From Haloferax sp. Q22 (GTDB taxonomy: Archaea > Halobacteriota > Halobacteria > Halobacteriales > Haloferacaceae), in assembly GCF_001482285.1 (NCBI RefSeq), contig NZ_LOEP01000027.1, positions 1 to 64,000 of the forward strand: 64,000 bases of DNA, written 5' to 3'. The position numbers and the translations under genes were made by a program. Within the stretch, counting starts at the first letter, position 1. Each line of letters begins with the position of its first letter. A model generated the notes under the pieces. That model was given only the letters and a program-made list of their open reading frames with translations, ran no database searches and was not told where the DNA came from. Below, in pieces: positions 1 through 64,000 of the stretch.

Positions 1-15
1 CGAAGGATCATCTTG

Positions 16-54
16 CAGGGTCGCTGAGCTCATTCCACCTCAGCATTCACCCTG
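16..54. other. Imperfect hairpin at the window edge
   Basis: Two nested 6-bp arms pair: CAGGGT (16-21) with ACCCTG (49-54), and GCTGAG (23-28) with CTCAGC (39-44). They enclose a 10-base loop. The surrounding 1-115 stretch is AT-richer than the genes and holds no credible ORF. It may be a terminator or the end of a feature lying left of the window; strand and role cannot be decided. Confidence 0.35.
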
Positions 55-115
55 CTCTTTGGTGTGCTAATCGTTCTATGACACCCTCAGTGCCAATAAC
101 AGCAATCACCCCGAC

Positions 116-1006
116 CTATCTGGTCAGGTTCTCGTAGCCGTCTTCCGTGACGATGATGGTGTCTTCGGCCTGTCCGACCATCGCGCCCTCTTCTTCTTTC
201 AGGACGGGGTAGCCGCGGAGGATGCCCTGCTGTTCGAGCCGACGGATGGCCATCTCGGAGCGGCCGCCCTCGAACCAGCGGGCCGCGAAGGGGAGCAGTT
301 TGTACTTCTCGCGCACCTCGTCGAGCAGTTTGCGCGACATGCGGTCGCGGACCGAGCGGTCGTTGACGAGGCTGTAAATCTCGTTTTTCGAGCCCTCGGT
401 GACCTTGCCGGAGCCGTCGGTTGCGAACGGTTCGATGGCGATTACGTCGCCGACTTCGAGTTCGACGCCGCGGTCCGCGCCGCGGTTCGGGATCGTCGGG
501 TCGGTGTGGGCGTCCCACTGCTCGACGCCGTGGCCCGAGAGGTTGAGGACGGGCGTGTAGCCGTAGCCGCGAATCACGTCCTCGATTTCCGCGCCGATTT
601 TCCCGGTGTGCGCGCCCGCTTCGACCATGTCGAGGGCGGCGTCGAGCGCCTCCTCCGCGGACTCGACGAGTTCGTCGTTGCCCGAGAGGTCGACGGTCAC
701 GGCGGAGTCGGCGATGTAGCCGTCGACGTGGACGCCGACGTCGAGACAGACCATGTCCTCGCCGAACACGGTGTCGTCGTCGCGGCCGGGGCTGGCGTGC
801 GACGCCTCCTCGTTGACGCTGATGTTGACCGGGAAGGCACAGCCGTCGGCGAGTTCGCGGATGCGTTCTTCGGCGTGTTCGGCGACTTCGAGGTGGGTGA
901 CGCCCGGTTCGACCATCTCGGCCGACTCGTCTAACACCGTGCGGAGGACCTCCCCTGCCTCTCGATACTTCTCGACCGTCTCGTCGTCGAGGGGTCCGAT
1001 GCTCAT
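116..1006 (-). CDS. map: Type II methionine aminopeptidase
   Basis: Removes the N-terminal methionine from nascent cytosolic proteins. The 296-residue product has the five metal ligands of the MetAP2 family: two Asp in LDVGVHVDGYIADSAV, His in LSGHGVEQW, Glu in IAIEPFAT and the final Glu in VGQAEDTIIV. The substrate-side His lies in the ISVNEEASHASP segment. The chosen ATG (MSIGPLDDE) is where family similarity begins. The frame stays open upstream to 1129, but that stretch is basic and low-complexity, unlike the acidic body, so it is taken as leader. It is transcribed divergently from the phosphoesterase gene and shares a palindromic TATA-like element with it. Confidence 0.95.
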   Translation of the reverse strand: MSIGPLDDETVEKYREAGEVLRTVLDESAEMVEPGVTHLEVAEHAEERIRELADGCAFPVNISVNEEASHASPGRDDDTVFGEDMVCLDVGVHVDGYIADSAVTVDLSGNDELVESAEEALDAALDMVEAGAHTGKIGAEIEDVIRGYGYTPVLNLSGHGVEQWDAHTDPTIPNRGADRGVELEVGDVIAIEPFATDGSGKVTEGSKNEIYSLVNDRSVRDRMSRKLLDEVREKYKLLPFAARWFEGGRSEMAIRRLEQQGILRGYPVLKEEEGAMVGQAEDTIIVTEDGYENLTR

Positions 1007-1112
1007 GGCCGCGACTTCGCGGCCGCGCCGGAAAGCGATTGCGGGATGGCTGGCGACCGACGGCGAGTCGCCGTTCCCTGCTCGCGCGGTGTGGGTGATA
1101 ACCACTACCGTG

Positions 1113-1121
1113 TCTATATAG
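1113..1121. promoter_or_regulatory. Possible bidirectional TATA element
   Basis: TCTATATAG contains the perfect palindrome CTATATAG, in the divergent gap between map (minus) and the phosphoesterase (plus). It reads as a TATA box in both directions. That would give leaders of roughly 80 and 50 bases. Confidence 0.4.
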
Positions 1122-1189
1122 CACAACATTCCGAAACTAGCAACCCTTTCTTAGGCCGGGATGCTCTGCAACAGGAGAGAACGTTTCCA

Positions 1190-1891
1190 ATGAGTGTCCC
1201 ATCCTTCCACCCCGACGTCGCCGAGCAACACCTTCGAGTCGACATCGACGACTGGGACGACGTGTACGTCGTCGGCGACGTACACGGGTGTCTGCCGGCG
1301 CTCGAACGCCTCGTCGACCGGCTCGACCCCTCCGAGGACGACCTCGTCGTCTTCGTCGGCGACCTCGTGCGGAAGGGCCCCGACAGCAAGGGCGTCGTGG
1401 ACTACGTCCGCGAGCGCGACAACTTCCTGACCGTCCGCGGCAACAACGAGGAGAAGCTCATCCGCGGCACGAAGGAGATAGACGCGCTGACCGACGACGA
1501 CCTCGAATGGATATCGAACCTCCCGGTCGCCATTACGTGGGACGGGGCCATCGTCGTCCACGGCGGCGTCCACCCCGAAAAGCCGCTCGACGAACACGAT
1601 ATCGACGACCTCGAGAACACCCGGGCGATGAACCCCGGCGACAGCTACGACGGCCCGTTCTGGTTCGAGTACTACGAGGGCCCCGAGCGCGTCTTCTTCG
1701 GTCACACGGTCATGGCTCACCCCGCCGTGTTCAAGCACGCGATGGGCCTTGACACGGGCGCAGTTTACGGCGGCGCGCTCACGGCCTACGACCTCCACGC
1801 CGACGAACTCGTCGCCGTCGAGGCCGAGGTCACCCACGAGTCGCGGAAGGACTCGAAGATTCTCGAACCCCGCCAGCCCGCGTTGGTCTGA
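1190..1891 (+). CDS. PPP-family metallophosphoesterase
   Basis: A 233-residue calcineurin-like phosphoesterase. The metal-binding signature runs in order: GDVHGC near residue 27, GDLVRKGPDS near 53, GNNEEK near 84, VHGG near 122 and GHT near 170. This pattern is shared by Ser/Thr protein phosphatases and ApaH-type dinucleoside tetraphosphatases, so the substrate (phosphoprotein or nucleotide) cannot be told. The ATG at 1190 starts the conserved protein; the frame upstream is open but unlike the family. It is followed after 78 bases by polyphosphate kinase on the same strand, which hints at phosphate metabolism but proves nothing. Confidence 0.88.
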   Translation: MSVPSFHPDVAEQHLRVDIDDWDDVYVVGDVHGCLPALERLVDRLDPSEDDLVVFVGDLVRKGPDSKGVVDYVRERDNFLTVRGNNEEKLIRGTKEIDALTDDDLEWISNLPVAITWDGAIVVHGGVHPEKPLDEHDIDDLENTRAMNPGDSYDGPFWFEYYEGPERVFFGHTVMAHPAVFKHAMGLDTGAVYGGALTAYDLHADELVAVEAEVTHESRKDSKILEPRQPALV

Positions 1892-1969
1892 GCCCCGCCG
1901 AGGCGAAGGTGGGAGCGACGGCGGAGGCGGCGAACTAAAGGTCGCCGCCGAACCATTTCCTCTCAGCAC

Positions 1970-4231
1970 ATGTCCGACGACGAGGCTCGCGGCGGCGACT
2001 CGCAGGCCCGACACGCCAGTCAGCGGACTGCGCCGGTCCGCGCCCGCGAGCGCGGTGACGACGAGTCCCTCCCGGCCGACGCCGACCTTTCCGACCCCGC
2101 GCTGTACCTCAACCGCGAACTCAGCGAACTCGCCTTCCACGAGCGCGTCCTCAACGAGGCGATAGGCGACCGCAACCCGCTTTTCGAGCGCGTCAAGTTC
2201 CTCTCGATTCTCACCTCGAACCTCGACGAGTTCTTCATGAAGCGCGTCGGCGGGCTGAAACAGCAGATGGCCGCGGGCGTGAGCGAACTCTCGCCCGACG
2301 GTCGGACCCCGAACCAGCAGTGGTCGCTCGTCCTCGACCGCGCCCGCGACCTACTCGGCCGGCAGTCCGACTGCTTCCACGACCTCGTCCGGCCCGCGCT
2401 CGCCGACGCGGGCATCGAAATCGTCGGCTACGACGACCTCGCGGCCGACGAGCGGGCGGCTCTGCGCGACTACTTCGAGGCGTCGGTCCTGCCGACGCTC
2501 ACGCCCCTGACGTTCGAGCCGGCCCATCCGTTCCCGTTCATTTCGAACCTCTCGCTGTCGCTCGCGGTCCGAACGACCGAGGGCGACGACGAGCCGACGA
2601 AGTTCTCGCGGGTCAAAGTCCCCGGCAACCGCCCGCGACTCGTCAACGTGGCCGAGCGCGTCGGCGGCGCGGGCGGGAAAGAGGAGTCCGCTGACTCGTC
2701 CGTGTCCGCCGCCGCCCCCGTCAGGTTCGTTCCGCTCGTGGCCGTCATCGAGCGCAACATCGACCTCCTGTTCCCGAACGTTGAGGTCATCGACACCTCC
2801 GCGTTCAGGGTGACGCGGAACGCCGAGGTCCGCCGCAACGAGGAGGTCGCCGAGGGCCTCATCGCCACGATAGAGGACGTGCTCCGCCAGCGCCGGTTCG
2901 CCACGGTCGTTCGGCTGGAGGTCCAGTCGGACACGCCCGAGGCGGTCCGCGACCTCCTCGCGGAACAACTCGGCGTGGACGACCCCGAGGTGTTCGAGCG
3001 CGACATGCCCCTCGACTACGGGAGCCTCACGTCGCTTTTCGACCTCGACCGCCCGGAACTCGAAGTCGCGCCGTGGACGCCCCAACCCCACCCGCGGTTC
3101 GCCGGCCGCTCGGCCGACGACCCCGAGTCGGTGTTCGCCGAAATCGCCCGCAAGGACGTACTCGTCCACCACCCGTACCACTCGTTTACGGGCACCGTCG
3201 GAACGTTCCTCGCGGCCGCCGCGGCCGACCCCGACGTGCTCGCCATCAAGGCCTCCATCTACCGGACTGCGCCGGACTCCGAGGTCATCGAGACGCTCAT
3301 CGAGGCCGCGAAGAACGGCAAGCAGGTCGCGGTGATGGTCGAACTCAAAGCGCGGTTCGACGAGGAGAACAACCTCCGGTGGGTTCGCCGCCTCGAAGAG
3401 GAGGGCATCCACGTCGCCTACGGCACCATCGGGCTGAAGACTCACTCGAAGACGGCGCTCGTCGTCCGCGAGGAGGACGACGAGGTGCGGCTGTACTCCC
3501 ACGTCGCCACCGGCAACTACCACTCCCAGACGGCGAAGCTCTACACCGACCTCGGACTGTTCACGGCCGACCCCGACATCGGCCAGGACCTCGTGCGCCT
3601 GTTCAACTTCTTCACCGGCCACTCGCGACAGAAGGCGTACCGGAAACTGCTGGTCGCGCCGACGAACCTCCGGGAGAAGATGACCCGACTCGTTCGTCGG
3701 GAGGCCGACCACGCCCGCGCCGGCCGCGACGCCCGCATCGTCGCCAAGATGAACGCCCTCGAAGACCCCGCGATGGTCCGCGAACTCTACGAGGCGTCGA
3801 TGGCCGGCGTCGATATCGACCTCGTGGTCCGCGGCATCTGCCGGCTCAGGCCCGGAATCGAAGGGCTCTCGGAGAACGTCTCGGTGTCGAGCGTCGTCGG
3901 TCGGTTCCTCGAACACTCGCGTATCTTCTACTTCGAAAACGCGGGCGACCCGGACTACTACGTCGGCTCCGCCGACTGGATGACCCGCAACCTCGACCGC
4001 CGGGTCGAGGCCGTCGCGCCCGTCGACGACCCCGAACACCGCGCGGAACTCGACGCCGTCCTCGACGCGCTCCTGTCGGACAACCGCCGGCGCTGGGTGA
4101 TGGACGCCGACGGTCGGTACCAGCAACTCCGCCCGGCAGACGACGCACAGGAAGTCGAGGCGCATACTGTCCTGATGAACCGGGCGCTGGCGGAGACCCA
4201 CCGGTCGAAGAACGGCGACCGCGAGTCGTAG
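1970..4231 (+). CDS. ppk1: Polyphosphate kinase 1
   Basis: Reversibly transfers the ATP gamma-phosphate onto polyphosphate. At 753 residues it is slightly longer than bacterial Ppk1 (about 690). The N-terminal domain carries LYLNRELSELAFHERVL and LTSNLDEFFMKRVGG. The catalytic core carries VMVELKARFDEENN, GLKTHSKTALVV (the phosphorylated histidine region) and HVATGNYHSQTAKLYTDLG. The second HKD-like motif is SVVGRFLEHSRIFYF. An insertion around residues 225-250, rich in Gly, Ala and Ser, looks lineage-specific. Ppk1 is patchily distributed in archaea. It may be cotranscribed with the phosphoesterase upstream. Confidence 0.95.
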   Translation: MSDDEARGGDSQARHASQRTAPVRARERGDDESLPADADLSDPALYLNRELSELAFHERVLNEAIGDRNPLFERVKFLSILTSNLDEFFMKRVGGLKQQMAAGVSELSPDGRTPNQQWSLVLDRARDLLGRQSDCFHDLVRPALADAGIEIVGYDDLAADERAALRDYFEASVLPTLTPLTFEPAHPFPFISNLSLSLAVRTTEGDDEPTKFSRVKVPGNRPRLVNVAERVGGAGGKEESADSSVSAAAPVRFVPLVAVIERNIDLLFPNVEVIDTSAFRVTRNAEVRRNEEVAEGLIATIEDVLRQRRFATVVRLEVQSDTPEAVRDLLAEQLGVDDPEVFERDMPLDYGSLTSLFDLDRPELEVAPWTPQPHPRFAGRSADDPESVFAEIARKDVLVHHPYHSFTGTVGTFLAAAAADPDVLAIKASIYRTAPDSEVIETLIEAAKNGKQVAVMVELKARFDEENNLRWVRRLEEEGIHVAYGTIGLKTHSKTALVVREEDDEVRLYSHVATGNYHSQTAKLYTDLGLFTADPDIGQDLVRLFNFFTGHSRQKAYRKLLVAPTNLREKMTRLVRREADHARAGRDARIVAKMNALEDPAMVRELYEASMAGVDIDLVVRGICRLRPGIEGLSENVSVSSVVGRFLEHSRIFYFENAGDPDYYVGSADWMTRNLDRRVEAVAPVDDPEHRAELDAVLDALLSDNRRRWVMDADGRYQQLRPADDAQEVEAHTVLMNRALAETHRSKNGDRES

Positions 4232-4304
4232 CGTGCCCGACACGACTGGCCCGCACATTTAGTTGGACAGAAGACATATTCTGCCCCACGTCGCAGACGA
4301 GCCT

Positions 4305-4778
4305 ATGAACTCTCCTCACCACCGAAGACGTATCCTCCAGCGTACCGGCATCGTTCTCGTCTTCGGAATCGGTCTCGCAGGATGTCTCGCCGACACACCG
4401 ACTGGTGATGGCTCACCCACCACGACTCACCCCGAGACGACCGATGACCAGACGGCAACACCGGAATCTGAAACTGCAGTTCCACTCACCGAAGTTTCAG
4501 ACGAGGACGCCAAAGCCCGAGCGCTCGCCGCCGAAGAAGCCTATCTCGAAACCCGTTTGCAGAACGCCACCTGTCTCCTGAGTTGGGGAACGACGCCGAC
4601 GACGGCGAGCAAAGAAGCGATGGTCGTCGAACGCTCTGCCGACGGCGTCGTCGACGTGACACATCCGTACTGGTACGGCAAAGAAGGCGAAGAAGCGGAC
4701 TCGTCCTCGGAGGCGTTCTATCTCGTGACTGAGACGGACGTCGAACGCACCAGCGGTGACGACGTCTCTCCCTGTTGA
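4305..4778 (+). CDS. Tat-exported lipoprotein, unknown function
   Basis: A 157-residue secreted protein. The N-terminus has a twin-arginine type signal (RRRILQ), a hydrophobic stretch and the lipobox LAGC, so it should be exported folded by Tat and lipid-anchored, as is common in haloarchaea. A Thr/Pro/Asp/Glu-rich linker follows (about residues 28-65), then a small globular domain with two cysteines, one in NATCLLSWG and one at the C-terminus (VSPC), which could form a disulfide. I do not recognise the domain. The ATG at 4305 is preferred because it puts the twin arginines in the proper place. Confidence 0.75.
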   Translation: MNSPHHRRRILQRTGIVLVFGIGLAGCLADTPTGDGSPTTTHPETTDDQTATPESETAVPLTEVSDEDAKARALAAEEAYLETRLQNATCLLSWGTTPTTASKEAMVVERSADGVVDVTHPYWYGKEGEEADSSSEAFYLVTETDVERTSGDDVSPC

Positions 4779-4811
4779 CCCGAACAGCGTACCGCCGAAA
4801 AATAGCCGTCG

Positions 4812-5072
4812 TCAGGCGCTCGGTTGCACCCGCGCGAGCACGTCGCCGCGGTCGAAGTCGCCGCCCTCGGCGACGAGTATCTCCGTGACCGCCCCCGTCG
4901 CCGGCGCGGCCACGTCGATGCTCACCTTCTCGACCTGTATCTCGCAGAGCGTCTCGCCCTCGTCGACCGCCGACCCCTCGCGGACGAACCAGTTGGCGAG
5001 GTAGCCCTCGGCCACGTCGTCGGCGTCGTCGGGCCACGAATCGGTCGAGTTCACGTCGACCGCGTCACTCAT
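4812..5072 (-). CDS. Free-standing lipoyl-domain protein
   Basis: An 86-residue single biotinyl/lipoyl domain. The hairpin around EIQVEKVSIDVAAP places the likely lipoylated lysine at residue 49. It matches the lipoyl domain of acyltransferase (E2) subunits, but there is no E3-binding domain and no acyltransferase domain. It is the last gene of an operon with E1beta and E1alpha, 31 bases after E1beta, so it should accept the acyl group from that E1. An external E2 or a different acceptor would have to complete the reaction. Confidence 0.88.
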   Translation of the reverse strand: MSDAVDVNSTDSWPDDADDVAEGYLANWFVREGSAVDEGETLCEIQVEKVSIDVAAPATGAVTEILVAEGGDFDRGDVLARVQPSA

Positions 5073-5103
5073 CGGCCGCCTCCGTTTGGTTCCGATGCTC
5101 CCT

Positions 5104-6144
5104 TCATTCGTGGAGTTCGCGGACGGCCGCCGCGATGTCGTCGGTGCCGGGATTGACCTCGTCTTCGAGCGAGCGGGCGTAGGGAATCGGCACGTCGGGG
5201 ATGGCGAGGCGCTTGACGGCCGAGAGGTCGTCCAGTGCGCCCTCGGCGGCCCGCGCGATGATTTCGCCCGTCACGCCGAACGACTGGTAGTCCTCGTCTA
5301 CGACGAGGAGTTTCCCGGTCTTGCGGACCGAGTCGAGCACCGTCTCAGTGTCGAGGGGGACGAGCGTTCGGAGGTCGATGACCTCGGCGTCGATGCCGTC
5401 GTCGTCGAGCTGTTCCGCGGCCTCCATCGCCCGGTGGACGTGCAGGCCGAGAGTGACGACGGTCACGTCGTCGCCGGGGCGCTTTACGTCGGCCTCGCCG
5501 AACGGAATCGTGTAGTCGTCCTTGGGAACCCCGGTCTTCGGGCCCGAGGGCGAGGGCATCCAGCCGAGGCCCATGAGGCGCTTGTGGAACATGTAGACGA
5601 CCGGGTCGTCGTCGCGGATGGCGCTGTGCATCAGGCCCTTGGCGTCGTAGGCCGTCGAGGGGACGACGACTTTCATCCCCGGCAGGTGGGCGAAGGTTCC
5701 GTAGAGCGTCTGGGAGTGCTGGCCGGCGTCGTTGTAAGTCCCGCCGACGGCCGTGGTCAGCACCATCGGGACCGAAAAGGACCCGCCGCTCATGTAGGTG
5801 TTCTTCGCCATGTTGTTGTAGATCTGGTCCATGGCGACGCCGAAGAAGTCGACGAACATCAGTTCGGCAATCGGGCGCATGCCGGCCTGTGCGGCCCCGA
5901 CGGCCGCGCCGAGGTAGGCCGTCTCGCTGATGGGTACGTCCATCACGCGGTCGCGGCCGAACTCGTCCAAGAGGCCGGTCGTACTGGAGAAGATGCCGCC
6001 GTAGTCGGCCACGTCCTCGCCCATGTAGAACACCTCCTCGTTCTCGCGCATCTCCCACGCGATGGCCTCGACCATCGCCCTGCTCATGGTCAGTTCGCGG
6101 TCCGTCTCTGTCGCTTCCGTGTAGTCTCGTGATTCGGTCGCCAT
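5104..6144 (-). CDS. 2-oxoacid dehydrogenase E1 beta subunit
   Basis: The 346-residue transketolase-like beta subunit of a thiamine-diphosphate-dependent 2-oxoacid or acetoin dehydrogenase. Characteristic segments are GEDVADYGG, the phasing motif DVPISETAYLGAAVGAAQAG, SGGSFSVPMVL and QSHTLY-like (HSQTLYGTFAHLPG). The C-terminal domain has LLVVDEDYQSFGVTGEI. The start codon overlaps the E1alpha stop by one base (TGATG), so the subunits are translationally coupled. The substrate could be pyruvate, a branched-chain oxoacid or acetoin. Haloarchaea usually oxidise pyruvate with a ferredoxin oxidoreductase, so a non-pyruvate substrate is more likely. Confidence 0.92.
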   Translation of the reverse strand: MATESRDYTEATETDRELTMSRAMVEAIAWEMRENEEVFYMGEDVADYGGIFSSTTGLLDEFGRDRVMDVPISETAYLGAAVGAAQAGMRPIAELMFVDFFGVAMDQIYNNMAKNTYMSGGSFSVPMVLTTAVGGTYNDAGQHSQTLYGTFAHLPGMKVVVPSTAYDAKGLMHSAIRDDDPVVYMFHKRLMGLGWMPSPSGPKTGVPKDDYTIPFGEADVKRPGDDVTVVTLGLHVHRAMEAAEQLDDDGIDAEVIDLRTLVPLDTETVLDSVRKTGKLLVVDEDYQSFGVTGEIIARAAEGALDDLSAVKRLAIPDVPIPYARSLEDEVNPGTDDIAAAVRELHE

Positions 6145-7205
6145 CAGTTGTCACCTCCCGTCTCGTCGGCGTCACCCGACGCGTCCGCCGCGCTCCCGCC
6201 GTCCGTTGCCGCCTGCGCCGGCGGGTTCGTAAACACGTTCTCGTACGCCTCCTCCGGGTCTGGTTCGGGCTGTTCTTTCGCCCACGAAATCGCCTCTTCG
6301 ACCCGCTCGTGGGCGCGCTCTCGAATCTCGTCGAGTTCGTCGTCGGTCACGCCGTGCGAGCGGAGGTCCTCGGCGAGTCGCTCGATGGAGTCACGCTGTT
6401 TCGCGCGGTCGATGTCGGCCTCCGGGCGATAGGCCTCGGCGTCACCCATGAAATGACCCATCCGGCGGTGGACCTGTACCTCGATGAGCGTCGGCCCGTT
6501 GCCGTCGCGGGCGCGCATCACGGCCTCGCCGGCGGCCTCGTAGACCGCCGTGGCGTCATCGGAGTCGATGCGGACGCCCGGAAGGTCGAAGCCGGCGGCG
6601 CGCTGTGCGCCGTTCTGCACGTCGGTCACGCGGTCTTTCGGCATGCTGATGGCCCAATCGTTGTCCTCGACGACGAAGACGACCGGGAGGTCGTGGACCG
6701 CCGCGAGGTTCAGCGATTCGAGGAAGCCGCCCTGGTCGATAGCGCCCTCGCCGAGGAAGGCGACGGCGACCGAGTCGGTGTTCCGCTTTTTCGCCGCCAT
6801 CGCCGCGCCGACCGCCGGCGGACAGCCCTGCGCGATGATGCCCGAACACGCGAAGTTCACGTCGGGGTCGAACAGGTGCATGTGGCCGCCCTTCCCGCGG
6901 CACAGCCCCGTCTTCCGACCGAAAATCTCGGCCGTCATGCGCTTGAGGTCGACGCCCTTCGCGATGGCGATGTGGTGCGGTCGGTGCGGCGCGGTCACCG
7001 TGTCGTCGTCTCGGAGATGCATGCAGACGCCCGCTCCGGACGCCTCGTGGCCGGCCGCGAGGTGGAGTTCGCCGGGAATCGGCCCTGCCGAGATGTCGAA
7101 CGCCGGCTGCTTGCCGACGAGATACTCGTCCACCAGTCGCTCCTCGTAGTGCCGAGCAGTCACCATCTGCTCGTACATCGTCTGTAGGTCGGTAACACTC
7201 ACCAT
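6144..7205 (-). CDS. 2-oxoacid dehydrogenase E1 alpha subunit
   Basis: A 353-residue E1 alpha. The thiamine-diphosphate binding motif begins GEGAIDQGGF and ends about 30 residues later at EDNDWAIS. Upstream lie the family segments HLAAGHEASGAG, PHRPHHIAIAKG and GRKTGLCRGKGGHMH. The C-terminal 30 residues are an Ala/Asp/Gly-rich tail typical of halophiles. The ATG at 7205 is preferred over one 13 codons upstream because a TATA-like element lies 26-35 bases before it. It is first in the operon E1alpha-E1beta-lipoyl protein; no E2 or E3 gene is nearby. Confidence 0.92.
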   Translation of the reverse strand: MVSVTDLQTMYEQMVTARHYEERLVDEYLVGKQPAFDISAGPIPGELHLAAGHEASGAGVCMHLRDDDTVTAPHRPHHIAIAKGVDLKRMTAEIFGRKTGLCRGKGGHMHLFDPDVNFACSGIIAQGCPPAVGAAMAAKKRNTDSVAVAFLGEGAIDQGGFLESLNLAAVHDLPVVFVVEDNDWAISMPKDRVTDVQNGAQRAAGFDLPGVRIDSDDATAVYEAAGEAVMRARDGNGPTLIEVQVHRRMGHFMGDAEAYRPEADIDRAKQRDSIERLAEDLRSHGVTDDELDEIRERAHERVEEAISWAKEQPEPDPEEAYENVFTNPPAQAATDGGSAADASGDADETGGDN

Positions 7206-7230
7206 GGTTGGCGTTCGGGTGTACTCCCGA

Positions 7231-7240
7231 TTGTATATCA
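7231..7240 (-). promoter_or_regulatory. TATA-like element for the E1 operon
   Basis: On the minus strand this reads TGATATACAA, 26-35 bases before the E1alpha ATG at 7205. That is the spacing expected for a leaderless or very short-leader archaeal transcript. Confidence 0.45.
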
Positions 7241-7344
7241 ACATTAATTGTGTAAGTCATGACCATCAGAACGAGCGGACTACGAATTCAGGAGGGTCGA
7301 CGGGTCGAGACAGGCCTAAGCCGCAGTCCGCCGTATCGTCTCGT

Positions 7345-7986
7345 ATGAACGACACGACGCCGAACCTCGTCTCGATACCCGTCGGTGACGCGGTGCTGGA
7401 GGGCGACCTCCGCATTCCGCCCGAGGCGTCGGGACTCGTGGTGTTCGCCCACGGCAGCGGCAGCAGTCGGGAAAGCCCGCGAAACAACTTCGTCGCCGAG
7501 GTCATCCGCGACCGCGGGGTCGGGACGCTCCTTTTCGACCTGCTCACGGAGGCGGAGGACGAGCAGTACGAAACGAGGTTCGACATCCCGCTTTTGACCG
7601 ACCGATTGCTCGGCGCGACCGAGTGGCTCCGCGGCCGCGACGACACCGCCGACCTCGACTACGGCTATTTCGGGTCGAGCACTGGCGCGGCGGCGGCGCT
7701 CCTCGCGGCCGCCGACCTCGGCGACGACACCGGTGCGGTCGTCTCTCGCGGCGGGCGCGTCGACCTCGCGGAGTCCCGACTCGGCGACGTGACGGCACCG
7801 ACGCTGTTCGTCGTCGGCGGTGCCGACGAACCAGTTCTGGGGCTGAACCGCGACGCGTTCGCGGAACTCGACTGCGAGAAGTCGCTGGAAGTCGTCAAGG
7901 GCGCGGGCCACCTGTTCGAGGGGCCGGGCGAGCTGGACGAGGTGGCCGACCTCGCCGCCGACTGGTTCGAAGCAAACCTCGGCTGA
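7345..7986 (+). CDS. Alpha/beta hydrolase, dienelactone hydrolase-like
   Basis: A 213-residue cytosolic alpha/beta hydrolase. The oxyanion-hole strand is VVFAHGSGSSRESPRN. The nucleophile elbow is GSSTG (Ser near residue 113), the acid is probably the Asp in GGADEPV, and the base is the His in GAGHLFEG. Family members of this size act on esters or lactones, but no substrate can be named. The ATG at 7345 fits the family; the open frame upstream is basic and not conserved-looking. It is divergent from the E1 operon. Confidence 0.82.
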   Translation: MNDTTPNLVSIPVGDAVLEGDLRIPPEASGLVVFAHGSGSSRESPRNNFVAEVIRDRGVGTLLFDLLTEAEDEQYETRFDIPLLTDRLLGATEWLRGRDDTADLDYGYFGSSTGAAAALLAAADLGDDTGAVVSRGGRVDLAESRLGDVTAPTLFVVGGADEPVLGLNRDAFAELDCEKSLEVVKGAGHLFEGPGELDEVADLAADWFEANLG

Positions 7987-8044
7987 GCGCATCGCTCGCG
8001 GAGTCGAGTACGGGGCGACCGGGGCGGCTGGGGGGTCGGGACGG

Positions 8045-8200
8045 TCAGCGCGAGAACTTGAGGTCTTTCGCGGGGTCTTCGACGACGACCCACCAGCGGA
8101 CGTCCTCCTTGGGGTGGCGGCGCTCGACGTGTTCGTCGAGCCGGTCGCCGGAGTCGAAATCGCGGCCGCAGAGGTTGCAACGGTGGTGTCTGTTGGCCAT
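8045..8200 (-). CDS. Small C2H2 zinc-finger protein
   Basis: A 51-residue protein. Its first half is one classical zinc finger, CNLCGRDFDSGDRLDEHVER followed by RH (Cys-x2-Cys-x12-His-x4-His). The C-terminal half holds WWVVVEDPAKDLKF. Small single-finger proteins are numerous in haloarchaea and may bind DNA, RNA or protein. The ATG at 8200 is preceded by an AT-rich element (TTATCAT on the minus strand) about 25 bases upstream, supporting this start rather than one 11 codons earlier. Confidence 0.75.
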   Translation of the reverse strand: MANRHHRCNLCGRDFDSGDRLDEHVERRHPKEDVRWWVVVEDPAKDLKFSR

Positions 8201-8289
8201 GGCTACGGATACACCATAGATGATAATCAACATAGATGGCTAACCACCTCCGACGCGGCCGAGTTGTTGCAGACGGCCTGAACCGGTAC

Positions 8290-8297
8290 GTTTAGGA
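8290..8297 (+). promoter_or_regulatory. TATA-like element for the FNT-USP gene
   Basis: CGTTTAGG lies about 27-34 bases before the ATG at 8324, consistent with a leaderless transcript. A second AT-rich stretch (TTTATT, 8301-8306) is too close to the start to serve it. Confidence 0.35.
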
Positions 8298-8323
8298 CGG
8301 TTTATTCGAAAACCACCGCATCA

Positions 8324-10135
8324 ATGACAGAACCCGAGTCGACGGAGCTCGACGAATCCGTTCGCGAGGCCGTTGAACGGTCACGAAGCGGTGCGCCGGC
8401 GGTCGGTTCGGTGGTTCGCGACCGGTTTTCGTCCGACGAGGTGTTCCAGCGCATCGTCGCGGCCGCGGACGAGGAGATAACCTCCGGCGCGCGGGAACTG
8501 TTCTTCAGCGCCCTCGCCGCGGGCTTCGCGATTACGATCACGTTCCTCCTCTACGTCTCGATGAAAGCGTCCACCGGCGGCGACCCGGTGTTAAGTGCGA
8601 TGCTCTATCCGCTCGGGTTCATCTACATCATTATCGGGGGCTATCAGCTCTACACCGAGAACACGCTCCCGCCGGTCGCGTTGACGCTGGAGCGATTGGC
8701 CAGTATCCCCGCGCTCTTGCGTAACTGGGTCGTCGTCCTCGCGGGGAACCTCTTCGGCGGGACGCTCGGTGCGGCCGCCCTCGCCTTCGGCGGCGTCCTC
8801 TCGCCGGAAGCCGCGAACGCGGCGCTCGAACTCGCTCAGAAGGGCGTCGAGACGCCATGGTGGAGTCTCTTCTTCAAGGCCGCGTTCGCCGGCCTCATCG
8901 TCGCCGGCGTCGTCTGGGTCACCTTCGCCGCCCGCGACACTATCTCTCGTCTCGCCGTCGTCTATCTCGCGTTCCTCGCGGTTCCGCTGGGTGGCCTCTT
9001 CCACGTCGTCGTCTCCTACACCGAGATGGTCTACCTCGTGATGAACGGCCAGCTGGCGTTCCTCGTCGGACTGACCCAGTTCGTCGTCCCCGTGCTGTTG
9101 GGCAACACCTTCGGCGGCGTCGTCCTCGTCACCGTCGTCAACTACTTCCAGACGACGGAAAACCGGTTAGAATCCGCTCGTTTCGAGGGCGCGAAACGGC
9201 AGCTCTCGATTCGTGAGTGGGTACTGGGTGGACTCGCCGGTCGGTCGTACGTTCCGCTTATCGAGACCGAAGAGGGAACCGACGACCACCCGGACTCCTA
9301 CCGGGTCGTCGTCCCCATCGCGAACCCGCGGACCGAGTCGCACGTCGTCGAACTCGCCTGCACGCTCGCGAAGTCGAAAGAAGACGCCATCGTCGATATC
9401 GTCCACGTGGTGCAAGTCCCCTCGCGCGTCTCACAACGCTACGGCGCCGCACAGAACCAACGGATTATCTCACACTCCAACGAGCAGCTCGAAGACGCCC
9501 GCGAACGCGCCGCCGGCTATGACATCGAAGCCCGGACGTCGACCGTCGTCTCACACCGCTCGTTCGAGGAGATTTTCACCGTCGCCCGCCGCAAAGACGC
9601 GGACCTCGTCATCATGGGCTGGAGCAACGACCGAATCTGGGCGGGAGGACGCGCAGAGCGGACGATGAGCGAGTTGACGAGCCGCCTGCCCTGTGATTTC
9701 CTCGTCCTCAACGACCGGAACTACGACACCAGTCGACTCCTCTTGCCGACGGTCGATAGCCCCCACTCGGCGCTCAGCGCCGAGGTCGCGAAGTCCCTCC
9801 AGTCGGCCGTCGGGTCGGAGGTGACGCTCCTCCACGTCGTCGACGGTCCGGACGACCGCGAACGGGGCGAGGCGTTCCTCTCCGACTGGGCGACCGAACA
9901 CGACCTACAGGACGCGGCGCGAATCGTCGACGACTCCGGCGACATCGAACGAGCCATCGCCGAACGGGCCGACAGCCACTCGATGGTGCTGATGGGCGCG
10001 ACCGAACAGGGCCTTCTCACTCGACTCCTGACCGACTCGCTGCACCTCGACGTGGTCAACGACACCGACCACGCGGTTCTCTTGGTGGAACGCGCCACCG
10101 ACCGAAGCCTCAGACAGCGTCTGTTCGGACGCTGA
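8324..10135 (+). CDS. FNT-family channel fused to two UspA domains
   Basis: A 603-residue fusion. Residues about 60-300 form a six-helix formate/nitrite transporter domain. Family hallmarks are visible: YTENTLPPVALTLERL, RNWVVVLAGNLFGG, a histidine in GGLFHVVVSYTEM at the place of the FNT pore histidine, and VPVLLGNTFGGVVLV. Residues about 323-463 and 465-600 are two universal stress protein folds (VVVPIANPRTESHV and LLLPTVDSPHSAL begin them). Neither has a clean nucleotide-binding Gly-x2-Gly-x9-Gly motif. The natural reading is a monovalent-anion channel or exporter gated by a cytoplasmic stress sensor. The substrate (formate, nitrite, other) is unknown. Confidence 0.9.
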   Translation: MTEPESTELDESVREAVERSRSGAPAVGSVVRDRFSSDEVFQRIVAAADEEITSGARELFFSALAAGFAITITFLLYVSMKASTGGDPVLSAMLYPLGFIYIIIGGYQLYTENTLPPVALTLERLASIPALLRNWVVVLAGNLFGGTLGAAALAFGGVLSPEAANAALELAQKGVETPWWSLFFKAAFAGLIVAGVVWVTFAARDTISRLAVVYLAFLAVPLGGLFHVVVSYTEMVYLVMNGQLAFLVGLTQFVVPVLLGNTFGGVVLVTVVNYFQTTENRLESARFEGAKRQLSIREWVLGGLAGRSYVPLIETEEGTDDHPDSYRVVVPIANPRTESHVVELACTLAKSKEDAIVDIVHVVQVPSRVSQRYGAAQNQRIISHSNEQLEDARERAAGYDIEARTSTVVSHRSFEEIFTVARRKDADLVIMGWSNDRIWAGGRAERTMSELTSRLPCDFLVLNDRNYDTSRLLLPTVDSPHSALSAEVAKSLQSAVGSEVTLLHVVDGPDDRERGEAFLSDWATEHDLQDAARIVDDSGDIERAIAERADSHSMVLMGATEQGLLTRLLTDSLHLDVVNDTDHAVLLVERATDRSLRQRLFGR

Positions 10136-10219
10136 GGCGGTCGGCTCCTCTTCTCGCGGTCGCTTCCGCCTCGCTCTCAGTCGCGACGACGTTCGAACTG
10201 GTCGCCACCGACCGCGCCG

Positions 10220-10229
10220 TTTTTGTAAC
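10220..10229 (+). promoter_or_regulatory. TATA-like element for the FrnE-like gene
   Basis: TTTTTGTAAC lies 21-30 bases before the ATG at 10250 in an otherwise GC-rich gap, consistent with a leaderless transcript. Confidence 0.45.
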
Positions 10230-10249
10230 CGTAGGGAAGACGAATACAC

Positions 10250-10882
10250 ATGAGCTCAGACGCCGACCAGGCGATAACGGTCTACTCGGACTACGTGTGT
10301 CCCTTCTGTTACCTCGGGAGGCAGTCCCTGTCGCAGTATCAAGAGACGAGAGACGAGGAACTCGACATCGACTGGCATCCGTTCGACCTGCGGAGTCAGA
10401 AGCGCCGCCCCGATGGAAGCATCGACTTCTCGGTCGACGACGGAAAAGACGAAGACTACTACGAGCAAGCGAAGCAGGGAGTCCGACGGTTACAAGAGCG
10501 GTACGGCGTCGAGATGAATCTGGACCTCGGGACCGACGTGGACTCGCTCCCGGCGCAAATCGTCTCGTACTACCTGAAGGGACACGCCGACTACGAGACG
10601 TGGCTCGCGTTCGACGAGGCGGTTTTCGAGGCGCTCTGGCAGGACGGTAGAGACATCGGCGACGAGGCGGTGCTCGTCGAACTCGCCGAAGCGGTGGGCG
10701 TCGACGGCGAGGAAGTCACGTCCGCGCTCGACGACGAGACGCTTCGGACCGAAGTGCGCGAACGATTCAGTGAGGCTCAGCAACACGGCGTCACGGGTGT
10801 TCCGACCTTCGCATACGAGGGGTACGCCGCCCGAGGAGCGGTTCCGCCGGAGCAACTAGAGCGACTCGTCGAGGGAACGTAG
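10250..10882 (+). CDS. DsbA-family thiol oxidoreductase, FrnE-like
   Basis: A 210-residue thioredoxin-fold protein with an inserted helical domain. The active site YVCPFCYLG carries a CPFC redox pair near residue 17, and the cis-proline loop is GVTGVPTFAYEG. No signal peptide is present, so it acts in the cytoplasm like FrnE rather than in periplasmic disulfide formation. The related 2-hydroxychromene-2-carboxylate isomerases lack the second cysteine, which argues for redox activity here. Monocistronic by context. Confidence 0.85.
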   Translation: MSSDADQAITVYSDYVCPFCYLGRQSLSQYQETRDEELDIDWHPFDLRSQKRRPDGSIDFSVDDGKDEDYYEQAKQGVRRLQERYGVEMNLDLGTDVDSLPAQIVSYYLKGHADYETWLAFDEAVFEALWQDGRDIGDEAVLVELAEAVGVDGEEVTSALDDETLRTEVRERFSEAQQHGVTGVPTFAYEGYAARGAVPPEQLERLVEGT

Positions 10883-10949
10883 ACACCGGACGACCGAGAA
10901 ACGAGACCGACGGCGCTCGAAGAGTCGTCACGCCCGCCGGCGAGTCGGT

Positions 10950-11378
10950 TCACCCGGCGGTGTTCGTTTCGAGCATCCGACGAAGCGCGACTTCCATCTC
11001 CTCGAACTCCGAGAGTTCGAGTTCGTCGGTCGTGACGATGACGCCGCGGTCGCCGCTGACGACGCGGCCGACGAAACCGTCCGAGAAGACGCGGAGCGTG
11101 AACTCGTACTCGCCGAAGTCGGGACCCGTGTCGCCCCCGCCAACGTTGTAGGTCTCTTGCGGGCCGAACCCGATGCGCTCGCTCTCGACGAGTTCGAATT
11201 TGGCGGCGCGCGCCGCGATCTCGTCGCCGTCGTAGAGGTCCCGTCGGACGTACAGCACGTCGAAGTCGTCGCGGGTGAAGTAGACGACGCTCCGCAGGGA
11301 GTCTCCGAGCGTCGCTCGGCAGGTAGAGACGAGAGCGTCGGCGACGCTCCCAGTGATTGTCGGCGTTGATTCAGTCAC
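10950..11378 (-). CDS. Conserved haloarchaeal protein, unknown function
   Basis: A 142-residue acidic alpha/beta protein without signal peptide or membrane segment. Visible features are a central DSLRSVVYFTRDDFDVLYVR segment, the turn YNVGGGDTGPDFGEY and a C-terminal helix FEEMEVALRRML. I recognise the style of an uncharacterised haloarchaeal family but cannot assign a function. A GTG start at 11378 is chosen because a TATA-like AAATACT lies about 25 bases before it on the minus strand. An ATG at 11441 would put that element inside the gene and add a basic, non-conserved tail. Confidence 0.65.
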   Translation of the reverse strand: MTESTPTITGSVADALVSTCRATLGDSLRSVVYFTRDDFDVLYVRRDLYDGDEIAARAAKFELVESERIGFGPQETYNVGGGDTGPDFGEYEFTLRVFSDGFVGRVVSGDRGVIVTTDELELSEFEEMEVALRRMLETNTAG

Positions 11379-11459
11379 GGAAATAGATAGCACGCCGCAG
11401 TATTTGGCCGTCTCGCCTCTCCGACCACTCGGTCTCCGCACCGCTCGGTCCGGCGCGGT

Positions 11460-12395
11460 TCAGGCCAGTCGGAACCGCGTATCGGTGAGTTCCTCCGAAA
11501 CGTCCCAGAGCCGTGCGGCGGTTTCGGGGTCTCTAGCGCGGTCGCTCGGCTCCGCGATGCCGGGGTTGCCGCGCATGCCGAACACCCCCTGCGGGCCGAC
11601 GTACTCCCCGCTTTCGACGGCCGGCGACGTGGCGGCGTACAGAAGCGGGAGCGCGCCCATCTCGGCCGACTGGGCGAATATCACGTTCCCGAGCTTGCTC
11701 ATCCAGTACCGGAGCGTTGACCCGGATGCCTCGGGGCCGCGGAACTGGAGGTTGGTGGCGGCGTAGCCGGGATGTGCGCCCACGCTCAGCACGTCGTCGA
11801 TACCCGCGACGGTCAGCCGGCGGTCGAGCTCGAACGCGAAAAGCAGGTTCGAGAGCTTGCTCTGGGCGTAGGCGTCCCACTCATCGTAGTCGCGTTCGCC
11901 CTGCAGGTCGTCGAACTCCATCCGACCGCGCTCGTGGAGGCCGCTCGACATCGTGACGAGCCGCGTCTCGCCGGGCGTGTCGCGGAGCGTCGGGAACAGG
12001 TGGGCGCTCAGGGCGAAGTGGCCGAGGTGGTTCACGCCGAACTGCGTCTCGAAGCCCTGTGCGGTCTCCCGCCGGGGGATGGCCATCACACCGGCGTTGT
12101 TGCAGAGGACGTGCAGCGACCCGTGTTCGGCGGCGAACTCGTCAGCGAACCGGCGGACTGAGTCGAGGTCGGCGAGGTCGAGTTCCGAGAGGGTCAGCGA
12201 GGCCGCCGGCACCGAGTCGCGGATGTCGGCCATCGCGTCCTCGCCGCGGTCGAGGCTCCGGCAGGCCATGACGACGTGCGCGCCCTTCTCGGCGAACATG
12301 CGCGTCGCTTCGAAGCCGAGGCCGCTGTTCGCGCCGGTGACGACGACGGTCTTCCCCGAGAGGTCGGGGGCGTCGGCCGCGGTCCAATCGCTCAT
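11460..12395 (-). CDS. Short-chain dehydrogenase, retinol dehydrogenase-like
   Basis: A 311-residue extended SDR. The cofactor motif is TGANSGLG near residue 20. The structural motif is NNAGVM near 98. Catalytic Ser and Tyr-x3-Lys lie in LVTMSSGLHERG and YAQSKLSNL. An Arg after the second strand (ACRSLDRG) suggests NADP(H) preference. The closest family style is the WWOX/retinol-dehydrogenase group, which reduces hydrophobic carbonyls; the real substrate is unknown. An alternative ATG lies four codons upstream. Confidence 0.85.
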   Translation of the reverse strand: MSDWTAADAPDLSGKTVVVTGANSGLGFEATRMFAEKGAHVVMACRSLDRGEDAMADIRDSVPAASLTLSELDLADLDSVRRFADEFAAEHGSLHVLCNNAGVMAIPRRETAQGFETQFGVNHLGHFALSAHLFPTLRDTPGETRLVTMSSGLHERGRMEFDDLQGERDYDEWDAYAQSKLSNLLFAFELDRRLTVAGIDDVLSVGAHPGYAATNLQFRGPEASGSTLRYWMSKLGNVIFAQSAEMGALPLLYAATSPAVESGEYVGPQGVFGMRGNPGIAEPSDRARDPETAARLWDVSEELTDTRFRLA

Positions 12396-12480
12396 GGGGA
12401 CCTCCAAGGACCGAACCGAGTAAACCGTGGCGGCGACGGTCAGCGCGACTGAAGACGGCTGAGCGACCGCCGCGACGACC

Positions 12481-13434
12481 TCACTTCGACGCGGTGCTGG
12501 TCTGCATCCCGTCGGAGTTGTACGCCGAGCCGAAGCCCTCGTCGTCGAGGAGGATGATGCCCGCGGACGACCCGGTGAGTTCGCCGAACTCCTCGATAGC
12601 GAGGTCGGCCGCGGTCTGGGCGTCGCAGCCGCGTTCGAGATGTCCGACGGCGCGACGCGCGAGTGTCACGCGTGCGATGTCTTCACCTGCTCCCGTGGTC
12701 GACGCGCCGCCCGCGGGAGAGGCGTAGAAGCCCGAGCCGATCTGCGGCACGTCGCCGACGCGGCCGGCGAGGGCGAACCAGCGGCCGCCGGTCGAGGTCG
12801 CGGAGGCGAACGTCTCGCCGTCGGTGGCGACCGCCCCGACCGTGTCGTGGCCGGGAAGGCGAGTATCGCGAGCCGAGCGGCCACTGCCTGCCGAGGTTCC
12901 CTCGTTCGTCGGCAGATTGCCGTCACTCGCTTCGGCCGTCGGGTCGCTCGTACTCCCACCGAACCGGTCGGCGAGCCACGCGAGGTGTTCGCTGGGTGAG
13001 CCATCGGGAGCGTCCGCGTTCTCCCAGCGCTCGCGGGTCTCGTCGGTGAAGAGGTCGACGCCGGTCTCGACGCCCGCGTCGGCGGCGAACTCGACCGCCG
13101 GTTTCCCCGTCAGGAGGACGTGCGGGGTGTCTTCGAGGACCGCCCGCGCGACGGAGACGGCGTGTTCGACGCCTTCCATGCCGGAGGCCGCGCCGGCGCG
13201 GCGGTCGCTGAGCATGACGCCCGCGTCAGTGCGGACGACGCCGTCGGACTGGACCGCGCCGCCGACGCCCGCGTTGAATCGGTGGTCCGATTCGAGGACG
13301 CGGACCGCAGTCTCGACCGCCGAAAGCGGGTCGGCTTCGCTCGCGCCCGCGTCGGCCGCGTCATCCAAGACGGCCTGTCTGGGCTCCGGTTCGCCGGGGA
13401 TACCGCCAGCACCGCCGTGGAGGATAATTCGCAT
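12481..13434 (-). CDS. Isoaspartyl peptidase / L-asparaginase (Ntn hydrolase)
   Basis: A 317-residue plant-type asparaginase. The N-terminal subunit begins MRIILHGGAGGIPG and contains NAGVGGAVQSDG and DAGVMLSDRRAGA. The autocleavage site precedes the catalytic threonine in GHDTVGAVATDG (near residue 194). The C-terminal part has PQIGSGFYASPAGGASTTG. A Ser/Thr/Gly/Asp-rich insertion of about 40 residues separates the last helix of the alpha part from the cleavage site and is probably removed or disordered after maturation. The ATG at 13434 matches the family N-terminus. Confidence 0.92.
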   Translation of the reverse strand: MRIILHGGAGGIPGEPEPRQAVLDDAADAGASEADPLSAVETAVRVLESDHRFNAGVGGAVQSDGVVRTDAGVMLSDRRAGAASGMEGVEHAVSVARAVLEDTPHVLLTGKPAVEFAADAGVETGVDLFTDETRERWENADAPDGSPSEHLAWLADRFGGSTSDPTAEASDGNLPTNEGTSAGSGRSARDTRLPGHDTVGAVATDGETFASATSTGGRWFALAGRVGDVPQIGSGFYASPAGGASTTGAGEDIARVTLARRAVGHLERGCDAQTAADLAIEEFGELTGSSAGIILLDDEGFGSAYNSDGMQTSTASK

Positions 13435-13519
13435 ACGAGGGTGTCTTCGGAGCGTGGTCCTAAACGTATCGACCGATGAATGGAGCGATACTTGCACTTC
13501 GCCGTCGATAACGGCAGGA

Positions 13520-13529
13520 CTTTTACACC
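13520..13529 (+). promoter_or_regulatory. TATA-like element for icd
   Basis: CTTTTACACC lies 24-33 bases before the icd ATG at 13553, giving a transcript with almost no leader. Confidence 0.5.
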
Positions 13530-13552
13530 GCACTGGAAAACCCAAATTGTTC

Positions 13553-14812
13553 ATGAGCTACGACCAGATTGAGGTTCCGGACGACGGCGAGAAGATCACG
13601 GTCGACGAGGAGACGGGTAAGCTCTCCGTCCCCGACAATCCGATTATTCCGATCATCCACGGCGACGGAATCGGAACGGACGTCGGCCCCGCCGCGCAGA
13701 AGGTCCTCGACGCCGCCGCCGAGGCGACCGGCCGCTCTGTCTCTTGGATGCGCGTCTACGCCGGTTCGTCCGCCCGCGACAAGTACGACGAAAACCTCCC
13801 GGAGGACACGGTAAGCGCTATCCGCAACCACCGCGTCGCAATCAAGGGCCCGCTCACGACGCCCGTCGGCGCCGGCTTCCGCTCGCTCAACGTCGCGCTC
13901 CGTAAGAAGCTCGACCTGTACGCGAACGTCCGCCCGACCTACCACCTCGACGGCGTCCCGTCGCCCGTGAAGAACCCCTCGGCGATGGACATGGTCACGT
14001 TCCGCGAGAACACCGAAGACGTGTACGCCGGCATCGAGTGGGAAGCCGGCACCGACGAGGTCCAGCAGGTCAAGGAGTTCGTCGAAGAGGAGATGGGCGC
14101 GACGGGCGTCATCCACGACGGCCCCGTCGGCATCGGCATCAAGCCCATCACCGAGTTCGGGACGAAGCGCCTCGTCCGCGAGGCCATCGAGTACGCCCTC
14201 GAAAACGACCGCGACTCCGTCACCCTCGTCCACAAGGGTAACATCATGAAGTTCACCGAGGGCGCGTTCCGCGACTGGGGCTACGAACTCGCAGAAGAGG
14301 AGTTCGGCGACGTCACCATCACGGAAGACGAGCTCTGGGAGGAGTACGACGGCGAGAAGCCCGAGGACAAGGTCGTCGTCAAGGACCGCATCGCGGACAA
14401 CATGCTCCAGCAGCTTCTCACCCGCACCGCCGACTACGACGTCATCGCCACGATGAACCTCAACGGCGACTACATGTCCGACGCCGCCGGCGCGCAGATC
14501 GGTGGCCTCGGCATCGCCCCCGGCGCGAACTTCGGCGAAGGTCTCTGTCTCGCAGAGCCCGTCCACGGCTCCGCGCCCAAGTACGCCGGCGAGGACAAGG
14601 TCAACCCGACCGCGATGATTCTCTCCGGCCGCCTCATGTTCGAGTACATGGGCTGGAAGGACGCCGGTAAGCTCATCCGCGACGCCGTCGAGAAGACCAT
14701 CTCGGACGGCGACGTGACCTACGACCTCGAACGCCAGATCGAGGGCGGCAACAAGCTCGCCACGAGCGAGTACGCCGACAAGGTCGTCGAGAACATCAAC
14801 GAACTGGCCTAA
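13553..14812 (+). CDS. icd: NADP-dependent isocitrate dehydrogenase
   Basis: Oxidative decarboxylation of isocitrate to 2-oxoglutarate in the citric acid cycle. The 419-residue protein is collinear with bacterial Icd. HGDGIGTDVG is near residue 42. Substrate-binding segments include YANVRPTYHL and MVTFRENTEDVYAGIEWEAG, and further on are KPITEFGTKR and HKGNIMKFTEGAFRDWGYE. The cofactor loop HGSAPKYAGEDKVNPTAMI contains the Lys and Tyr typical of NADP specificity. The ATG at 13553 is confirmed by the promoter and family length; the frame upstream is open for 243 codons but overlaps the asparaginase gene antisense. Confidence 0.96.
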   Translation: MSYDQIEVPDDGEKITVDEETGKLSVPDNPIIPIIHGDGIGTDVGPAAQKVLDAAAEATGRSVSWMRVYAGSSARDKYDENLPEDTVSAIRNHRVAIKGPLTTPVGAGFRSLNVALRKKLDLYANVRPTYHLDGVPSPVKNPSAMDMVTFRENTEDVYAGIEWEAGTDEVQQVKEFVEEEMGATGVIHDGPVGIGIKPITEFGTKRLVREAIEYALENDRDSVTLVHKGNIMKFTEGAFRDWGYELAEEEFGDVTITEDELWEEYDGEKPEDKVVVKDRIADNMLQQLLTRTADYDVIATMNLNGDYMSDAAGAQIGGLGIAPGANFGEGLCLAEPVHGSAPKYAGEDKVNPTAMILSGRLMFEYMGWKDAGKLIRDAVEKTISDGDVTYDLERQIEGGNKLATSEYADKVVENINELA

Positions 14813-14872
14813 GCCAGTTCGTTGAGCAGCCAGAAATCTTCGATTTCTGGATACATTCACGAATTGGCGTAA
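14798..14872 (+). repeat. Hairpins and duplicated gene end after icd
   Basis: A perfect 11-bp inverted repeat (14798-14808 with 14813-14823) brackets the icd stop codon with a 4-base loop. A second perfect 8-bp hairpin follows (14830-14837 with 14843-14850). Then 14853-14872 resembles the gene end itself: the codons for His-Glu-Leu-Ala-stop repeat Asn-Glu-Leu-Ala-stop exactly 60 bases downstream and in frame. This looks like a tandem duplication of the 3' end that may now act as a termination or stability structure. Confidence 0.55.
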
Positions 14873-14925
14873 GCGAACACACCACTTCTCTCTCGCGGCA
14901 CCGACGCCGCACTCTTTCGCGCCGA

Positions 14926-15381
14926 CTACAGTCGATTCGGGTCTCGCCAGCGCTGAATCCGGTTCCACAGGGGACGAACGACGCCGAAGACGACCGCGCC
15001 AGCGGTGTCGGCGACGATATCGACGCCCGTGTCTTCCAAGTAGACCGAACGCGGCCACTCGACCCAGAAGCTAGTGAAGAGCCGCTCGTACACCTCGAAC
15101 CACGTGCCGATGGCGGCGACGGCCATCGGGAGGACGACGAGGAGCGCGACCCGCGAGTGGAGCAGGCGGGGGTTGAGGACGTAGAGGACCGCCGCGACGC
15201 CGAACCCCGAGGCGGCGTGGACGAGGATGTCCCACCACCAGATGCGGGTGTAGAGAAACAGCGCCATGCTCGTGAAGTGCGTCGCGGTGACGACGCCCCC
15301 GAACACCGCGACGGCGGCCATCTCTCGGGGTCGCTCTTCCCACCCGGCAAGTACCATCTCGTCCCAGGTGCGCCTCAGCAT
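14926..15381 (-). CDS. Polytopic membrane protein, paralogue of the next gene
   Basis: A 151-residue protein with about four membrane helices. Conserved-looking segments are RIWWWDILVHAASGFGVAA, a central helix pair, then EVYERLF and LEDTGVDIVADTAGAVVFG. The same segments, in the same order, occur in the neighbouring gene at 15554-16057, so the two arose by duplication. The acidic ED-x-x-x-D-x-x-x-D pattern before the last helix recalls the YjdF/DUF2238 inner-membrane family. Function unknown. The ATG at 15381 is the first in frame close to the conserved part. Confidence 0.75.
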   Translation of the reverse strand: MLRRTWDEMVLAGWEERPREMAAVAVFGGVVTATHFTSMALFLYTRIWWWDILVHAASGFGVAAVLYVLNPRLLHSRVALLVVLPMAVAAIGTWFEVYERLFTSFWVEWPRSVYLEDTGVDIVADTAGAVVFGVVRPLWNRIQRWRDPNRL

Positions 15382-15511
15382 GCGCGGGGAGATGTGCGGG
15401 TCGCGCCGAGTACGGTGAGGAGGGTCGGTGCCGGGGCTGCTGCGAGCGGAAGCATAGACGAGAGATAGGACATCATCGATATGTACGTTATCCCGACGGA
15501 GCAACACGTTT

Positions 15512-15528
15512 GGGGTTAAATTAACCCC
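15512..15528. promoter_or_regulatory. 17-bp perfect palindrome between the membrane paralogues
   Basis: GGGGTTAAATTAACCCC has two perfect 8-base arms around a central A. It sits after the stop of the upstream paralogue and about 130 bases before the ATG of the downstream one. An AT-rich TATA-like stretch (about 15478-15486, minus strand) lies just beyond it. It could be an operator for the second gene or a stem for 3' end formation of the first. Confidence 0.5.
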
Positions 15529-15553
15529 GCCGACGGGGGCATCACGTTCGGGG

Positions 15554-16057
15554 TCAGCGGTTCGACGGGGAGTCGTTGTCCGCCTTCTCGCCGCCGTCGG
15601 AGCGGAGGTGACCGGAGGAGGGCGGCGAGTCACTGCGGGGGCTGTCCGCCCGCGCCCGCGACCTGAGGACGCCCTCGACGAGGGCGAAAAAGCCGAGGCC
15701 GCCGACCACGTCGACCACGAGGTCTATCGCGGTGTCCTCGGCGTAGTAGGCCATCGACCAGCCCCACCAGAAGTCCTTGAACAGGTACTCGTACACCTCG
15801 AACCCCGCGCCGATGGCGAGGATGATGCCACCGACGACGACTGGAGCGCGAGCGCCCCGGAAGGTCCGCGGGAACACGAGGAACAACACGCCTGCGACGC
15901 CGAAGCCCGAAAGCGAGTGAGTGAGCACGTCCCACCACCAGATTCTCGTGTAGATGTCGTACGCGAGCCCACCGAAGTGGAGCGCGCTGACGACCGCCGC
16001 CCAGACGCCGACGAACACCCACAGCCACGGCTCGCGTGCGAGCTTCGAGTGACTCAT
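15554..16057 (-). CDS. Polytopic membrane protein, paralogue of the previous gene
   Basis: A 167-residue, four-helix membrane protein. It shares RIWWWDVLTHSLSGFGVAG, FEVYEYLF and AEDTAIDLVVDVVGGLGF with the gene at 14926-15381. It differs in a 40-residue hydrophilic C-terminal tail rich in Ser, Arg, Asp and Pro that should lie in the cytoplasm or outside as a flexible extension. YjdF/DUF2238-like by pattern; function unknown. The ATG at 16057 begins just before the first helix. An ATG 19 codons upstream is possible but adds only a basic tail. Confidence 0.75.
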   Translation of the reverse strand: MSHSKLAREPWLWVFVGVWAAVVSALHFGGLAYDIYTRIWWWDVLTHSLSGFGVAGVLFLVFPRTFRGARAPVVVGGIILAIGAGFEVYEYLFKDFWWGWSMAYYAEDTAIDLVVDVVGGLGFFALVEGVLRSRARADSPRSDSPPSSGHLRSDGGEKADNDSPSNR

Positions 16058-16299
16058 GGTCGCCCGCCGCTCGGCGGGGTATCCGGGGTGTTCGACGCGC
16101 CGGGCGCTATCCATGGAGGAAGTACGCGGGGGAAGGGCATAGTTAGGGACTACCGTCTACCGAATGGTGACACTGGACTGATAAATGCTTTCTCCTCATA
16201 TGTTTTGACTGAACTATCCGGAGAACGCATTCGAGAGGCACTCAACCCCGTCAGAATCATCGGAACGGTGTCTCTAACGGGGGCAGTTCGACCGCGACG

Positions 16300-16644
16300 T
16301 CAGTCCAGCCACGGCGGGTTCTCCCGCGGCGGCGAGAACACGTCGATGCCGACGACGGTCTCGTCGCCGCGGTTCTCCGCGCCGTGTGGTTCCCCGCCCG
16401 CGAGCGAGTAGGCGTCGCCGGGACCGACGACGACTTCCTCGCCCTCGTCGCCGACGAGGAACGTCAGTTCGCCGGCGACGATGTAGCCGACCTGCTCGTG
16501 GGGGTGGTCGTGCACCGGGACGGTCGCGCCGGGTTCGATGCGGAAGTGCTGGACGTTCATCTTATCCCCGCCCGCGAGGAGCGAGAGGGAGACGCCGTCG
16601 GCCGCCTCGGCGGACGGCGCGTCGTCGAGTGAAACTCGGTCCAT
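16300..16644 (-). CDS. Small cupin-domain protein
   Basis: A 114-residue single cupin barrel. Motif 1 is VHDHPHEQVGYIVAGELTF, giving the His-His-Glu metal ligands. Motif 2 is GDAYSLAGGEPHGAENRG, giving the fourth ligand His. Cupins of this kind bind a divalent metal and act as small dioxygenases, isomerases or ligand sensors; none of these can be chosen from sequence. The ATG at 16644 follows a hydrophobic non-conserved stretch that belongs to the leader. Confidence 0.82.
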   Translation of the reverse strand: MDRVSLDDAPSAEAADGVSLSLLAGGDKMNVQHFRIEPGATVPVHDHPHEQVGYIVAGELTFLVGDEGEEVVVGPGDAYSLAGGEPHGAENRGDETVVGIDVFSPPRENPPWLD

Positions 16645-16769
16645 GGTGGCAAGCCACAGGGAACGGAGATAAATCCGCCGGGGAGACGCCGCGAGGGGCG
16701 TCATCGCGGGGAGTCCGCGTTCGCTCGCGCTCCCGAACGTTCAAATCCGACGCCGCGGAACATCGGCGC

Positions 16770-17309
16770 ATGTACGCGGTCGTGGGGTGTACGGACTGCG
16801 CGAACATGTGGCTGCTTTCGGACCCCGACGGGTCGAAGACGGCGACGTGTCCGCGGTGCGGCAGGCGACACCAGACGAAGAAGCTCCGGCGCTTCTTCGA
16901 GTCCGACGACAGGGACGCGGCGCGGCAGGCGCGCTCGGCGCTGTTGGCGAAGAAACACGGCGACAGCGAGGCGTTCGCGCAGGTCGAACACGTCTCGGAA
17001 CTCGACCGGCAAGTCGAGGAGTCGGGCATCGACGACCGCGAGTATCTCGAAGGCTCGGGGCTCGACGCCGACGAGGTGTTCGAGGCGGGCGAGTCCGCCT
17101 CGCGCGGTCGGAACTCGTCGACGGGGTCGCCCGACCGCCTGACGGTCGTCCGCGAGGCGATACGCGATGGCGACCGGCCGACCGAGGAGGAAATCGTCGC
17201 GGCCGCGGTCGAACGCGGCGTCCCGGAGGACCGCGCCCGCGACCTGCTCGACAAACTCCGGCGGCGCGGCGAGGTGTCGGAGTCGCGGGGCCGGCACCGG
17301 TTGGTCTGA
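16770..17309 (+). CDS. Zinc-ribbon and winged-helix protein
   Basis: A 179-residue cytosolic protein. Residues 7-10 (CTDC) and 27-30 (CPRCG) form a zinc ribbon, followed by the basic segment RRHQTKKLRRFF. A charged helical middle part follows. The C-terminal 55 residues (from about 125) look like a winged helix of the type at the end of MCM helicases: TEEEIVAAAVERGVPEDRAR followed by DLLDKLRRRGEVSE. This layout fits an uncharacterised haloarchaeal family. A nucleic-acid role, perhaps in replication or transcription, is inference. Confidence 0.72.
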   Translation: MYAVVGCTDCANMWLLSDPDGSKTATCPRCGRRHQTKKLRRFFESDDRDAARQARSALLAKKHGDSEAFAQVEHVSELDRQVEESGIDDREYLEGSGLDADEVFEAGESASRGRNSSTGSPDRLTVVREAIRDGDRPTEEEIVAAAVERGVPEDRARDLLDKLRRRGEVSESRGRHRLV

Positions 17310-17360
17310 GATTCGGGCGGCGAACGGACGCTCGGCGGGCGGGCCGCGAGCGCGGGCACC

Positions 17361-17510
17361 TCAGAGCGCGCCGAGCAACTTCGCCACCGTCAGCGCGGAG
17401 GCGACGACGCCGAGCGCCAACTTCACCAACCTGAGCGCGAGCGCTAACCGCCGCGCGTCGTCGTACTCGTCGGGCGATTCGGGGTCGGTACCGCGTGTGA
17501 AGAGTGGCAT
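17361..17510 (-). CDS. Small single-helix membrane protein
   Basis: A 49-residue protein with an acidic N-terminus (PLFTRGTDPESPDEYDD), an Arg, and one amphipathic to hydrophobic helix (ALRLVKLALGVVASALTVAK). It is too short to classify. The ATG at 17510 is followed by haloarchaeal-like acidic composition, whereas the open frame upstream of it is basic and unlike a real protein. Confidence 0.5.
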   Translation of the reverse strand: MPLFTRGTDPESPDEYDDARRLALALRLVKLALGVVASALTVAKLLGAL

Positions 17511-17719
17511 GGGAGGGGATGGGTTGTGGACACGCCCGCGGGTACTCCCCGACGGACGCGTTTTCATCGTTTCCCCGGAAACGGAATAAACGCGAGCCAC
17601 GGGTGCAGGGTGAAAGTGAAAGTAGTCGGAGAGGTGCGAATACGCTGGTATAGTCCGGGAACGCGCCGAGAAAAGCAATTCAGCTGTGTCCGGTGCCGGC
17701 GAAACTGAAACCGGTCGAG

Positions 17720-18931
17720 TTACCGGCCGAGTTCGGCGTGCGCGCTGGAGAGGTGCCGCGAGGCGAGCGCCGAAAGGAGCGAGAGTTCGCCCGCGAGCGA
17801 GCCGACGGCGATGCACTCGGCGAGGGCGTCGGCGTTGGAGCCGGCGGGGTCGCCGCCGCCGCTGACGCCGAGGATATCGAGACCTTCGGACTGTGTCGGG
17901 AGCTTCGTGCCGCCGCCGACGGTGCCGACTTCGAGGGAGGCGATGGAGACCGAGACGTAGAGGTCGCCGTCCTGCACCTCGGCGGTCGTGATGGCGTTCG
18001 CGCCCTCGACGACCTGCGCCTCGTCCTGTCCGGTGGCGAGGAACATCGCGGCGACGACGTTGGCGACGTGGGCGTTGAAGCCGAGGCTCGCGGCCTTCGC
18101 GGAGCCGACGAGATTCTTACGGGTGTTGAGTTCGGCGACCGCTTCGGGCGTGGTGTGCAGGCGCTCTTCGACGACGTCGCGCGGGATGCGCACGTCGGCG
18201 GTGACGCTCCGGCCGCGGCCCTCGACGGCGTTGATTGCGGCGGGCTTCTTGTCGGTACAGAGGTTGCCCGAGAGGGCGACGAGCGAGGCGGTCGTCTCCG
18301 CTTCGACGACGCCGCAGGCCGCCTCGGTGGCGATGGTGGCCATGTTCATCCCCATCGCGTCCTTGGTGTCGTAGCGGAACCGCAGGTAGACCGAGTTACC
18401 GACGACGTACGGCGTCACGTCGAGGAGTTCGCCGTGGTTCGTCGTCTCCTCGGCGGCCTCCTTCAGCGCCGCGAAGTTGTCGCGGGTCCACGAGACGAGC
18501 GCCTCGGCCTCGGCCACGTCGGCGACGCGGAACACCGGCGCGCGGGTCATCCCGGACTTGAGGACGCGAGCGGTCGCGCCGCCGGCGCTGTTGATGACCG
18601 AGCAGCCGCGGTTGACCGACGCGAGGAGCGCGCCCTCAGTGGTCGCGAGCGGGAGATACTTCTCACCAGCGACGGAGCCGCCGTCGACGCTGACGGGGCC
18701 GGCGACGCCCATCGGCACCTGAATCGCGCCAACCATGTTCTCGATGGCCGACTCGGCGGCCTCGGCGGGGAAGCCGTAGTTTCCGACCGCGTCGAGCGAC
18801 GCGCCGGACTGCGATTCGACGAGCAACCGGCGCGCCTCGGCGGCGGTGTCGGCGTCGGCGTGTGCTTCGAGTTCGTGAAGGCGGAGTTCGCCCTCCCGAA
18901 CGCGGTCGGCGAGGGACGCGGCGTCTGTCAT
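17720..18931 (-). CDS. hmgA: HMG-CoA reductase, class I
   Basis: Reduces HMG-CoA to mevalonate with NADPH, the committed step to isoprenoid ether lipids and carotenoids. The 403-residue soluble protein has the four catalytic residues: Glu in ATTEGALLASVNRG, Lys in GNLCTDKKPAAIN, Asp in TGQDEAQVVEG, and the C-terminal His in SRHLSSAHAELG. The NADP loop is DAMGMNMATIATE. It has the conserved catalytic core without the eukaryotic membrane domain. A TTAGGG element lies 24-30 bases before the ATG on the minus strand. It is transcribed divergently from an amidohydrolase gene. Confidence 0.96.
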   Translation of the reverse strand: MTDAASLADRVREGELRLHELEAHADADTAAEARRLLVESQSGASLDAVGNYGFPAEAAESAIENMVGAIQVPMGVAGPVSVDGGSVAGEKYLPLATTEGALLASVNRGCSVINSAGGATARVLKSGMTRAPVFRVADVAEAEALVSWTRDNFAALKEAAEETTNHGELLDVTPYVVGNSVYLRFRYDTKDAMGMNMATIATEAACGVVEAETTASLVALSGNLCTDKKPAAINAVEGRGRSVTADVRIPRDVVEERLHTTPEAVAELNTRKNLVGSAKAASLGFNAHVANVVAAMFLATGQDEAQVVEGANAITTAEVQDGDLYVSVSIASLEVGTVGGGTKLPTQSEGLDILGVSGGGDPAGSNADALAECIAVGSLAGELSLLSALASRHLSSAHAELGR

Positions 18932-19075
18932 GCCCCGACGTTTCCCGCGCCGGCCCTAACGCGTTCCGGTTCTTTCAACGGCCACGGTCTCCCCCCGTCC
19001 GAGGCCACCCAGGGACCGTCCGGCCACCCCGCCGCCTCCCGAACCGTTTTGCCCTCCCGCGTCGGGGTCGAACGT

Positions 19076-20746
19076 ATGACCGCGGCAGCGGACCTCGTAC
19101 TGACGAACGCGGAGGTACACACGCTCGGCTCGCCCGACGAGACGCACGAAGCCGTCGCCGTCCGCGACGGCGAGGTCGTCCGCGTGGGCCGCGCGTTCGA
19201 CGTGGAACTGCTCGTCGGCGTCGAGACGCGGGTCGTCGACTGCGAGGGGCGGGTCGTCCTCCCCGGCTTCATCGACGCCCACACGCACCTCCCGATGGTC
19301 GGCCGGTCGCTCGTCCACGCCGACCTCTCCGCCGCCGACTCCGCGGCGGAGGCGGTCGAACTGCTCCGCGAGCGAGCCGCCGAGGTCGAACGCGGAAACG
19401 GGGGTGACGGCGATGGAACCGGCGGCGGGACCGGCGACGACGAGACTGCCGACGGGGCCGACTGGGTGCTCGGCTACGGCTATGACGAGAGCACGTGGGA
19501 CGAATCAAGATATCTCACCCGCGACGACCTCGATGCCGTCTCCGAGTCGCTTCCCGTGGTCGCCTTCCGCGAGGACCTCCACACCGCCGGTGTCAACTCG
19601 GTCGTCCTCGACCGCTACGCCGACGAGATGCCCGACTCGGGCGTGCAGACTGCCGGCGGCGTCGACCTCTCCGAAGGCGACGGTGATGGCGAACCCGCCG
19701 CCGAGCCGACCGGCGTCGTGGTCGAGGGCGCGGTCGACGTGCTCCGCGAGGCGACCGAGCCGGGCCGTGAGGAGATGACGGAACTCGTCCGCGCGGCGCA
19801 GGCGTACGCGACCGCCCGCGGCGTCACCGGGGTCCACGACATGGTCCGCGGCTCCCGCGCGCCCGAGGTCTACCGCGACCTCGCCGACGCCGACGAACTG
19901 GCCCTCCGCGTCCGAATCAACTACTGGTCCGACCACCTCGACGCGCTCCGCGAGGTCGGCTTGCGGACGAACCACGGGGGCGAGAGCCGCGGCGATCTCG
20001 TCGCCGTCGGCGCGGTAAAGACGTTCACCGACGGGAGCTTCGGCGGGCGGACCGCGAAACTCACCGAGCCCTACGCCGACGCCGCGGCGGACCCCGACGC
20101 GGCCGACGACGAGACGGGCCAGTGGGTCGTCGACCCCGAAGAGCTCCGCGAACTCGTCGCCGACGCGGACGGGTCGGGGTACCAACTCACCGCGCACGCC
20201 ATCGGCGACGCGGCCATCGACGCGGTGCTCGACGCGTACGAGGAGACTGACGACCCCGGCGCGTCCCGCCACCGGGTCGAACACGTCGAACTCGCCTCCG
20301 ACGAGGCCATCGAGCGCTTCGCTGAGGCCGGCGTCGTCGCCTCCGTCCAGCCGAATTTCCTGAAGTGGGCCGACGAGGGCGGCCTCTACGACGCCCGCCT
20401 CGGCGAGCGACGCCTGCGGACCAACCGCTTCCGCGACCTGCTCGACGCCGGGGTCCCCCTCGCGTTTGGGAGCGACTGCATGCCGCTTGGTCCGCTTCTC
20501 GGCGTCGACCTCGCCACCGACCATCCGAACCCCGACCAGTCGCTCACTGTCACCGAAGCGCTTCGGGCGTACACCTCCGGCGCGGCCTACGCCGGGTTCG
20601 ACGAGGACCGACTGGGAACCGTCGCGGTCGGCACCGCCGCGGACCTCGTCGTCCTCGACGAGTCGCCGTGGGAAACCGACTCGATTCGCGACGTCGCGGT
20701 CTCGATGACCGTCGTGGACGGTCGCGTCGTCTTCGAACGCGACTGA
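19076..20746 (+). CDS. Amidohydrolase-3 family protein, YtcJ-like
   Basis: A 556-residue metal-dependent hydrolase. The beta-sandwich N-terminus (ADLVLTNAEVHTLG) leads into the metal site GFIDAHTHLPMVG. Further ligand regions are VHDMVRGSRAPE, TAHAIGDAAIDAVLDAYEE, RVEHVELAS and FGSDCMPLGPLLGVDLA. The C-terminus returns to the sandwich (VGTAADLVVLDESPW). An Asp/Gly-rich insertion near residues 107-124 is probably a surface loop. Related proteins hydrolyse N-substituted amides, but the substrate is unknown. A leader-less start at 19076 follows a CGTTTTGCC element about 30 bases upstream. Confidence 0.88.
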   Translation: MTAAADLVLTNAEVHTLGSPDETHEAVAVRDGEVVRVGRAFDVELLVGVETRVVDCEGRVVLPGFIDAHTHLPMVGRSLVHADLSAADSAAEAVELLRERAAEVERGNGGDGDGTGGGTGDDETADGADWVLGYGYDESTWDESRYLTRDDLDAVSESLPVVAFREDLHTAGVNSVVLDRYADEMPDSGVQTAGGVDLSEGDGDGEPAAEPTGVVVEGAVDVLREATEPGREEMTELVRAAQAYATARGVTGVHDMVRGSRAPEVYRDLADADELALRVRINYWSDHLDALREVGLRTNHGGESRGDLVAVGAVKTFTDGSFGGRTAKLTEPYADAAADPDAADDETGQWVVDPEELRELVADADGSGYQLTAHAIGDAAIDAVLDAYEETDDPGASRHRVEHVELASDEAIERFAEAGVVASVQPNFLKWADEGGLYDARLGERRLRTNRFRDLLDAGVPLAFGSDCMPLGPLLGVDLATDHPNPDQSLTVTEALRAYTSGAAYAGFDEDRLGTVAVGTAADLVVLDESPWETDSIRDVAVSMTVVDGRVVFERD

Positions 20747-20779
20747 ACGAGTAATCGCCATCGACGGGGGAGTACATTC

Positions 20780-20796
20780 GAAGAAAATTATTCTTC
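20780..20796. promoter_or_regulatory. Upstream copy of the nad operator-like palindrome
   Basis: GAAGAAAATTATTCTTC is a near-perfect palindrome (7 of 8 base pairs). It matches the second copy at 20898-20914 in 15 of 17 positions. The two centres are 118 bases apart. It lies 34 bases after the amidohydrolase stop. Confidence 0.65.
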
Positions 20797-20897
20797 AACC
20801 GAGTAGACGGCGTTCGCGGGTTCTGAATCCAATCAGACGAAAGTACCACCGACCAATCGGGGCTGTAGAGAATCTTTACGGATGGGTGACGAGTATT

Positions 20898-20914
20898 GAA
20901 GAAAAATATTTTTC
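20898..20914. promoter_or_regulatory. Promoter-proximal copy of the nad operator-like palindrome
   Basis: GAAGAAAAATATTTTTC lies inside a longer inverted repeat (20894-20918, 10 of 12 pairs). Its AT-rich centre is also the best TATA candidate for nadA, about 42-58 bases before the GTG. A protein bound here would occlude the promoter, so repression by a NAD-sensing regulator is the simplest model. Confidence 0.68.
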
Positions 20915-20955
20915 AATAATGGCCGATGATTGGACTTCCACCGTGGTGATCAATC

Positions 20956-22113
20956 GTGGTTGAATTACAGTCGGTCGGGTTCGAGTCGGAGCTCAGTCTG
21001 TTCAAATACGACACGCTCGAACAGCTTCCGGAGAGCCACCGCGACCTCGACGAGGCCGCCCGCTCCCGGCGAATCGCCGCCGCCCGCGAGGAGCTCGGCG
21101 ACCGAGTCATCGTGCTCGGACACAACTACCAGCGACGCGAAATCGTCGAGTACGCCGACTTCATCGGCGACTCCTACGAACTCTCGAAGCGCGCCGCCGA
21201 GTCGGACGCCGACTACGTCGTCTTCGCCGGCGTGACGTTCATGGCCGAGAGCGCGGACATCATCACCGACGACGACCAGACGGTGATTCTCCCGTCGATG
21301 GAGGCGTCGTGCCCGATGGCGGGGATGGCCGAGGCCGTGCAGGTCGACTCCGCGTGGGAGACGCTCGTCGAGGAGTCCGGCGGCAAGGACATCATCCCCG
21401 TGACGTACATGAACTCCTACGCGGACCTGAAGGCCTTTTGCGCCTCCCACGGCGGGCTCATCTGCACCTCCTCGAACGCCGCCGACGCCTTCGAGTGGGC
21501 CTTCGAGCGCGGCGACGCCGTGCTGTTCCTGCCCGACAAGCACCTCGGGCGCAACACGGCCGATGACCTCGGCATCGACGAGGTCGTCGAGTGGGACCCG
21601 TGGGCCGGCGACGTGGCCGAGTCGATGGGCGCTACCGACGAGGTGGAACCCGATGTCCCGGAACTCGGCGACGCCGAAGTCATCCTCTGGGACGGCTACT
21701 GTCAGGTCCACGAGCGCTTCCGCGTCGACCACGTCGAGGAGGCGCAGGCCGACGGCGCGAAGGTCGTCGCCCACCCCGAGTGCCGCCCGAGCGTCGTCGC
21801 GGCCGCGGACGAGGTCGGCTCCACGAGCCACATCTGCGACGTCATCGAGAACGCCGACGCCGGCGAGACGTGGGCCATCGGCACCGAGGTCCACCTCGCG
21901 CGACACCTCGCGCGCTGGCACCCCGAGGTCGACGTGCGACCCCTCTGCGGCGACGCCTGCATGGACTGCAACGCCATGCGGCAGGTCGACCCCAACTACC
22001 TGACGTGGGTGCTCGAAGAGCTCGCTGCGGGCCGCGAACCCAACGTGGTCGAGGTCGCGCCCGAGGAGAAAGAACTCGCCGCGGTCGCGCTCGACCGCAT
22101 GCTCGAACTATGA
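20956..22113 (+). CDS. nadA: Quinolinate synthase A
   Basis: Condenses iminoaspartate with dihydroxyacetone phosphate to quinolinate; a [4Fe-4S] enzyme. The 385-residue protein has its cluster cysteines in MEASCPMAGMA (Cys119), GGLICTSSNAAD (Cys170) and the CGDACMDCNAM segment near 331-338. Other family segments are GHNYQRREIVEYADFIGDS, FAGVTFMAESA and HPECRPSV. The start is a GTG; no ATG lies between it and the conserved part. First gene of nadABC, with the last base pair of its frame overlapping nadB (ATGA). Confidence 0.95.
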   Translation: MVELQSVGFESELSLFKYDTLEQLPESHRDLDEAARSRRIAAAREELGDRVIVLGHNYQRREIVEYADFIGDSYELSKRAAESDADYVVFAGVTFMAESADIITDDDQTVILPSMEASCPMAGMAEAVQVDSAWETLVEESGGKDIIPVTYMNSYADLKAFCASHGGLICTSSNAADAFEWAFERGDAVLFLPDKHLGRNTADDLGIDEVVEWDPWAGDVAESMGATDEVEPDVPELGDAEVILWDGYCQVHERFRVDHVEEAQADGAKVVAHPECRPSVVAAADEVGSTSHICDVIENADAGETWAIGTEVHLARHLARWHPEVDVRPLCGDACMDCNAMRQVDPNYLTWVLEELAAGREPNVVEVAPEEKELAAVALDRMLEL

Positions 22114-23714
22114 AGGCCGACGTGCTCGTCGTCGGCTCCGGCATCGCCGGCTGTGCCGCGGCCCTCGCCGCCGCCCGCGAGGGGGCCGACGTGCTCGTCA
22201 TCACGAAGGCGACCGAACCCGAGGACGCCGCGTCCGACTGGGCGCAGGGTGGCATCGCCGTCACCCAGTCCGCGCCCGAGGAGTTCGCCGCCGACATCCG
22301 CCGGGCGAGCGACGGCACCGCCGACCCCGAGGCCGTCGAGACGCTCGTCTCCGAGTCCCGAGCCGTCGTCGAGGACGTGCTCTTGGACACGCTCGAAGTC
22401 GAGTTCGACGCGGTGGGAGACGGTACTGACGCTGACGCCGACGCAGACACCTTCGACCTCGCCCGCGAGGCGGGCCACTCCAGCCGCCGCATCCTCCACG
22501 TCGACGCCAGCACCGGCGCGCACGTCCTCCGGCCGTTTCTCCAGCACCTCTCGGCCCGCGACGGCGTGCGAATCGTCGAGGACGCGATGGCTCTCGATCT
22601 CCTGACCGAGGAGGGGACCGTCCGCGGCGCGACCGTCCTCGCCGACGGCGAAGTCGAACCCGTGTTCGCCGGGGCGACCGTCCTCGCCACCGGCGGCATC
22701 GGCGACTGTTACGCCCGGTCGACCAACCCCACGGGCGCGACCGGCGACGGCGTGGCGATGGCCGCGCTCGCCGGCGCGACCGTCTCGGATATGCAGTACG
22801 TCCAGTTCCACCCGACGGCGTACGACCCCCGGACTGACCCACGGGCGGACGACGGCGCGCAACCGTTCCTCGTCAGCGAGGCCGTTCGCGGCGAGGGCGC
22901 GGTACTGCGCGACGCCGACGGCCGCCGCTTCATGCCTGACGTGCACGAAGACGCCGAACTCGCCCCCCGAGACGTGGTCGCCCGCGCCGTCTCCCGCGCC
23001 CGCGACCGGACCGGCCGCGTCGTCCTCGACGTGTCCGACCTCGACTTCCGCGAGGAGTTCCCCGACCTCGCGGCGCTGTGCGACGACTGCGGCGTCGACC
23101 TCGACGCCGGCATCCCGGTCGCGCCGAGCGAGCACTTCCTCTGCGGTGGCGTCGCCGTCGACGACCGCGGTAGGACCTCGCTGTCCCGCCTGTTCGCCGC
23201 CGGCGAGTGCGCCCGCACCGGCGTCCACGGCGCGAACCGACTCGCCTCGACCAGCCTGCTCGAAGGCCTCGTCTGGGGCGTCCGGGCCGGCGAGACCGCG
23301 GCCGACCGCGGCCGCGGCGAGGCTGAGACCGTCGAGTACGCGCCGCCGCGCGACTCCGACCCGGCGCTCCCCGACGCCTTCGCCGACACGAAGTTCGACC
23401 GCCTCGGGCGGACGATGGACGAGTTCGTCGGCATCGAGCGCGCGCCCGACGGCCTCGACACCGCGCGGGCGCGGCTTCGCCGCCTGAAAGGCGAGGTCGA
23501 CGCCTACGCCCGCACCCGCGTCTCGCGGTCCATCTACGAACTCCGGAACGCCTGCGTCTCGTCGCTCCTCGTCGCCCGCGCGGCCGCCGACGCGCCGTCG
23601 GCCGGCTGTCACTCGCTCGTCGACCCGGACGAACGCGAGGGAGGCGAGAGAGACGAGGGAGGCGAGGACAGCGACGACCCCGGACAGGGGGTGACCCCGA
23701 GTGCTGACGACTGA
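22110..23714 (+). CDS. nadB: L-aspartate oxidase
   Basis: FAD enzyme that oxidises aspartate to iminoaspartate, feeding NadA. The 534-residue protein opens with the dinucleotide-binding motif VLVVGSGIAGCAAALAAARE. It continues with DWAQGGIAV, GHSSRRILHVDASTGAHV, SEAVRGEGAVLRD, EHFLCGGVAVDDRG and GANRLASTSLLEGLVWG, all in family order. The C-terminal helical domain ends in a 30-residue Glu/Gly/Asp-rich tail. The ATG overlaps the nadA stop by four bases, so translation is coupled. Confidence 0.95.
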   Translation: MKADVLVVGSGIAGCAAALAAAREGADVLVITKATEPEDAASDWAQGGIAVTQSAPEEFAADIRRASDGTADPEAVETLVSESRAVVEDVLLDTLEVEFDAVGDGTDADADADTFDLAREAGHSSRRILHVDASTGAHVLRPFLQHLSARDGVRIVEDAMALDLLTEEGTVRGATVLADGEVEPVFAGATVLATGGIGDCYARSTNPTGATGDGVAMAALAGATVSDMQYVQFHPTAYDPRTDPRADDGAQPFLVSEAVRGEGAVLRDADGRRFMPDVHEDAELAPRDVVARAVSRARDRTGRVVLDVSDLDFREEFPDLAALCDDCGVDLDAGIPVAPSEHFLCGGVAVDDRGRTSLSRLFAAGECARTGVHGANRLASTSLLEGLVWGVRAGETAADRGRGEAETVEYAPPRDSDPALPDAFADTKFDRLGRTMDEFVGIERAPDGLDTARARLRRLKGEVDAYARTRVSRSIYELRNACVSSLLVARAAADAPSAGCHSLVDPDEREGGERDEGGEDSDDPGQGVTPSADD

Positions 23715-24507
23715 GACCGTCGAGCGCTGGCTGGCCGAGGACGTCGGACACCGCGACGTGACGAACGACGTGCCCGGCGACACCACCGGGCGACTCGTTG
23801 CGAAGGAGCCGGCGGTCGCCGCCGGTCTCGACGCCGCCGTCGCCGTCTTCGACTACCTCGGCGTCGAGGCCGAGCGAGCGGTCGAGGTCGGCGACGCGGT
23901 CGAACCGGGTGACGAGGTTCTGCGGGTCGAAGGCGACGCCCGGAACGTCCTCCGTGGCGAGCGCGTCGCCGCCAACGTCGTCGGCCACGCCTCCGGGGTC
24001 GCCACCACGACTCGCGAGGCGGTCGACGCCGCCCGCGAAGTGTCGGACTCGGTTCGGGTCGCCGCGACCCGCAAGACCACACCCGGCCTCCGCGGCGTCG
24101 AAAAGCGCGCCGTCGTCGCCGGCGGCGGCGACACCCACCGCCTCACACTCTCTGGGATGGTGATGGTCAAGGACAACCACGTCGCCGAACTCGGGCTGGA
24201 GGAGGCGGTCCGCCGCTTCGCCGAGCGAAAGTCGTTCGCGACGAAGCTCGAAGTCGAAGTCGAGACGCCCGAGATGGGCGAGCGCGCCGCGGCCGCCGGG
24301 GCCGACATCGTCCTGTTCGATAACCTCCCGCCCGAGGCGGTCCGCGAGGGCGTCTCTCGGCTCCCCGAGGGAGTGCTCTCGGAGGCCAGCGGCGGTATCA
24401 CGCTGGAGACGCTCCCCGACTACGCCGACACCGGCGTCGACGTGGTCTCGATGGGGTGGCTCACCCACAGCGCGCCGAGTTCCGACTTCTCCTTCCGGAC
24501 CGGGTGA
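23701..24507 (+). CDS. nadC: Nicotinate-nucleotide pyrophosphorylase (carboxylating)
   Basis: Converts quinolinate and PRPP to nicotinate mononucleotide, ending the de novo branch. The 268-residue protein shows EDVGHRDVTND, the N-terminal domain strand EGDARNVLRGERVAANVVGHASGVAT, AATRKTTPGLRGVEK, GGGDTHRLTLSGMVMVKDNH and EVEVETPEM, followed by DIVLFDNLPPEAVRE and SGGITLETLPDYADTGVD. All are quinolinate- and PRPP-binding segments. The GTG start overlaps the end of nadB by 14 bases. Confidence 0.95.
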   Translation: MLTTETVERWLAEDVGHRDVTNDVPGDTTGRLVAKEPAVAAGLDAAVAVFDYLGVEAERAVEVGDAVEPGDEVLRVEGDARNVLRGERVAANVVGHASGVATTTREAVDAAREVSDSVRVAATRKTTPGLRGVEKRAVVAGGGDTHRLTLSGMVMVKDNHVAELGLEEAVRRFAERKSFATKLEVEVETPEMGERAAAAGADIVLFDNLPPEAVREGVSRLPEGVLSEASGGITLETLPDYADTGVDVVSMGWLTHSAPSSDFSFRTG

Positions 24508-24591
24508 GCGGCGGGCGTCGGCTCCGACTCGGGCACCGTCGCGGGCGGCCGAATCCACACGTTCTTTGGGCCGTGTCGAGACCGTGGGACG

Positions 24592-25785
24592 ATGACTTCG
24601 TGGCCAGCCGCCCGCCTGCGCTCTCCGGTCGCGAAGTACTACGCCTACAAGACGACCGAGTTCGTCTCCTTCACGGCGGCCATCTGGATTCTGTTCGTCC
24701 GCTCGCGCGACCTCTCGTTCGCCGAGGTCGGCGCGCTCAACAGCGTCTGGTGGCTCGCGCTCGTCGCGGCTGAGATACCGACCGGCTACCTCGGTGACCG
24801 ACTGGGTCGCCGGAGCGCGATGGCCCTCGGCACGGCCATCATCGCCGTCTCGACGGCGGCGATGGGGCTGTCCGAGACGTTCCTCCAACTCGCGGTCGTC
24901 TACGGCGCGTGGGCCGTCGGCCAGACGTTTCGGTCCGGGAGCGACGACGCGTGGCTCTACGACCTCTTGGCCGAGACTGACGAGACCCACGAGTTCGCCG
25001 CCATCCGCGGGCGCGCCACCGGCGTCGGCCTCGCAATCGGCGCGGTGACGACCCTCGCTGGGGGCCTCCTCGCCGACGCGACGAACTACACGGTCCCCTT
25101 CTTCGCCACCGCCGCGGTGACGGCGCTGGGCGTTCCGATTCTGCTGTCGGTCCCAGAGACCGGAGCTAACGGCGGTGAATTCACACCGCGGACGGCGCTC
25201 CGGGTCATCCGCGAGAAGCTCTCGCGCCCGCCGCTCCGCGGCTTCGTCGCCTACTTCGCGCTCCTGTTCGGCGTCGCCAACATGGTGTACATCTTCGACC
25301 AGCCGATTCTCCGCGACGTGGCGCTCGACCTCGGCGTCCCCGCGACGGCGACGAACACCGCCGTCAGCGCCTCCTACGCGCTGTTCTCGCTGGTCGCGGC
25401 CGCGGCGACGTTCCGCGCCGGCTGGGTCGAAGCCCGCGTCGGCGTCCGACGGTGGTTCCTCGCCTCACCAGTCGTGCTCGCGGTCGCCTACGCGTCGGTC
25501 CCGCTTTTCGGGCCGCTGGCCTTCCCCGCCTTCGCGGTCGCCCGCGGGGTCACGAACGTCTCGTCCGTCCTCGGGAACCAGTACGTCAACGACCGGGTGG
25601 ACTCGGTCGGTCGCGCGACCGTCCTCTCGGCCGCCGGGATGCTCTACTCGCTCGCGGTCGTCCCGTTCGAACTCGCGGGCGGGGTCGTCGCCGACGCCCT
25701 CTCGCCGGCCGGCGCGCTCGCGCTCTTCGGTGGGGTTCTCGTCGTCGGCTCGGGCCTCTTGTGGACGGTCGAACGCCCCGTTTGA
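24592..25785 (+). CDS. Major facilitator superfamily transporter
   Basis: A 397-residue protein with about 12 membrane helices. The loop between helices 2 and 3 carries the MFS signature GYLGDRLGRRSAMALG. The second half begins after a short cytoplasmic loop (FTPRTALRVIREKLSRPPLRG). No substrate-specific motif is recognised; drug or metabolite export is possible. It starts 84 bases after nadC on the same strand but with its own AT-rich upstream element (GTTCTTTGGG), so cotranscription with nad genes is uncertain. Confidence 0.88.
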   Translation: MTSWPAARLRSPVAKYYAYKTTEFVSFTAAIWILFVRSRDLSFAEVGALNSVWWLALVAAEIPTGYLGDRLGRRSAMALGTAIIAVSTAAMGLSETFLQLAVVYGAWAVGQTFRSGSDDAWLYDLLAETDETHEFAAIRGRATGVGLAIGAVTTLAGGLLADATNYTVPFFATAAVTALGVPILLSVPETGANGGEFTPRTALRVIREKLSRPPLRGFVAYFALLFGVANMVYIFDQPILRDVALDLGVPATATNTAVSASYALFSLVAAAATFRAGWVEARVGVRRWFLASPVVLAVAYASVPLFGPLAFPAFAVARGVTNVSSVLGNQYVNDRVDSVGRATVLSAAGMLYSLAVVPFELAGGVVADALSPAGALALFGGVLVVGSGLLWTVERPV

Positions 25786-25843
25786 GGGCCGTTCGGGGTG
25801 TGGACAGCGCTTCGGTGCCCGCCCGCTCCGAAGGGAAAACCCC

Positions 25844-25852
25844 TTAGTTTCG
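25844..25852 (+). promoter_or_regulatory. TATA-like element for pyrF
   Basis: CTTAGTTTC lies 20-28 bases before the pyrF ATG at 25872, the expected position for a leaderless transcript. Confidence 0.42.
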
Positions 25853-25871
25853 GTCGTCGCACTCGCGGGCA

Positions 25872-26669
25872 ATGGGCTTCTTCGACGACCTCCGCGACCG
25901 CATCGAGGCGACAGACAGCGTCGTCTCGGTCGGCCTCGACGCCGACATCGACCGCATTCCCGAACACCTGCTCGACAAGGACCTCCCGCGCTGGGCGTTC
26001 AACCGCCGTATCATCGACGCGACCCACGAGCACGCGGCGGCGTACAAGCCGAACGCGGCGTTCTACGAGGACGAAGATGGCTGGCGCTCTCTGCGCGAGA
26101 CAATCGCCTACGCTCACGGGAAGGGCGTGCCGGTCCTGTTGGACGCCAAGCGCGCCGACATCGGTAACACGACCCGCAAGTACGCCGACCTGCTCGACGA
26201 CGCCGACGCCATCACGGTCAACCCCTACATGGGCCGCGACTCCATCCAGCCGTTCCTCTCGCGGGCGGACAAGGGCGTGTTCGTCCTCTGCCGCACCTCG
26301 AACCCCGGCGGCTCGGACCTCCAGTCGCTCGAACTCGATTCGGGCGAACCCCTCTACGAGCGCGTCGCCGCACTCTGCGACCTCTGGAACGAACACGGGA
26401 ACGTCGGCCTCGTCGTCGGCGCGACCGGCCCTGACGAACTGGAACACCTCCGCGAGCAGGTGCCCGATCTGCCGTTTCTCGTCCCCGGCGTGGGAGCGCA
26501 GGGCGGCGACGCCGAGGCCGCCGTCGAGTTCGGCCTCGCGGACGGCGTCGGCCTCGTGAACTCCTCGCGCGGCATCATCTTCGCCGGCGAGGACGATGGC
26601 GAGGACTTCGACAAGGCCGCCGGACAGGCCGCAAAGCGCCTCAAAAAGCGGCTGAATCAGTACCGCTGA
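25872..26669 (+). CDS. pyrF: Orotidine 5'-phosphate decarboxylase
   Basis: Final step of UMP synthesis. The 265-residue protein belongs to the longer (type 2) family: SVGLDADIDRIPEH binds the substrate, the catalytic tetrad lies in LLDAKRADIGNT, NPYMGRDSIQPFL follows, and the phosphate loop is in VPGVGAQGGD with VNSSRGIIFAG. Monocistronic by context, with a promoter of its own and about 90 bases to the next gene. Confidence 0.96.
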   Translation: MGFFDDLRDRIEATDSVVSVGLDADIDRIPEHLLDKDLPRWAFNRRIIDATHEHAAAYKPNAAFYEDEDGWRSLRETIAYAHGKGVPVLLDAKRADIGNTTRKYADLLDDADAITVNPYMGRDSIQPFLSRADKGVFVLCRTSNPGGSDLQSLELDSGEPLYERVAALCDLWNEHGNVGLVVGATGPDELEHLREQVPDLPFLVPGVGAQGGDAEAAVEFGLADGVGLVNSSRGIIFAGEDDGEDFDKAAGQAAKRLKKRLNQYR

Positions 26670-26759
26670 GTCGGCGCAGACGCTCGATTGTTCCGGCCGC
26701 TCCGTCCGGCTGTCGCTGCCCGGCGAGACGTTTACCACCGTGCGACCCTAACTGCGCCC

Positions 26760-27350
26760 GTGGACCGAGACCGACTTGTCATGGGGCTCGCGGCGGTGTT
26801 CGCGGGAATTACCATGCTCCTCGTCGTGTTGGCGTTCGCCTACCGACAGCTTCTGTTGCTGTTCGTCGCCGTCCCCTTCGGCGCGACGACGTACTTCATG
26901 TACGCCCACGTCAGCGGACGCCTCGAAGAGCGGTTCCGCAGGACGCGCGTCCGCGCCGACGCCGGCCGCGGCGGGTTCGGTTTCCGGTCGGAGCGACGGC
27001 GAGGCGACCGCCGGGAGACCGGTGGCTTCGGTGCGGGTCCCCGCGGCGACCCCCAAGAAGGACCGCGAGCCGGACGATTCGGCCCTAACGACGGTCCCGA
27101 CGGCGGATTCGACGGTGGTCGGCGGAGACGGCGCGCCCGCGACGGAAGCGGGACGCGAGTCCGCCCGCCGCGGCGCGGTATGAGTCGGCAGAAAGCCCTC
27201 GAAACGCTCGACCTCGACGACGACGCCTCCGAGGACGAGGTGAAAGCGGCCTACCGGAAGCGAGTCAAGGAGACCCACCCGGACTCGAAGACCGGCGACG
27301 AAGAGGCGTTCAAGCGCGTCAACCGCGCCTACGAGCGCCTGACCGAGTAA
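26760..27350 (+). CDS. Membrane-anchored J-domain protein
   Basis: A 196-residue protein in unusual order. Two membrane helices come first (about residues 8-55, around LAAVFAGITMLLVVLAFAYR). An Arg/Gly/Asp-rich linker of about 80 residues follows, and a J domain sits at the C-terminus. The J domain has the invariant HPD motif (KETHPDSKTGDEEAF) and ends in RVNRAYERL. It should recruit DnaK to the cytoplasmic face of the membrane. A GTG start is chosen because TTTACC lies about 30 bases upstream and the protein begins just before the first helix. Confidence 0.82.
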   Translation: MDRDRLVMGLAAVFAGITMLLVVLAFAYRQLLLLFVAVPFGATTYFMYAHVSGRLEERFRRTRVRADAGRGGFGFRSERRRGDRRETGGFGAGPRGDPQEGPRAGRFGPNDGPDGGFDGGRRRRRARDGSGTRVRPPRRGMSRQKALETLDLDDDASEDEVKAAYRKRVKETHPDSKTGDEEAFKRVNRAYERLTE

Positions 27351-27356
27351 CGCGTG

Positions 27357-27365
27357 TTCTTTTTC
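27357..27365 (+). terminator. Candidate T-tract terminator
   Basis: TTCTTTTTC follows the J-domain stop by six bases. Archaeal RNA polymerase can stop on such T-runs without a hairpin. Confidence 0.4.
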
Positions 27366-27491
27366 ATCCGCATTCGACCGCCACGAGCCCCGACGAGCGC
27401 CCCTGCGTCGGTTCCGTCTCGATTGCGGTACGTTCTCATGGCAATCGCTACCGCGGAAAGCGTTTTCACGGTCGGTTTCCTACCCGCTTCC

Positions 27492-29096
27492 ATGAGCGCG
27501 GATCGGGCTCTCTTGGACGAGGCCCTCGAGCGCGGTGAGGAAGAAGGCGGAAACGTCGAGTTCAAAGAACGCCTCACCCGCGCCGTTCACCTGTCCGACG
27601 GCCGGATGGAGTCGCTCGCGGCGCAACTCAGACACCGAGTGCTCTCCGGCGACGGCGTGGCGACCTACGTGGTCGGCGTCACCGACGACGGCGGCATCGC
27701 CGGCATCCCGCCGGACGACTTCTCCGAGACCATGGACGTGCTGTCGCTTCTGGCCGAGGAGGCCGGGGCGCACATCGAAGACGTAGAGACGTGGGGCGTC
27801 GGCGATTCGGCCGAACGCGGCCTCGTCGGCGTCGCGACCATCCGCGAGGGGGCGATGCTCGACGTGGACGACGACCACATCGTCGTCGGCACCGCGGGCC
27901 ACGTCGACCACGGCAAGTCCACCCTCGTCGGCTCGCTCGTGACTGGACAGGCCGACAACGGCAACGGCGGCACGCGGTCGTTCCTCGACGTACAGCCCCA
28001 CGAGGTCGAACGCGGCCTGTCGGCGGACCTCTCGTACGCCGTCTACGGCTTTTCCGACGACGGCCCGGTCCACATGCGAAACCCCCACCGGAAGTCCGAC
28101 CGGGCGCAAATCGTCCAAGAGGCCGACCGGCTGGTCTCGTTCGTCGACACCGTCGGCCACGAGCCGTGGCTCCGGACGACGATTCGCGGCCTCGTCGGTC
28201 AGCGCCTCGACTACGGCCTGCTCGTCGTCGCCGCCGACGACGGTCCGACGCGGACGACCCGCGAACACCTCGGCATCCTGCTCGCGATGGAGCTACCGAC
28301 GGTCGTCGCCATCACGAAGGTCGACGCCGTCTCCGAGGAGCGCGCCGCCGAGGTGGAACGCGAGGTCGAACGGCTCCTCCGCGACGTGGGTCGGACGCCC
28401 CTGAGCGTCGAGCGCCACGGCGTCGATGCCGCGGTCGACGAGATAAGCGAGTCGGTCGTCCCGCTGTTCCTGACGAGCGCGGTCACGATGGACGGCCTCG
28501 GCGACCTCGACCGGCTGTTCGAGGCGCTCCCGAAGCGCAGCGCCGCCGAGGGCGACTTCAAGATGTACATCGACCGGACTTACTCGGTCACGGGCGTCGG
28601 CGCGGTCGCCTCAGGCACGGTCAACTCCGGGGCGGTCGAGGCCGGCGACAAACTGCTCTTGGGGCCGATGTCCGACGGCGAGTTCCGCGAGGTCGAGGTC
28701 CGCTCCATCGAGATGCACTACCACCGGGTCGACCGGGCCAACGCCGGCCGCATCGTCGGCATCGCCCTCAAGGGCGTCCGCGAGTCCGAAATCGAACGCG
28801 GGATGGTGCTTCTCCCGGCCGACTCGGAGCCGACGGCGGTCCGCGAGTTCGAAGCCGACGTGATGGTGCTCAACCACCCGACGCGGATTCAGGAGGGCTA
28901 CGAGCCGGTCGTCCACCTCGAAACCATCTCCGAGGCGGCCGTCTTCCACCCCGACGGCGGGCGACTCCTGCCCGGCGACACCGGGACGACCCGCGTGGAG
29001 TTCAAGTTCCGGCCGTACTTCGTCGAGGAGGGCCAGCGATTCGTCTTCCGCGAGGGCCGGTCGAAGGGCGTCGGGACCGTGACGAAGGTCGACTAA
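27492..29096 (+). CDS. GTPBP1-like translational GTPase
   Basis: A 534-residue EF-Tu-superfamily GTPase. The G1 loop is GTAGHVDHGKST near residue 135, G3 is VDTVGHEP, and G4 is ITKVD. Two beta-barrel domains follow (FKMYIDRTYSVTGVGAVASG and FEADVMVLNHPTRIQEGYEP). An extra N-terminal domain of about 125 residues (NVEFKERLTRAVHLSDGR, VATYVVGVTDDGGIAGI) precedes the GTPase, as in the GTPBP1/GTPBP2 group linked in eukaryotes to mRNA decay and ribosome rescue. Its archaeal role is not established. The ATG at 27492 is the first in the conserved part. Confidence 0.88.
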   Translation: MSADRALLDEALERGEEEGGNVEFKERLTRAVHLSDGRMESLAAQLRHRVLSGDGVATYVVGVTDDGGIAGIPPDDFSETMDVLSLLAEEAGAHIEDVETWGVGDSAERGLVGVATIREGAMLDVDDDHIVVGTAGHVDHGKSTLVGSLVTGQADNGNGGTRSFLDVQPHEVERGLSADLSYAVYGFSDDGPVHMRNPHRKSDRAQIVQEADRLVSFVDTVGHEPWLRTTIRGLVGQRLDYGLLVVAADDGPTRTTREHLGILLAMELPTVVAITKVDAVSEERAAEVEREVERLLRDVGRTPLSVERHGVDAAVDEISESVVPLFLTSAVTMDGLGDLDRLFEALPKRSAAEGDFKMYIDRTYSVTGVGAVASGTVNSGAVEAGDKLLLGPMSDGEFREVEVRSIEMHYHRVDRANAGRIVGIALKGVRESEIERGMVLLPADSEPTAVREFEADVMVLNHPTRIQEGYEPVVHLETISEAAVFHPDGGRLLPGDTGTTRVEFKFRPYFVEEGQRFVFREGRSKGVGTVTKVD

Positions 29097-29136
29097 AACA
29101 GCACGGGCGGCGACTTCGGTTCGTCTCCGCCGACGG

Positions 29137-29628
29137 TCAGGCCGAGTCCTCGACCGCGACGTAGCCGTCCGGTTTTCTCGCCGCCGCGCCGAACAGCACC
29201 GCCCAGTCGAGCAGCCGGGCGACTCTGTCGCGCCAGCGCGACTCCCACCCGTCAGGGTCGCGGTGTCGCTCCCAGTTCGGGACGGTCGGCTCGAACGCGT
29301 CGAACACCGCGTCCGCAGGCGTCGGTTCGTCGCCGAGGACGTCGAGCGCCTCGCGCGCGCCGAAGACGTTCGCCTCGAAGGCGGCCCGCAGTTCGGCTGC
29401 GTCGGGGTCGTCGCGGACGCGCTCGAAACCGCGGCTCACCTCGCGGGCGAGCCCGAGCGACTGGCAGAACACGAGCCAGTCGCGGCCCTCGTCGGGCGTC
29501 ACGTCGAGTCGCTCGGCGACGCGCCCGCAACAGTCGTCTTCGGAGCCGGGAATCAGCGGGACGGCGCGGTGGGCGTCCCACAATCGGTCGAGGGAGTCCG
29601 GCGCGGGCGGGACCGGCTTGCGCCTCAC
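29137..29628 (-). CDS. Unknown protein coupled to mch
   Basis: A 163-residue acidic, helix-rich protein with no membrane segment. A Cys-Cys pair lies in SEDDCCGRVAERL and a Trp-rich second half carries PNWERHRDPDGWESRWRDRV. I do not recognise the family; the first half may resemble a helix-turn-helix (VAERLDVTPDEGRDWLVFC) but this is weak. Its ATG overlaps the mch stop by four bases, so it is translated with mch and may work in the same one-carbon pathway or simply be an operon passenger. Confidence 0.68.
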   Translation of the reverse strand: MRRKPVPPAPDSLDRLWDAHRAVPLIPGSEDDCCGRVAERLDVTPDEGRDWLVFCQSLGLAREVSRGFERVRDDPDAAELRAAFEANVFGAREALDVLGDEPTPADAVFDAFEPTVPNWERHRDPDGWESRWRDRVARLLDWAVLFGAAARKPDGYVAVEDSA

Positions 29629-30557
29629 AGTCCGAATGAGTCGGCGAGCACGTCCTCGTCGGTCTCGCCGAGGGTGTACGTCGGGCCGTTGACCACGTCG
29701 ACCGTGACCTGCGCGGGGCCGAACACGTCGGGGTCAACCTCGCCGAAGTCCCAGTCGGCGTCCTCGAACAGCTGCTCGAACGGGACGCCGTAGTCGGGTC
29801 CGGCCGTGGAAATCGCGCGGTCGAAGTCGTCGAAGTCCTCGCTGACGGTGACGTGGACGCGCCCGCCGTAGGCGACGGCGTCGTTCGTCCGACCCATGGC
29901 GACGCTCTCGTCGTAGCTGACGGGCGCGAGCGGGGCGGAGCCGTTGATAGAGAGGATATTCGTCGGGTCGTAGCCCGCCTCGAAAAGGTTGAACACGGCG
30001 AGTTCGGCGGCGCGGGCCGCGCCCGTGACGCTCCCGACGAGCGAGCCGGTCGCGTAGGTCGGCAGGAAGACGGCGCTCGGTTCGAGGCCGGTCGTCTCCG
30101 CGACGTGTTCCGCGACTTCGTCGGTCGGGAGGTCGATGCTCTCGACCGAGAGGACCGTCAGGTCGAACTCGTCGTAGTAGCCGAGGTGGTGGAACTCCTC
30201 TTCCTCGCCGACCAGCGCGCGTGCGGGGCCGGAACCGAGGCCGTCGAAGTCGTCGAAGGTGAGCTCCCAGCCGGCCTTCTGCGAGCAGAGGAGGGCCAGC
30301 GCGGGGCGGTCGGTGGAGAGTTCGACGTGCGGGCGGGGCGTGCCGGCGACCTCGCCCATCCGCGTCTGTACCGTGGCGAGACCCGCGGTCTGAATCTCCG
30401 CGAGGAGCATCCCCGCTTCGACACCGCCGTCGGCGTCGACGCCGAAGTCGATGACCGTCGCACCTGAGTCGAGTTCGTAGGCCTCGATGCCGAGTTCCCC
30501 GGCGAAGTCGAGCGCCTCGTCGACCAGTTCGATGGCCATCCGATTGATGCTGTCCAT
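29625..30557 (-). CDS. mch: Methenyltetrahydromethanopterin cyclohydrolase
   Basis: Interconverts the methenyl and formyl forms of the one-carbon carrier. The 310-residue protein has family segments MGEVAGTPRPHVELSTDRPA, LLCSQKAGWEL, GSGPARALVGEEE, NGSAPLAPVSYDES, GRTNDAVAYGG and VFGPAQVTVD. Methanogens use it with methanopterin; haloarchaea lack methanogenesis and are thought to use it with folate-type carriers. A CTTTAGCC element 25-33 bases upstream supports a leaderless start at this ATG. The next gene overlaps its stop. Confidence 0.94.
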   Translation of the reverse strand: MDSINRMAIELVDEALDFAGELGIEAYELDSGATVIDFGVDADGGVEAGMLLAEIQTAGLATVQTRMGEVAGTPRPHVELSTDRPALALLCSQKAGWELTFDDFDGLGSGPARALVGEEEEFHHLGYYDEFDLTVLSVESIDLPTDEVAEHVAETTGLEPSAVFLPTYATGSLVGSVTGAARAAELAVFNLFEAGYDPTNILSINGSAPLAPVSYDESVAMGRTNDAVAYGGRVHVTVSEDFDDFDRAISTAGPDYGVPFEQLFEDADWDFGEVDPDVFGPAQVTVDVVNGPTYTLGETDEDVLADSFGL

Positions 30558-30579
30558 GCGAGGCGATTGCGCGCCTTCG

Positions 30580-30588
30580 GCTAAAGGG
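30580..30588 (-). promoter_or_regulatory. TATA-like element for mch
   Basis: Reads CCTTTAGCC on the minus strand, 23-31 bases before the mch ATG at 30557. Confidence 0.42.
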
Positions 30589-30677
30589 TTTGTCAGTCAC
30601 CCACCGCTACGGGTCGCGTGGACGTGTCTCGTGGCTCGCATGGTGGAAACGCACGCGGATCACCGCGGCCCGCGAAT

Positions 30678-30992
30678 CTACTCGCGGTCGCTTCTGGCTT
30701 CTCGCCCGAGGTGGGCTTCGACGGCGTCGACCTTGTCGGCGGCCGTCTGGTCTTTCGTGCGCTTGTCGTCTATCTTCAGGAACGTGCTCACGCGGTCGCC
30801 GTCGACCGCCTTGTGGGCCGCGCCGACCGCCGCGAGCAGTTCGTCGATGTCGTCGGCCTCGATGACCGTCCCCATCGGGTTCGTCTCGTAGGACACCTCG
30901 AAGTCGTCGAGGGCCGCGACCGCCTTGGCGACCTCACCCGACATGCTGCCTTCGACGACCGGTGCGACGCTCAGCATCGCGATGACTGTCAT
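30678..30992 (-). CDS. MTH1187-family thiamine-binding protein
   Basis: A 104-residue ferredoxin-like fold protein of the MTH1187/YkoF group. Landmarks are AMLSVAPVVEGSMSGEVAKA, the turn YETNPMGTVIEADDIDELL and the C-terminal helix IDDKRTKDQTAADKVDAVE. Members form tetramers that bind thiamine or hydroxymethylpyrimidine-like ligands. The local context gives no thiamine pathway partner. A canonical GTTTTACTA element 22-31 bases upstream on the minus strand (about 31013-31022) supports a leaderless start. Confidence 0.88.
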   Translation of the reverse strand: MTVIAMLSVAPVVEGSMSGEVAKAVAALDDFEVSYETNPMGTVIEADDIDELLAAVGAAHKAVDGDRVSTFLKIDDKRTKDQTAADKVDAVEAHLGREARSDRE

Positions 30993-31097
30993 GGTCGAAC
31001 CAACGCGCCACGCGGTAGTAAAACGGAGTGGACCGAGACGGTCGATTCGATACCGGAACCGACGAGGCTATCTCCTCGAACAGCCACAGATTCCGAT

Positions 31098-31265
31098 ATG
31101 TTCCAGAGCGAACTCACTCGGATGGCACTCGTCGCAGGGGCGAACGTCGTCGGTGGGGTGACCCTCGGCTCGGCCATCGGCGGCACGGTCGGTTACGCGG
31201 CGGAGTGGACCGCGACAGGAGCCATCTTGGGGCTGGCAGTCGCCGTCTTCGCCGCCCGGAGATAG
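31098..31265 (+). CDS. Small glycine-rich membrane protein
   Basis: A 55-residue protein made of two short hydrophobic segments with glycine spacing (GANVVGGVTLGSAIGGTVG and GAILGLAVAVFAAR). It resembles small helical hairpins that oligomerise through glycine zippers. No family recognised. The ATG is followed by haloarchaeal-like sequence; the longer open frame upstream overlaps the thiamine-binding gene antisense and was not used. It precedes a YihY-type membrane protein by 65 bases. Confidence 0.6.
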   Translation: MFQSELTRMALVAGANVVGGVTLGSAIGGTVGYAAEWTATGAILGLAVAVFAARR

Positions 31266-31330
31266 CCGCCTCCGCATCCCCGACTTGGCAACGCATCGCG
31301 CTTTTCTCGTCGGCCGACGTATCAGCATCC

Positions 31331-32395
31331 ATGAATCCGCGTGTCACGAGAGCGCTCACGCTCGGCCGGGCCATCGTCTACGAGGTGCGAACCGAGCGGC
31401 TCACCTTCATGGCGGGAAGCATCGCCTACGGGGCGTTCGTCTCGCTGCTACCGCTGTTTCTGCTCGTCCTCGCGGCCGTCTCCGCCACCGGCGACAGCGG
31501 TCTCCGCGAGGGCGTCATCGCCGTCATCCAGTCCGTGTTGACCCCCGGTGCGGGCGACGTTATCATCGCCGAACTGGAGTCGTCGACCCAGTTGGCGAGC
31601 CTCTCTGTCGTCGGGGTGCTCGTGTTGGTGTGGGGGACGCTCCGCATCTTCCGCGGCCTCGACACCGCCTTCTCGGACATCTACGAGTCGGAGGCGGCCA
31701 ACACCTTCGCCGACCAACTCTCCGACGGCATCGTCGTGCTCGTCACCGTCGCCGTCGCCGTCGTCGCCGGCGCGCTCATCGAGTCCGCGCTCCCGGCGCT
31801 CGACGGTGCGCTCGGGTGGGCCGTCTACCGCGGGCTCCTCGTGGTCGTCCTGTTCGTGACGTTCTACCCGATGTACTACATCTTCCCCGACGAGGACGTG
31901 ACCTACCTCGAAGTCGTCCCCGGCACCCTCGTCGCCGCCGTCGGGCTGACGACCTTCGAGTCGCTGTTCCGGCTCTACGTCGAGTTCAGCAGTCGCGCCC
32001 CCGAGTCGAGCGTCGTCGCCGGCATCCTCGTCCTCCTGACGTGGCTCTACTTCAGCGGGCTCGTCATCCTCCTCGGCGCGGCCGTCAACGCGGTGCTGTC
32101 GAACCGCTCGCGCGACGTGAACGTCCGCCCGTTGTTCGGCGGCGTCCCCCTCGACTCGCAGGCCGACGCGGTGACTCGCGGCGAGGTGACCGCGGCCATC
32201 GAACGACTCGACCACCTCGTGGCGGCCGCTCCGCACGAGGACCTGACAGTTCGCGTCGGCGACGAGTCCGTCACGCTCCCCCGGCCCGAACGGGTCGTCG
32301 CCGACACCGACACCGAAACCAGTCGGTTCCTCCCGGAGGGCCCAGTCAGACTGGAACTCCGATGGTCCTCGTGGCCTGATAGTCAGGAGGAGTGA
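31331..32395 (+). CDS. YihY/UPF0761-family membrane protein
   Basis: A 354-residue protein with six membrane helices over residues about 28-265. Family segments are RLTFMAGSIAYGAFVSLLPL, LVLVWGTLRIFRGLDTAF, YPMYYIFPDEDVTYLEVVPG and LLTWLYFSGLVILLGAAVNA. The acidic C-terminal domain of about 85 residues is cytoplasmic. Homologues were once called RNase BN, which proved wrong; proposed roles include transport or envelope functions, none firm. Its stop overlaps a possible GTG start of the next gene. Confidence 0.85.
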   Translation: MNPRVTRALTLGRAIVYEVRTERLTFMAGSIAYGAFVSLLPLFLLVLAAVSATGDSGLREGVIAVIQSVLTPGAGDVIIAELESSTQLASLSVVGVLVLVWGTLRIFRGLDTAFSDIYESEAANTFADQLSDGIVVLVTVAVAVVAGALIESALPALDGALGWAVYRGLLVVVLFVTFYPMYYIFPDEDVTYLEVVPGTLVAAVGLTTFESLFRLYVEFSSRAPESSVVAGILVLLTWLYFSGLVILLGAAVNAVLSNRSRDVNVRPLFGGVPLDSQADAVTRGEVTAAIERLDHLVAAAPHEDLTVRVGDESVTLPRPERVVADTDTETSRFLPEGPVRLELRWSSWPDSQEE

Positions 32396-32433
32396 CGGCG
32401 GGCGTTATGGGGCTGGCGTGCGTATGGTACACT

Positions 32434-32718
32434 ATGGCAATAAAGACTCCCGCACGACCGACCCAGCCGGCGCGACCGCTCGAACAGGACCGAACGAGGT
32501 GGGAGGCCGTCGAGACGACCGCCGAGACGGCCTCGCGTGCGGTTCGACCCCCGACCGTCGTCGAACACCGGCGACTGCCCGAGAAGGACTTCGGCGAGGC
32601 GCGCCTCGTCTGGCGCTGCGACGACTGCGGCGAACTCGGCTCGCTGACCGCGTTCCCGTCGGCGTGTCCCGACTGCGGCGCAGGTCGCGAGGCGCTGTTT
32701 TACTTCACCGAGGACTGA
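32434..32718 (+). CDS. Rubredoxin-like zinc-ribbon protein
   Basis: A 94-residue protein. The last 40 residues form a rubredoxin-like knuckle pair, WRCDDCGELG and ACPDCGAGRE, able to bind one zinc or iron. The N-terminal half is a Thr/Arg/Glu-rich helix. Two starts compete. The ATG at 32434 gives this protein, while a GTG at 32392 overlaps the YihY stop (GTGA) and would add 14 residues. Coupling to the membrane protein would favour the GTG. Function unknown; many haloarchaeal proteins share this C-terminal ribbon. Confidence 0.7.
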   Translation: MAIKTPARPTQPARPLEQDRTRWEAVETTAETASRAVRPPTVVEHRRLPEKDFGEARLVWRCDDCGELGSLTAFPSACPDCGAGREALFYFTED

Positions 32719-32788
32719 CGCCTCGGTCGAGCGCGGTCCGCCACCGGCCGACCGCGACCGTTTTCCCGCCGGCCGACGACCCCCGGAT

Positions 32789-33043
32789 ATGTATCTCTCT
32801 CACCCCGTCCGTCGCATGCGCGACGACCCCCTCGCCGACGAGGTCGCGGAACTCCGCGTCGAACCCGCGGACGACGACGCCCGCGCCGCGCTCGAAACCC
32901 GCGTCAAGTCGCTCGGCGGCAGCCTCGAACGCGAACTTCGATTCGGTGGCGTCGTGGTCTCGCTCGCGGAATCGGCCGTCTCCGACCTCTGCGAACTCGA
33001 CGGTATCGAGCGAATCGAGACGGTCGACACGCTCGGTTACTGA
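32789..33043 (+). CDS. Small conserved haloarchaeal protein
   Basis: An 84-residue protein with a beta-alpha-beta pattern: a helix DDDARAALETRVKSLGG, then strands ELRFGGVVVSLAE and a final ERIETVDTLGY. The small fold and absence of a signal peptide suggest a cytosolic binding protein, but no family is recognised. The start codon is set by an ATG following the AT-poor gap at 32719-32788. Confidence 0.6.
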   Translation: MYLSHPVRRMRDDPLADEVAELRVEPADDDARAALETRVKSLGGSLERELRFGGVVVSLAESAVSDLCELDGIERIETVDTLGY

Positions 33044-33097
33044 TTCTTCGCCCACGCGTGCGAGGACGGGACGGCCGTTCCGGCGATTGATGTCAAC

Positions 33098-33104
33098 TAT
33101 TTAG
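33098..33104 (+). promoter_or_regulatory. TATA-like element for the microprotein operon
   Basis: TATTTAG lies 24-30 bases before the ATG at 33128, the best-formed TATA element in this part of the window and well placed for a leaderless transcript. Confidence 0.55.
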
Positions 33105-33127
33105 TGTATCGTCCAGGGATGTAGCGT

Positions 33128-33226
33128 ATGGTCTCCCGCCACTCCCCCGTCGGGCGAACGCTCGGTGTCGCCGCTGCCGTCAGCGTGTCTGTCATCGCCG
33201 TCGTGAGGTTCCTCACCAGACCATGA
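33128..33226 (+). CDS. 32-residue membrane microprotein
   Basis: An ORF of 33 codons encoding a short basic N-terminus (VSRHSPVGRTLG), one hydrophobic helix (VAAAVSVSVIAVV) and a basic tail (RFLTRP). Three signs argue that it is real. A TATA element sits at leaderless spacing. The stop overlaps the next ATG by four bases (ATGA). The only alternative first gene would have a 100-base leader. No homologue is known to me. Confidence 0.5.
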   Translation: MVSRHSPVGRTLGVAAAVSVSVIAVVRFLTRP

Positions 33227-33513
33227 GCGTGCTCGCCGACCTCGGGGGTATTCCCCTGCTCGTCGCGTACCTGTTGCTCCTCGCGGGAACGACCGTACAG
33301 TATCGGCGCGGAAAGCTCTCCGCTACGCGGGCGGTTCTCCTCGTCGGGATGTGTCTCACGTGGCTCTCGTACGCTCTCTTACAGGTGACGCAGTCCGGGA
33401 CCGTGCCGACGGGGACGCCGCTCAACTACGTCCTCGACGCGCTCGCCGTCGTCGTCCTCGTCGTCGGCGTGGCCGCGATGGTCTGGTGGTGGCGGGCGCG
33501 GGACGAACCGTGA
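33223..33513 (+). CDS. Three-helix membrane protein
   Basis: A 96-residue protein with three hydrophobic segments (IPLLVAYLLLLAG, AVLLVGMCLTWLSYALLQV and ALAVVVLVVGVAAMVWWW) and short loops, one of them basic (RRGKLSATR). Family unknown. Its start is nested in the end of the 32-residue ORF (ATGA), so both are probably made together and may interact in the membrane. Confidence 0.65.
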   Translation: MSVLADLGGIPLLVAYLLLLAGTTVQYRRGKLSATRAVLLVGMCLTWLSYALLQVTQSGTVPTGTPLNYVLDALAVVVLVVGVAAMVWWWRARDEP

Positions 33514-33555
33514 GTTCTCAAGGACGCGTCGCTGACCGAGTTGCGTTCAGAGAAC

Positions 33556-33569
33556 TGCGTCGGCTGGGA
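33556..33569. repeat. Partial tRNA-Gly 3' end (direct repeat)
   Basis: The 14 bases TGCGTCGGCTGGGA are identical to 33757-33770, the discriminator base, acceptor 3' strand and start of the T arm of the first tRNA-Gly gene. They are in the same orientation, 201 bases apart. Partial tRNA 3' ends of this kind mark integration sites or deletion scars. Confidence 0.5.
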
Positions 33570-33634
33570 GTTCACCGAACACTGTGAGGTGAACGCAGGA
33601 GCACCGGCGAGGCCAGCGGCCGAGTCGGTGAGAC

Positions 33635-33686
33635 GGGATTTGAACTCCACTCGCTCACTCGCGTTCGCTCGCTAGTTCAGAATCCC
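33635..33686. repeat. Imperfect inverted repeat resembling tRNA T-arm sequence
   Basis: GGGATTTGAACT (33635-33646) pairs with AGTTCAGAATCCC (33674-33686) except for one bulged base, around a 27-base spacer rich in CTCGC units. The left arm also matches the T-arm segment GGGATTTGAAC of the nearby tRNA genes. It may be a short mobile-type palindrome or tRNA debris. Confidence 0.45.
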
Positions 33687-33712
33687 AGCGTCGCGCACGC
33701 AGCCTCACAAGA

Positions 33713-33736
33713 CCGAGAGACACAGAGGTCTCTCGG
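33713..33736 (-). terminator. Hairpin downstream of the tRNA-Gly genes
   Basis: A perfect 9-bp stem (CCGAGAGAC, 33713-33721, with GTCTCTCGG, 33728-33736) and a 6-base loop start 20 bases beyond the 3' end of the tRNA pair. It could end or process the tRNA transcript, although no T-run follows. Confidence 0.4.
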
Positions 33737-33756
33737 AGGTTTGTGTTCGGCAGAAG

Positions 33757-33827
33757 TGCGTCGGCTGGGATTTGAACCCAGGTTGTGACCATGGCAAGGT
33801 CACGTGATACCACTACACTACCGACGC
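33757..33827 (-). tRNA. tRNA-Gly (GCC), second of a tandem pair
   Basis: A 71-base cloverleaf including the discriminator A, without encoded CCA. The acceptor stem is GCGTCGG/CCGACGC. The anticodon stem TGACC/GGTCA closes the loop TTGCCAT, anticodon GCC at 33793-33795. The T arm has TTCAAAT. It reads glycine GGC and GGU codons. Apart from two compensated base pairs in the acceptor stem it is identical to the upstream copy at 33840-33910. Confidence 0.95.
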
Positions 33828-33839
33828 ATGTGGTGGAAG

Positions 33840-33910
33840 TGCGCTGGCTGGGATTTGAACCCAGGTTGTGACCATGGCAAGGTCACGTGATACCACTACA
33901 CTACCAGCGC
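33840..33910 (-). tRNA. tRNA-Gly (GCC), first of a tandem pair
   Basis: A 71-base tRNA with acceptor stem GCGCTGG/CCAGCGC and anticodon GCC at 33876-33878. The body is identical to the gene at 33757-33827. The two are separated by 12 bases and are probably cut from one transcript starting near 33940. Confidence 0.95.
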
Positions 33911-33960
33911 ATTCCGCGTGTATCGTGGCGTGCTGCTGCGTTACTCGATAGTGTCGGGTT

Positions 33961-33970
33961 GATAAATAAG
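33961..33970 (-). promoter_or_regulatory. TATA-like element for the tRNA-Gly pair
   Basis: Reads CTTATTTATC on the minus strand, 51-60 bases before the first tRNA. Transcription would start near 33940 with a leader of about 30 bases to be removed by RNase P. Confidence 0.5.
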
Positions 33971-34139
33971 ACTTGCGAAACGGGGGAGAAATCGGGCGAC
34001 GGCGCGCCACCTGCTACCACGTGAGATTTGGCTTCGGCGACCTGTCGGTGACCGTGTAATTATGTACCACGCGACGTTCGCCAATCCCCCGCAAACTGGG
34101 TCGTGGGACGCTCTATCACCCCAGAATGGATTCGCTACT

Positions 34140-34148
34140 CTTTTAGGT
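34140..34148 (+). promoter_or_regulatory. Candidate promoter of the ribosomal superoperon
   Basis: CTTTTAGGT lies about 55 bases before the first ATG of the operon (34200), implying a leader of about 30 bases. A GAGG purine stretch just before the ATG may act as a ribosome-binding site. No other promoter-like element is visible in 33971-34199. Confidence 0.4.
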
Positions 34149-34199
34149 AGGCCCCCGGTACAAACGCCACAGTCTAGACGAGACGAGGATGAACCCGGC

Positions 34200-35042
34200 A
34201 TGAAACTCAGCGTACTCGTGCCGTCCTCACTCGTCCGGGAAGCCGAAGATCAACGCGAGGCAACTCGCAAACTCGGCTACGTCGCCCGCGCGGCGGCGGT
34301 CTTCCGGGCGAACGAACTCGTCGTCTTCCCCGACGAAGACGGCGAGAACAAGTGGGGCGGCGAGTTCGTCGAAACCGTACTTCGGTACGCCGCGACGCCC
34401 CCTTACCTCCGCAAGGAGGTCTGGGGCAAGCGCGACGAACTCCGCTACGCTGGTATCTTGCCGCCCGTTCTCGTGGCGTCTACGACCGCGGACGACTCCG
34501 ACGAGTCGCCCGCGTTGCGAGAAGGAATCGTGACCGAGGTCGGACCTGACGACCGCGTTCGGGTCAATTGCGGAATGCAACACCCGATCTCCCTGTTCGT
34601 CCCTCCCGGGATGAACCTCACAGAGGGAGAGCGCGTCGCTGTCAGGATCTCTTCGCGAGAACCGGTCCGTGCGCGGATCGTCGACGAGCCCCTCCCGGGC
34701 TTCGACGTATCCCGCATGGACCTCACGGAAGCACTCGGCAGGCCAGATGCGGGCGTGCGAATCGCCACGTCTCGCTATGGCGAACCGCTGTCGGTCCCCA
34801 CATTGGGCGACTTGACGGCCCGCATCACCGATGCCGGCGGCATGACCGTCGTCTTCGGGTCGCCGGGCCGTGGGCTTCCGGACATGCTCGGGATGTCTCC
34901 CGAGGATGTTGCAGACGTCGAACCTTCCGTTGGTCCGGGGTTCGACCTCTGGCTCAATACGATTCCGCGACAGGGCAGCGAGGTCGTGCGAACAGAAGAA
35001 GCGATGTTCGCCTCCCTCGCCTCCCTGACACTCACGGAGTGA
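34200..35042 (+). CDS. SPOUT-family RNA methyltransferase, COG2106 type
   Basis: A 280-residue member of the alpha/beta-knot methyltransferases that precede the L3 gene in many archaea. An inserted OB-like domain lies at about residues 95-150 (REGIVTEVGPDDRVRVNC). The knot is formed by RIATSRYGEPLS, TVVFGSPGRGLPDML and DLWLNTIPRQGSEVVRTEEA, which bind S-adenosylmethionine. The target is probably ribosomal RNA, possibly a uridine, but is not proven. It heads the ribosomal operon, with 4 bases to rpl3. The open frame before this ATG is not conserved-looking. Confidence 0.88.
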   Translation: MKLSVLVPSSLVREAEDQREATRKLGYVARAAAVFRANELVVFPDEDGENKWGGEFVETVLRYAATPPYLRKEVWGKRDELRYAGILPPVLVASTTADDSDESPALREGIVTEVGPDDRVRVNCGMQHPISLFVPPGMNLTEGERVAVRISSREPVRARIVDEPLPGFDVSRMDLTEALGRPDAGVRIATSRYGEPLSVPTLGDLTARITDAGGMTVVFGSPGRGLPDMLGMSPEDVADVEPSVGPGFDLWLNTIPRQGSEVVRTEEAMFASLASLTLTE

Positions 35043-35046
35043 ATCC

Positions 35047-36063
35047 ATGCCACAACCAAGCAGACCACGAAAAGGCTCGATGGGCTTCAGCCCGCGCAAG
35101 CGAGCAGTCAAGGAGGTTCCACGCATCAAGTCGTGGCCGTCCGACGACGGCTCTCCCGCGCTGCAGGGCTTCGCCGGTTACAAGGCCGGTATGACCCACG
35201 TGATGATGGTCAACGACGAGGCAGACTCCCCCCGCGAAGGAATGGAGGAGTCCGTCCCGGTGACCGTCGTCGAGACGCCGCCGATGCGCGCCGTCGCCCT
35301 TCGCGCCTACGAGCAGACGCCGTACGGTATGAAGCCGCAGACCGAGGTCTGGGCGGGCGAGTTCCACGACGAACTCGACCGCGTCCTCGACCTGCCGGCA
35401 GAAGACACGTTCGACTCGGACGCCGACGCGCTTCGCGAGGCCGTCGAGGCCGGCGAAGTCGATGACCTCCGCGTCATCACGCACACGGTGCCCTCCGAGC
35501 TCGCGAACGTGCCCAAGAAGAAGCCCGACGTGATGGAGACTCGCGTCGGCGGCGGCTCCATGGTGGAGCGCGCCGACTTCGCCCTCGACCTCGTTGCCGA
35601 GGGCGGCGAACACGAGATGTCCGACGTGTTCCGCGCCGGCGAGTACCTCGACGCCGCGGGTGTCACGAAGGGTAAGGGTACGCAGGGCCCCGTCAAGCGA
35701 TGGGGCGTCCAGAAGCGTAAGGGCAAGCACGCCCGCCAGGGCTGGAGACGCCGTATTGGCAACCTCGGCCCCTGGAACCCGTCCCGTGTCCGCTCTACGG
35801 TTCCGCAGCTCGGTCAGACTGGTTACCACCAGCGCACTGAGCTCAACAAGCGCCTCATCGACCTCGGTGAGGGTGACGAGGCCTCCGTCGACGGTGGCTT
35901 CGTCAACTACGGCGAGGTCGACGGCTCCTACGCGCTCATCAAGGGCTCGCTGCCGGGCCCCAACAAGCGCCTTCTGCGGTTCCGCCCGGCCATCCGGCCG
36001 AACGACCAGCCGCGCCTCGACCCCGAGGTGCGCTACGTCTCTACCGCATCGAACCAGGGTTAA
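35047..36063 (+). CDS. rpl3: Ribosomal protein uL3
   Basis: A large-subunit protein whose long loop reaches the peptidyl transferase centre. At 338 residues it is the archaeal/eukaryotic form, starting with the basic tail PSRPRKGSMGFSPRKRAV. It contains YKAGMTHVM, and the core motif KGKGTQGPVKRWGVQKRKGK with GWRRRIGNLGPWNPSRVR follows. Second gene of the superoperon. Confidence 0.97.
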   Translation: MPQPSRPRKGSMGFSPRKRAVKEVPRIKSWPSDDGSPALQGFAGYKAGMTHVMMVNDEADSPREGMEESVPVTVVETPPMRAVALRAYEQTPYGMKPQTEVWAGEFHDELDRVLDLPAEDTFDSDADALREAVEAGEVDDLRVITHTVPSELANVPKKKPDVMETRVGGGSMVERADFALDLVAEGGEHEMSDVFRAGEYLDAAGVTKGKGTQGPVKRWGVQKRKGKHARQGWRRRIGNLGPWNPSRVRSTVPQLGQTGYHQRTELNKRLIDLGEGDEASVDGGFVNYGEVDGSYALIKGSLPGPNKRLLRFRPAIRPNDQPRLDPEVRYVSTASNQG

Positions 36064-36066
36064 ACC

Positions 36067-36813
36067 ATGCAGGCAACTATCCGAGACCTGAACGGCGACG
36101 ACGCGGGCAGCATCGACCTGCCCGAGGTCTTCGAGACGGCTTACCGTCCGGACCTCATCAAGCGTGCCGTCATCGCCGCGCAGGCAAACCGAAAACAGCC
36201 GTACGGTGCCGACCCCTACGCCGGACTTCGAACCCCGGCAGAGTCCATGGGCAGCGGCCGTGGGATGTCCCACGACCCACGCCAGAACGGCGTCGCCCGA
36301 CGCGTCCCGCACGCCGTCTCCGGCCGTCGCGCTCACCCGCCGAAGGCCGAGAAGGACCAAGGGAAGGAGATCAACACGAAGGAGCGTAAGCTCGCCGTCC
36401 GCTCGGCGCTCGCCGCCACGGCGGACCCCGAGCTGGTCGCCGAGCGCGGTCACCGCTTCGACGACGACCTCGAGCTCCCCCTCGTCGTCTCCGACGACTT
36501 CGAGGACCTCGTCAAGACGAAGGAGGTCGTCGACCTCCTGCAGTCGCTCGGCGTCTACGACGACATCGAGCGCTCCGAGGAGAACAAGAAGGTCAAGAGC
36601 GGCCAGGGCAAGCTCCGCGGTCGCAAGTACACCCGTCCGAAGTCCATCCTCTTCGTGACGGCCGACGAGCCCTCGAAAGCGGCTCGCAACCTCGCCGGCG
36701 TCGACGTCGCCACCGCGGCGAACGTCTCCGCCGAAGACCTCGCGCCCGGCACCCACGCCGGTCGCCTCACGCTGTTCACCGAGAGCGCGCTTGAGGAGGT
36801 CGCAGAACGATGA
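36067..36813 (+). CDS. rpl4: Ribosomal protein uL4
   Basis: A 248-residue large-subunit protein lining the exit tunnel. The tunnel loop RKQPYGADPYAGLRTPAES and the segment GMSHDPRQNGVARRVPHAV are diagnostic of the archaeal/eukaryotic type. Three bases after rpl3. Its stop overlaps the rpl23 start (ATGA). Confidence 0.97.
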   Translation: MQATIRDLNGDDAGSIDLPEVFETAYRPDLIKRAVIAAQANRKQPYGADPYAGLRTPAESMGSGRGMSHDPRQNGVARRVPHAVSGRRAHPPKAEKDQGKEINTKERKLAVRSALAATADPELVAERGHRFDDDLELPLVVSDDFEDLVKTKEVVDLLQSLGVYDDIERSEENKKVKSGQGKLRGRKYTRPKSILFVTADEPSKAARNLAGVDVATAANVSAEDLAPGTHAGRLTLFTESALEEVAER

Positions 36814-37061
36814 GCATCATCGAACACCCGCTGGTCACGGAGAAGGCGATGAACCAGATGGACTTCGACAACAAGCTCCAGTTCATCGTCCACATCGACT
36901 CGACGAAGTCCGACGTGAAAGACGAAGTCGAGTCGCGCTACGACGTGGCCGTCGAGAAGGTCAACACGCAGGTCACGATGAAAGGCAAAAAGAAAGCAAC
37001 AGTTCGTCTCTCTGAAGACGACGACGCGCAGGAAGTCGCGTCGCGTATCGGGGTGTTCTAA
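36810..37061 (+). CDS. rpl23: Ribosomal protein uL23
   Basis: An 83-residue large-subunit protein at the tunnel exit, where it contacts the signal recognition particle and the translocon. Family segments are IIEHPLVTEKAMNQMD, LQFIVHIDSTKSDVKDEVE and VEKVNTQVTMKGKKKATV. Translation is coupled to rpl4 by a four-base overlap. Confidence 0.96.
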   Translation: MSIIEHPLVTEKAMNQMDFDNKLQFIVHIDSTKSDVKDEVESRYDVAVEKVNTQVTMKGKKKATVRLSEDDDAQEVASRIGVF

Positions 37062-37063
37062 CC

Positions 37064-37789
37064 ATGGGACGCCGAATTCAGGGCCAGCGTCGTGGTCGCG
37101 GTACGTCCACGTTCCGGGCGCCGTCGCACCGCTACAAGGCCGAACTGTCGCACAAGAAGTCCGAGGAGAAAGACACCATCACGGGCACGGTCGTCGGCAT
37201 CGAGCACGACCCCGCACGCAGCGCGCCCATCGCCCTCGTCGAGTTCGAGGACGAACAGCGCATGATTCTCGCGCCCGAGGGTGTCACCGTCGGCGAAGAG
37301 CTTCAGATCGGCGTTTCCGCCGAAATCAAGCCCGGCAACACGCTGCCGCTCGCCGAGATTCCCGAGGGTGTCCCCGTCTGTAACGTCGAGCACCAGCCCG
37401 GCGACGGCGGGAAGTTCGCCCGCGCCTCCGGCGTGAGTGCGCAGCTTCTCTCGCACGACCGCAAGGTCGCCATCGTGAAGCTCCCGTCGGGCGAGGTCAA
37501 GCGCCTCAACCCCAACTGCCGCGCCACCATCGGCGTCGTCGCCGGTGGCGGCCGCACGGAGAAGCCCTTCGTCAAGGCAGGCAAGAAGTACCACAAGATG
37601 AAAGCGCGCGGTATCAAGTGGCCGCGCGTGCGTGGTGTTGCTATGAACGCCGTCGACCACCCGTTCGGTGGCGGCGGCCGGCAGCACCCCGGTCAGCCGA
37701 AGTCCGTCTCGCGGAACGCTCCGCCGGGCCGGAAGGTCGGTGACATCGCCTCCAAACGCACCGGTCGCGGTGGCAAGGGAGGTAAGTAA
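37064..37789 (+). CDS. rpl2: Ribosomal protein uL2
   Basis: A 241-residue core large-subunit protein required for subunit joining and peptidyl transfer. The N-terminus [17 protein letters not shown], the SH3-like/OB body and the C-terminal segment [18 protein letters not shown] with its functional histidine are all present. Confidence 0.97.
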
Positions 37790-37791
37790 CC

Positions 37792-38214
37792 ATGAGTACG
37801 CAATACCGCACCGGCCGCGAAGGTGAGTTCACCTACCGCGGCTACACGCTCGACGAGCTGCAGGATATGGAGCTCGACGAGGTCGCGGAACTGCTCCCCG
37901 CTCGTCAGCGGCGAACCATCACCCGAGGCCTGTCGGCCGAGCACGAGAAGCTGCTCGCGAAGGCTCAGGACAAGACGGAAGAGGAGACGGCTAACGCACC
38001 GATTCGAACGCACCTGCGTGACATGCCGATTCTCCCCGAATTCGTCGGTCTCACCTTCGCCGTCTACACCGGCCAGGAGTTCGAACGCACCCAGATTCAG
38101 CCCGAGATGATCGGCCACTACCTGGGCGAGTTCCAGCTGACCCGTAGCTCGGTCGAGCACGGTCAGGCCGGTATCGGCGCGACCCGGTCTTCGAAGTTCG
38201 TGCCCCTCAAGTAA
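37792..38214 (+). CDS. rps19: Ribosomal protein uS19
   Basis: A 140-residue small-subunit head protein near the A site. Archaeal N-terminal extension [20 protein letters not shown], then [35 protein letters not shown] and the C-terminal [16 protein letters not shown]. Two bases after rpl2. Confidence 0.97.
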
Positions 38215-38217
38215 ACC

Positions 38218-38679
38218 ATGGGAATCAACTACAGCGTCGAGGCCGACCCGGACACCACGGCCAAGGGTATGCTCCGGGACCGGCCCATCAGCATCAAGCA
38301 CAGCAAGGCCATCTCCCGAGCCATCAAGGGGATGCCCGTCGCCGACGCAGAGGAGTACCTCGAAGCCGTCATCGACGGCGAGCGGTCGGTTCCGTTCAAG
38401 CAGCACAACTCCGGTGTCGGTCACCGAAGCGACATCGACGGCTGGGACGCGGGACGGTACCCCGAGAAGGCGTCCAAGGCGTTCCTCGAACTCCTCGAAA
38501 ACGTTCGCAACAACGCGACCGAACAGGGGTTCGACGGACCGGCCATGGAGATCAAGCACGTCGCCGCCCACAAGGTCGGCGAACGTCAGGGTCGCAAGCC
38601 CCGCGCCTTCGGTCGGGCGGACCCGTGGAACACCCCAATCTGTGATGTCGAACTCATCATCGAAGAGGTCGAGGAATAA
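38218..38679 (+). CDS. rpl22: Ribosomal protein uL22
   Basis: A 153-residue large-subunit protein whose beta hairpin reaches into the exit tunnel. Landmarks are [40 protein letters not shown] and the hairpin [18 protein letters not shown]. The stop shares one base with the rps3 start (TAATG). Confidence 0.97.
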
Positions 38680-39587
38680 TGGCTGACGAACACCAATTCA
38701 TCGAGAACGGACTGCAGCGGTCCCAGATCGACGAGTTCTTCGCAGAAGAGCTCGGCCGAGCGGGCTACGGCGGCATGGATGTCGCCAAGACGCCGATGGG
38801 CACCCAGATCGTGCTCAAGGCCGAAAAGCCCGGGATGGTCATCGGGAAAGGCGGGAAGAACATCCGTAAGGTCACCCGCGAACTCGAAGAGCGATTCAAC
38901 CTCGACGACCCACAGATCGACGTGCAGGAAGTCGACGAGCCGGACCTCAACGCCCGGATCGTCGCCGACCGCCTCGCCAACGCGCTCGAGCGCGGTTGGT
39001 ACTTCCGTAAGGCGGGCCACACGACCATCGACCGCATCATGGACGCCGGCGCCCTCGGTGCCGAAATCGTCCTCTCCGGGAAGGTCACGGGCGCTCGCTC
39101 CCGCGTCGAGAAGTTCAACCGCGGCTACATCAAGCACAACGGCGAGCCCGCACAGGAGATCGTCGACGAGGGTCAGGGCGTCGCAGTCATGAAGCTCGGT
39201 ACCATCGGCGTGACGGTCAAGATCATCCCGCCGGGTGCGAAGCTCCCCGACGACTTCGAAGTCGAGGAAGACGCGAACCCCGAAGCAGTCGAACAGATCG
39301 AAGAGACCGAGAGCGTCGAGGACCTCCTCGAAGAGGAGCCGGAAGAAGTTCCGGACGTCTCCGAGGAGGCCGACGACGAGACGGACGCAGTCGACGAAGA
39401 CGTCGTCGAGGAAGCGGCCGTCGAAGCGGTCGAAGAAGAAGTCGTCGACGAAGCCGACGACGACGAGGACGAAGCGGTCGAGGAAGTCGTCGACGACGAC
39501 GAAGAACTCGACGAAGACGTCGCCGAAGAGGCGGCCGACCTCGTCGCGGAGATGGAAGACGACGACGAAGAAACGGAGGAAGAATAA
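38679..39587 (+). CDS. rps3: Ribosomal protein uS3 with acidic tail
   Basis: A small-subunit protein of the mRNA entry channel. Residues 1-205 hold the KH domain ([20 protein letters not shown]) and the C-terminal domain ([20 protein letters not shown]). The remaining 95 or so residues are almost entirely Glu, Asp, Val and Ala, a low-complexity acidic extension giving 302 residues in all. Such tails occur in haloarchaeal uS3 but this one is long. The coding of the tail is repetitive (GAC/GAA/GTC runs), a likely site of length variation. Confidence 0.97.
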
Positions 39588-39800
39588 ATGGCGATCCTCT
39601 ACACCGAAGAGATTCGCGACATGACGCCCGCAGAGCGCACCGCCGAGCTCGAAGAGCTCGAAACGGAGCTGCTCAACGCGAAGGCCGTGCAGGCCGCGGG
39701 TGGCGCGCCGGAGAACCCCGGCCGCGTCTCTGAACTGAAGAAGACCATCGCCCGAATCAAGACGATTCAGGGCGAAGAAGGCGACCTCGACGAAGAATAA
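39588..39800 (+). CDS. rpl29: Ribosomal protein uL29
   Basis: A 70-residue two-helix protein near the tunnel exit. It shows [19 protein letters not shown] and [15 protein letters not shown], the family's antiparallel helices. It starts directly after the rps3 stop with no spacer. Confidence 0.95.
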
Positions 39801-39801
39801 A

Positions 39802-40233
39802 ATGCCACTTACACCCGAGACCCTCACGCGACACGAGCTCAACGGCCTCCACGTGGAGGTCGTCGACGCGGCGAACCCCGACCTCGTCGGGATAGCCGGT
39901 CGCATCGTCGTCGAGACGATGCACACGCTCATGGTCGACGACGGGTCTCGGGTGCGGCAGGTGCCGAAACGAGGGGCGACCTTCGAATTCGAGATTCCGC
40001 GTACAGATGAAGCCGCCGGCGCCGCGAAGGCGTCGGGGACCGCGTCCAAACTTCGGTCGGATACTACTGGCGGATTTGATGCCAGTCAGTCTGATCGGCT
40101 CGCCGACTCATCATCGGCGGCTTCCCGTTCCGGGAATTGCGAGGGCGTGGCCTACGTTACGGTGGATGGCGCACAACTGCTCTCACGACCCGCCCTGCGC
40201 ACCGAAACTACAGGTGACTCGAAATGGCGATAG
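39802..40233 (+). CDS. rnp1: Ribonuclease P protein component 1
   Basis: The archaeal homologue of Rpp29/Pop4, part of the RNase P holoenzyme that trims tRNA 5' leaders. The Sm-like barrel is seen in [40 protein letters not shown] and GATFEFEI. At 143 residues it is longer than most because of a Ser/Ala/Asp-rich insertion at about 70-115. Its position between uL29 and uS17 is the standard archaeal one. It overlaps rps17 by 10 bases. Confidence 0.93.
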
Positions 40234-40568
40234 GACTTGACGTTCCAATGCCTCCGGAACCTGACGATTCCGAGGCTTACGACTACGAAAAATGTCCGTT
40301 CTACGGCTCGCTCTCCGTCCGGGGTCAGACCCTGGAGGGGACAGTCGTCTCGACGGACATGGCAAAGACCGTCATCGTCGAGCGGGAGTACGACGTATTC
40401 GTTCCGAAGTACGACCGCTACATGAAGCGACGTTCCCGCATCCCGGCACACGTGCCGGGCGTGCTCGACGACGTCGCTGTCGGTGACGAAGTAACGATTG
40501 CGGAGACCCGACCTCTCTCGAAGACGAAATCCCACGTCGTCGTCGAGATTATCGGAGGTGACGAGTGA
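40224..40568 (+). CDS. rps17: Ribosomal protein uS17
   Basis: A 114-residue small-subunit OB-fold protein. Archaeal N-terminus with [20 protein letters not shown], then [19 protein letters not shown] and [11 protein letters not shown]. Start overlaps the end of rnp1; stop shares one base with rpl14 (TGATG). Confidence 0.96.
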
Positions 40569-40966
40569 TGGAAGCGCTCAAAGCGGACATCACCAAGGGT
40601 GTCGCCCGTGGCTCGCTGGTCACGTGCGCCGACAACACCGGCGCTCGTGAACTGAAGATTATCAGCGTCGCGGGTTACTCCGGCACGAAGAACCGCCACC
40701 CCAAGGCAGGCATCGGGAACAAGGTGACTGTTTCAGTCACCAAGGGTACCCCCGAGATGCGCCGCCAGGTGCTCGAAGCGGTCATCGTCCGCCAGCGGAA
40801 ATCCATCCGCCGGCCCGATGGCACGCGTGTGAAGTTCGAGGACAACGCCGCCGTCATCATCGACGAGATGGAAGAGCCTCGCGGGACCGAGATCAAGGGT
40901 CCCGTCGCACGCGAAGTCGCCGAGCGCTTCGGGAGTATCGCATCGACGGCTACGATGATTGTATAG
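40568..40966 (+). CDS. rpl14: Ribosomal protein uL14
   Basis: A 132-residue large-subunit protein at the subunit interface. Family segments: [39 protein letters not shown], and [18 protein letters not shown]. The ATG at 40568 is preferred to a GTG one codon upstream. Confidence 0.97.
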
Positions 40967-40967
40967 T

Positions 40968-41324
40968 ATGACTCGACAACCGCGCAAACAGCGAACCCAG
41001 ATTCGCGACGCGCCGCTCCACGAGCGGCAAAAGCAGGTCCGCGCACCGCTGTCGGCCGACCTCCGCGAGGAGTACGGCAGCCGCAACGTCCGCGTCAACG
41101 CGGGCGACACGGTCGAGGTGCTCCGCGGCGACTTCGCCGGCGAAGAAAGCGAAGTCACCGAGGTCGACCTCACCGACGCCGTCATCTACGTCGACGGCGT
41201 CACCGTTGAGAAAGCCGACGGCGAGGAGGTCCCACGCCCCCTTCAGGCCAGTAACGTCCGCGTGACGGAACTGGACCTCGAAGACGACGTGCGCGAGGCC
41301 CGACTCAAGGAGGATAACGAATGA
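40968..41324 (+). CDS. rpl24: Ribosomal protein uL24
   Basis: A 118-residue assembly-initiator protein of the large subunit. Archaeal basic N-terminus [23 protein letters not shown] motif region [20 protein letters not shown], acidic C-terminus. One base after rpl14; stop overlaps rps4e (ATGA). Confidence 0.96.
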
Positions 41325-42064
41325 CTCGACACCAGAAGCGACTGTCCGTACCGAAGTCCTGGCCGGTCGAGCGCAAGACAGGCACGTTCACGGTCAAGGC
41401 CGGAGCGGGTCCGCACGGCGAAGAGGGGGTTCCCCTCCTCATCGTCCTGCGCGACGTGCTCGGCTACGTGGACTCGAAGAAGGAGGCCCAGTACGCCCTT
41501 AACCACCAGAGCATTCTGGTCAACGGCGACGTGGCCTCCGACGTCCGCCGTCCCATCGGGATGTTCGACATCCTGGCGTTCGTCCAGCGAGAGGAGTACT
41601 ACCGCGTCTTCCCCGACGAGGGAGGCCGCCTGGCGCTGACCCCCATCGACGCCGACTCGGCATCCAGCCGTCTCGGTAAGATCGTGAACAAGACGCAGGT
41701 CGGCGGTGGCGACTTCCAGCTGACGCTCCACGACGGGGCGACCCTCATCGTCGAGGACGCGTCGGAATACAGCGGCAAGGACTCCATCGTCGTCGACAAC
41801 GAGACGAAGGACGTCGTCGCGCACTTCCCCTACGAGGAAGGCGCGCTCGTCACGGCCGTCAACGGACGGCACTCCGGCGAGATCGGCGAGATCACCGAGA
41901 TCATCGTCACGCCCGGCAGCGGGAACAACTCCGTTGTCGTCGAGACCGAAGACGGCGAGTTCGAGACGGTCGAACAGTACGTCGTCGTCATCGACGAGAA
42001 CTTCACGGGTTCGGACGACGAGTCCGAAGCACGTCAGGCTACTGACGGCGGTGATGACGAATGA
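41321..42064 (+). CDS. rps4e: Ribosomal protein eS4
   Basis: A 247-residue small-subunit protein found only in archaea and eukaryotes. It begins [20 protein letters not shown]. The S4 RNA-binding domain contains [19 protein letters not shown], a central barrel follows, and a KOW motif sits in [15 protein letters not shown]. The acidic C-terminal 25 residues are a haloarchaeal extension. Confidence 0.96.
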
Positions 42065-42579
42065 GCGAGGCTGACTTCCACGCGATGCGCGACCCGCGCA
42101 TCGAGAAGGTCGTCGTCCACATGGGCGTCGGCGAAGGTGGTCGCGAACTCGCGAAGGCCGAGGACATCCTCGAGGAGATCACCGGTCAGGAGAGCGTTCG
42201 CACGATCTCCGGCCGCGCCTCGCAGGACTTCGGCGTCCGCCGCGGCGAACCCGTCGGCGCGAAGGTCACCCTCCGTGGTGACACCGCCGTCGAGTTCCTC
42301 GAAACCGCACTCCCCATCGCGGACCTCTCCGTCTCGTCGTTCGACCAGACGGGCAACTTCGGCTTCGGCGTCGAAGAGCACACGGAGTTCCCGAGCCAGG
42401 AGTACGACCCGCAGATCGGTATCTACGGGCTGGACGTGACGGTCAACCTCGTCCGCCCCGGCTACCGAGTGAAAAAGCGCGACAAGCGTTCCCGTCAGAT
42501 TCCGTCGTCCCACCGGATGACCGTCGAGGACGCCGTCGCGTTCATCGAGTCCACGTTCGACGTGGAGGTTGAAGAATGA
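42061..42579 (+). CDS. rpl5: Ribosomal protein uL5
   Basis: A 172-residue protein of the central protuberance that binds 5S rRNA. Landmarks are [40 protein letters not shown] and [18 protein letters not shown], with [20 protein letters not shown]. Coupled to neighbours on both sides by ATGA overlaps. Confidence 0.97.
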
Positions 42580-42752
42580 GCGATAGCGAAACAGAACAGA
42601 CGGGCGAGCACGCATCCCGCCGCACCGGCCAGGAGAACGAGTGCCGGCGCTGCGGTCGAAAGCAGGGACTTGTCAGCAAGTACGACATCAACCTGTGCCG
42701 CCAGTGCTTCCGAGAGATCGCCCGCGAGATGGGATTCAAGAAGTACCGATAA
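42576..42752 (+). CDS. rps14: Ribosomal protein uS14, zinc-binding form
   Basis: A 58-residue small-subunit head protein. Cysteines 23, 26, 41 and 44 (CRRCG and CRQCF) bind one zinc ion. The C-terminus [13 protein letters not shown] is typical. The N-terminal 20 residues are an acidic haloarchaeal extension. It lies between rpl5 (four-base overlap) and rps8 (three-base gap), its normal place in the archaeal spc cluster. Confidence 0.96.
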
Positions 42753-42755
42753 GCA

Positions 42756-43148
42756 ATGGCTGACAACGACCCACTCAGTAGCGCTCTCTCCGGTGTGGAC
42801 AACGCCGAGAGCGTCGGACACCTGTCCCACGAGATCCAGCCCGCCTCCAACATCATCGGCTCCGTCCTCGAGGTCTTCTACGACCGCGGGTACATCGACG
42901 GCTTCGAGTTCGTCGACGACGGCAAGGCCGGTCTGTTCGAGGTCGAACTGAAAGGCGCAATCAACGATTGTGGCGTCGTCAAGCCCCGGTATTCTGCCGG
43001 AGCCGACGACTTCGAGAAATGGGAGAAGCGATTCCTCCCCGCCCGTGACTACGGCGCGCTCATCGTCACGACGAGCCACGGCGTCATGAGCCATTACGAG
43101 GCCCGCGAGAAGGGCATCGGTGGCCAGATCATCGCCTACGTCTACTAG
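42756..43148 (+). CDS. rps8: Ribosomal protein uS8
   Basis: A 130-residue small-subunit platform protein. Segments [40 protein letters not shown] and the C-terminal [20 protein letters not shown] that contacts 16S rRNA helix 21. Confidence 0.97.
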
Positions 43149-43152
43149 AACA

Positions 43153-43689
43153 ATGAGCCGAATAGAAATCGAAATCCCGGACGAGGTATCCGCCGAGGTC
43201 AAAAACCTCGAGCTCACCATCGAGGGCCCCAACGGAAGCGTCACCAAGCGCCTCTGGTACCCGAACGTCTCGGTCTCCGCCGAAGACGACGCTATCGTCA
43301 TCGAGAGCGACGTCGAGAACGCGAAGACCAACGCGACCATCGGTACCTTCGAGAGCCACGTGAACAACATGCTTCACGGCGCGACCGAGGGGTGGGAGTA
43401 CAAGATGGAAGTCCACTACGCTCACTTCCCGATGCAGGTTAGCGTCGAAGGCAGCGACGTGGTCATCAAGAACTTCCTCGGCGAGAAGTCCCCGCGACGA
43501 GCGCAGATTCGCGGCGACACGGACGTACAGGTCGACGGCGAAGAACTCACCCTGACGGGCTCCAACAAGGAGGACGTCGGGCAGACCGCCGCCGACATCG
43601 AACAACTCACCCGCGTCAAGGACAAGGACACTCGCGTGTTCACCGACGGCGTGTACATCACCCAGAAACCGCAGACTGGTGATGCCTAA
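43153..43689 (+). CDS. rpl6: Ribosomal protein uL6
   Basis: A 178-residue large-subunit protein with two repeated domains near the sarcin-ricin loop. Segments [39 protein letters not shown] and [20 protein letters not shown]. The ATG at 43153 is chosen; an in-frame upstream codon lies inside rps8. Confidence 0.96.
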
Positions 43690-44396
43690 TGTCGGAAGAA
43701 ATCACCGAACTCGAAGACATCAGCGGCGTCGGCCCGTCGAAGGCCGACGCACTCCGCGAAGCCGGCTTCGAGAGCGTCGACGACGTACAGGCCGCGAGCC
43801 AGTCCGAACTGGCCGAGGTCGACGGCATCGGTAACGCGCTCGCCGCGCGTATCAAAGCCGACGTCGGTGGCCTCGAGGTCTCCGACGAGGCCGAGGCCGA
43901 AGTCGAAGACGAGTCTGAAGCCGAGCCTGAGGAAGAGGAAGCCGAAGACGTCGAGACGGAGCTCCAGCCCCGCGGTCACGCGGACAAGAAGCCCCAGCTC
44001 GACGACGAAACCGCGGAAGCCCTGGCGCAGAAGCGCCGCGAGGGCAAGCCGCAGTTCAACCGGCAGGACCACCACAAGAAGAAGCGCACGCCCACGTCGT
44101 GGCGTCGCCCCCGTGGTGGTCTCTCCAAACAGCGTATCGGTATCAAGGGCAAGGGCCCCAAGGTCGAGGCGGGCTACCGCACGCCGAAGGCCGCCCGCGG
44201 CCTTCACCCGTCGGGCTTCGAGGAGGTCCGCGTGTTCAACACGGACGACCTCGAAGGCATCGACGGCGATACGCAGGCAGTTCGCATCGCCTCCTCGGTC
44301 GGCTCGCGCAAGCGCGAGCGCATCGAGGAAGCGTGTGAGGACCGCGAGATTCGCGTCCTCAACCCCACCTACGTCGAAGTAGAGGTGGATAACTGA
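43689..44396 (+). CDS. rpl32e: Ribosomal protein eL32 with helix-hairpin-helix extension
   Basis: A 235-residue protein in two parts. Residues 1-60 form tandem helix-hairpin-helix motifs ([16 protein letters not shown] and [16 protein letters not shown]). An acidic linker of about 40 residues follows. The C-terminal 130 residues are the eL32 core ([40 protein letters not shown]). The N-terminal extension is typical of haloarchaea and absent from eukaryotic eL32; its role, perhaps extra RNA binding, is unknown. Confidence 0.96.
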
Positions 44397-44851
44397 TGAC
44401 GGACCTCAAAGCGCAGAAGCGAATGGCGGCCGACGTCCTCGACGTCGGCAAGGGTCGAGTTTGGTTCGACCCCGAGGAACAGGCCGAAATCGCGGAGGCC
44501 ATCACGCGCGAAGACATCCGTGAACTCGTCGACGAGGGCACGATTCGCGCCAAGGACGCCAAGGGCAACTCGAAAGGTCGCGCACGCGAGCGCGCCGCCA
44601 AGCGTTCCTACGGTCACCGCAAGGGTGCCGGCTCCCGCAAGGGCCGTTCCGGCGCTCGACAGAACAAGAAAGACGCATGGGTCAGCCGAATCCGCGCCCA
44701 GCGCCGTCGCCTGAAAGAGCTTCGCGAGGACGGAACGCTCGACCGTTCCCAGTACCGCTCGCTCTACAACAAGGCGTCCGGTGGCGAATTCGATAGCGTG
44801 GACCGGCTTGAAGCGTACATTCAGAACAATTACCAGGTGGAGATTCAATAA
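44396..44851 (+). CDS. rpl19e: Ribosomal protein eL19
   Basis: A 151-residue archaeal/eukaryotic large-subunit protein. Segments LKAQKRMAADVLDVGKGRVW, IRELVDEGTIRAKDAKGNSK and the basic RKGAGSRKGRSGARQNKKDA. One-base overlaps (TGATG, TAATG) on both sides. Confidence 0.97.
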   Translation: MTDLKAQKRMAADVLDVGKGRVWFDPEEQAEIAEAITREDIRELVDEGTIRAKDAKGNSKGRARERAAKRSYGHRKGAGSRKGRSGARQNKKDAWVSRIRAQRRRLKELREDGTLDRSQYRSLYNKASGGEFDSVDRLEAYIQNNYQVEIQ

Positions 44852-45405
44852 TGGCGACCGGACCACGATACAAGGTTCCGATGCGGCGTCGCCGCGAAGT
44901 CCGGACCGATTACCATCAAAGGTTGCGCCTGCTGAAATCGGGCAAGCCCCGCCTCGTTGCTCGCGTGAGCAACAAGCACGTCAGGGCGCAGCTGGTCACT
45001 CCGGGCCCGCAGGGCGACGAGACCCACGCTGCAGCGACCTCTGCTGACCTCGACGAGTACGGCTGGGAAGCCCCCACGGGCAACCTCCCGAGCGCGTACC
45101 TCACGGGGTATCTGGCAGGTAAGCGGGCGCTGGCCGCCGGCGTCGAGGAAGCGGTCCTCGACATCGGCCTCAACACGGCCACGCCCGGAAACAAGGTCTT
45201 CGCGGTGCAGGAGGGTGCTATCGACGCTGGCCTCGAAATCCCCCACAACGACGCAGTGCTCGCTGACTGGGACCGCAACCGCGGTGTCCACATCGCCGAG
45301 TACGCAGAGCTGCTCGACGAGCCGCTCTACAGTGGAGACTTCGATGCCACGAACCTCCCCGACCACTTCGACGAAGTGCTCGGGAACCTTCAGGAGGACG
45401 AATGA
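44851..45405 (+). CDS. rpl18: Ribosomal protein uL18
   Basis: A 184-residue 5S rRNA-binding protein of the central protuberance. Segments [39 protein letters not shown] and the archaeal [20 protein letters not shown]. Stop overlaps rps5 (ATGA). Confidence 0.97.
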
Positions 45406-46046
45406 GCAGAAATAACAACGGCTGGGAGCCGCGAACGCGGCTCGGCCGCATGGTGCAGAACGGCGACGTCACGTCGATGGACCAGGCGCTCGAGACGGGA
45501 CTTCCGCTTAAGGAACCCCAGCTCGTCGACCAGCTCCTTCCCGGACTGGACGACGAGGTGCTCGACATCAACATGGTCCAGCGCATGACCGACTCCGGCC
45601 GCCGGGTGAAGTTCCGGTGTGTCGTCGCAGTCGGGAACCGTGACGGCTACCTCGGCTACGCTGAGGCCCGCGACGACCAGGTCGGCGGTGCCATCCAGAA
45701 AGCCATCGAGGTGGCGAAACTGAACATCATCAAGGTAGACCGCGGCTCGGGGTCGTGGGAAGACCGCGCAGGCGGCCTCAACTCCCTCTCGCGCAAGGCA
45801 GAGGGCAAGGCCGGCTCCGTGACGGTCCGTATCATTCCCGCCCCGCAGGGTCTCGGCCTCGCGGCCGCAGAGACCGTCCGGAACATCCTCGAACTCGCCG
45901 GTATCCAGGACGCCTGGACCAAGAGCGACGGGAACACCCGGACCACGGTCAACCTCGCGAAGGCGACCTACAACGCGCTCAAGAACGCGTCGCAGTCCCG
46001 TACGCCCCAGCGCGCTCGTGAAGTGCGTCAGGAGGTGCGCGAATAA
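45402..46046 (+). CDS. rps5: Ribosomal protein uS5
   Basis: A 214-residue small-subunit protein important for decoding accuracy. The double-stranded RNA-binding-like N-domain has [20 protein letters not shown] and [18 protein letters not shown], and the C-domain has [20 protein letters not shown]. Coupled to rpl18 and rpl30 by overlaps. Confidence 0.97.
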
Positions 46047-46510
46047 TGCAGGCTATCGTTCAGCTTCGCGGTGAGGTCAACATCGCACAGGACGTCCGCG
46101 ATACGCTCACGATGCTCAACATCCACCGCGTGAACCACGCGACGTTCGTGCCGGAAACGGACGCCTACCGCGGGATGATCTCGAAGGTCAACGACTTCGT
46201 CGCGCACGGCGAGCCGAGCGTCGACGTCGTCGAGACCCTCATCAGCACGCGCGCCGAGCCCGAGCAGGGCGACGGCGACATCACTGACGAGTGGGTCTCC
46301 GAGAACACCGACTACGACGACGTGGCCGCGCTCGCGCAGGCCATCGTCGACGAGGAAACGACGCTGCGAGAGCAGGGCGTCTCCCCCGTGCTCCGTCTGC
46401 ACCCGCCGCGTGGCGGTCACCGCGGACAGAAGCACGTTACCAAGGAAGGCGGTCAGCTCGGTAAGCACAGCACCGAACAGATCGACGAGCTCCTGGAGGA
46501 CATGCGATGA
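46046..46510 (+). CDS. rpl30: Ribosomal protein uL30
   Basis: A 154-residue archaeal-length uL30 (bacterial forms are about 60). Segments IVQLRGEVNIAQDVRDTLTM, LNIHRVNHATFVPETDAYRG and the basic LHPPRGGHRGQKHVTKEGG. Stop overlaps rpl15 (ATGA). Confidence 0.96.
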   Translation: MQAIVQLRGEVNIAQDVRDTLTMLNIHRVNHATFVPETDAYRGMISKVNDFVAHGEPSVDVVETLISTRAEPEQGDGDITDEWVSENTDYDDVAALAQAIVDEETTLREQGVSPVLRLHPPRGGHRGQKHVTKEGGQLGKHSTEQIDELLEDMR

Positions 46511-47004
46511 CGTCCAAGAAGCGACGCCAACGCGGTTCCCGCACGCACAGCGGCGGTACGCACAAGAACCGACGCGGTGCCGGTCACCGCGGCGGTCGCG
46601 GCCGCGCCGGACGCGACAAACACGAGTTCCACAACTACGAGCCGCTCGGCAAGCACGGCTTCAAGCGACCTGACGTCCTGCAGGACGACGTCGCCGAAGT
46701 CAAGATCCAGAAGCTCGACGAGGACGCGGCGCTCCTCGCGGCCGACGGAGTCGCCGAGAAGGACGGCGACACCTACACCATCGACGCCCGCGACGTGGCC
46801 GAGGACGGCTGGGAAGCGGACGTCGTGAAGGTGCTCGGTGGCGGGCAGGTTCGTAACGAACTGCACGTCGTCGCCGACGCCTTCACCGCCGGTGCCGTCG
46901 AACTCATCGAGGAGGCTGGCGGCAACGCCGAACTCTCCGAACGCGCCGAAGAAGCGGCGGAAGCCGAGGAATCGGCCGACGCCGACGAGGACGACGAGGA
47001 ATAA
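46507..47004 (+). CDS. rpl15: Ribosomal protein uL15
   Basis: A 165-residue large-subunit protein. The Gly/Arg-rich N-terminus GTHKNRRGAGHRGGRGRAGR penetrates rRNA. The C-terminal domain has VKVLGGGQVRNELHVVADAF and ends in an acidic halophile tail of 25 residues. Confidence 0.96.
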   Translation: MTSKKRRQRGSRTHSGGTHKNRRGAGHRGGRGRAGRDKHEFHNYEPLGKHGFKRPDVLQDDVAEVKIQKLDEDAALLAADGVAEKDGDTYTIDARDVAEDGWEADVVKVLGGGQVRNELHVVADAFTAGAVELIEEAGGNAELSERAEEAAEAEESADADEDDEE

Positions 47005-47007
47005 ATC

Positions 47008-48477
47008 ATGGGATGGAAGGACGCCGCCGAACCAGTGCTGGCGCGGATGCCCGCAGTCGCCCGACCGGAGGGACACGTACCGTTCCGCCGGAAGCTCGGG
47101 TGGACTGGTGGCATCCTCGTTCTGTACTTCTTCCTGACGAACGTGACGCTGTTCGGCGTCGACGCCGCGACCGCGAACGACCTGTTCGGTCAGTTCCGGT
47201 CGATCTTGGCCGGCCAGCAGGGCTCGGTGCTCCAACTGGGTATCGGTCCAATCGTCACGGCGAGCATCGTCCTACAACTGCTTGGCGGTGCTGACCTGCT
47301 CGGGCTCGACACGGACAACAATCCGCGCGACCAGATCCTCTATCAGGGTCTGCAGAAGCTGCTCGTCGGGGTCATGATCGTCCTGACGGGTCTGCCGATG
47401 GTGTTTGCCGGCAACTTCCTGCCGGCCGACCAAGCCGTAGCGGCGTCGCTCGGCATCGGTACGCTCGGCGTGAAGGGACTTATCTTCGCGCAGATCGCCG
47501 TCGGTGGTGTCCTCATCCTGTTCATGGACGAGATCGTCAGCAAGTGGGGCGTCGGCTCCGGGGTCGGCCTGTTCATTATCGCCGGCGTCAGCCAGCAGCT
47601 CGTCGGTGGGCTGTTCAGCTGGGAGGGCCTCGGTGGCGCGTCCGGGTTCTTCCCGACGTGGATCGGCATCGTCACCGGTGCCATCGAACTGCCGGCCTCG
47701 CCGACCGACCTGCTGTCGACGGTTTTCCTCGGTCAGGGACAGCTGCTCGCACTCATCACGACGGTGCTCATCTTCGGCATCGTCGTCTACGCCGAGAGCG
47801 TTCGCGTCGAGATTCCCCTCTCGCACGCCCGCGTGAAGGGTGCCCGCGGTCGCTTCCCGGTCAAGCTCATCTACGCGAGCGTCCTGCCGATGATCCTCGT
47901 CCGCGCCCTGCAGGCGAACATCCAGTTCCTCGGGCGCATCCTCAACAACTCGTGGACCGCCATGCCAGCGTGGCTCGGCCAGTACACGAGTGGACAGGTC
48001 ACCGGTGGCCTGTTCTACTACCTCGCGCCCATCCAGTCGCGGTCCGACTGGATGTGGTTCCTCGGGCTCACGTCGGCCGACCCGCTCGACATCGCCATCC
48101 GCGTGCTCATCGACCTGGTCTTCATGATCGTCGGTGGCGCGGTGTTCGCGATATTCTGGGTCGAGACGACGGGCATGGGTCCGGAATCGACCGCGCAACA
48201 GATTCAGAACTCCGGGATGCAGATTCCCGGGTTCCGACGCAACCCGCAGGTCATCGAGAAGGTCATGGAGCGGTACATCCCGCAAGTGACCGTCATCGGT
48301 GGCGCGCTCGTCGGCCTGCTCGCCGTCATGGCGAACATGCTCGGCACCATCGGCGCAGTCTCCGGGACGGGGCTGCTCCTTACGGTCTCCATCACGTACA
48401 AGCTGTACGAGGAGATCGCGGAGGAACAGCTCATGGAGATGCACCCGATGATGCGCAACATGTTCGGCTCCGAATAG
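47008..48477 (+). CDS. secY: Protein translocase subunit SecY
   Basis: The channel-forming subunit of the SecYE/Sec61 translocon. 489 residues with ten membrane helices. The plug region follows helix 1, helix 2 starts VLQLGIGPIVTASIVLQLLG, and the conserved cytoplasmic loops carry the segments EIPLSHARVKGARGRFPVKL and GFRRNPQVIEKVMERYIPQV. Archaeal form. Last gene of the superoperon, three bases after rpl15. The following gap (48478-48642) starts with a pyrimidine-rich stretch near 48522-48548 that may help end transcription. Confidence 0.97.
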   Translation: MGWKDAAEPVLARMPAVARPEGHVPFRRKLGWTGGILVLYFFLTNVTLFGVDAATANDLFGQFRSILAGQQGSVLQLGIGPIVTASIVLQLLGGADLLGLDTDNNPRDQILYQGLQKLLVGVMIVLTGLPMVFAGNFLPADQAVAASLGIGTLGVKGLIFAQIAVGGVLILFMDEIVSKWGVGSGVGLFIIAGVSQQLVGGLFSWEGLGGASGFFPTWIGIVTGAIELPASPTDLLSTVFLGQGQLLALITTVLIFGIVVYAESVRVEIPLSHARVKGARGRFPVKLIYASVLPMILVRALQANIQFLGRILNNSWTAMPAWLGQYTSGQVTGGLFYYLAPIQSRSDWMWFLGLTSADPLDIAIRVLIDLVFMIVGGAVFAIFWVETTGMGPESTAQQIQNSGMQIPGFRRNPQVIEKVMERYIPQVTVIGGALVGLLAVMANMLGTIGAVSGTGLLLTVSITYKLYEEIAEEQLMEMHPMMRNMFGSE

Positions 48478-48642
48478 CGAGCACCGACGCGCTCGACTGC
48501 CGCCGCACGCTCGCGGCGAACGTCACTTCCACTTCACTTCATTTCTGACCCGCTTGCACCGAGAGCGGCGCGACCGCCTCGGACCGCCCGTACCGCCGGA
48601 CAATCCGGTCACTTTTGACTGCCGCCGCCGGAACAGCGGGGT

Positions 48643-49365
48643 ATGCACGAGGGGCGACTCGCAGTCGACATCGAGACGGCCAGCCCGAACGGCCCGCCGA
48701 GCGACTTCCGGAACACCGACGACTTCGAGTTGGTCGCCGTCGGCCTCGGCTACCGTGGCGACGGCGACGACTCCGAGGTCGAAGTCGAAGTGCTCCTCCG
48801 CGATGGCGACTGGTCGCTTGAACACACGGCCGACCTCCTCCGGCGGGTCGTCGAGTGGTGCGAGGCCCGCGACGAGGGCGTCGTCACCTACAACGGCGAG
48901 TACTTCGACGAACACCACCTCCGCACGTGGGCCGACCGAGTCGCCGACGCCGGCGTCTGGGCGGACGCGCCGCGCCGAATCGACGCGTTGTTCGCCGACC
49001 ACGTCGACCTCGGAACCCTCGCCGCCGAGGCGTACCCGGGAGCAGTCCGCCCGAACCGCGACATCCCCGCGCTGTGGAAGGCGTGCAAGGAAGCCGGCGT
49101 CGACCAGCCGACCGTCTGGTACGACGACTACGACCTCCCGGCGGGCTACCTCGAACGCCTCGGCATCGAGGACGGCCACGTTAAGGGGGCGCACGTCGGC
49201 GAGGCGCTGGGCGAGGCGTACGTCGACGGCGTGGTCGCGGGACTCGACCACACCCGGACGCACGCCGAACTCACCCGGCTCCTCGTCGACTACGCCGCCG
49301 GCGACATCGAACCGCTGTTTTCGCTCCACGACACGCTCCGCCGGGCCGACGCGAGCGCGGACTGA
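48643..49365 (+). CDS. DEDD-type 3'-5' exonuclease, RNase H-like
   Basis: A 240-residue protein with the three exonuclease motifs. Exo I is AVDIETASP (Asp9, Glu11). Exo II is VVTYNGEYFDEHHL near residue 87. Exo III is DYAAGDIEPLF near 222 in the Tyr-x3-Asp arrangement. All four metal-binding acids appear present. It resembles the stand-alone RNase H-like exonucleases of haloarchaea; whether it trims DNA or RNA is not clear. It follows secY with its own upstream region. Confidence 0.82.
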   Translation: MHEGRLAVDIETASPNGPPSDFRNTDDFELVAVGLGYRGDGDDSEVEVEVLLRDGDWSLEHTADLLRRVVEWCEARDEGVVTYNGEYFDEHHLRTWADRVADAGVWADAPRRIDALFADHVDLGTLAAEAYPGAVRPNRDIPALWKACKEAGVDQPTVWYDDYDLPAGYLERLGIEDGHVKGAHVGEALGEAYVDGVVAGLDHTRTHAELTRLLVDYAAGDIEPLFSLHDTLRRADASAD

Positions 49366-49465
49366 CGGCGTGTCGGGGAACGACCCGGCCCGAGCCAGAC
49401 GAGCGGCCCGTGACTCGTCCTGTCTCGCGGCAAACGTTTAGCCGCCGGCAGTCGTATCGCGTGGT

Positions 49466-49822
49466 ATGAACGACCTCGAACCGGCGGCCGCCGTCGAGGA
49501 GGCGCTCCGCGGCAACGGCATCAGCGTCGAGTCAGTCTCGCTCGACGAGTCCGTCTCGCTGACCTATCTCACGGCGTTCCCGGACGTCGAACCCGACCAC
49601 GGCGAAGTCGGCCGCGCCGTCACGGCCTTCCTCGACCTCGCTCGCGACGACGAGTTCAACCCGAGGACCGTCGAGGCGACAGTGCTCCGAAGCGAGGGCG
49701 ACGTGCAGGCGACGTGGACGCTCGAAGCCGACTGGATTCGCGCGTACAACGACTACTCGCTGGACGACGAGGAACTGTCCCAGCGCGTTCTCGACAGCCT
49801 CTACGAGGAGGGAGACGCGTGA
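49466..49822 (+). CDS. Conserved haloarchaeal protein coupled to a hydrolase
   Basis: A 118-residue acidic protein without membrane segments: helix AAAVEEALRGNGISVESVS, strands SLTYLTAF and VEATVLRSEG, then the aromatic-rich ATWTLEADWIRAYNDYSLDD. Likely an alpha/beta sandwich. Family and role unknown. CGTTTAGCC lies about 30 bases upstream, consistent with a leaderless start. Its stop overlaps the GTG of the next gene (GTGA). Confidence 0.65.
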   Translation: MNDLEPAAAVEEALRGNGISVESVSLDESVSLTYLTAFPDVEPDHGEVGRAVTAFLDLARDDEFNPRTVEATVLRSEGDVQATWTLEADWIRAYNDYSLDDEELSQRVLDSLYEEGDA

Positions 49823-50760
49823 GCGCGTGGCGTCACCGCGGCGAGCCGCCCGCCGCGCGCGGTCCGCGTCGGCCCTCGCACTTCGAGTACTCGCGCGTCT
49901 CGCTGACGTTCGAGAGCGAGGGGGCGAACTGTGCGGGCTGGCTCTACCGCCCCGACGGCGTCGAGTCGCCGCCGGTGGTCGTCATGGCCGGCGAACTCGC
50001 CGCGGAGCGCCGTTTCGGTCTCCGCACCTACGCGGAGCGACTGGCCGAGGCGGGCTACGCCGCGTTCCTCTTCGACTACCGGAACACCGGTGACTCCGAC
50101 GGGGAGCCCCGGAATCTCGTGGAGCCCGACTCGCAGGTCGCCGACTGGCACGCCGCGCTCGACGGACTCCGCGGGCGCGACGAAATCGACTCGCGCTCGC
50201 TCGTCCTCTGGGGGGCTGGACTCTCCGGCGGCTACGCGCTCCGCGCAGCGGCCGAAGACGGTCGGGTCGCCGCGGTCGTCGCCCAGAACCCCATGCTCGA
50301 CGGAAAGGCGGTCACGCGGGGCCGAGGCGTCAAAGGGACGCTCGCGGCGGTCGCCGCCGGCGTCCGCGACAAACTCCAGTCGCGGCTCCTCGGCCCGTAT
50401 CGCGTCCCCGTCGTCGGTGACGGCTCGTCGATGGCCGTCTTCGAGGACCCCGGCGTGCGCGCCGCCTACCGCGACCTCGTGCCCCCGGGGAGCGCGTGGC
50501 GCGACGAGACGCCCGCTCGGTTGTTCCTCTCGCTGCTCCGCTATCGGGCGATCTCCGACCCGGAGGCCCTCACCTGCCCGACGCTCCTCGTCTCCGGGAC
50601 GCGCGACGACCTCGCGCCCGCCGACGCGGTGGCTGACCTCGCCGACGAGCTACCGGAGTCGACGCTAGTCGAACTCCCAGTCGGTCACTTCGACCACTAC
50701 GACCGGGCGTTCGAACAGACGTTCGGCCACCTCCTGTCGTTCCTCAAGTCGGTTCGATGA
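49819..50760 (+). CDS. Alpha/beta hydrolase
   Basis: A 313-residue serine hydrolase. Strand-loop VVVMAGELAAERRFGLRTYA provides the oxyanion region, FLFDYRNTGDSDGEPRN the next strand, GAGLSGGYALR the nucleophile elbow (GLSGG), SGTRDDLAPAD the acid and PVGHFDHYDR the base. The layout resembles peptidase S15/esterase-like hydrolases. The substrate is unknown. A GTG start overlapping the preceding stop is chosen because it sits at the right distance from the conserved part and couples the two genes. Confidence 0.82.
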   Translation: MSAWRHRGEPPAARGPRRPSHFEYSRVSLTFESEGANCAGWLYRPDGVESPPVVVMAGELAAERRFGLRTYAERLAEAGYAAFLFDYRNTGDSDGEPRNLVEPDSQVADWHAALDGLRGRDEIDSRSLVLWGAGLSGGYALRAAAEDGRVAAVVAQNPMLDGKAVTRGRGVKGTLAAVAAGVRDKLQSRLLGPYRVPVVGDGSSMAVFEDPGVRAAYRDLVPPGSAWRDETPARLFLSLLRYRAISDPEALTCPTLLVSGTRDDLAPADAVADLADELPESTLVELPVGHFDHYDRAFEQTFGHLLSFLKSVR

Positions 50761-50831
50761 CAGGAGACGAGTCATCCCGTTGAACGCTCGCGCGAACCAT
50801 TATGTCCTCGCCCGGCCTATACCACACAGAA

Positions 50832-51323
50832 ATGTCCACATCCACACGTTTCGTCTCGTTGTTCCTCGCCGTCGCGCTCGTCGCGGTGGCCGCGTCCGCC
50901 CCGGTGTTCGCACAGGAGTCGGAGGCACCGAGCGACGAGGAGATGCAACAGCTCCTCGAAGAGGGCGTCGCGCTGTACAATGACAACGTCGAACAGCTCG
51001 ACGTCTCGTTCGCCCGAAGCCTCATCGCCGGGAAGACGGTGAACGTCTACATCGAAGACGGCGACGAGACGCACGTGTTCTCGGCGTCGGTGCAAGACGA
51101 CATGCGCATCGACGACATCTCGACCGGCCCCAACGACGAGGCGTCGACCCGAATCACGACGGACCGGCAGACCCTCGAAACCATCGCCGACTCGTCTGAC
51201 CCGCTCGCCGAGGTTCAAGACGCCCTCGCCGACGACCGCATCCGCGTCTCCGGCGAGAAGGGCCACCCCGTCGACCAGGTCGTCTGGACCGTCGCCAACA
51301 CGTTCAAGAGCTTCTTCCTCTGA
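50832..51323 (+). CDS. Sec-secreted protein, unknown function
   Basis: A 163-residue exported protein. The signal peptide has the hydrophobic core FVSLFLAVALVAVAASAPVFA followed by a probable cleavage before QESEAP. The mature part is acidic and alpha/beta: a helix SDEEMQQLLEEGVALYNDN, strands around KTVNVYIEDGDETHVFSASV, and a helix pair ending in VVWTVANTFKSFFL. No lipobox or C-terminal anchor. An ATTATG element about 26-35 bases upstream supports the ATG at 50832. Confidence 0.7.
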   Translation: MSTSTRFVSLFLAVALVAVAASAPVFAQESEAPSDEEMQQLLEEGVALYNDNVEQLDVSFARSLIAGKTVNVYIEDGDETHVFSASVQDDMRIDDISTGPNDEASTRITTDRQTLETIADSSDPLAEVQDALADDRIRVSGEKGHPVDQVVWTVANTFKSFFL

Positions 51324-51355
51324 ACCCGGGCCGAACTGAACGCCGTCCGACTCCG

Positions 51356-51365
51356 TCTTTTCTTC
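51356..51365 (+). terminator. Candidate T-rich terminator
   Basis: TCTTTTCTTC follows the secreted-protein stop by about 30 bases in a GC-rich gap, a plausible archaeal termination signal. Confidence 0.32.
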
Positions 51366-51415
51366 GCGTTATCGCGTCCGTAACCCACTTTGCCGCCTCT
51401 CCCGTCTCTCCGTCG

Positions 51416-52657
51416 ATGACGTTTACGCGCACGGTCGAACTCGAGGGCCACATCATCGACTCGGGGATGATGCAACAGGCCATGGGTATCGTGATGGACC
51501 TCGGCGGCGACTTCGACGTCGAGCAGTTCGACGTCGGCCGGCAGAAAGACGAGACCTCGTACTGCCGGATGTCGGTGACCGCGGACGACCGCGAGACGCT
51601 GCAGGAGATACTGCACGAACTCCACCAGATCGGCGCGAACCTCACGGACCCCGTCGACGCCCGTGTCGAGGCCTCACCGGCCGACCGGGTCGTCCCCGTG
51701 GGCTTTTACTCGACGACGAACCACCCGACCGACGTTCGGTATCAAGGCGAGTGGCTCCCGGTCGAGGACATCGAGATGGACTGCGCGATAGTCATCGAGG
51801 AGACCGAAAACGGCCCGCGCGCCTACACGAAGGTCCTCAACGGCATCGAGGAGGGCGACCTCGTCGTCACCGACGAGGCGGGGATTCGCGTCAAGCCGCC
51901 GGAACGCCCCCGCGACGCCTCCGGCCCCTTCGGGTTCATGCAGGGCGGCGTCTCCTCGGAGCGACCGTCGGAGTCGCTCATCGGCGAGGTGGCCGACGCG
52001 CTCCGCGAGACCAAGGCAGACGGCGGGAACGTCCTCGTCGTCGCCGGCCCGGCGCTCATCCACTCGGGCGGCGGCGACGCCCTCGCCGAACTCGTCCGCG
52101 AGGGCTACGTGGACATGATTTCCGCCGGGAACGGCTTTGCCACCCACGACATCGAACGCGGGCTGTACGGGACCTCCCTCGGGATGGACATGGAGACGAT
52201 GGAACACCCCCGAAAGGGCCACAAACACCACATCTACACCATCAGCGAGGTCATCCGCGCCGGCGGCATCGCCGAGGCGGTCGAGGAGGGACTCATCAAA
52301 GAGGGCGTGATGTACGAGTGCGTGAAAAACGACGTGCCGTACGTCCTCGCGGGGTCGATTCGAGACGACGGTCCGCTTCCCGACACCATCACCGACACCA
52401 TCGAGGCGCAGAACGCCATCCGCGAGCAGGCCCACTGCGCCGACATGGTGCTCATGCTCTCGACGCTCCTGCACTCGGTCGCCGTCGGCAACTGCCTGCC
52501 CTCGACGGCGAAGACCGTCTGCGTGGACATCAACCCCGCGACCGTCACGCAACTGCTCGACCGCGGCTCCTCGCAGGCCATCGGTATGGTCACGGACATC
52601 GGGACGTTCGTGCCGACGCTCGCCGAGAAGGTCCTCGAAGCCGACCGCGAGGACTGA
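51416..52657 (+). CDS. Archaeal ornithine cyclodeaminase-type protein (TIGR00300 / LOR-SDH domain)
   Basis: A 413-residue protein. The N-terminal domain of about 95 residues (TRTVELEGHIIDSGMMQQAM, ...MSVTADDRETLQEILHEL) is the LOR/SDH-type conserved domain. The C-terminal Rossmann part has NVLVVAGPALIHSGGGDALA, MISAGNGFATHDIERGLYGT and MVLMLSTLLHSVAVGNCLPS. Related archaeal enzymes have been reported to convert ornithine to proline with ammonia release, and the same domain occurs in cyanobacterial arginine-guanidine-removing proteins. Proline synthesis is the likely role; neighbours add no support. Confidence 0.85.
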   Translation: MTFTRTVELEGHIIDSGMMQQAMGIVMDLGGDFDVEQFDVGRQKDETSYCRMSVTADDRETLQEILHELHQIGANLTDPVDARVEASPADRVVPVGFYSTTNHPTDVRYQGEWLPVEDIEMDCAIVIEETENGPRAYTKVLNGIEEGDLVVTDEAGIRVKPPERPRDASGPFGFMQGGVSSERPSESLIGEVADALRETKADGGNVLVVAGPALIHSGGGDALAELVREGYVDMISAGNGFATHDIERGLYGTSLGMDMETMEHPRKGHKHHIYTISEVIRAGGIAEAVEEGLIKEGVMYECVKNDVPYVLAGSIRDDGPLPDTITDTIEAQNAIREQAHCADMVLMLSTLLHSVAVGNCLPSTAKTVCVDINPATVTQLLDRGSSQAIGMVTDIGTFVPTLAEKVLEADRED

Positions 52658-52738
52658 CCGGGTCGCTCGGGGGTCACACCGCGCCACCGCCCCGTCTGAC
52701 GTGTCTATTATGACCCCGGGTGGCCTCTCGTGTGCTGT

Positions 52739-53467
52739 ATGCAACCCACAGCAGCGCGAGTGCTTCTCGCAGCACTCATGGTTCTCCTCGCCGGATGCGG
52801 GGGTGGCGTCGGCGGCGACGCCACGACCGCGACCGACGCATCGACGGGTGCGACAGACGCAACCGGGACCGCCGTCGACGGCGAGTCGGCCGGCCAGAGC
52901 GGCGACGGCGACGCCGAACGAACGTCCTTCACGTTCAACGGGACGTGGGACCAGCGGTACCGGACTGGGCAGTACTACCGCTACGACATCACGAGTCCGA
53001 GCATCGACGGCACCGCCACCTACGAGTGGGAGGTCGTCTCTGCGACCGACGACGAGGTGACGATTCGGACGAAGCTGGTCACGCCCAACACGACGAGCGA
53101 GCAGACCGTGAGCGCGCCGCCGGACGAGATTTACGGCGAACTCGCTGGAAGCCCGTCGGGGTCGGTCGCCACCATCGGCTTCGACTCGCCGTACTACAGC
53201 GGCGTTGACGGCGAGACGCTCCGCGTCGGCGACGGCTGGGAGGCCTCCGGCGAAAACGGCAACGTGAGCTTCAAAGTCGAGGAGATATCCACCTCCGCCG
53301 GCCTGGAGTGTGCGAATTTCGTCGTTCGGACCAACGGGAGCGTCTTCTGGGAGAGCTGCGTCACGCCGGAGAGCCCGCTGCCGGGCTACATGGCGTTCTA
53401 CGAGGAGGAAGGTGACGACGAGCCCGCGTTCGAGATGGTGCTCGTCGAGTACCGATCCGGAGACTAA
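52739..53467 (+). CDS. Putative lipoprotein
   Basis: A 242-residue exported lipoprotein. The signal ends in the lipobox LLAGC (Cys20), followed by a Gly/Thr/Asp-rich linker to about residue 60. The folded part is rich in Tyr, Thr and Gly with beta strands (YRYDITSPSIDGTATYEWEV). Two cysteines (GLECANFV and WESCVTP) may form a disulfide. Function unknown. No twin arginine is visible, so the Sec route is likelier. TCTATTATG lies about 30 bases before the ATG. Confidence 0.72.
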   Translation: MQPTAARVLLAALMVLLAGCGGGVGGDATTATDASTGATDATGTAVDGESAGQSGDGDAERTSFTFNGTWDQRYRTGQYYRYDITSPSIDGTATYEWEVVSATDDEVTIRTKLVTPNTTSEQTVSAPPDEIYGELAGSPSGSVATIGFDSPYYSGVDGETLRVGDGWEASGENGNVSFKVEEISTSAGLECANFVVRTNGSVFWESCVTPESPLPGYMAFYEEEGDDEPAFEMVLVEYRSGD

Positions 53468-53497
53468 CGCGGCCGCGGGCGACTTCGGACGCGACGA

Positions 53498-53899
53498 TTA
53501 GACTTTTTCCAGCGGGACGACCGCCATCGGGATGTTCGAGTTCAACAGCACGTCCTGTGCCGTACTGCCGAAGACGATTTTCGAGGTCGGATTGCGCTTT
53601 CGGACGCCGATGACGATTTCGTCGGCGTCGTGTTCGTCGGCGCACTGAAGGATGTCGTCGGCGGCGTCGTTACCGCGGATGTACTGGTGGGTCTCCACGT
53701 CCACGAGGTCGCCGAGACGGGAGACGACGACGTTCAGAGCGTCCTCGCCGTCGCGAACGTCCTCGCTGTCGGTCTCGTCGCCGCCGCGATGGGAGTTGAC
53801 GACGTGGAGCACGTCACCGGCGTCGATTCGCCGCGAGAGATAGTCGCAGACTTCGGCGCTGGTGTGGACCGAGTTCGTCCCGATAACGTATGTTGCCAT
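53498..53899 (-). CDS. UspA-family universal stress protein
   Basis: A 133-residue single universal-stress domain. The nucleotide-site elements of the ATP-binding subclass are present: VIGVRKRNPTSKIVFGSTAQ (Gly-x-Arg with later Gly-Ser) and the C-terminal strand PMAVVPLEK. The N-terminal strand TYVIGTNSVHTSAEV carries a Thr-Asn where Asp is usual. Role in stress response is inferred from family only. It has the clearest TATA box of the window. Confidence 0.88.
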   Translation of the reverse strand: MATYVIGTNSVHTSAEVCDYLSRRIDAGDVLHVVNSHRGGDETDSEDVRDGEDALNVVVSRLGDLVDVETHQYIRGNDAADDILQCADEHDADEIVIGVRKRNPTSKIVFGSTAQDVLLNSNIPMAVVPLEKV

Positions 53900-53919
53900 G
53901 TCACATATCGCTACGCCGT

Positions 53920-53930
53920 CCTATAAAAAT
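53920..53930 (-). promoter_or_regulatory. TATA box for the UspA gene
   Basis: Reads ATTTTTATAGG on the minus strand, 21-31 bases before the ATG at 53899. A canonical TTTATA core at leaderless spacing. Confidence 0.65.
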
Positions 53931-53949
53931 CCACGCCCGACCACGCTCG

Positions 53950-54108
53950 TCAGGCCTGCTTCATCATCGCCAGCACGTCGTCTCTCGTCATCTTCTTTCC
54001 GTGCTCGTCGTGGGCGTGTTCCTGAATCACTTTCACGACCTCGTTTCTGTTCTCGGATGTTACACTGAACCCGCACGAACACGTCGCCTGTTGCATCGCT
54101 TTCGACAT
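53950..54108 (-). CDS. DUF1059-family small protein
   Basis: A 52-residue protein of the DUF1059 type: ATCSCGFSVTSENRNEVVKV contains the Cys-x-Cys pair, followed by IQEHAHDEHGKKMTRDDVL. Cys and His spacing suggests binding of one metal ion. Function unknown. It lies 51 bases upstream of the UspA gene on the same strand; that gene has its own promoter. The frame remains open far upstream but that part runs antisense to the PGF-CTERM gene and is not used. Confidence 0.85.
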   Translation of the reverse strand: MSKAMQQATCSCGFSVTSENRNEVVKVIQEHAHDEHGKKMTRDDVLAMMKQA

Positions 54109-54257
54109 GGCAGTAGAGATACGCGCCCCGAGGCCAAAGCGTGTGTTCATAGTTACCATGATACTCCCGCTGACGGGCGGGTTCCCACGGCCGCGGTGTC
54201 TCTGCGGCCCCGGTGCCTCCGTTGTGTCGCCTGCTCCGCCAATCCGTCGGGGACAAA

Positions 54258-54287
54258 ACATATACCCGACCGTAAATGTCAGTCGGG
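54258..54287 (+). promoter_or_regulatory. TATA element and operator-like repeat before the PGF-CTERM gene
   Basis: ACATATACC (54258-54266) sits at leaderless spacing from the ATG at 54289. Immediately after it an inverted repeat, CCCGACCG (54265-54272) with CAGTCGGG (54280-54287), matches in 7 of 8 pairs and covers the start site, the place for a repressor. Confidence 0.45.
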
Positions 54288-54288
54288 T

Positions 54289-55296
54289 ATGGAAAGAAAC
54301 GCCCTCCTCACCTCCGGGGCGGTCGGCGTCGTCGTCGTGGCGCTCGTCGCCGCCGCCGTGGTTCCGGGGGTCGTCGCGGACCCGACCGACGACGGGCCCG
54401 TCCGACCCGGACCGGTGGACGTCGCCGGCGTCTCCATCGCGGCCGGACAGGCGACGGGGGAGACGGTCACGCTCGAAATCGAGACACGAATCGACCACCG
54501 AGGCAACCCCACGAAGAACGTGAGCGTCCTCGTCCGCGCCGTCGACGCCGAGTCGGGGCTGTTGACGACGACGCGGGAACTCGACGTGGGGACGCTCTCG
54601 AAGGACGGTGAGGTGGCGACGACGACCAACCTCACGGTCCCCCGCGAGGGCGGCTACGACATCGAGGTCGTCCTCTACAGCGACGACGAGCGGGTCGACC
54701 AAGCGCGAAAGAGCGTCCGCGGCGTCTCGGCCATCAAGCCGCCGTACCTCCGATCGACCACCTCGTTCACCGACAGCGAGGCGCTCCCGCCCGTGTCGTT
54801 CGCCATCGCCGACGCCGGCGAGGACCGGACGACGCTCGACCTGACGGCGACGCTGACGAACGCCGGCGACGACCCGGCCGAGGACCTCTCGGTGCTGTTC
54901 GTCCTCCGGCAGGCCGAATCGAACATCGTGGCCTCCCGGACGACGGTCGACGCGGGGACCATCGCGGCCGGCCGGACCGAGACGGTGGACGCGTCGGCGA
55001 GCGTCCCGAACGACTACAACTACTACATCGACACCGTGTTGCTCCGCGACGGGGTCGTCATCGACACCGCCCGCGGCGCGGCGAACCTGAACCCAACGAG
55101 GACGATTAGCGTGAACCAGACCAGAGAGGACGTGGAACTCCGCGTCGAAGACTTCGAGAACGGCGACGGCGACGTACCGCGAGAAACCGACTACGAACCG
55201 ACCGAGACCTCCTCGCAGGCACCCGGATTCGGCCCGGTAGTGGCGGTCGTGGGACTGCTCGCGGCCGTCTTCGTCGCCCGGAGGTGGTCGAAATGA
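54289..55296 (+). CDS. Surface protein with PGF-CTERM anchor
   Basis: A 335-residue exported protein. A signal peptide (TSGAVGVVVVALVAAAVVPG) is followed by two repeated beta-sandwich domains of the CARDB/Ig-like kind (about 40-145 and 160-275; compare TVTLEIETRIDHRGNPTKNV with TLDLTATLTNAGDDPAEDLS). A Glu/Asp/Thr-rich spacer leads to the PGF-CTERM tripartite tail: PGFGPVVAVVGLLAAVFVARR. Archaeosortase A normally cleaves such tails and attaches the protein to an archaeal lipid. The stop overlaps the next gene (ATGA). Confidence 0.85.
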   Translation: MERNALLTSGAVGVVVVALVAAAVVPGVVADPTDDGPVRPGPVDVAGVSIAAGQATGETVTLEIETRIDHRGNPTKNVSVLVRAVDAESGLLTTTRELDVGTLSKDGEVATTTNLTVPREGGYDIEVVLYSDDERVDQARKSVRGVSAIKPPYLRSTTSFTDSEALPPVSFAIADAGEDRTTLDLTATLTNAGDDPAEDLSVLFVLRQAESNIVASRTTVDAGTIAAGRTETVDASASVPNDYNYYIDTVLLRDGVVIDTARGAANLNPTRTISVNQTREDVELRVEDFENGDGDVPRETDYEPTETSSQAPGFGPVVAVVGLLAAVFVARRWSK

Positions 55297-55643
55297 GCGA
55301 CGAATCGACGACTGCCGAGAGTGCCGACATCGAGACGACGGTCCCGAGCGACATGACGTCGGAGCCAACCGAGAGTGCCGACGACGCGGGAGATGACGAA
55401 GAAATCGAGAACCGCGAGTTCGCGGACCGAATGCGCCGCTACCTCGACTACGCGGTCCTCGCGGGACTGCTGTTGCTCGCGCTCATCGCGGCGCTGCAGT
55501 TCTATCTCAACGCCAGCCAGACCATCACGACGTGGGTGAACCCCGAGTACCGCGCGCCGTTCCAAGCGGCGTTCAACCTCGTGTTGCTCCTCGGGGCGGC
55601 GCTCGGCGTCTCCATCCAGCTTCGCCGGCTGACGAGCGACTGA
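55293..55643 (+). CDS. Two-helix membrane protein coupled to the surface protein
   Basis: A 116-residue protein. The first 45 residues are Ser/Thr/Glu/Asp-rich, then REFADRMRRYLDYAVLAG leads into helix 1 (LLLLALIAALQFYL). A short external loop with ITTWVNPEYRAPFQAA is followed by helix 2 (LVLLLGAALGVSIQL). It is translated with the PGF-CTERM protein by a four-base overlap and may anchor or present it. Family uncharacterised. Confidence 0.72.
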   Translation: MSDESTTAESADIETTVPSDMTSEPTESADDAGDDEEIENREFADRMRRYLDYAVLAGLLLLALIAALQFYLNASQTITTWVNPEYRAPFQAAFNLVLLLGAALGVSIQLRRLTSD

Positions 55644-55704
55644 GTCGCCGCCGAGTCACCACTCACCACACACAGTTTTCAGGTCGCCGGCCGAGTCGTG
55701 GGGT

Positions 55705-57015
55705 ATGAACTTCCTCTTCGTGTCGGCGGACGCTGCGCTCATCACCGACCTCGCGTGGCAGGTCCACAGGGAGGGCCACGACGTTCGGTACTACATCGAA
55801 GCCGAGCGCGACAAGGAAATCGGCGACGGCTTCGTTCCGAAGACCGACGACTGGCGCGCGGAGGTCGAGTGGGCCGACGTCATCGTCTTCGACGACATCT
55901 GGGTCGGCTCCGATATCGGGACCGGGGCGCTGGCGCAAGGACTCCGCGAGGAGGGGCACGCCGTCGTCGGCGGGACGCCCAACACCGACCGCCTCGAAGA
56001 GGACCGCGGCTACGCCATGGACGTGCTCGAAGAACACGGCGTCAACACCATCGAACAGCGCGTCTTCCGGGACTTCGACGAGGGAATCGAGTACGTCCGG
56101 CGGAACCGCGCCCCCTACGTCATCAAACCGCTCGGCGAGGTGCAGAACGTCAAGCGACTCCTCTACGTCGGCAACGAGGACGACGGGAGCGACGTGGTCG
56201 AGGTGCTCCGCGCGTACAAGCAGGCGTGGGGCCACCGGATGAAGGGCTTTCAGCTCCAGCGGAAGGTCGAAGGCGTCGAAATCGCCGTCTGCGGCTTCTT
56301 CAACGGGGAGACGTTCGTCGACCCAGTGAACTTCAACTTCGAGCACAAGAAGCTCTTCCCGGGCAACATCGGCCCTTCGACCGGCGAGATGGGTACCTCG
56401 ATGTTCTGGGCCGGTCGGAACCGATTGTTCGAGGAGACGCTGGGCCGGCTCGAACCGTGGCTCGCCGAGGAGGGCTACGTCGGGAGCATCGACATCAACT
56501 GCATCGTCAACGAACACGGCATCTACCCGCTGGAGTTCACCCCGCGGTTCGGCTACCCGACGATTACGCTCCAAGAGGAGTCCTTCGAGTCGTCGACCGC
56601 GCAGTTCTTCTACGACCTCGCCCACGGCAACGACCCCAAGCTATCGGTGCACGGCGGCTACCAAATCGCGGTCCGCATCGTTCTGCCGCCGTTTCCCTTC
56701 ACCGACGAGAAGACCTACGACGAGAACTCCCGCAACGCGGCGGTCGTCTTCGAGACTGACAGCCGCGAGGGCGTCCACATCGAGGACGCGAAGCTCGTCG
56801 ATGGGCAGTGGCGCGCGGCCGGCGAAAGCGGCATCCCGCTCGTCGTCACCGGCAAGGGCGAGACGATGCAGGTGGCGAGAAAACAGGCGTACGACCGCGT
56901 CGACAACATCGTCATTCCGAACCTGTACTACCGCGACGACATCGGCGAGCGCTGGATAGACGGTGACGGCGACCGACTGCTCGCGTGGGGCTACCTCGGA
57001 CCGGCCGGCGAGTAG
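55705..57015 (+). CDS. PurD-like ATP-grasp ligase
   Basis: A 436-residue protein with the order of GAR synthetase: an N-domain (NFLFVSADAALITDLAWQVH), a central ATP-grasp domain (APYVIKPLGEVQNVKRLLY; QLQRKVEGVEIAVCGFFNGE; acidic metal site in IDINCIVNEHGIYPLEFTPR) and a C-domain (GYQIAVRIVLPPFPFTD). The phosphate-loop part differs from true PurD and the N-terminal glycine-rich motif is absent. It may be a paralogue acting on another amine/acid pair. No purine genes are nearby. Confidence 0.78.
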   Translation: MNFLFVSADAALITDLAWQVHREGHDVRYYIEAERDKEIGDGFVPKTDDWRAEVEWADVIVFDDIWVGSDIGTGALAQGLREEGHAVVGGTPNTDRLEEDRGYAMDVLEEHGVNTIEQRVFRDFDEGIEYVRRNRAPYVIKPLGEVQNVKRLLYVGNEDDGSDVVEVLRAYKQAWGHRMKGFQLQRKVEGVEIAVCGFFNGETFVDPVNFNFEHKKLFPGNIGPSTGEMGTSMFWAGRNRLFEETLGRLEPWLAEEGYVGSIDINCIVNEHGIYPLEFTPRFGYPTITLQEESFESSTAQFFYDLAHGNDPKLSVHGGYQIAVRIVLPPFPFTDEKTYDENSRNAAVVFETDSREGVHIEDAKLVDGQWRAAGESGIPLVVTGKGETMQVARKQAYDRVDNIVIPNLYYRDDIGERWIDGDGDRLLAWGYLGPAGE

Positions 57016-57034
57016 TCGATTCGTCGGGAGTCGA

Positions 57035-57856
57035 TTAGTTGAGCAGCAGCCACGCGGCGAAGACGGCGAGGCCGCCGACGCCGGTGCTCAGCGCGGCGTG
57101 AACCCGGAGGCGGTCGAGAATCGCGTGGGCGTGGTCGTCTTCGACCGACAGCAGTTCGTGAATCTCGCTCCCGATTTCACAGCGCGGGAGGAAGTCCATG
57201 GCGACGTGGAGGAAGACGCCTGAAGCGAAACCGAAGACGAGTCCGCGGAAGGCGCCGGTCGCCGGGAGCGACACGGCGCTGGAGACGATGGCGGCGATAC
57301 CGAGGCCCGCCGCGGGGAGGAGCAGCGGAGCGACCGACTCGCCTCGTCCCGAGAGCCGGCGGGCGGCGGCGTAGCCGGCCGGTCCTTTGTGGGAGACGAT
57401 GGCGAGGCCGAGACCGACGCCCACGTCGATGTTCCCGTAGACGATGCCGATAATCGCGCCCGCGGACACCGCGTGCGCCGAGAGTTCGGCCACGGTGCGG
57501 TCGATGGGCAAGTCCATGTGTGCGAAGCGGTGGCCGACGGTGTGGGCGGCGAAGCCGACGAGGATACCGAACGCGATGCCGAAACCGCCGAACTGGGGGT
57601 GGTGACCAATCGCCTGTGGGACCAGAAACACCGCGGCACTCGTCACCATCGCGCCGCTAGCGAGGCCGTAGCCCCACACGAGCCCCTCGGCGTGTTCGGC
57701 CCGACTCCACGCGCCGAACGGTGCGGCGAAGGCCATCGCGCCGAAAGCGGCCCACGAGACGATAAGGAGGTTCCACGCCTCGGCGCTCGCGGCGTACCCG
57801 GAGAGCGCGACGAGTGCCACGACGCTCCCCGCGCCGATGGCCGTCGAACGGTTCAT
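57035..57856 (-). CDS. ZIP-family metal transporter
   Basis: A 273-residue protein with eight membrane helices. The helix 4/5 metal motifs are recognisable as AELSAHAVSAGAIIGIVYGN and AIVSHKGPAGYAA, with a His-rich stretch (AAHTVGHRFAHMD) before them and the family's helix 7 (GLVFGFASGVFLHVAMDFLP). Zinc, iron or manganese uptake is expected; specificity cannot be read. An AT-rich promoter and two inverted repeats precede the start. Confidence 0.85.
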   Translation of the reverse strand: MNRSTAIGAGSVVALVALSGYAASAEAWNLLIVSWAAFGAMAFAAPFGAWSRAEHAEGLVWGYGLASGAMVTSAAVFLVPQAIGHHPQFGGFGIAFGILVGFAAHTVGHRFAHMDLPIDRTVAELSAHAVSAGAIIGIVYGNIDVGVGLGLAIVSHKGPAGYAAARRLSGRGESVAPLLLPAAGLGIAAIVSSAVSLPATGAFRGLVFGFASGVFLHVAMDFLPRCEIGSEIHELLSVEDDHAHAILDRLRVHAALSTGVGGLAVFAAWLLLN

Positions 57857-57886
57857 ATTGTGAACGAACTGGTTCGGATTAATAAG
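57851..57886 (-). promoter_or_regulatory. Promoter and operator-like repeats of the ZIP gene
   Basis: On the minus strand CTTATTAATC (about 57877-57886) is a good TATA element 21-30 bases before the ATG. GTTCA (57851-57855) pairs with TGAAC (57861-57865) across the start codon, and a second GAAC/GTTC pair follows at 57865-57874. Such overlapping half-sites suit a metal-sensing repressor. Confidence 0.48.
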
Positions 57887-57932
57887 GGGTGCGGTTCCGG
57901 CGGGATGGGGGGAGTCGAAACGACGAGAGACG

Positions 57933-58625
57933 TCACCGCGTTGCCTGTCTCCACGCCTTGAGGTCCGCGATGTCGCCGTCGAACTCGGCGGGGTCGGCGT
58001 CGGTCGCCGCCCAGACGAACAGGTCGGCCACGTCGTCGGGGTCGCGGCCCTGCCCGCCGGTGAGGTCGGTGGCGACGAGGCCGGGGTCGACGACCGTCAC
58101 GGTCTGGTCGCAGTCGGCGGCGAGCTGCCGGCCGAGTGCCTCGGCGGCCGCCTTGGAGACGGCGTACGCGCCCATCCCCGGCTTCGCCTCACGAGCGATT
58201 GAGCCGGAGGGAACGAGGATACGCCCGTCGTCGGCCATGTGCGGGAGCGCCTCTTTGACCGCCGCGAAGACGCCGCGGACGTTGGTCCGGAGGGTGTCGT
58301 CGAACGCCGCGTAGGACTCCTCGGGCGCGGGCATCTCGCCGGGCGTGCCGTGGGCGACGGCCGCGTTGGCGATGAGCACGTCGATGCGCCCGCCGGCGCG
58401 GGCCGCCGTCTCCATCAGGCGCTCCATGTCGAGTTCGTCGCGCACGTCGGCGCGGACGGCGCTGGCGGTCCCACCGCCGGCCTCGATGTCGTCCACGACC
58501 GACTGGAGGGCGTCGCCGTCGCGGGCGCAGACGACGACGGTCGCACCGGCGCGACCGAGGGCGCGCGCGACCGCCGCGCCGATTCCGGAACTCGCGCCTG
58601 TGACCACCGCGGTGGTGTCGTTCAT
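57933..58625 (-). CDS. Short-chain dehydrogenase, FabG-like
   Basis: A 230-residue classical SDR. Cofactor motif TGASSGIG near residue 9, a cofactor-discriminating ARDGD, structural motif NAAVAHG, and catalytic Ser/Tyr/Lys in VPSGSIAREAKPGMGAYAVSK. It could reduce 3-oxoacyl esters or another carbonyl; haloarchaea have no canonical type II fatty acid synthesis, so a FabG role is not assumed. Divergent from the carotenoid operon. Confidence 0.88.
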   Translation of the reverse strand: MNDTTAVVTGASSGIGAAVARALGRAGATVVVCARDGDALQSVVDDIEAGGGTASAVRADVRDELDMERLMETAARAGGRIDVLIANAAVAHGTPGEMPAPEESYAAFDDTLRTNVRGVFAAVKEALPHMADDGRILVPSGSIAREAKPGMGAYAVSKAAAEALGRQLAADCDQTVTVVDPGLVATDLTGGQGRDPDDVADLFVWAATDADPAEFDGDIADLKAWRQATR

Positions 58626-58688
58626 GCGGGGCCGTAAGGAGGGACCGAGCCTAAAGCTACCCCCCGACGGCGGTCGATTCGGTCAGTC

Positions 58689-58697
58689 GATTTATGT
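58689..58697 (+). promoter_or_regulatory. TATA-like element for the carotenoid operon
   Basis: GATTTATGT lies 24-32 bases before the crtD ATG at 58721. An upstream in-frame ATG falls inside this element, which is why the later start is chosen. Confidence 0.5.
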
Positions 58698-58720
58698 CCT
58701 CTACGTCCTTACGAACGGAC

Positions 58721-60223
58721 ATGAATTCTGTCTCGGCTCTCGACTCTCTCGCCGGCGAGTCAGTCGTCGTCGTCGGCGGTGGCTTCGGCGGCCTCTCCAC
58801 GGCGTGCTACCTCGCGGACGCCGGTGCCGACGTGACGCTGTTGGAGAAGAACGAACAGCTCGGCGGCCGAGCCAGCACGCTCGAACGCGACGGCTTCCGG
58901 TTCGACATGGGGCCGTCGTGGTACCTCATGCCCGACGTGTTCGAGCGCTTCTTCGCCTACTTCGGCAAGCAACCGGAAGACTACTACGGGCTGACCCGGC
59001 TCGACCCGCACTACCGCATCTTCTTCAAGGACGGCGACCGGGTTGACATGCTCCCCGACGTCGCGGCCAACAAGGCCACCTTCGAGTCGTACGAACCCGG
59101 CGCGGGCGACAGGCTCGACGACTACCTCCGGAAGGCCGAGCGGAACTACCGCATCGGGATGGAGCACTTCGTCTACACCGACCGCCCGGACCTCACCGAC
59201 TACATCGACCTCGACGTGTTCCGGTACTCGTGGGGGCTCTCGCTCGTCGGTTCGATGCAGGACCACGTCGAGAACTACTTCGACCACCCGAAGCTCCAGC
59301 AGATAATGCAGTACACGCTGGTGTTCCTCGGCGGCGCGCCGAACAACACGCCGGCGCTCTACAACCTCATGAGCCACGTGGACTTCAACATGGGCGTCTA
59401 CTACCCCGACGGCGGCCTTGCGGGCGTCGTCGACGCCATCGTCGACCTCGCCGAGGAGTTGGGCGTCGAGTTCCACACCGACGCTCCCGTGGCCGAAATC
59501 GCCGGTCGCCGCGGCGGGTTCGCCGTCCGCACCGAGGACGGCCGCGAGTTCCTCTGCGACCAGGTCGTCTCCGACGCCGACTACGCCCACACCGAACAGG
59601 AGCTCCTCCCGGAGAAGAAGCGACAGTACGACGCCGACTACTGGGACTCCCGAACGTACGCCCCCTCGGCATTCCTGCTCTATCTCGGCGTCGAGGGCGA
59701 CGTGGACGAACTCGCCCACCACACGCTCGTGTTACCCACCGACTGGGACGACCACTTCGAGACGATATTCGAAGACCCGGCGTGGCCCGACGACCCCGCG
59801 TACTACCTCTGTGTGCCGTCGAAGACCGATGACTCGGTCGCGCCGGAGGGCCACAGCAACCTGTTCGCGCTCGTCCCCATCGCCGCCGGGTTGGAGGACA
59901 CGCCGGAACTCCGCGAGCGCTACCGCGACCTCGTCCTCGCCGACATCGCCGACAACACCGGCGTCGACCTCCGCGACAGAATCGTCGTCGAGGAGTCGTT
60001 CTGCGTGAACGACTTCAAGGAGCGCTACAACAGCACGCAGGGCACGGCGCTCGGTCTCGCGCACACGCTGTTCCAGACGGCGCTGCTCCGGCCGCCCCAC
60101 GGCTCCGACGCGGTCGACGGCCTCTACTTCACCGGCTCGTTTACCACGCCGGGCATCGGCGTCCCGATGTGTCTCATCAGCGGTCAACTCACCGCCGAGG
60201 AGATGGCCGACGACGCGAGGTGA
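58721..60223 (+). CDS. crtD: Carotenoid 3,4-desaturase
   Basis: A 500-residue FAD-dependent phytoene-desaturase-type enzyme. The N-terminal dinucleotide fold is VVVVGGGFGGLSTACYLADA, followed by EKNEQLGGRASTLERDGFRF and DMGPSWYLMP. The C-terminal carotenoid-family signature is LYFTGSFTTPGIGVPMCLIS. Its place before a lycopene elongase and CruF assigns it to the bacterioruberin pathway, where CrtD introduces the 3,4 double bonds. Other phytoene desaturase steps must be encoded elsewhere. The stop is eight bases from lyeJ. Confidence 0.92.
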   Translation: MNSVSALDSLAGESVVVVGGGFGGLSTACYLADAGADVTLLEKNEQLGGRASTLERDGFRFDMGPSWYLMPDVFERFFAYFGKQPEDYYGLTRLDPHYRIFFKDGDRVDMLPDVAANKATFESYEPGAGDRLDDYLRKAERNYRIGMEHFVYTDRPDLTDYIDLDVFRYSWGLSLVGSMQDHVENYFDHPKLQQIMQYTLVFLGGAPNNTPALYNLMSHVDFNMGVYYPDGGLAGVVDAIVDLAEELGVEFHTDAPVAEIAGRRGGFAVRTEDGREFLCDQVVSDADYAHTEQELLPEKKRQYDADYWDSRTYAPSAFLLYLGVEGDVDELAHHTLVLPTDWDDHFETIFEDPAWPDDPAYYLCVPSKTDDSVAPEGHSNLFALVPIAAGLEDTPELRERYRDLVLADIADNTGVDLRDRIVVEESFCVNDFKERYNSTQGTALGLAHTLFQTALLRPPHGSDAVDGLYFTGSFTTPGIGVPMCLISGQLTAEEMADDAR

Positions 60224-60231
60224 CTGCTGAC

Positions 60232-61143
60232 ATGGCCGCACAGACCGAGTCCGGCGAGGGCGGTGACGACGGGGGGCGAGCGGGCGACGCCCGGGCAGAC
60301 GGCGGTCTTCGGGACCGACTCGTCTACCTCGCGGTCCTCTCGCGCCCCCGATTCTGGCTCTACCTCGCCGGGCCCGTCGTCGTCGGCGTCGCGGCCGCCG
60401 CGAGCGCCCCGACCGACCTGTTCGGCCTCGAATCGGTCGCCCTGTTCGCGTACTTCCTCGTCCCCGCGAACGTCTTCCTCTACGGCGTCAACGACGTGTT
60501 CGACGCCGATGTGGACGAGGCGAACCCGAAGAAAGACGACCGCGAGGCCCGCTGGCGCGGCGACCCAGTAAATACCGCCGTCGTCGCCGGGAGTGGCCTG
60601 TTCGGACTCGGCCTGTTCGCCCTCGTTCCCCGGGTGGCGTGGCCGTGGCTCGCCGCGCACTTCTTCCTCGCCGTCGAGTACAGTGCCCCGCCGTTTCGGT
60701 TCAAGACGACGCCGCTTCTCGACTCGGTCTCGAACGGCCTGTACGTTCTGCCGGGCGTTGCCGCCTACGCGGCCGTTTCGGGGTCGAATCCCCCGATGCT
60801 CGCCGTCGCGGGCGCGTGGCTCTGGACGATGGGGATGCACACGTTCTCCGCGATTCCGGACATCGAACCCGACCGCGAGGCCGGTATTCGGACGACTGCG
60901 ACGGCCCTCGGCGAGCGCCGGACCTACTGGTACTGCGCCGCGACGTGGGGCCTCGCCGCCGTCGCATTCGCCGCGGTCGACCTCCGACTCGGCGCGCTCT
61001 TGGCGGCCTATCCGGTCGTCGTCCTCGGCATCGCCACCTCCGGCGTCGACGTGGACCGGGCGTACTGGTGGTACCCCGTCATCAACACCGTCGTCGGCAT
61101 GCTCATCACCCTCGGGGCACTCTGGAGGCTCGTCAATGGGTAA
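60232..61143 (+). CDS. lyeJ: Lycopene elongase, UbiA-family prenyltransferase
   Basis: Adds C5 isoprene units to lycopene on the way to C50 bacterioruberin and, in known homologues, also hydrates the 1,2 position. The 303-residue protein has about eight membrane helices. The two Asp-rich prenyl-diphosphate sites are NDVFDADVDEANPKK near residue 90 and PDIEPDREAGIRTTA near 205. An alternative GTG start overlapping the crtD stop (GTGA) would add four residues. The first 28 residues are a Gly/Asp-rich cytoplasmic tail. Confidence 0.92.
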   Translation: MAAQTESGEGGDDGGRAGDARADGGLRDRLVYLAVLSRPRFWLYLAGPVVVGVAAAASAPTDLFGLESVALFAYFLVPANVFLYGVNDVFDADVDEANPKKDDREARWRGDPVNTAVVAGSGLFGLGLFALVPRVAWPWLAAHFFLAVEYSAPPFRFKTTPLLDSVSNGLYVLPGVAAYAAVSGSNPPMLAVAGAWLWTMGMHTFSAIPDIEPDREAGIRTTATALGERRTYWYCAATWGLAAVAFAAVDLRLGALLAAYPVVVLGIATSGVDVDRAYWWYPVINTVVGMLITLGALWRLVNG

Positions 61144-61167
61144 AGGCGAGTCCCCGGAGGTACGTCC

Positions 61168-62049
61168 GTGAGCGCGAGCGACCTGCGGGCGCGGCTGCCG
61201 TCCACCCGCGGTGAGGCAGAGGCGGCGCTCGACCGACTGGTGCGCGACAACCGCTTTACCATCTCGGTGTTCTTCCCGCTGAACGGCGCGGTGCTCCTCG
61301 TCGCCAGCGCGATGGGCTGGCTCCCCGACCCGCTCGCGTTCAACGCGTTTCTCATCCTCCTCGGGACGCTCGTGATGCGCTCGCCGCTCATCGTGGGTGT
61401 CCTCCCGCTCGTGACCCGGCGGGCCGCCCTCGGCGTCGGCGCGCTCACCGCGTACGCCTACGCCATCGAGTACACCGGCGTCACCACGGGCTGGCCGTAC
61501 GGCTGGTTCCACTACGGCGTCGACCTCGGGCCGACGGTCGCCGGCGTTCCGGTCGGGCTGCCGGTGTTTTTCATCCCGCTCGTGATGAACGCCTACCTGC
61601 TGTGTCTGCTCCTGTTGGGCGACCGCGCCCGCAACGGGGTCGTCCGCCTCGGCGTCGTCATCGCGGCCGTCCTCGCCATGGACGTGGTGCTTGACCCCGG
61701 CGCGGTCGCGCTCGGCTTCTGGGAGTACTACCGCCTCGCCGACGACGCAGTGCTGTTCTACGGCGTCCCGCTTTCGAACTACGCCGGCTGGGTCGTCAGC
61801 GCGACCGTCGCCGTCGTCGCGCTCGACTGGTCGTTCGACCGCGAGGCGCTCCTCGCGCGACTCGACCGCACGGAGTTCATGCTCGACGACCTCGTGAGCT
61901 TCGTCATCCTCTGGGGCGGCATCAACGCGTGGTTCGGCAACTGGATTCCCGTCGCGGTCGCGGCGCTGTTCGGTGTCGGACTGCTCAAGACGGACCGGTT
62001 CGACTCGCGGCTCCTGCGGCTCCCGCGGCGGTTGCCGTGGCGCTCCTGA
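61168..62049 (+). CDS. cruF: Bisanhydrobacterioruberin hydratase
   Basis: Hydrates the ends of bisanhydrobacterioruberin to give bacterioruberin, the red C50 membrane carotenoid. The 293-residue protein has about seven helices and the family's polar membrane-embedded segments EYTGVTTGWPYGWFHYG, FFIPLVMNAYL, DVVLDPGAVALGFWEYYR and PLSNYAGWVVSA. The GTG start is preceded by a purine-rich CGGAGGT at 61154-61160, a Shine-Dalgarno-like site unusual in this window and consistent with its internal position in the operon. Confidence 0.92.
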   Translation: MSASDLRARLPSTRGEAEAALDRLVRDNRFTISVFFPLNGAVLLVASAMGWLPDPLAFNAFLILLGTLVMRSPLIVGVLPLVTRRAALGVGALTAYAYAIEYTGVTTGWPYGWFHYGVDLGPTVAGVPVGLPVFFIPLVMNAYLLCLLLLGDRARNGVVRLGVVIAAVLAMDVVLDPGAVALGFWEYYRLADDAVLFYGVPLSNYAGWVVSATVAVVALDWSFDREALLARLDRTEFMLDDLVSFVILWGGINAWFGNWIPVAVAALFGVGLLKTDRFDSRLLRLPRRLPWRS

Positions 62050-62080
62050 GCGTCGGTGTTCTCCGGCGGCTGTTCTGTTC

Positions 62081-63028
62081 TCAGTCCGACTCGACACCGC
62101 GACGACGGCCTCGATAGGCGGCCCCGAGCCGTTTCCACTTGAGCAGGCCGAAGCCGAGGAGGACGATGCCGAAGCCGAGGAGCGTGGTCGCGGTCACGGG
62201 CTCCGTGAACAGGAGCCAACTGTACACCGCCCCGAAGCCGGCGGTGGCGTAAGTGACGAGGTTGAGTTCGACCGAGCCGAGGCGGGGGAGAAGCGAGAAG
62301 TACAGCAGGTAGCTGACCGCGCTCGCGAAGACGCCGAGATAGACGAGCCCCGCGAGGCCCGCGAGCGATACGTCGACCTGCGCCAGCGACTCCGTCGGAC
62401 TCGCGGCGCTGGCGAGGTGGGTCACGGCGGCCCCGACGACCATCGCCCACGCGGTCTGGCCGGCGAACGGCATCTCGGCCTCGATTCGTTGGGTGAGCAC
62501 GCCGCCGAGCGCGAAGGACGCCGCGGCGAGCACGAGTATCGCCTGCCCCGCGGCGTTCGCGCCGAGGAGGTTCGACGGGTCAGGGTCGGTGATGACGACC
62601 AACCCGAGGAAGCCGACGGCGACGCCGAGGAGTTCGACCGGGCCGAACCGCTCGTCCGGGAGAAACAGCTTCGCGAATCCGACGGTCAGTATCGGAATCA
62701 GCCCCGCGAGCACCGACGCGACCGCGCTCGGGACGGTCTGCTGGCCGACGTTCTGGAGGACGCTGTAGCCCGCGAGCGACAGGAGTCCGGCCAGGGCGAC
62801 GACCGTCCAATAGCGGCCCGTTCGGGGTCGCCAGTAGTCGGTTCGCCACGCCGCGTACAGCAACAGGAGCGCCGCCCCGAGGTCGAGCCGGAGCGCGGCG
62901 TACAGAATCGGCGGGAACGACCCCAGACCGAACGTCACCGCGGGGTAGGTTCCGCCCCACATCGCGGCCAAGAGGACGAACAGGGCGGCGTTCCGATACC
63001 GACCGGCGAGGAACGACTCACCGACCAT
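62081..63028 (-). CDS. EamA-family (DMT) transporter
   Basis: A 315-residue protein of ten membrane helices in two EamA repeats. Repeat 1 begins LFVLLAAMWGGTYPAVTFGL and repeat 2 begins GQAILVLAAASFALGGVLTQ. The first repeat ends with LGVAVGFLGLVVI, the second with LLGFGIVLLGFGLLKWK. DMT members export amino acids, nucleotides or other metabolites; no specificity can be read. It is convergent with cruF. Confidence 0.9.
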   Translation of the reverse strand: MVGESFLAGRYRNAALFVLLAAMWGGTYPAVTFGLGSFPPILYAALRLDLGAALLLLYAAWRTDYWRPRTGRYWTVVALAGLLSLAGYSVLQNVGQQTVPSAVASVLAGLIPILTVGFAKLFLPDERFGPVELLGVAVGFLGLVVITDPDPSNLLGANAAGQAILVLAAASFALGGVLTQRIEAEMPFAGQTAWAMVVGAAVTHLASAASPTESLAQVDVSLAGLAGLVYLGVFASAVSYLLYFSLLPRLGSVELNLVTYATAGFGAVYSWLLFTEPVTATTLLGFGIVLLGFGLLKWKRLGAAYRGRRRGVESD

Positions 63029-63199
63029 GGTGGAGCGTCAGCCCGCGAGACGGAGGCCTGGCGGCGTCGATTGCGATAGTTCGGGTCGATTCCGCGGATA
63101 CGAGTCTCGGCCGGTCGCCGGTCGAACGCGATGCGTCTGCGCGTACGCTCATCACCGAAACCGACGCCTGCGATCTCGGAGAACTTACGGGTTAGTATG

Positions 63200-63934
63200 C
63201 TAACGTCCGTCGCCGCCCCCTGCGTTCGGCCGGTCGGTGTCGAGGCCGGCGAGAGCCGAGACGGCCGCCCCGAGGAGCTTTCGCTCCGCGCGACGGAGCG
63301 TCTTCGAGATAGCCACGTCGGAGACGCCGCACCGCTCGCCGAGGGAGGCGAGCGACTCGCTCCGGGGCGTCTCGTAGTAGCCGTGTTCGACCGCGGTTCG
63401 AAGCACCCGGGCCTCCGTCTCGGTGAGTCGCTCACAGCCGTCGAGGAGCGTCGCGGCCTCGTGGAAGTGGCGGAAGACGTCGGGCGCGACCGAGTCGTCG
63501 AGCGGCGTCTGCTCGACGACGGCGAGTTCGTAGCGACGGTCGAGCGAGTCGAGGGTCGCGGCCGCGGCGTGGGGGTCTGCGAACCCGAGGTGCCACCGCT
63601 CCCAGCCGTCTCTGTCGCGGAAAGGTGCGATGACCGCGCCGCCGTTGGCGAGGACCGTTTCGATGGCGACGGTCTCTTCGAGCACCACGTGAGCGGTCGC
63701 GTGCGAGCCGCGCTTCCGCTTCAGTTCGAAATAGCTGACGCCGTCGGCGTCTCTGAGCGCGCGAATACCGGCTTCCAACTGCGAGCGCCCCGGCGACGAG
63801 GCCTCGACCCAGAGGTCGCACCGGCCCGTCTCGGGCGAGAGATTCCAGTACGGCGTGGTCAGCGTCACGTCGTGCGCGGCGGTCACCCGTCCCAGCGGAC
63901 AGTTTAACCGGGTGTCGAGGGTGACGCGATGCAT
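63200..63934 (-). CDS. Bat-type HTH transcription regulator
   Basis: A 244-residue protein of the bacterio-opsin-activator family. The C-terminal 55 residues are the characteristic helix-turn-helix domain: LTETEARVLRTAVEHGYYET, then LASLGERCGVSDVAISKTLR and AERKLL. The first 170 residues form the GAF-like/ligand domain usual in shorter Bat homologues (YFELKRKRGSHATAHVVLEE). It may respond to oxygen or redox or a small ligand. It sits 1.2 kb from the carotenoid operon, separated by a transporter. Confidence 0.88.
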   Translation of the reverse strand: MHRVTLDTRLNCPLGRVTAAHDVTLTTPYWNLSPETGRCDLWVEASSPGRSQLEAGIRALRDADGVSYFELKRKRGSHATAHVVLEETVAIETVLANGGAVIAPFRDRDGWERWHLGFADPHAAAATLDSLDRRYELAVVEQTPLDDSVAPDVFRHFHEAATLLDGCERLTETEARVLRTAVEHGYYETPRSESLASLGERCGVSDVAISKTLRRAERKLLGAAVSALAGLDTDRPNAGGGDGR

Positions 63935-63956
63935 GCGGTAGACTCAGTCGGCAACC

Positions 63957-63965
63957 CAGTAAATG
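63957..63965 (-). promoter_or_regulatory. TATA-like element for the Bat-type regulator
   Basis: Reads CATTTACTG on the minus strand, 23-31 bases before the ATG at 63934. The remaining 35 bases to the window end show nothing else. Confidence 0.5.
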
Positions 63966-64000
63966 GTTTCGCGGAGAAATCGCCCGTTCTCAGTCCGAGC

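Follow-up and report, generated by a model that had tools for sequence, protein, structure and literature searches.

A YfdC-type formate/nitrite channel of Haloferax carries a C-terminal tandem Usp cassette that is common to haloarchaeal amino-acid permeases

A single gene of Haloferax sp. Q22 encodes a channel of the formate/nitrite type (FNT) followed in the same chain by two Usp folds, and this tandem Usp is a cassette common to FNT channels and to haloarchaeal APC amino-acid permeases. The gene (FNT-Usp-Usp) is located on the forward strand of the window, by which we mean the whole stretch of 64,000 nucleotides that was analysed, and it runs from an ATG at 8324 to a TGA at 10135, encoding 603 amino acids without internal stops. 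The interpretation that we tentatively prefer, with slightly more doubt than belief, is that the protein is a YfdC-type FNT anion channel whose opening would be set by its cytosolic cassette, with an adenine nucleotide as the first candidate ligand. The features on which the argument depends are as follows.

8324-10135, forward strand: FNT-Usp-Usp coding sequence (open frame, Pfam, full-length relatives)
8357-8494, forward strand: segment N-terminal of TM1, aa 12-57 (consensus of 47 fused and 24 unfused rows)
8438-9148, forward strand: FNT channel domain, aa 39-275 (Pfam PF01226, full profile)
8639-8665, forward strand: Omega-loop GYQLYTENT, aa 106-114, with L109, Y110 and T111, and with E112-N113 typical of YfdC (alignment)
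9002-9004, forward strand: His227, the equivalent of FocA His209 at the central constriction (alignment, row counts)
9149-9301, forward strand: channel C-terminal tail and linker to Usp1, aa 276-326 (aligned rows)
9302-9706, forward strand: Usp domain 1, aa 327-461 (Pfam PF00582; cassette model)
9314-9340, forward strand: Usp1 beta1-alpha1 loop, aa 331-339, from P-I-A-N-P-R-T-E (conservation in FNT cassettes)
9731-10090, forward strand: Usp domain 2, aa 470-589 (second Pfam stretch; profile alignment to 1wjg; cassette model)
9995-10045, forward strand: Usp2 beta4-alpha4 loop, aa 558-574, GATEQGLLTRLLTDSLH, which occupies the position of the canonical G-x2-G-x9-G[ST]

The sequence-only reading from which this study started had proposed an FNT domain fused to two UspA folds, and it is borne out by one frame of 603 codons in which both Pfam families are found in full. 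Form_Nir_trans (PF01226) matches aa 39-275 over positions 1-240 of its 240-position profile (E 3.6e-50; 171 bits, cut-off 34.6), and Usp (PF00582) matches two stretches, the better one at 327-461 (E 2.9e-18; 67.2 bits, cut-off 24). The Usp folds together span aa 327-603, and PF00582 is matched by all of the 42 FNT cassettes. To the question of whether the domains might be made as separate proteins, the answer is a single chain, because the frame is undivided here and of full length in relatives too; its recurrence across Haloferax and Halobacteriales genomes also means that it is not a frame artefact. Moreover, the stretch from R281 to V330 comprises 46-49 residues in all but one of the 48 aligned rows (55 in the exception), and a linker of such nearly constant length is what would be expected if the tail and the pore were mechanically coupled.

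The architecture itself is not novel to this DNA and has been in print since 2011. In their account of haloarchaeal FNTs, Anderson et al. (2011; PMC3102087) report such channels fused or adjacent to UspA, list Hmuk_1674, HQ1451A, NP6264A, Hlac_2299 and Htur_2705 as fused or adjacent, and propose, as a possibility only, a regulatory role for the FNT-linked UspA. Relative to that account, the present study adds a cassette phylogeny, an analysis of the pocket and a wide survey, and with them the YfdC-type assignment, the cassette common to permeases, the altered conserved loop, the likeness of fold and the proximity of TrkH. A pattern scan of 84,980 species recovered the full-length frame in Haloferax gibbonsii, H. 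marisrubri and H. prahovense (98-99% identity) and in H. profundi (85%), always over the whole 603 residues; because these four were all that it recovered, the scan is insensitive. Of 392 genomes sampled from the phylum (81 Halobacteriales and 311 others), at least 51 of the Halobacteriales have a match over the full length (beginning at residue 1-22 and ending at 600-603, E <1e-200), a lower bound because the best three candidates per genome were scored, and none of the 311 others has one. Among 152 matching plasmid records, 10 cover at least 80% of the query, and all 10 are haloarchaeal. The sequence-only reading had recommended looking for the same architecture outside the haloarchaea, and these two surveys did not find it there; FNT-Usp-Usp is common, widespread and, as far as tested, confined to Halobacteriales. 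A search of viral contigs for relatives that would deepen the alignment returned none. Some FNT is present in 246 of 292 genomes of the class, and FNT-Usp-Usp is the sole FNT-family match in its own genome. Related genomes contain Usp-less channels that are 61-69% identical over the FNT part; therefore, such a channel can do without the tail.

In most discussions of FNT channels, gating is ascribed to a short N-terminus or to a partner enzyme, and FocA, which has a short tail and a partner enzyme, was the comparison chosen in the sequence-only reading. FocA of E. coli and relatives does share with FNT-Usp-Usp the family and the equivalents of Thr91 and His209, but the sequence match is weak (about 180 residues, E 1.4e-5 to 3kcu) and FocA is not the nearest comparison, since the pore residues are of the YfdC type. 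In an alignment to 3q7k, a solved FocA-type channel, L89, T91 and H209 of FocA correspond to L109, T111 and H227. All three, like E112, are invariant among the fused rows (47 of 47) and among the Usp-less ones (24 of 24); judged by this alignment, the pore is intact at its key residues. The YfdC pattern is seen in the replacement of N172 by Gly (G190), S92 by Glu (E112), T93 by Asn (N113), L79 by Phe (F99) and F202 by V220, the last position being I or V in all 47 fused rows. According to the subfamily criteria of Mukherjee et al. (2017; PMC5525234), YfdC members have Gly at N172, Glu at S92, an aliphatic residue at F202 and Phe or Tyr at L79. A charged residue at G86 is given there for 75-81% of YfdC members, so that this feature is not strictly defining; the present channel shares the subfamily residues and differs in its Usp tail and in having Gly106 where most have a charge, as do 46 of 47 fused rows and the nearest unfused relatives. 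For this reason, we call the channel YfdC-type and make no alpha or beta placement, an assignment that derives from aligned residues. The YfdC subfamilies are described in that article as functionally unassigned, and the word "stress" does not occur in its main text. By analogy with the FNT family, we infer a homopentamer with one pore per protomer. The segment preceding TM1, which we take to be cytoplasmic from established FNT topology, has a core that is common to fused and Usp-less relatives; it therefore probably predates the fusion, and N-terminal control, if any, is probably older than the Usp tail.

Residues ~310-603 are roughly 37-57% identical to the C-terminal part of haloarchaeal permeases, and in 45 of 45 tested long frames that bear the cassette, the membrane part is an amino-acid permease according to Pfam. 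These APC permeases thus have the same cassette at the C-terminus, up to 57% identical and with the same signature, but on a membrane part that is not FNT. One tandem-Usp amino-acid permease (L115, G000:C20:86846-87706) is found on the same contig, ~77 kb away, with a tail 44% identical to the FNT tail.

In a cassette tree of 96 rows (48 FNT, 43 APC and 5 lone cassettes; IQ-TREE), from which L052_19 and L064_6937 were omitted for their long branches, the FNT cassettes are set apart from all others by one branch with support of 100/100. With a two-row distant outgroup and 45 other rows, support for a single FNT-cassette clade was 83/100 and not starred; the clade is well supported without the distant outgroup. 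The outgroup-rooted tree places the FNT cassettes in an unresolved fork with the APC cassettes, and a single clade of all APC cassettes is not rejected (p-AU 0.41), so that an APC donor is our preference and not a result. In an earlier cassette tree, the FNT state needed two changes, with L123 labelled as FNT-fused by local alignment; L123 is a permease. The FNT domain gives a similar history: in a tree rooted on six Usp-less channels, all fused rows but one (41 of 42) fall into a single clade (99/95) that is nested among Usp-less channels. The second FNT-domain tree was built without L008, L009, L010, L075_5196 and L080, which are long or oddly composed, and was thinned of the near-copies L003, L004, L019, L025, L020, L014 and L082; the first, before the removal of rows, needed three changes. 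The exception is L045 of genome G037, the FNT part of which groups with the Usp-less copy of its own genome (L070), a placement that recombination between the fused and Usp-less copies of G037 would produce.

A model of the cassette alone was built from five sequences (pLDDT 72.5; one loop and the C-terminal 37 residues are poorly predicted); a full-length model from five near-identical sequences had a mean pLDDT of 44.8. The best fold matches of the cassette model are tandem Usps, namely, TTHA0350 with ATP (Z 15.4; 4.2 A over 218 residues) and also UspE and Rv2623. These are followed by the cytosolic domains of cation-chloride cotransporters (3g40, Z 12.4; NKCC1, Z 12.6) and by TeaD (Z 11.1). 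The C-terminal domains of the cotransporters (3g40, NKCC1 and KCC; Z 10.1 to 12.6) likewise place two Usp-like folds behind a transporter, but one of the APC type, and TeaD of Halomonas elongata is a transporter-regulating Usp of similar fold, but a separate, single-domain, ATP-binding subunit. PF21554, the family of the prokaryotic cotransporter tail, was matched by 4 of 42 FNT and 3 of 43 APC cassettes at E up to 0.1 (best E 0.0029), and unrelated families give similar counts; the resemblance to cotransporter tails in the model is thus one of fold, and the sequence link is weak. TTHA0350 is reported to bind ATP without a detectable motif (PMC12159084), and the published description of the KCC1 tail places ATP in a Usp-like site, names TeaD as the closest fold match and has TeaD regulating a transporter (PMC8280820). 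By analogy with these ATP sites, a nucleotide ligand for the cassette would be reasonable.

The sequence-only reading had called the nucleotide motifs of both Usp domains degenerate. The canonical ATP motif G-x2-G-x9-G[ST] of the UspFG/MJ0577 class is indeed absent from all 48 FNT cassettes, and it occurs in 1 of 43 APC and 0 of 5 lone cassettes. However, the motifs are not simply degenerate, because 42 FNT and 43 permease cassettes preserve an alternative signature (N334-P335; G558-A559-x3-G563-x3-R567; E589) with little or no variation: P335, G558, A559, G563, R567 and E589 are identical in all 85, and N334 in all but one. Conservation was compared for eight stretches picked from the Usp topology. 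The Usp2 beta4-alpha4 loop (558-574) is matched or exceeded by 0.4% of segments of equal length, in FNT and APC cassettes alike, and the Usp1 beta1-alpha1 loop (331-339) by 3% in FNT cassettes; with eight stretches tested, the two low fractions in FNT cassettes are suggestive only. The Usp1 beta4-alpha4 and Usp2 beta1-alpha1 loops of FNT cassettes are of ordinary conservation, and thus neither Usp domain keeps both halves of a normal pocket equally. Because so few segments are as conserved as the Usp2 beta4-alpha4 loop, these patterns suggest a Usp site that has been altered rather than one that has decayed, and a structural role would also be compatible with them. Two further residues distinguish the FNT cassettes, W439 (42 of 42 FNT vs. 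16 of 43 permease cassettes) and H574 (36 of 42 vs. 1 of 43), and W439 is a candidate contact with the channel.

In the mechanism that we propose, the cytosolic cassette, which contains two Usp folds and is closely connected to TM6, would set the opening of the channel. The cassette was most likely acquired once by the channel lineage and is of the same kind as that on haloarchaeal APC permeases. The two Usp folds of each chain would most likely pair with one another, giving five pairs beneath the pore. A small ligand from the cytosol, for which an adenine nucleotide is the first candidate, would on binding move the tail below the Omega-loop so that the pore opens or closes. The cargo would be formate or another small monovalent anion, and the likely purpose would be to tie anion flow to the energy or ion status of the high-salt cell. 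It is plausible that, as suggested in the sequence-only reading, nucleotide or energy state is sensed by the tail, which would then gate the pore.

The surroundings of the gene give no general partner. Within the window, a pair of E1 dehydrogenase genes is located upstream on the opposite strand, the frame 7204-7986 has no Pfam match at E 0.001, and the gene directly 3' (10250-10882, forward strand) is DsbA-like (PF01323, E 1.3e-36). This downstream gene recurs in 2 of 41 FNT-Usp loci counting the window, the other being the Haloferax locus L005. Across the 41 loci, at ~5 kb per side and with gene-overlapping frames aside, no neighbour group occurs in more than 7, and a conserved operon was rejected on these counts. 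A gene for the K+ transporter TrkH is located within 5 kb in 6 of 40 genomes (G066, G068, G069, G075, G217 and G260). All of these loci except that of G075 also hold a permease with a tandem-Usp tail, that of G069 being only distantly similar (29%), and in five genomes (L031, L032, L052, L058 and L064), TrkH, the tandem-Usp permease and FNT-Usp occur within ~6 kb.

The DsbA-like fold that is encoded by the next gene in the window is a fused domain in other FNTs related to FNT-Usp-Usp. Three haloarchaeal FNTs of 518-545 aa without Usp (L014:1351-2904, reverse strand; L015:721-2355, forward; L081:4227-5816, reverse) have an N-terminal thioredoxin/DsbA domain, and an FNT on plasmid pSR116 of Salinibacter ruber (L134:3986-5557, forward) has a C-terminal one; its gene directly follows a bacteriorhodopsin gene (L134:3105-3839, forward). 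The best matches of a literature search for FNT with DsbA were not about such a fusion. FNT pores seem to gather differing soluble domains.

The cassette could instead have no small-molecule ligand and serve as a structural element or docking site; it would then stabilise the oligomer or recruit a partner protein and would not gate the pore. The missing canonical ATP motif, the existence of Usp-less relatives and the FNT-enriched W439 and H574, which could be contact residues, are all consistent with such a role; we nevertheless consider it unlikely, because the phosphate-side loop of Usp2 ranks among the most strongly conserved parts of the cassettes in two unrelated transporter families, with G558, A559, G563, R567 and E589 constant throughout. 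A different ligand, c-di-AMP, would place the protein within the haloarchaeal network of K+ and osmotic control. Haloferax is reported to make c-di-AMP via DacZ (PMC8305020), and the Usp domain of KdpD is described as binding it without an ATP motif but with the first Gly kept (PMC8214093), which may be compared with G558. The proximity of TrkH points the same way, with 0.40 genomes expected (P 2.8e-6 for six and 4.9e-5 for five, kinship ignored), but the test was made after the pattern had been seen, and G066 and G068 are near kin. Beside the gene in G037, ~70 bases away, there is also a weak, broken TrkH remnant (G037:C1:2446340-2446747; E 2.7e-4) with two in-frame stops. However, the KdpD-type motif (A/G/C)xSxSx2N(Y/F) was found in 0 of 96 cassettes, and 34 of 40 genomes, that of the window included, have no TrkH within 5 kb. 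A c-di-AMP receptor therefore seems very unlikely to us.

According to the suggestion of 2011, the protein would be a plain formate channel that serves folate metabolism or the oxidation of formate and has a regulatory tail, and formate was proposed from the folate neighbours of two haloarchaeal FNTs, one of them Usp-less (PMC3102087). Of the 10 plasmid loci with a full-length match, seven were inspected, and two of these have a formate dehydrogenase alpha gene (fdhF) within 6 kb, as the next gene in Halocatena salina and about 4.3 kb away in Halobaculum halobium. On the Halocatena salina plasmid unnamed3, the FNT-Usp gene adjoins genes for Fdh-alpha and NADH-dehydrogenase-like subunits (L126:8068-10485, reverse strand). 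Such links are local. Formate-tetrahydrofolate ligase is present in 10 of 40 FNT-Usp genomes, in none of them near the gene, and is absent from the genome of the window, so that the ligase neighbour was not found here for the fused lineage and formate or folate as a general partner was rejected as a general rule. Fdh-alpha has no match in at least 4 of the 40 genomes (G012, G043, G066 and G178), and G217 and G260 are not among the matching genomes; its co-occurrence otherwise carries no information, since 263 of 292 genomes match the model. Furthermore, the pore is of the YfdC type, the class described as functionally unassigned (PMC5525234). A plain formate channel is thus unlikely in our view, and a YfdC-type channel that would be regulated by its tandem-Usp cassette, with an adenine nucleotide as candidate ligand, is the reading that we tentatively retain.

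A bolder form of this reading, which we regard as improbable, is that a portable cassette that evolved on APC transporters was moved once onto an unrelated five-fold anion channel and kept across Halobacteriales, where a non-canonical nucleotide site, formed mainly by the Usp2 beta4-alpha4 loop, would gate anion flow by K+ or energy status. With an odd number of chains, pairing between tails of different chains would always leave one tail over; the cassette would then have to be an intramolecular pair, and two transporter superfamilies would be under the control of a single regulatory device.

If FNT-Usp-Usp is a lineage-wide FNT with a built-in cytosolic sensor, it would be a clean system for the study of gating in FNT pores. 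Since the same cassette is carried by amino-acid permeases, identification of its ligand would account for the regulation of many haloarchaeal transporters together, and it would also bear on sensing by the similar tails of cation-chloride cotransporters.
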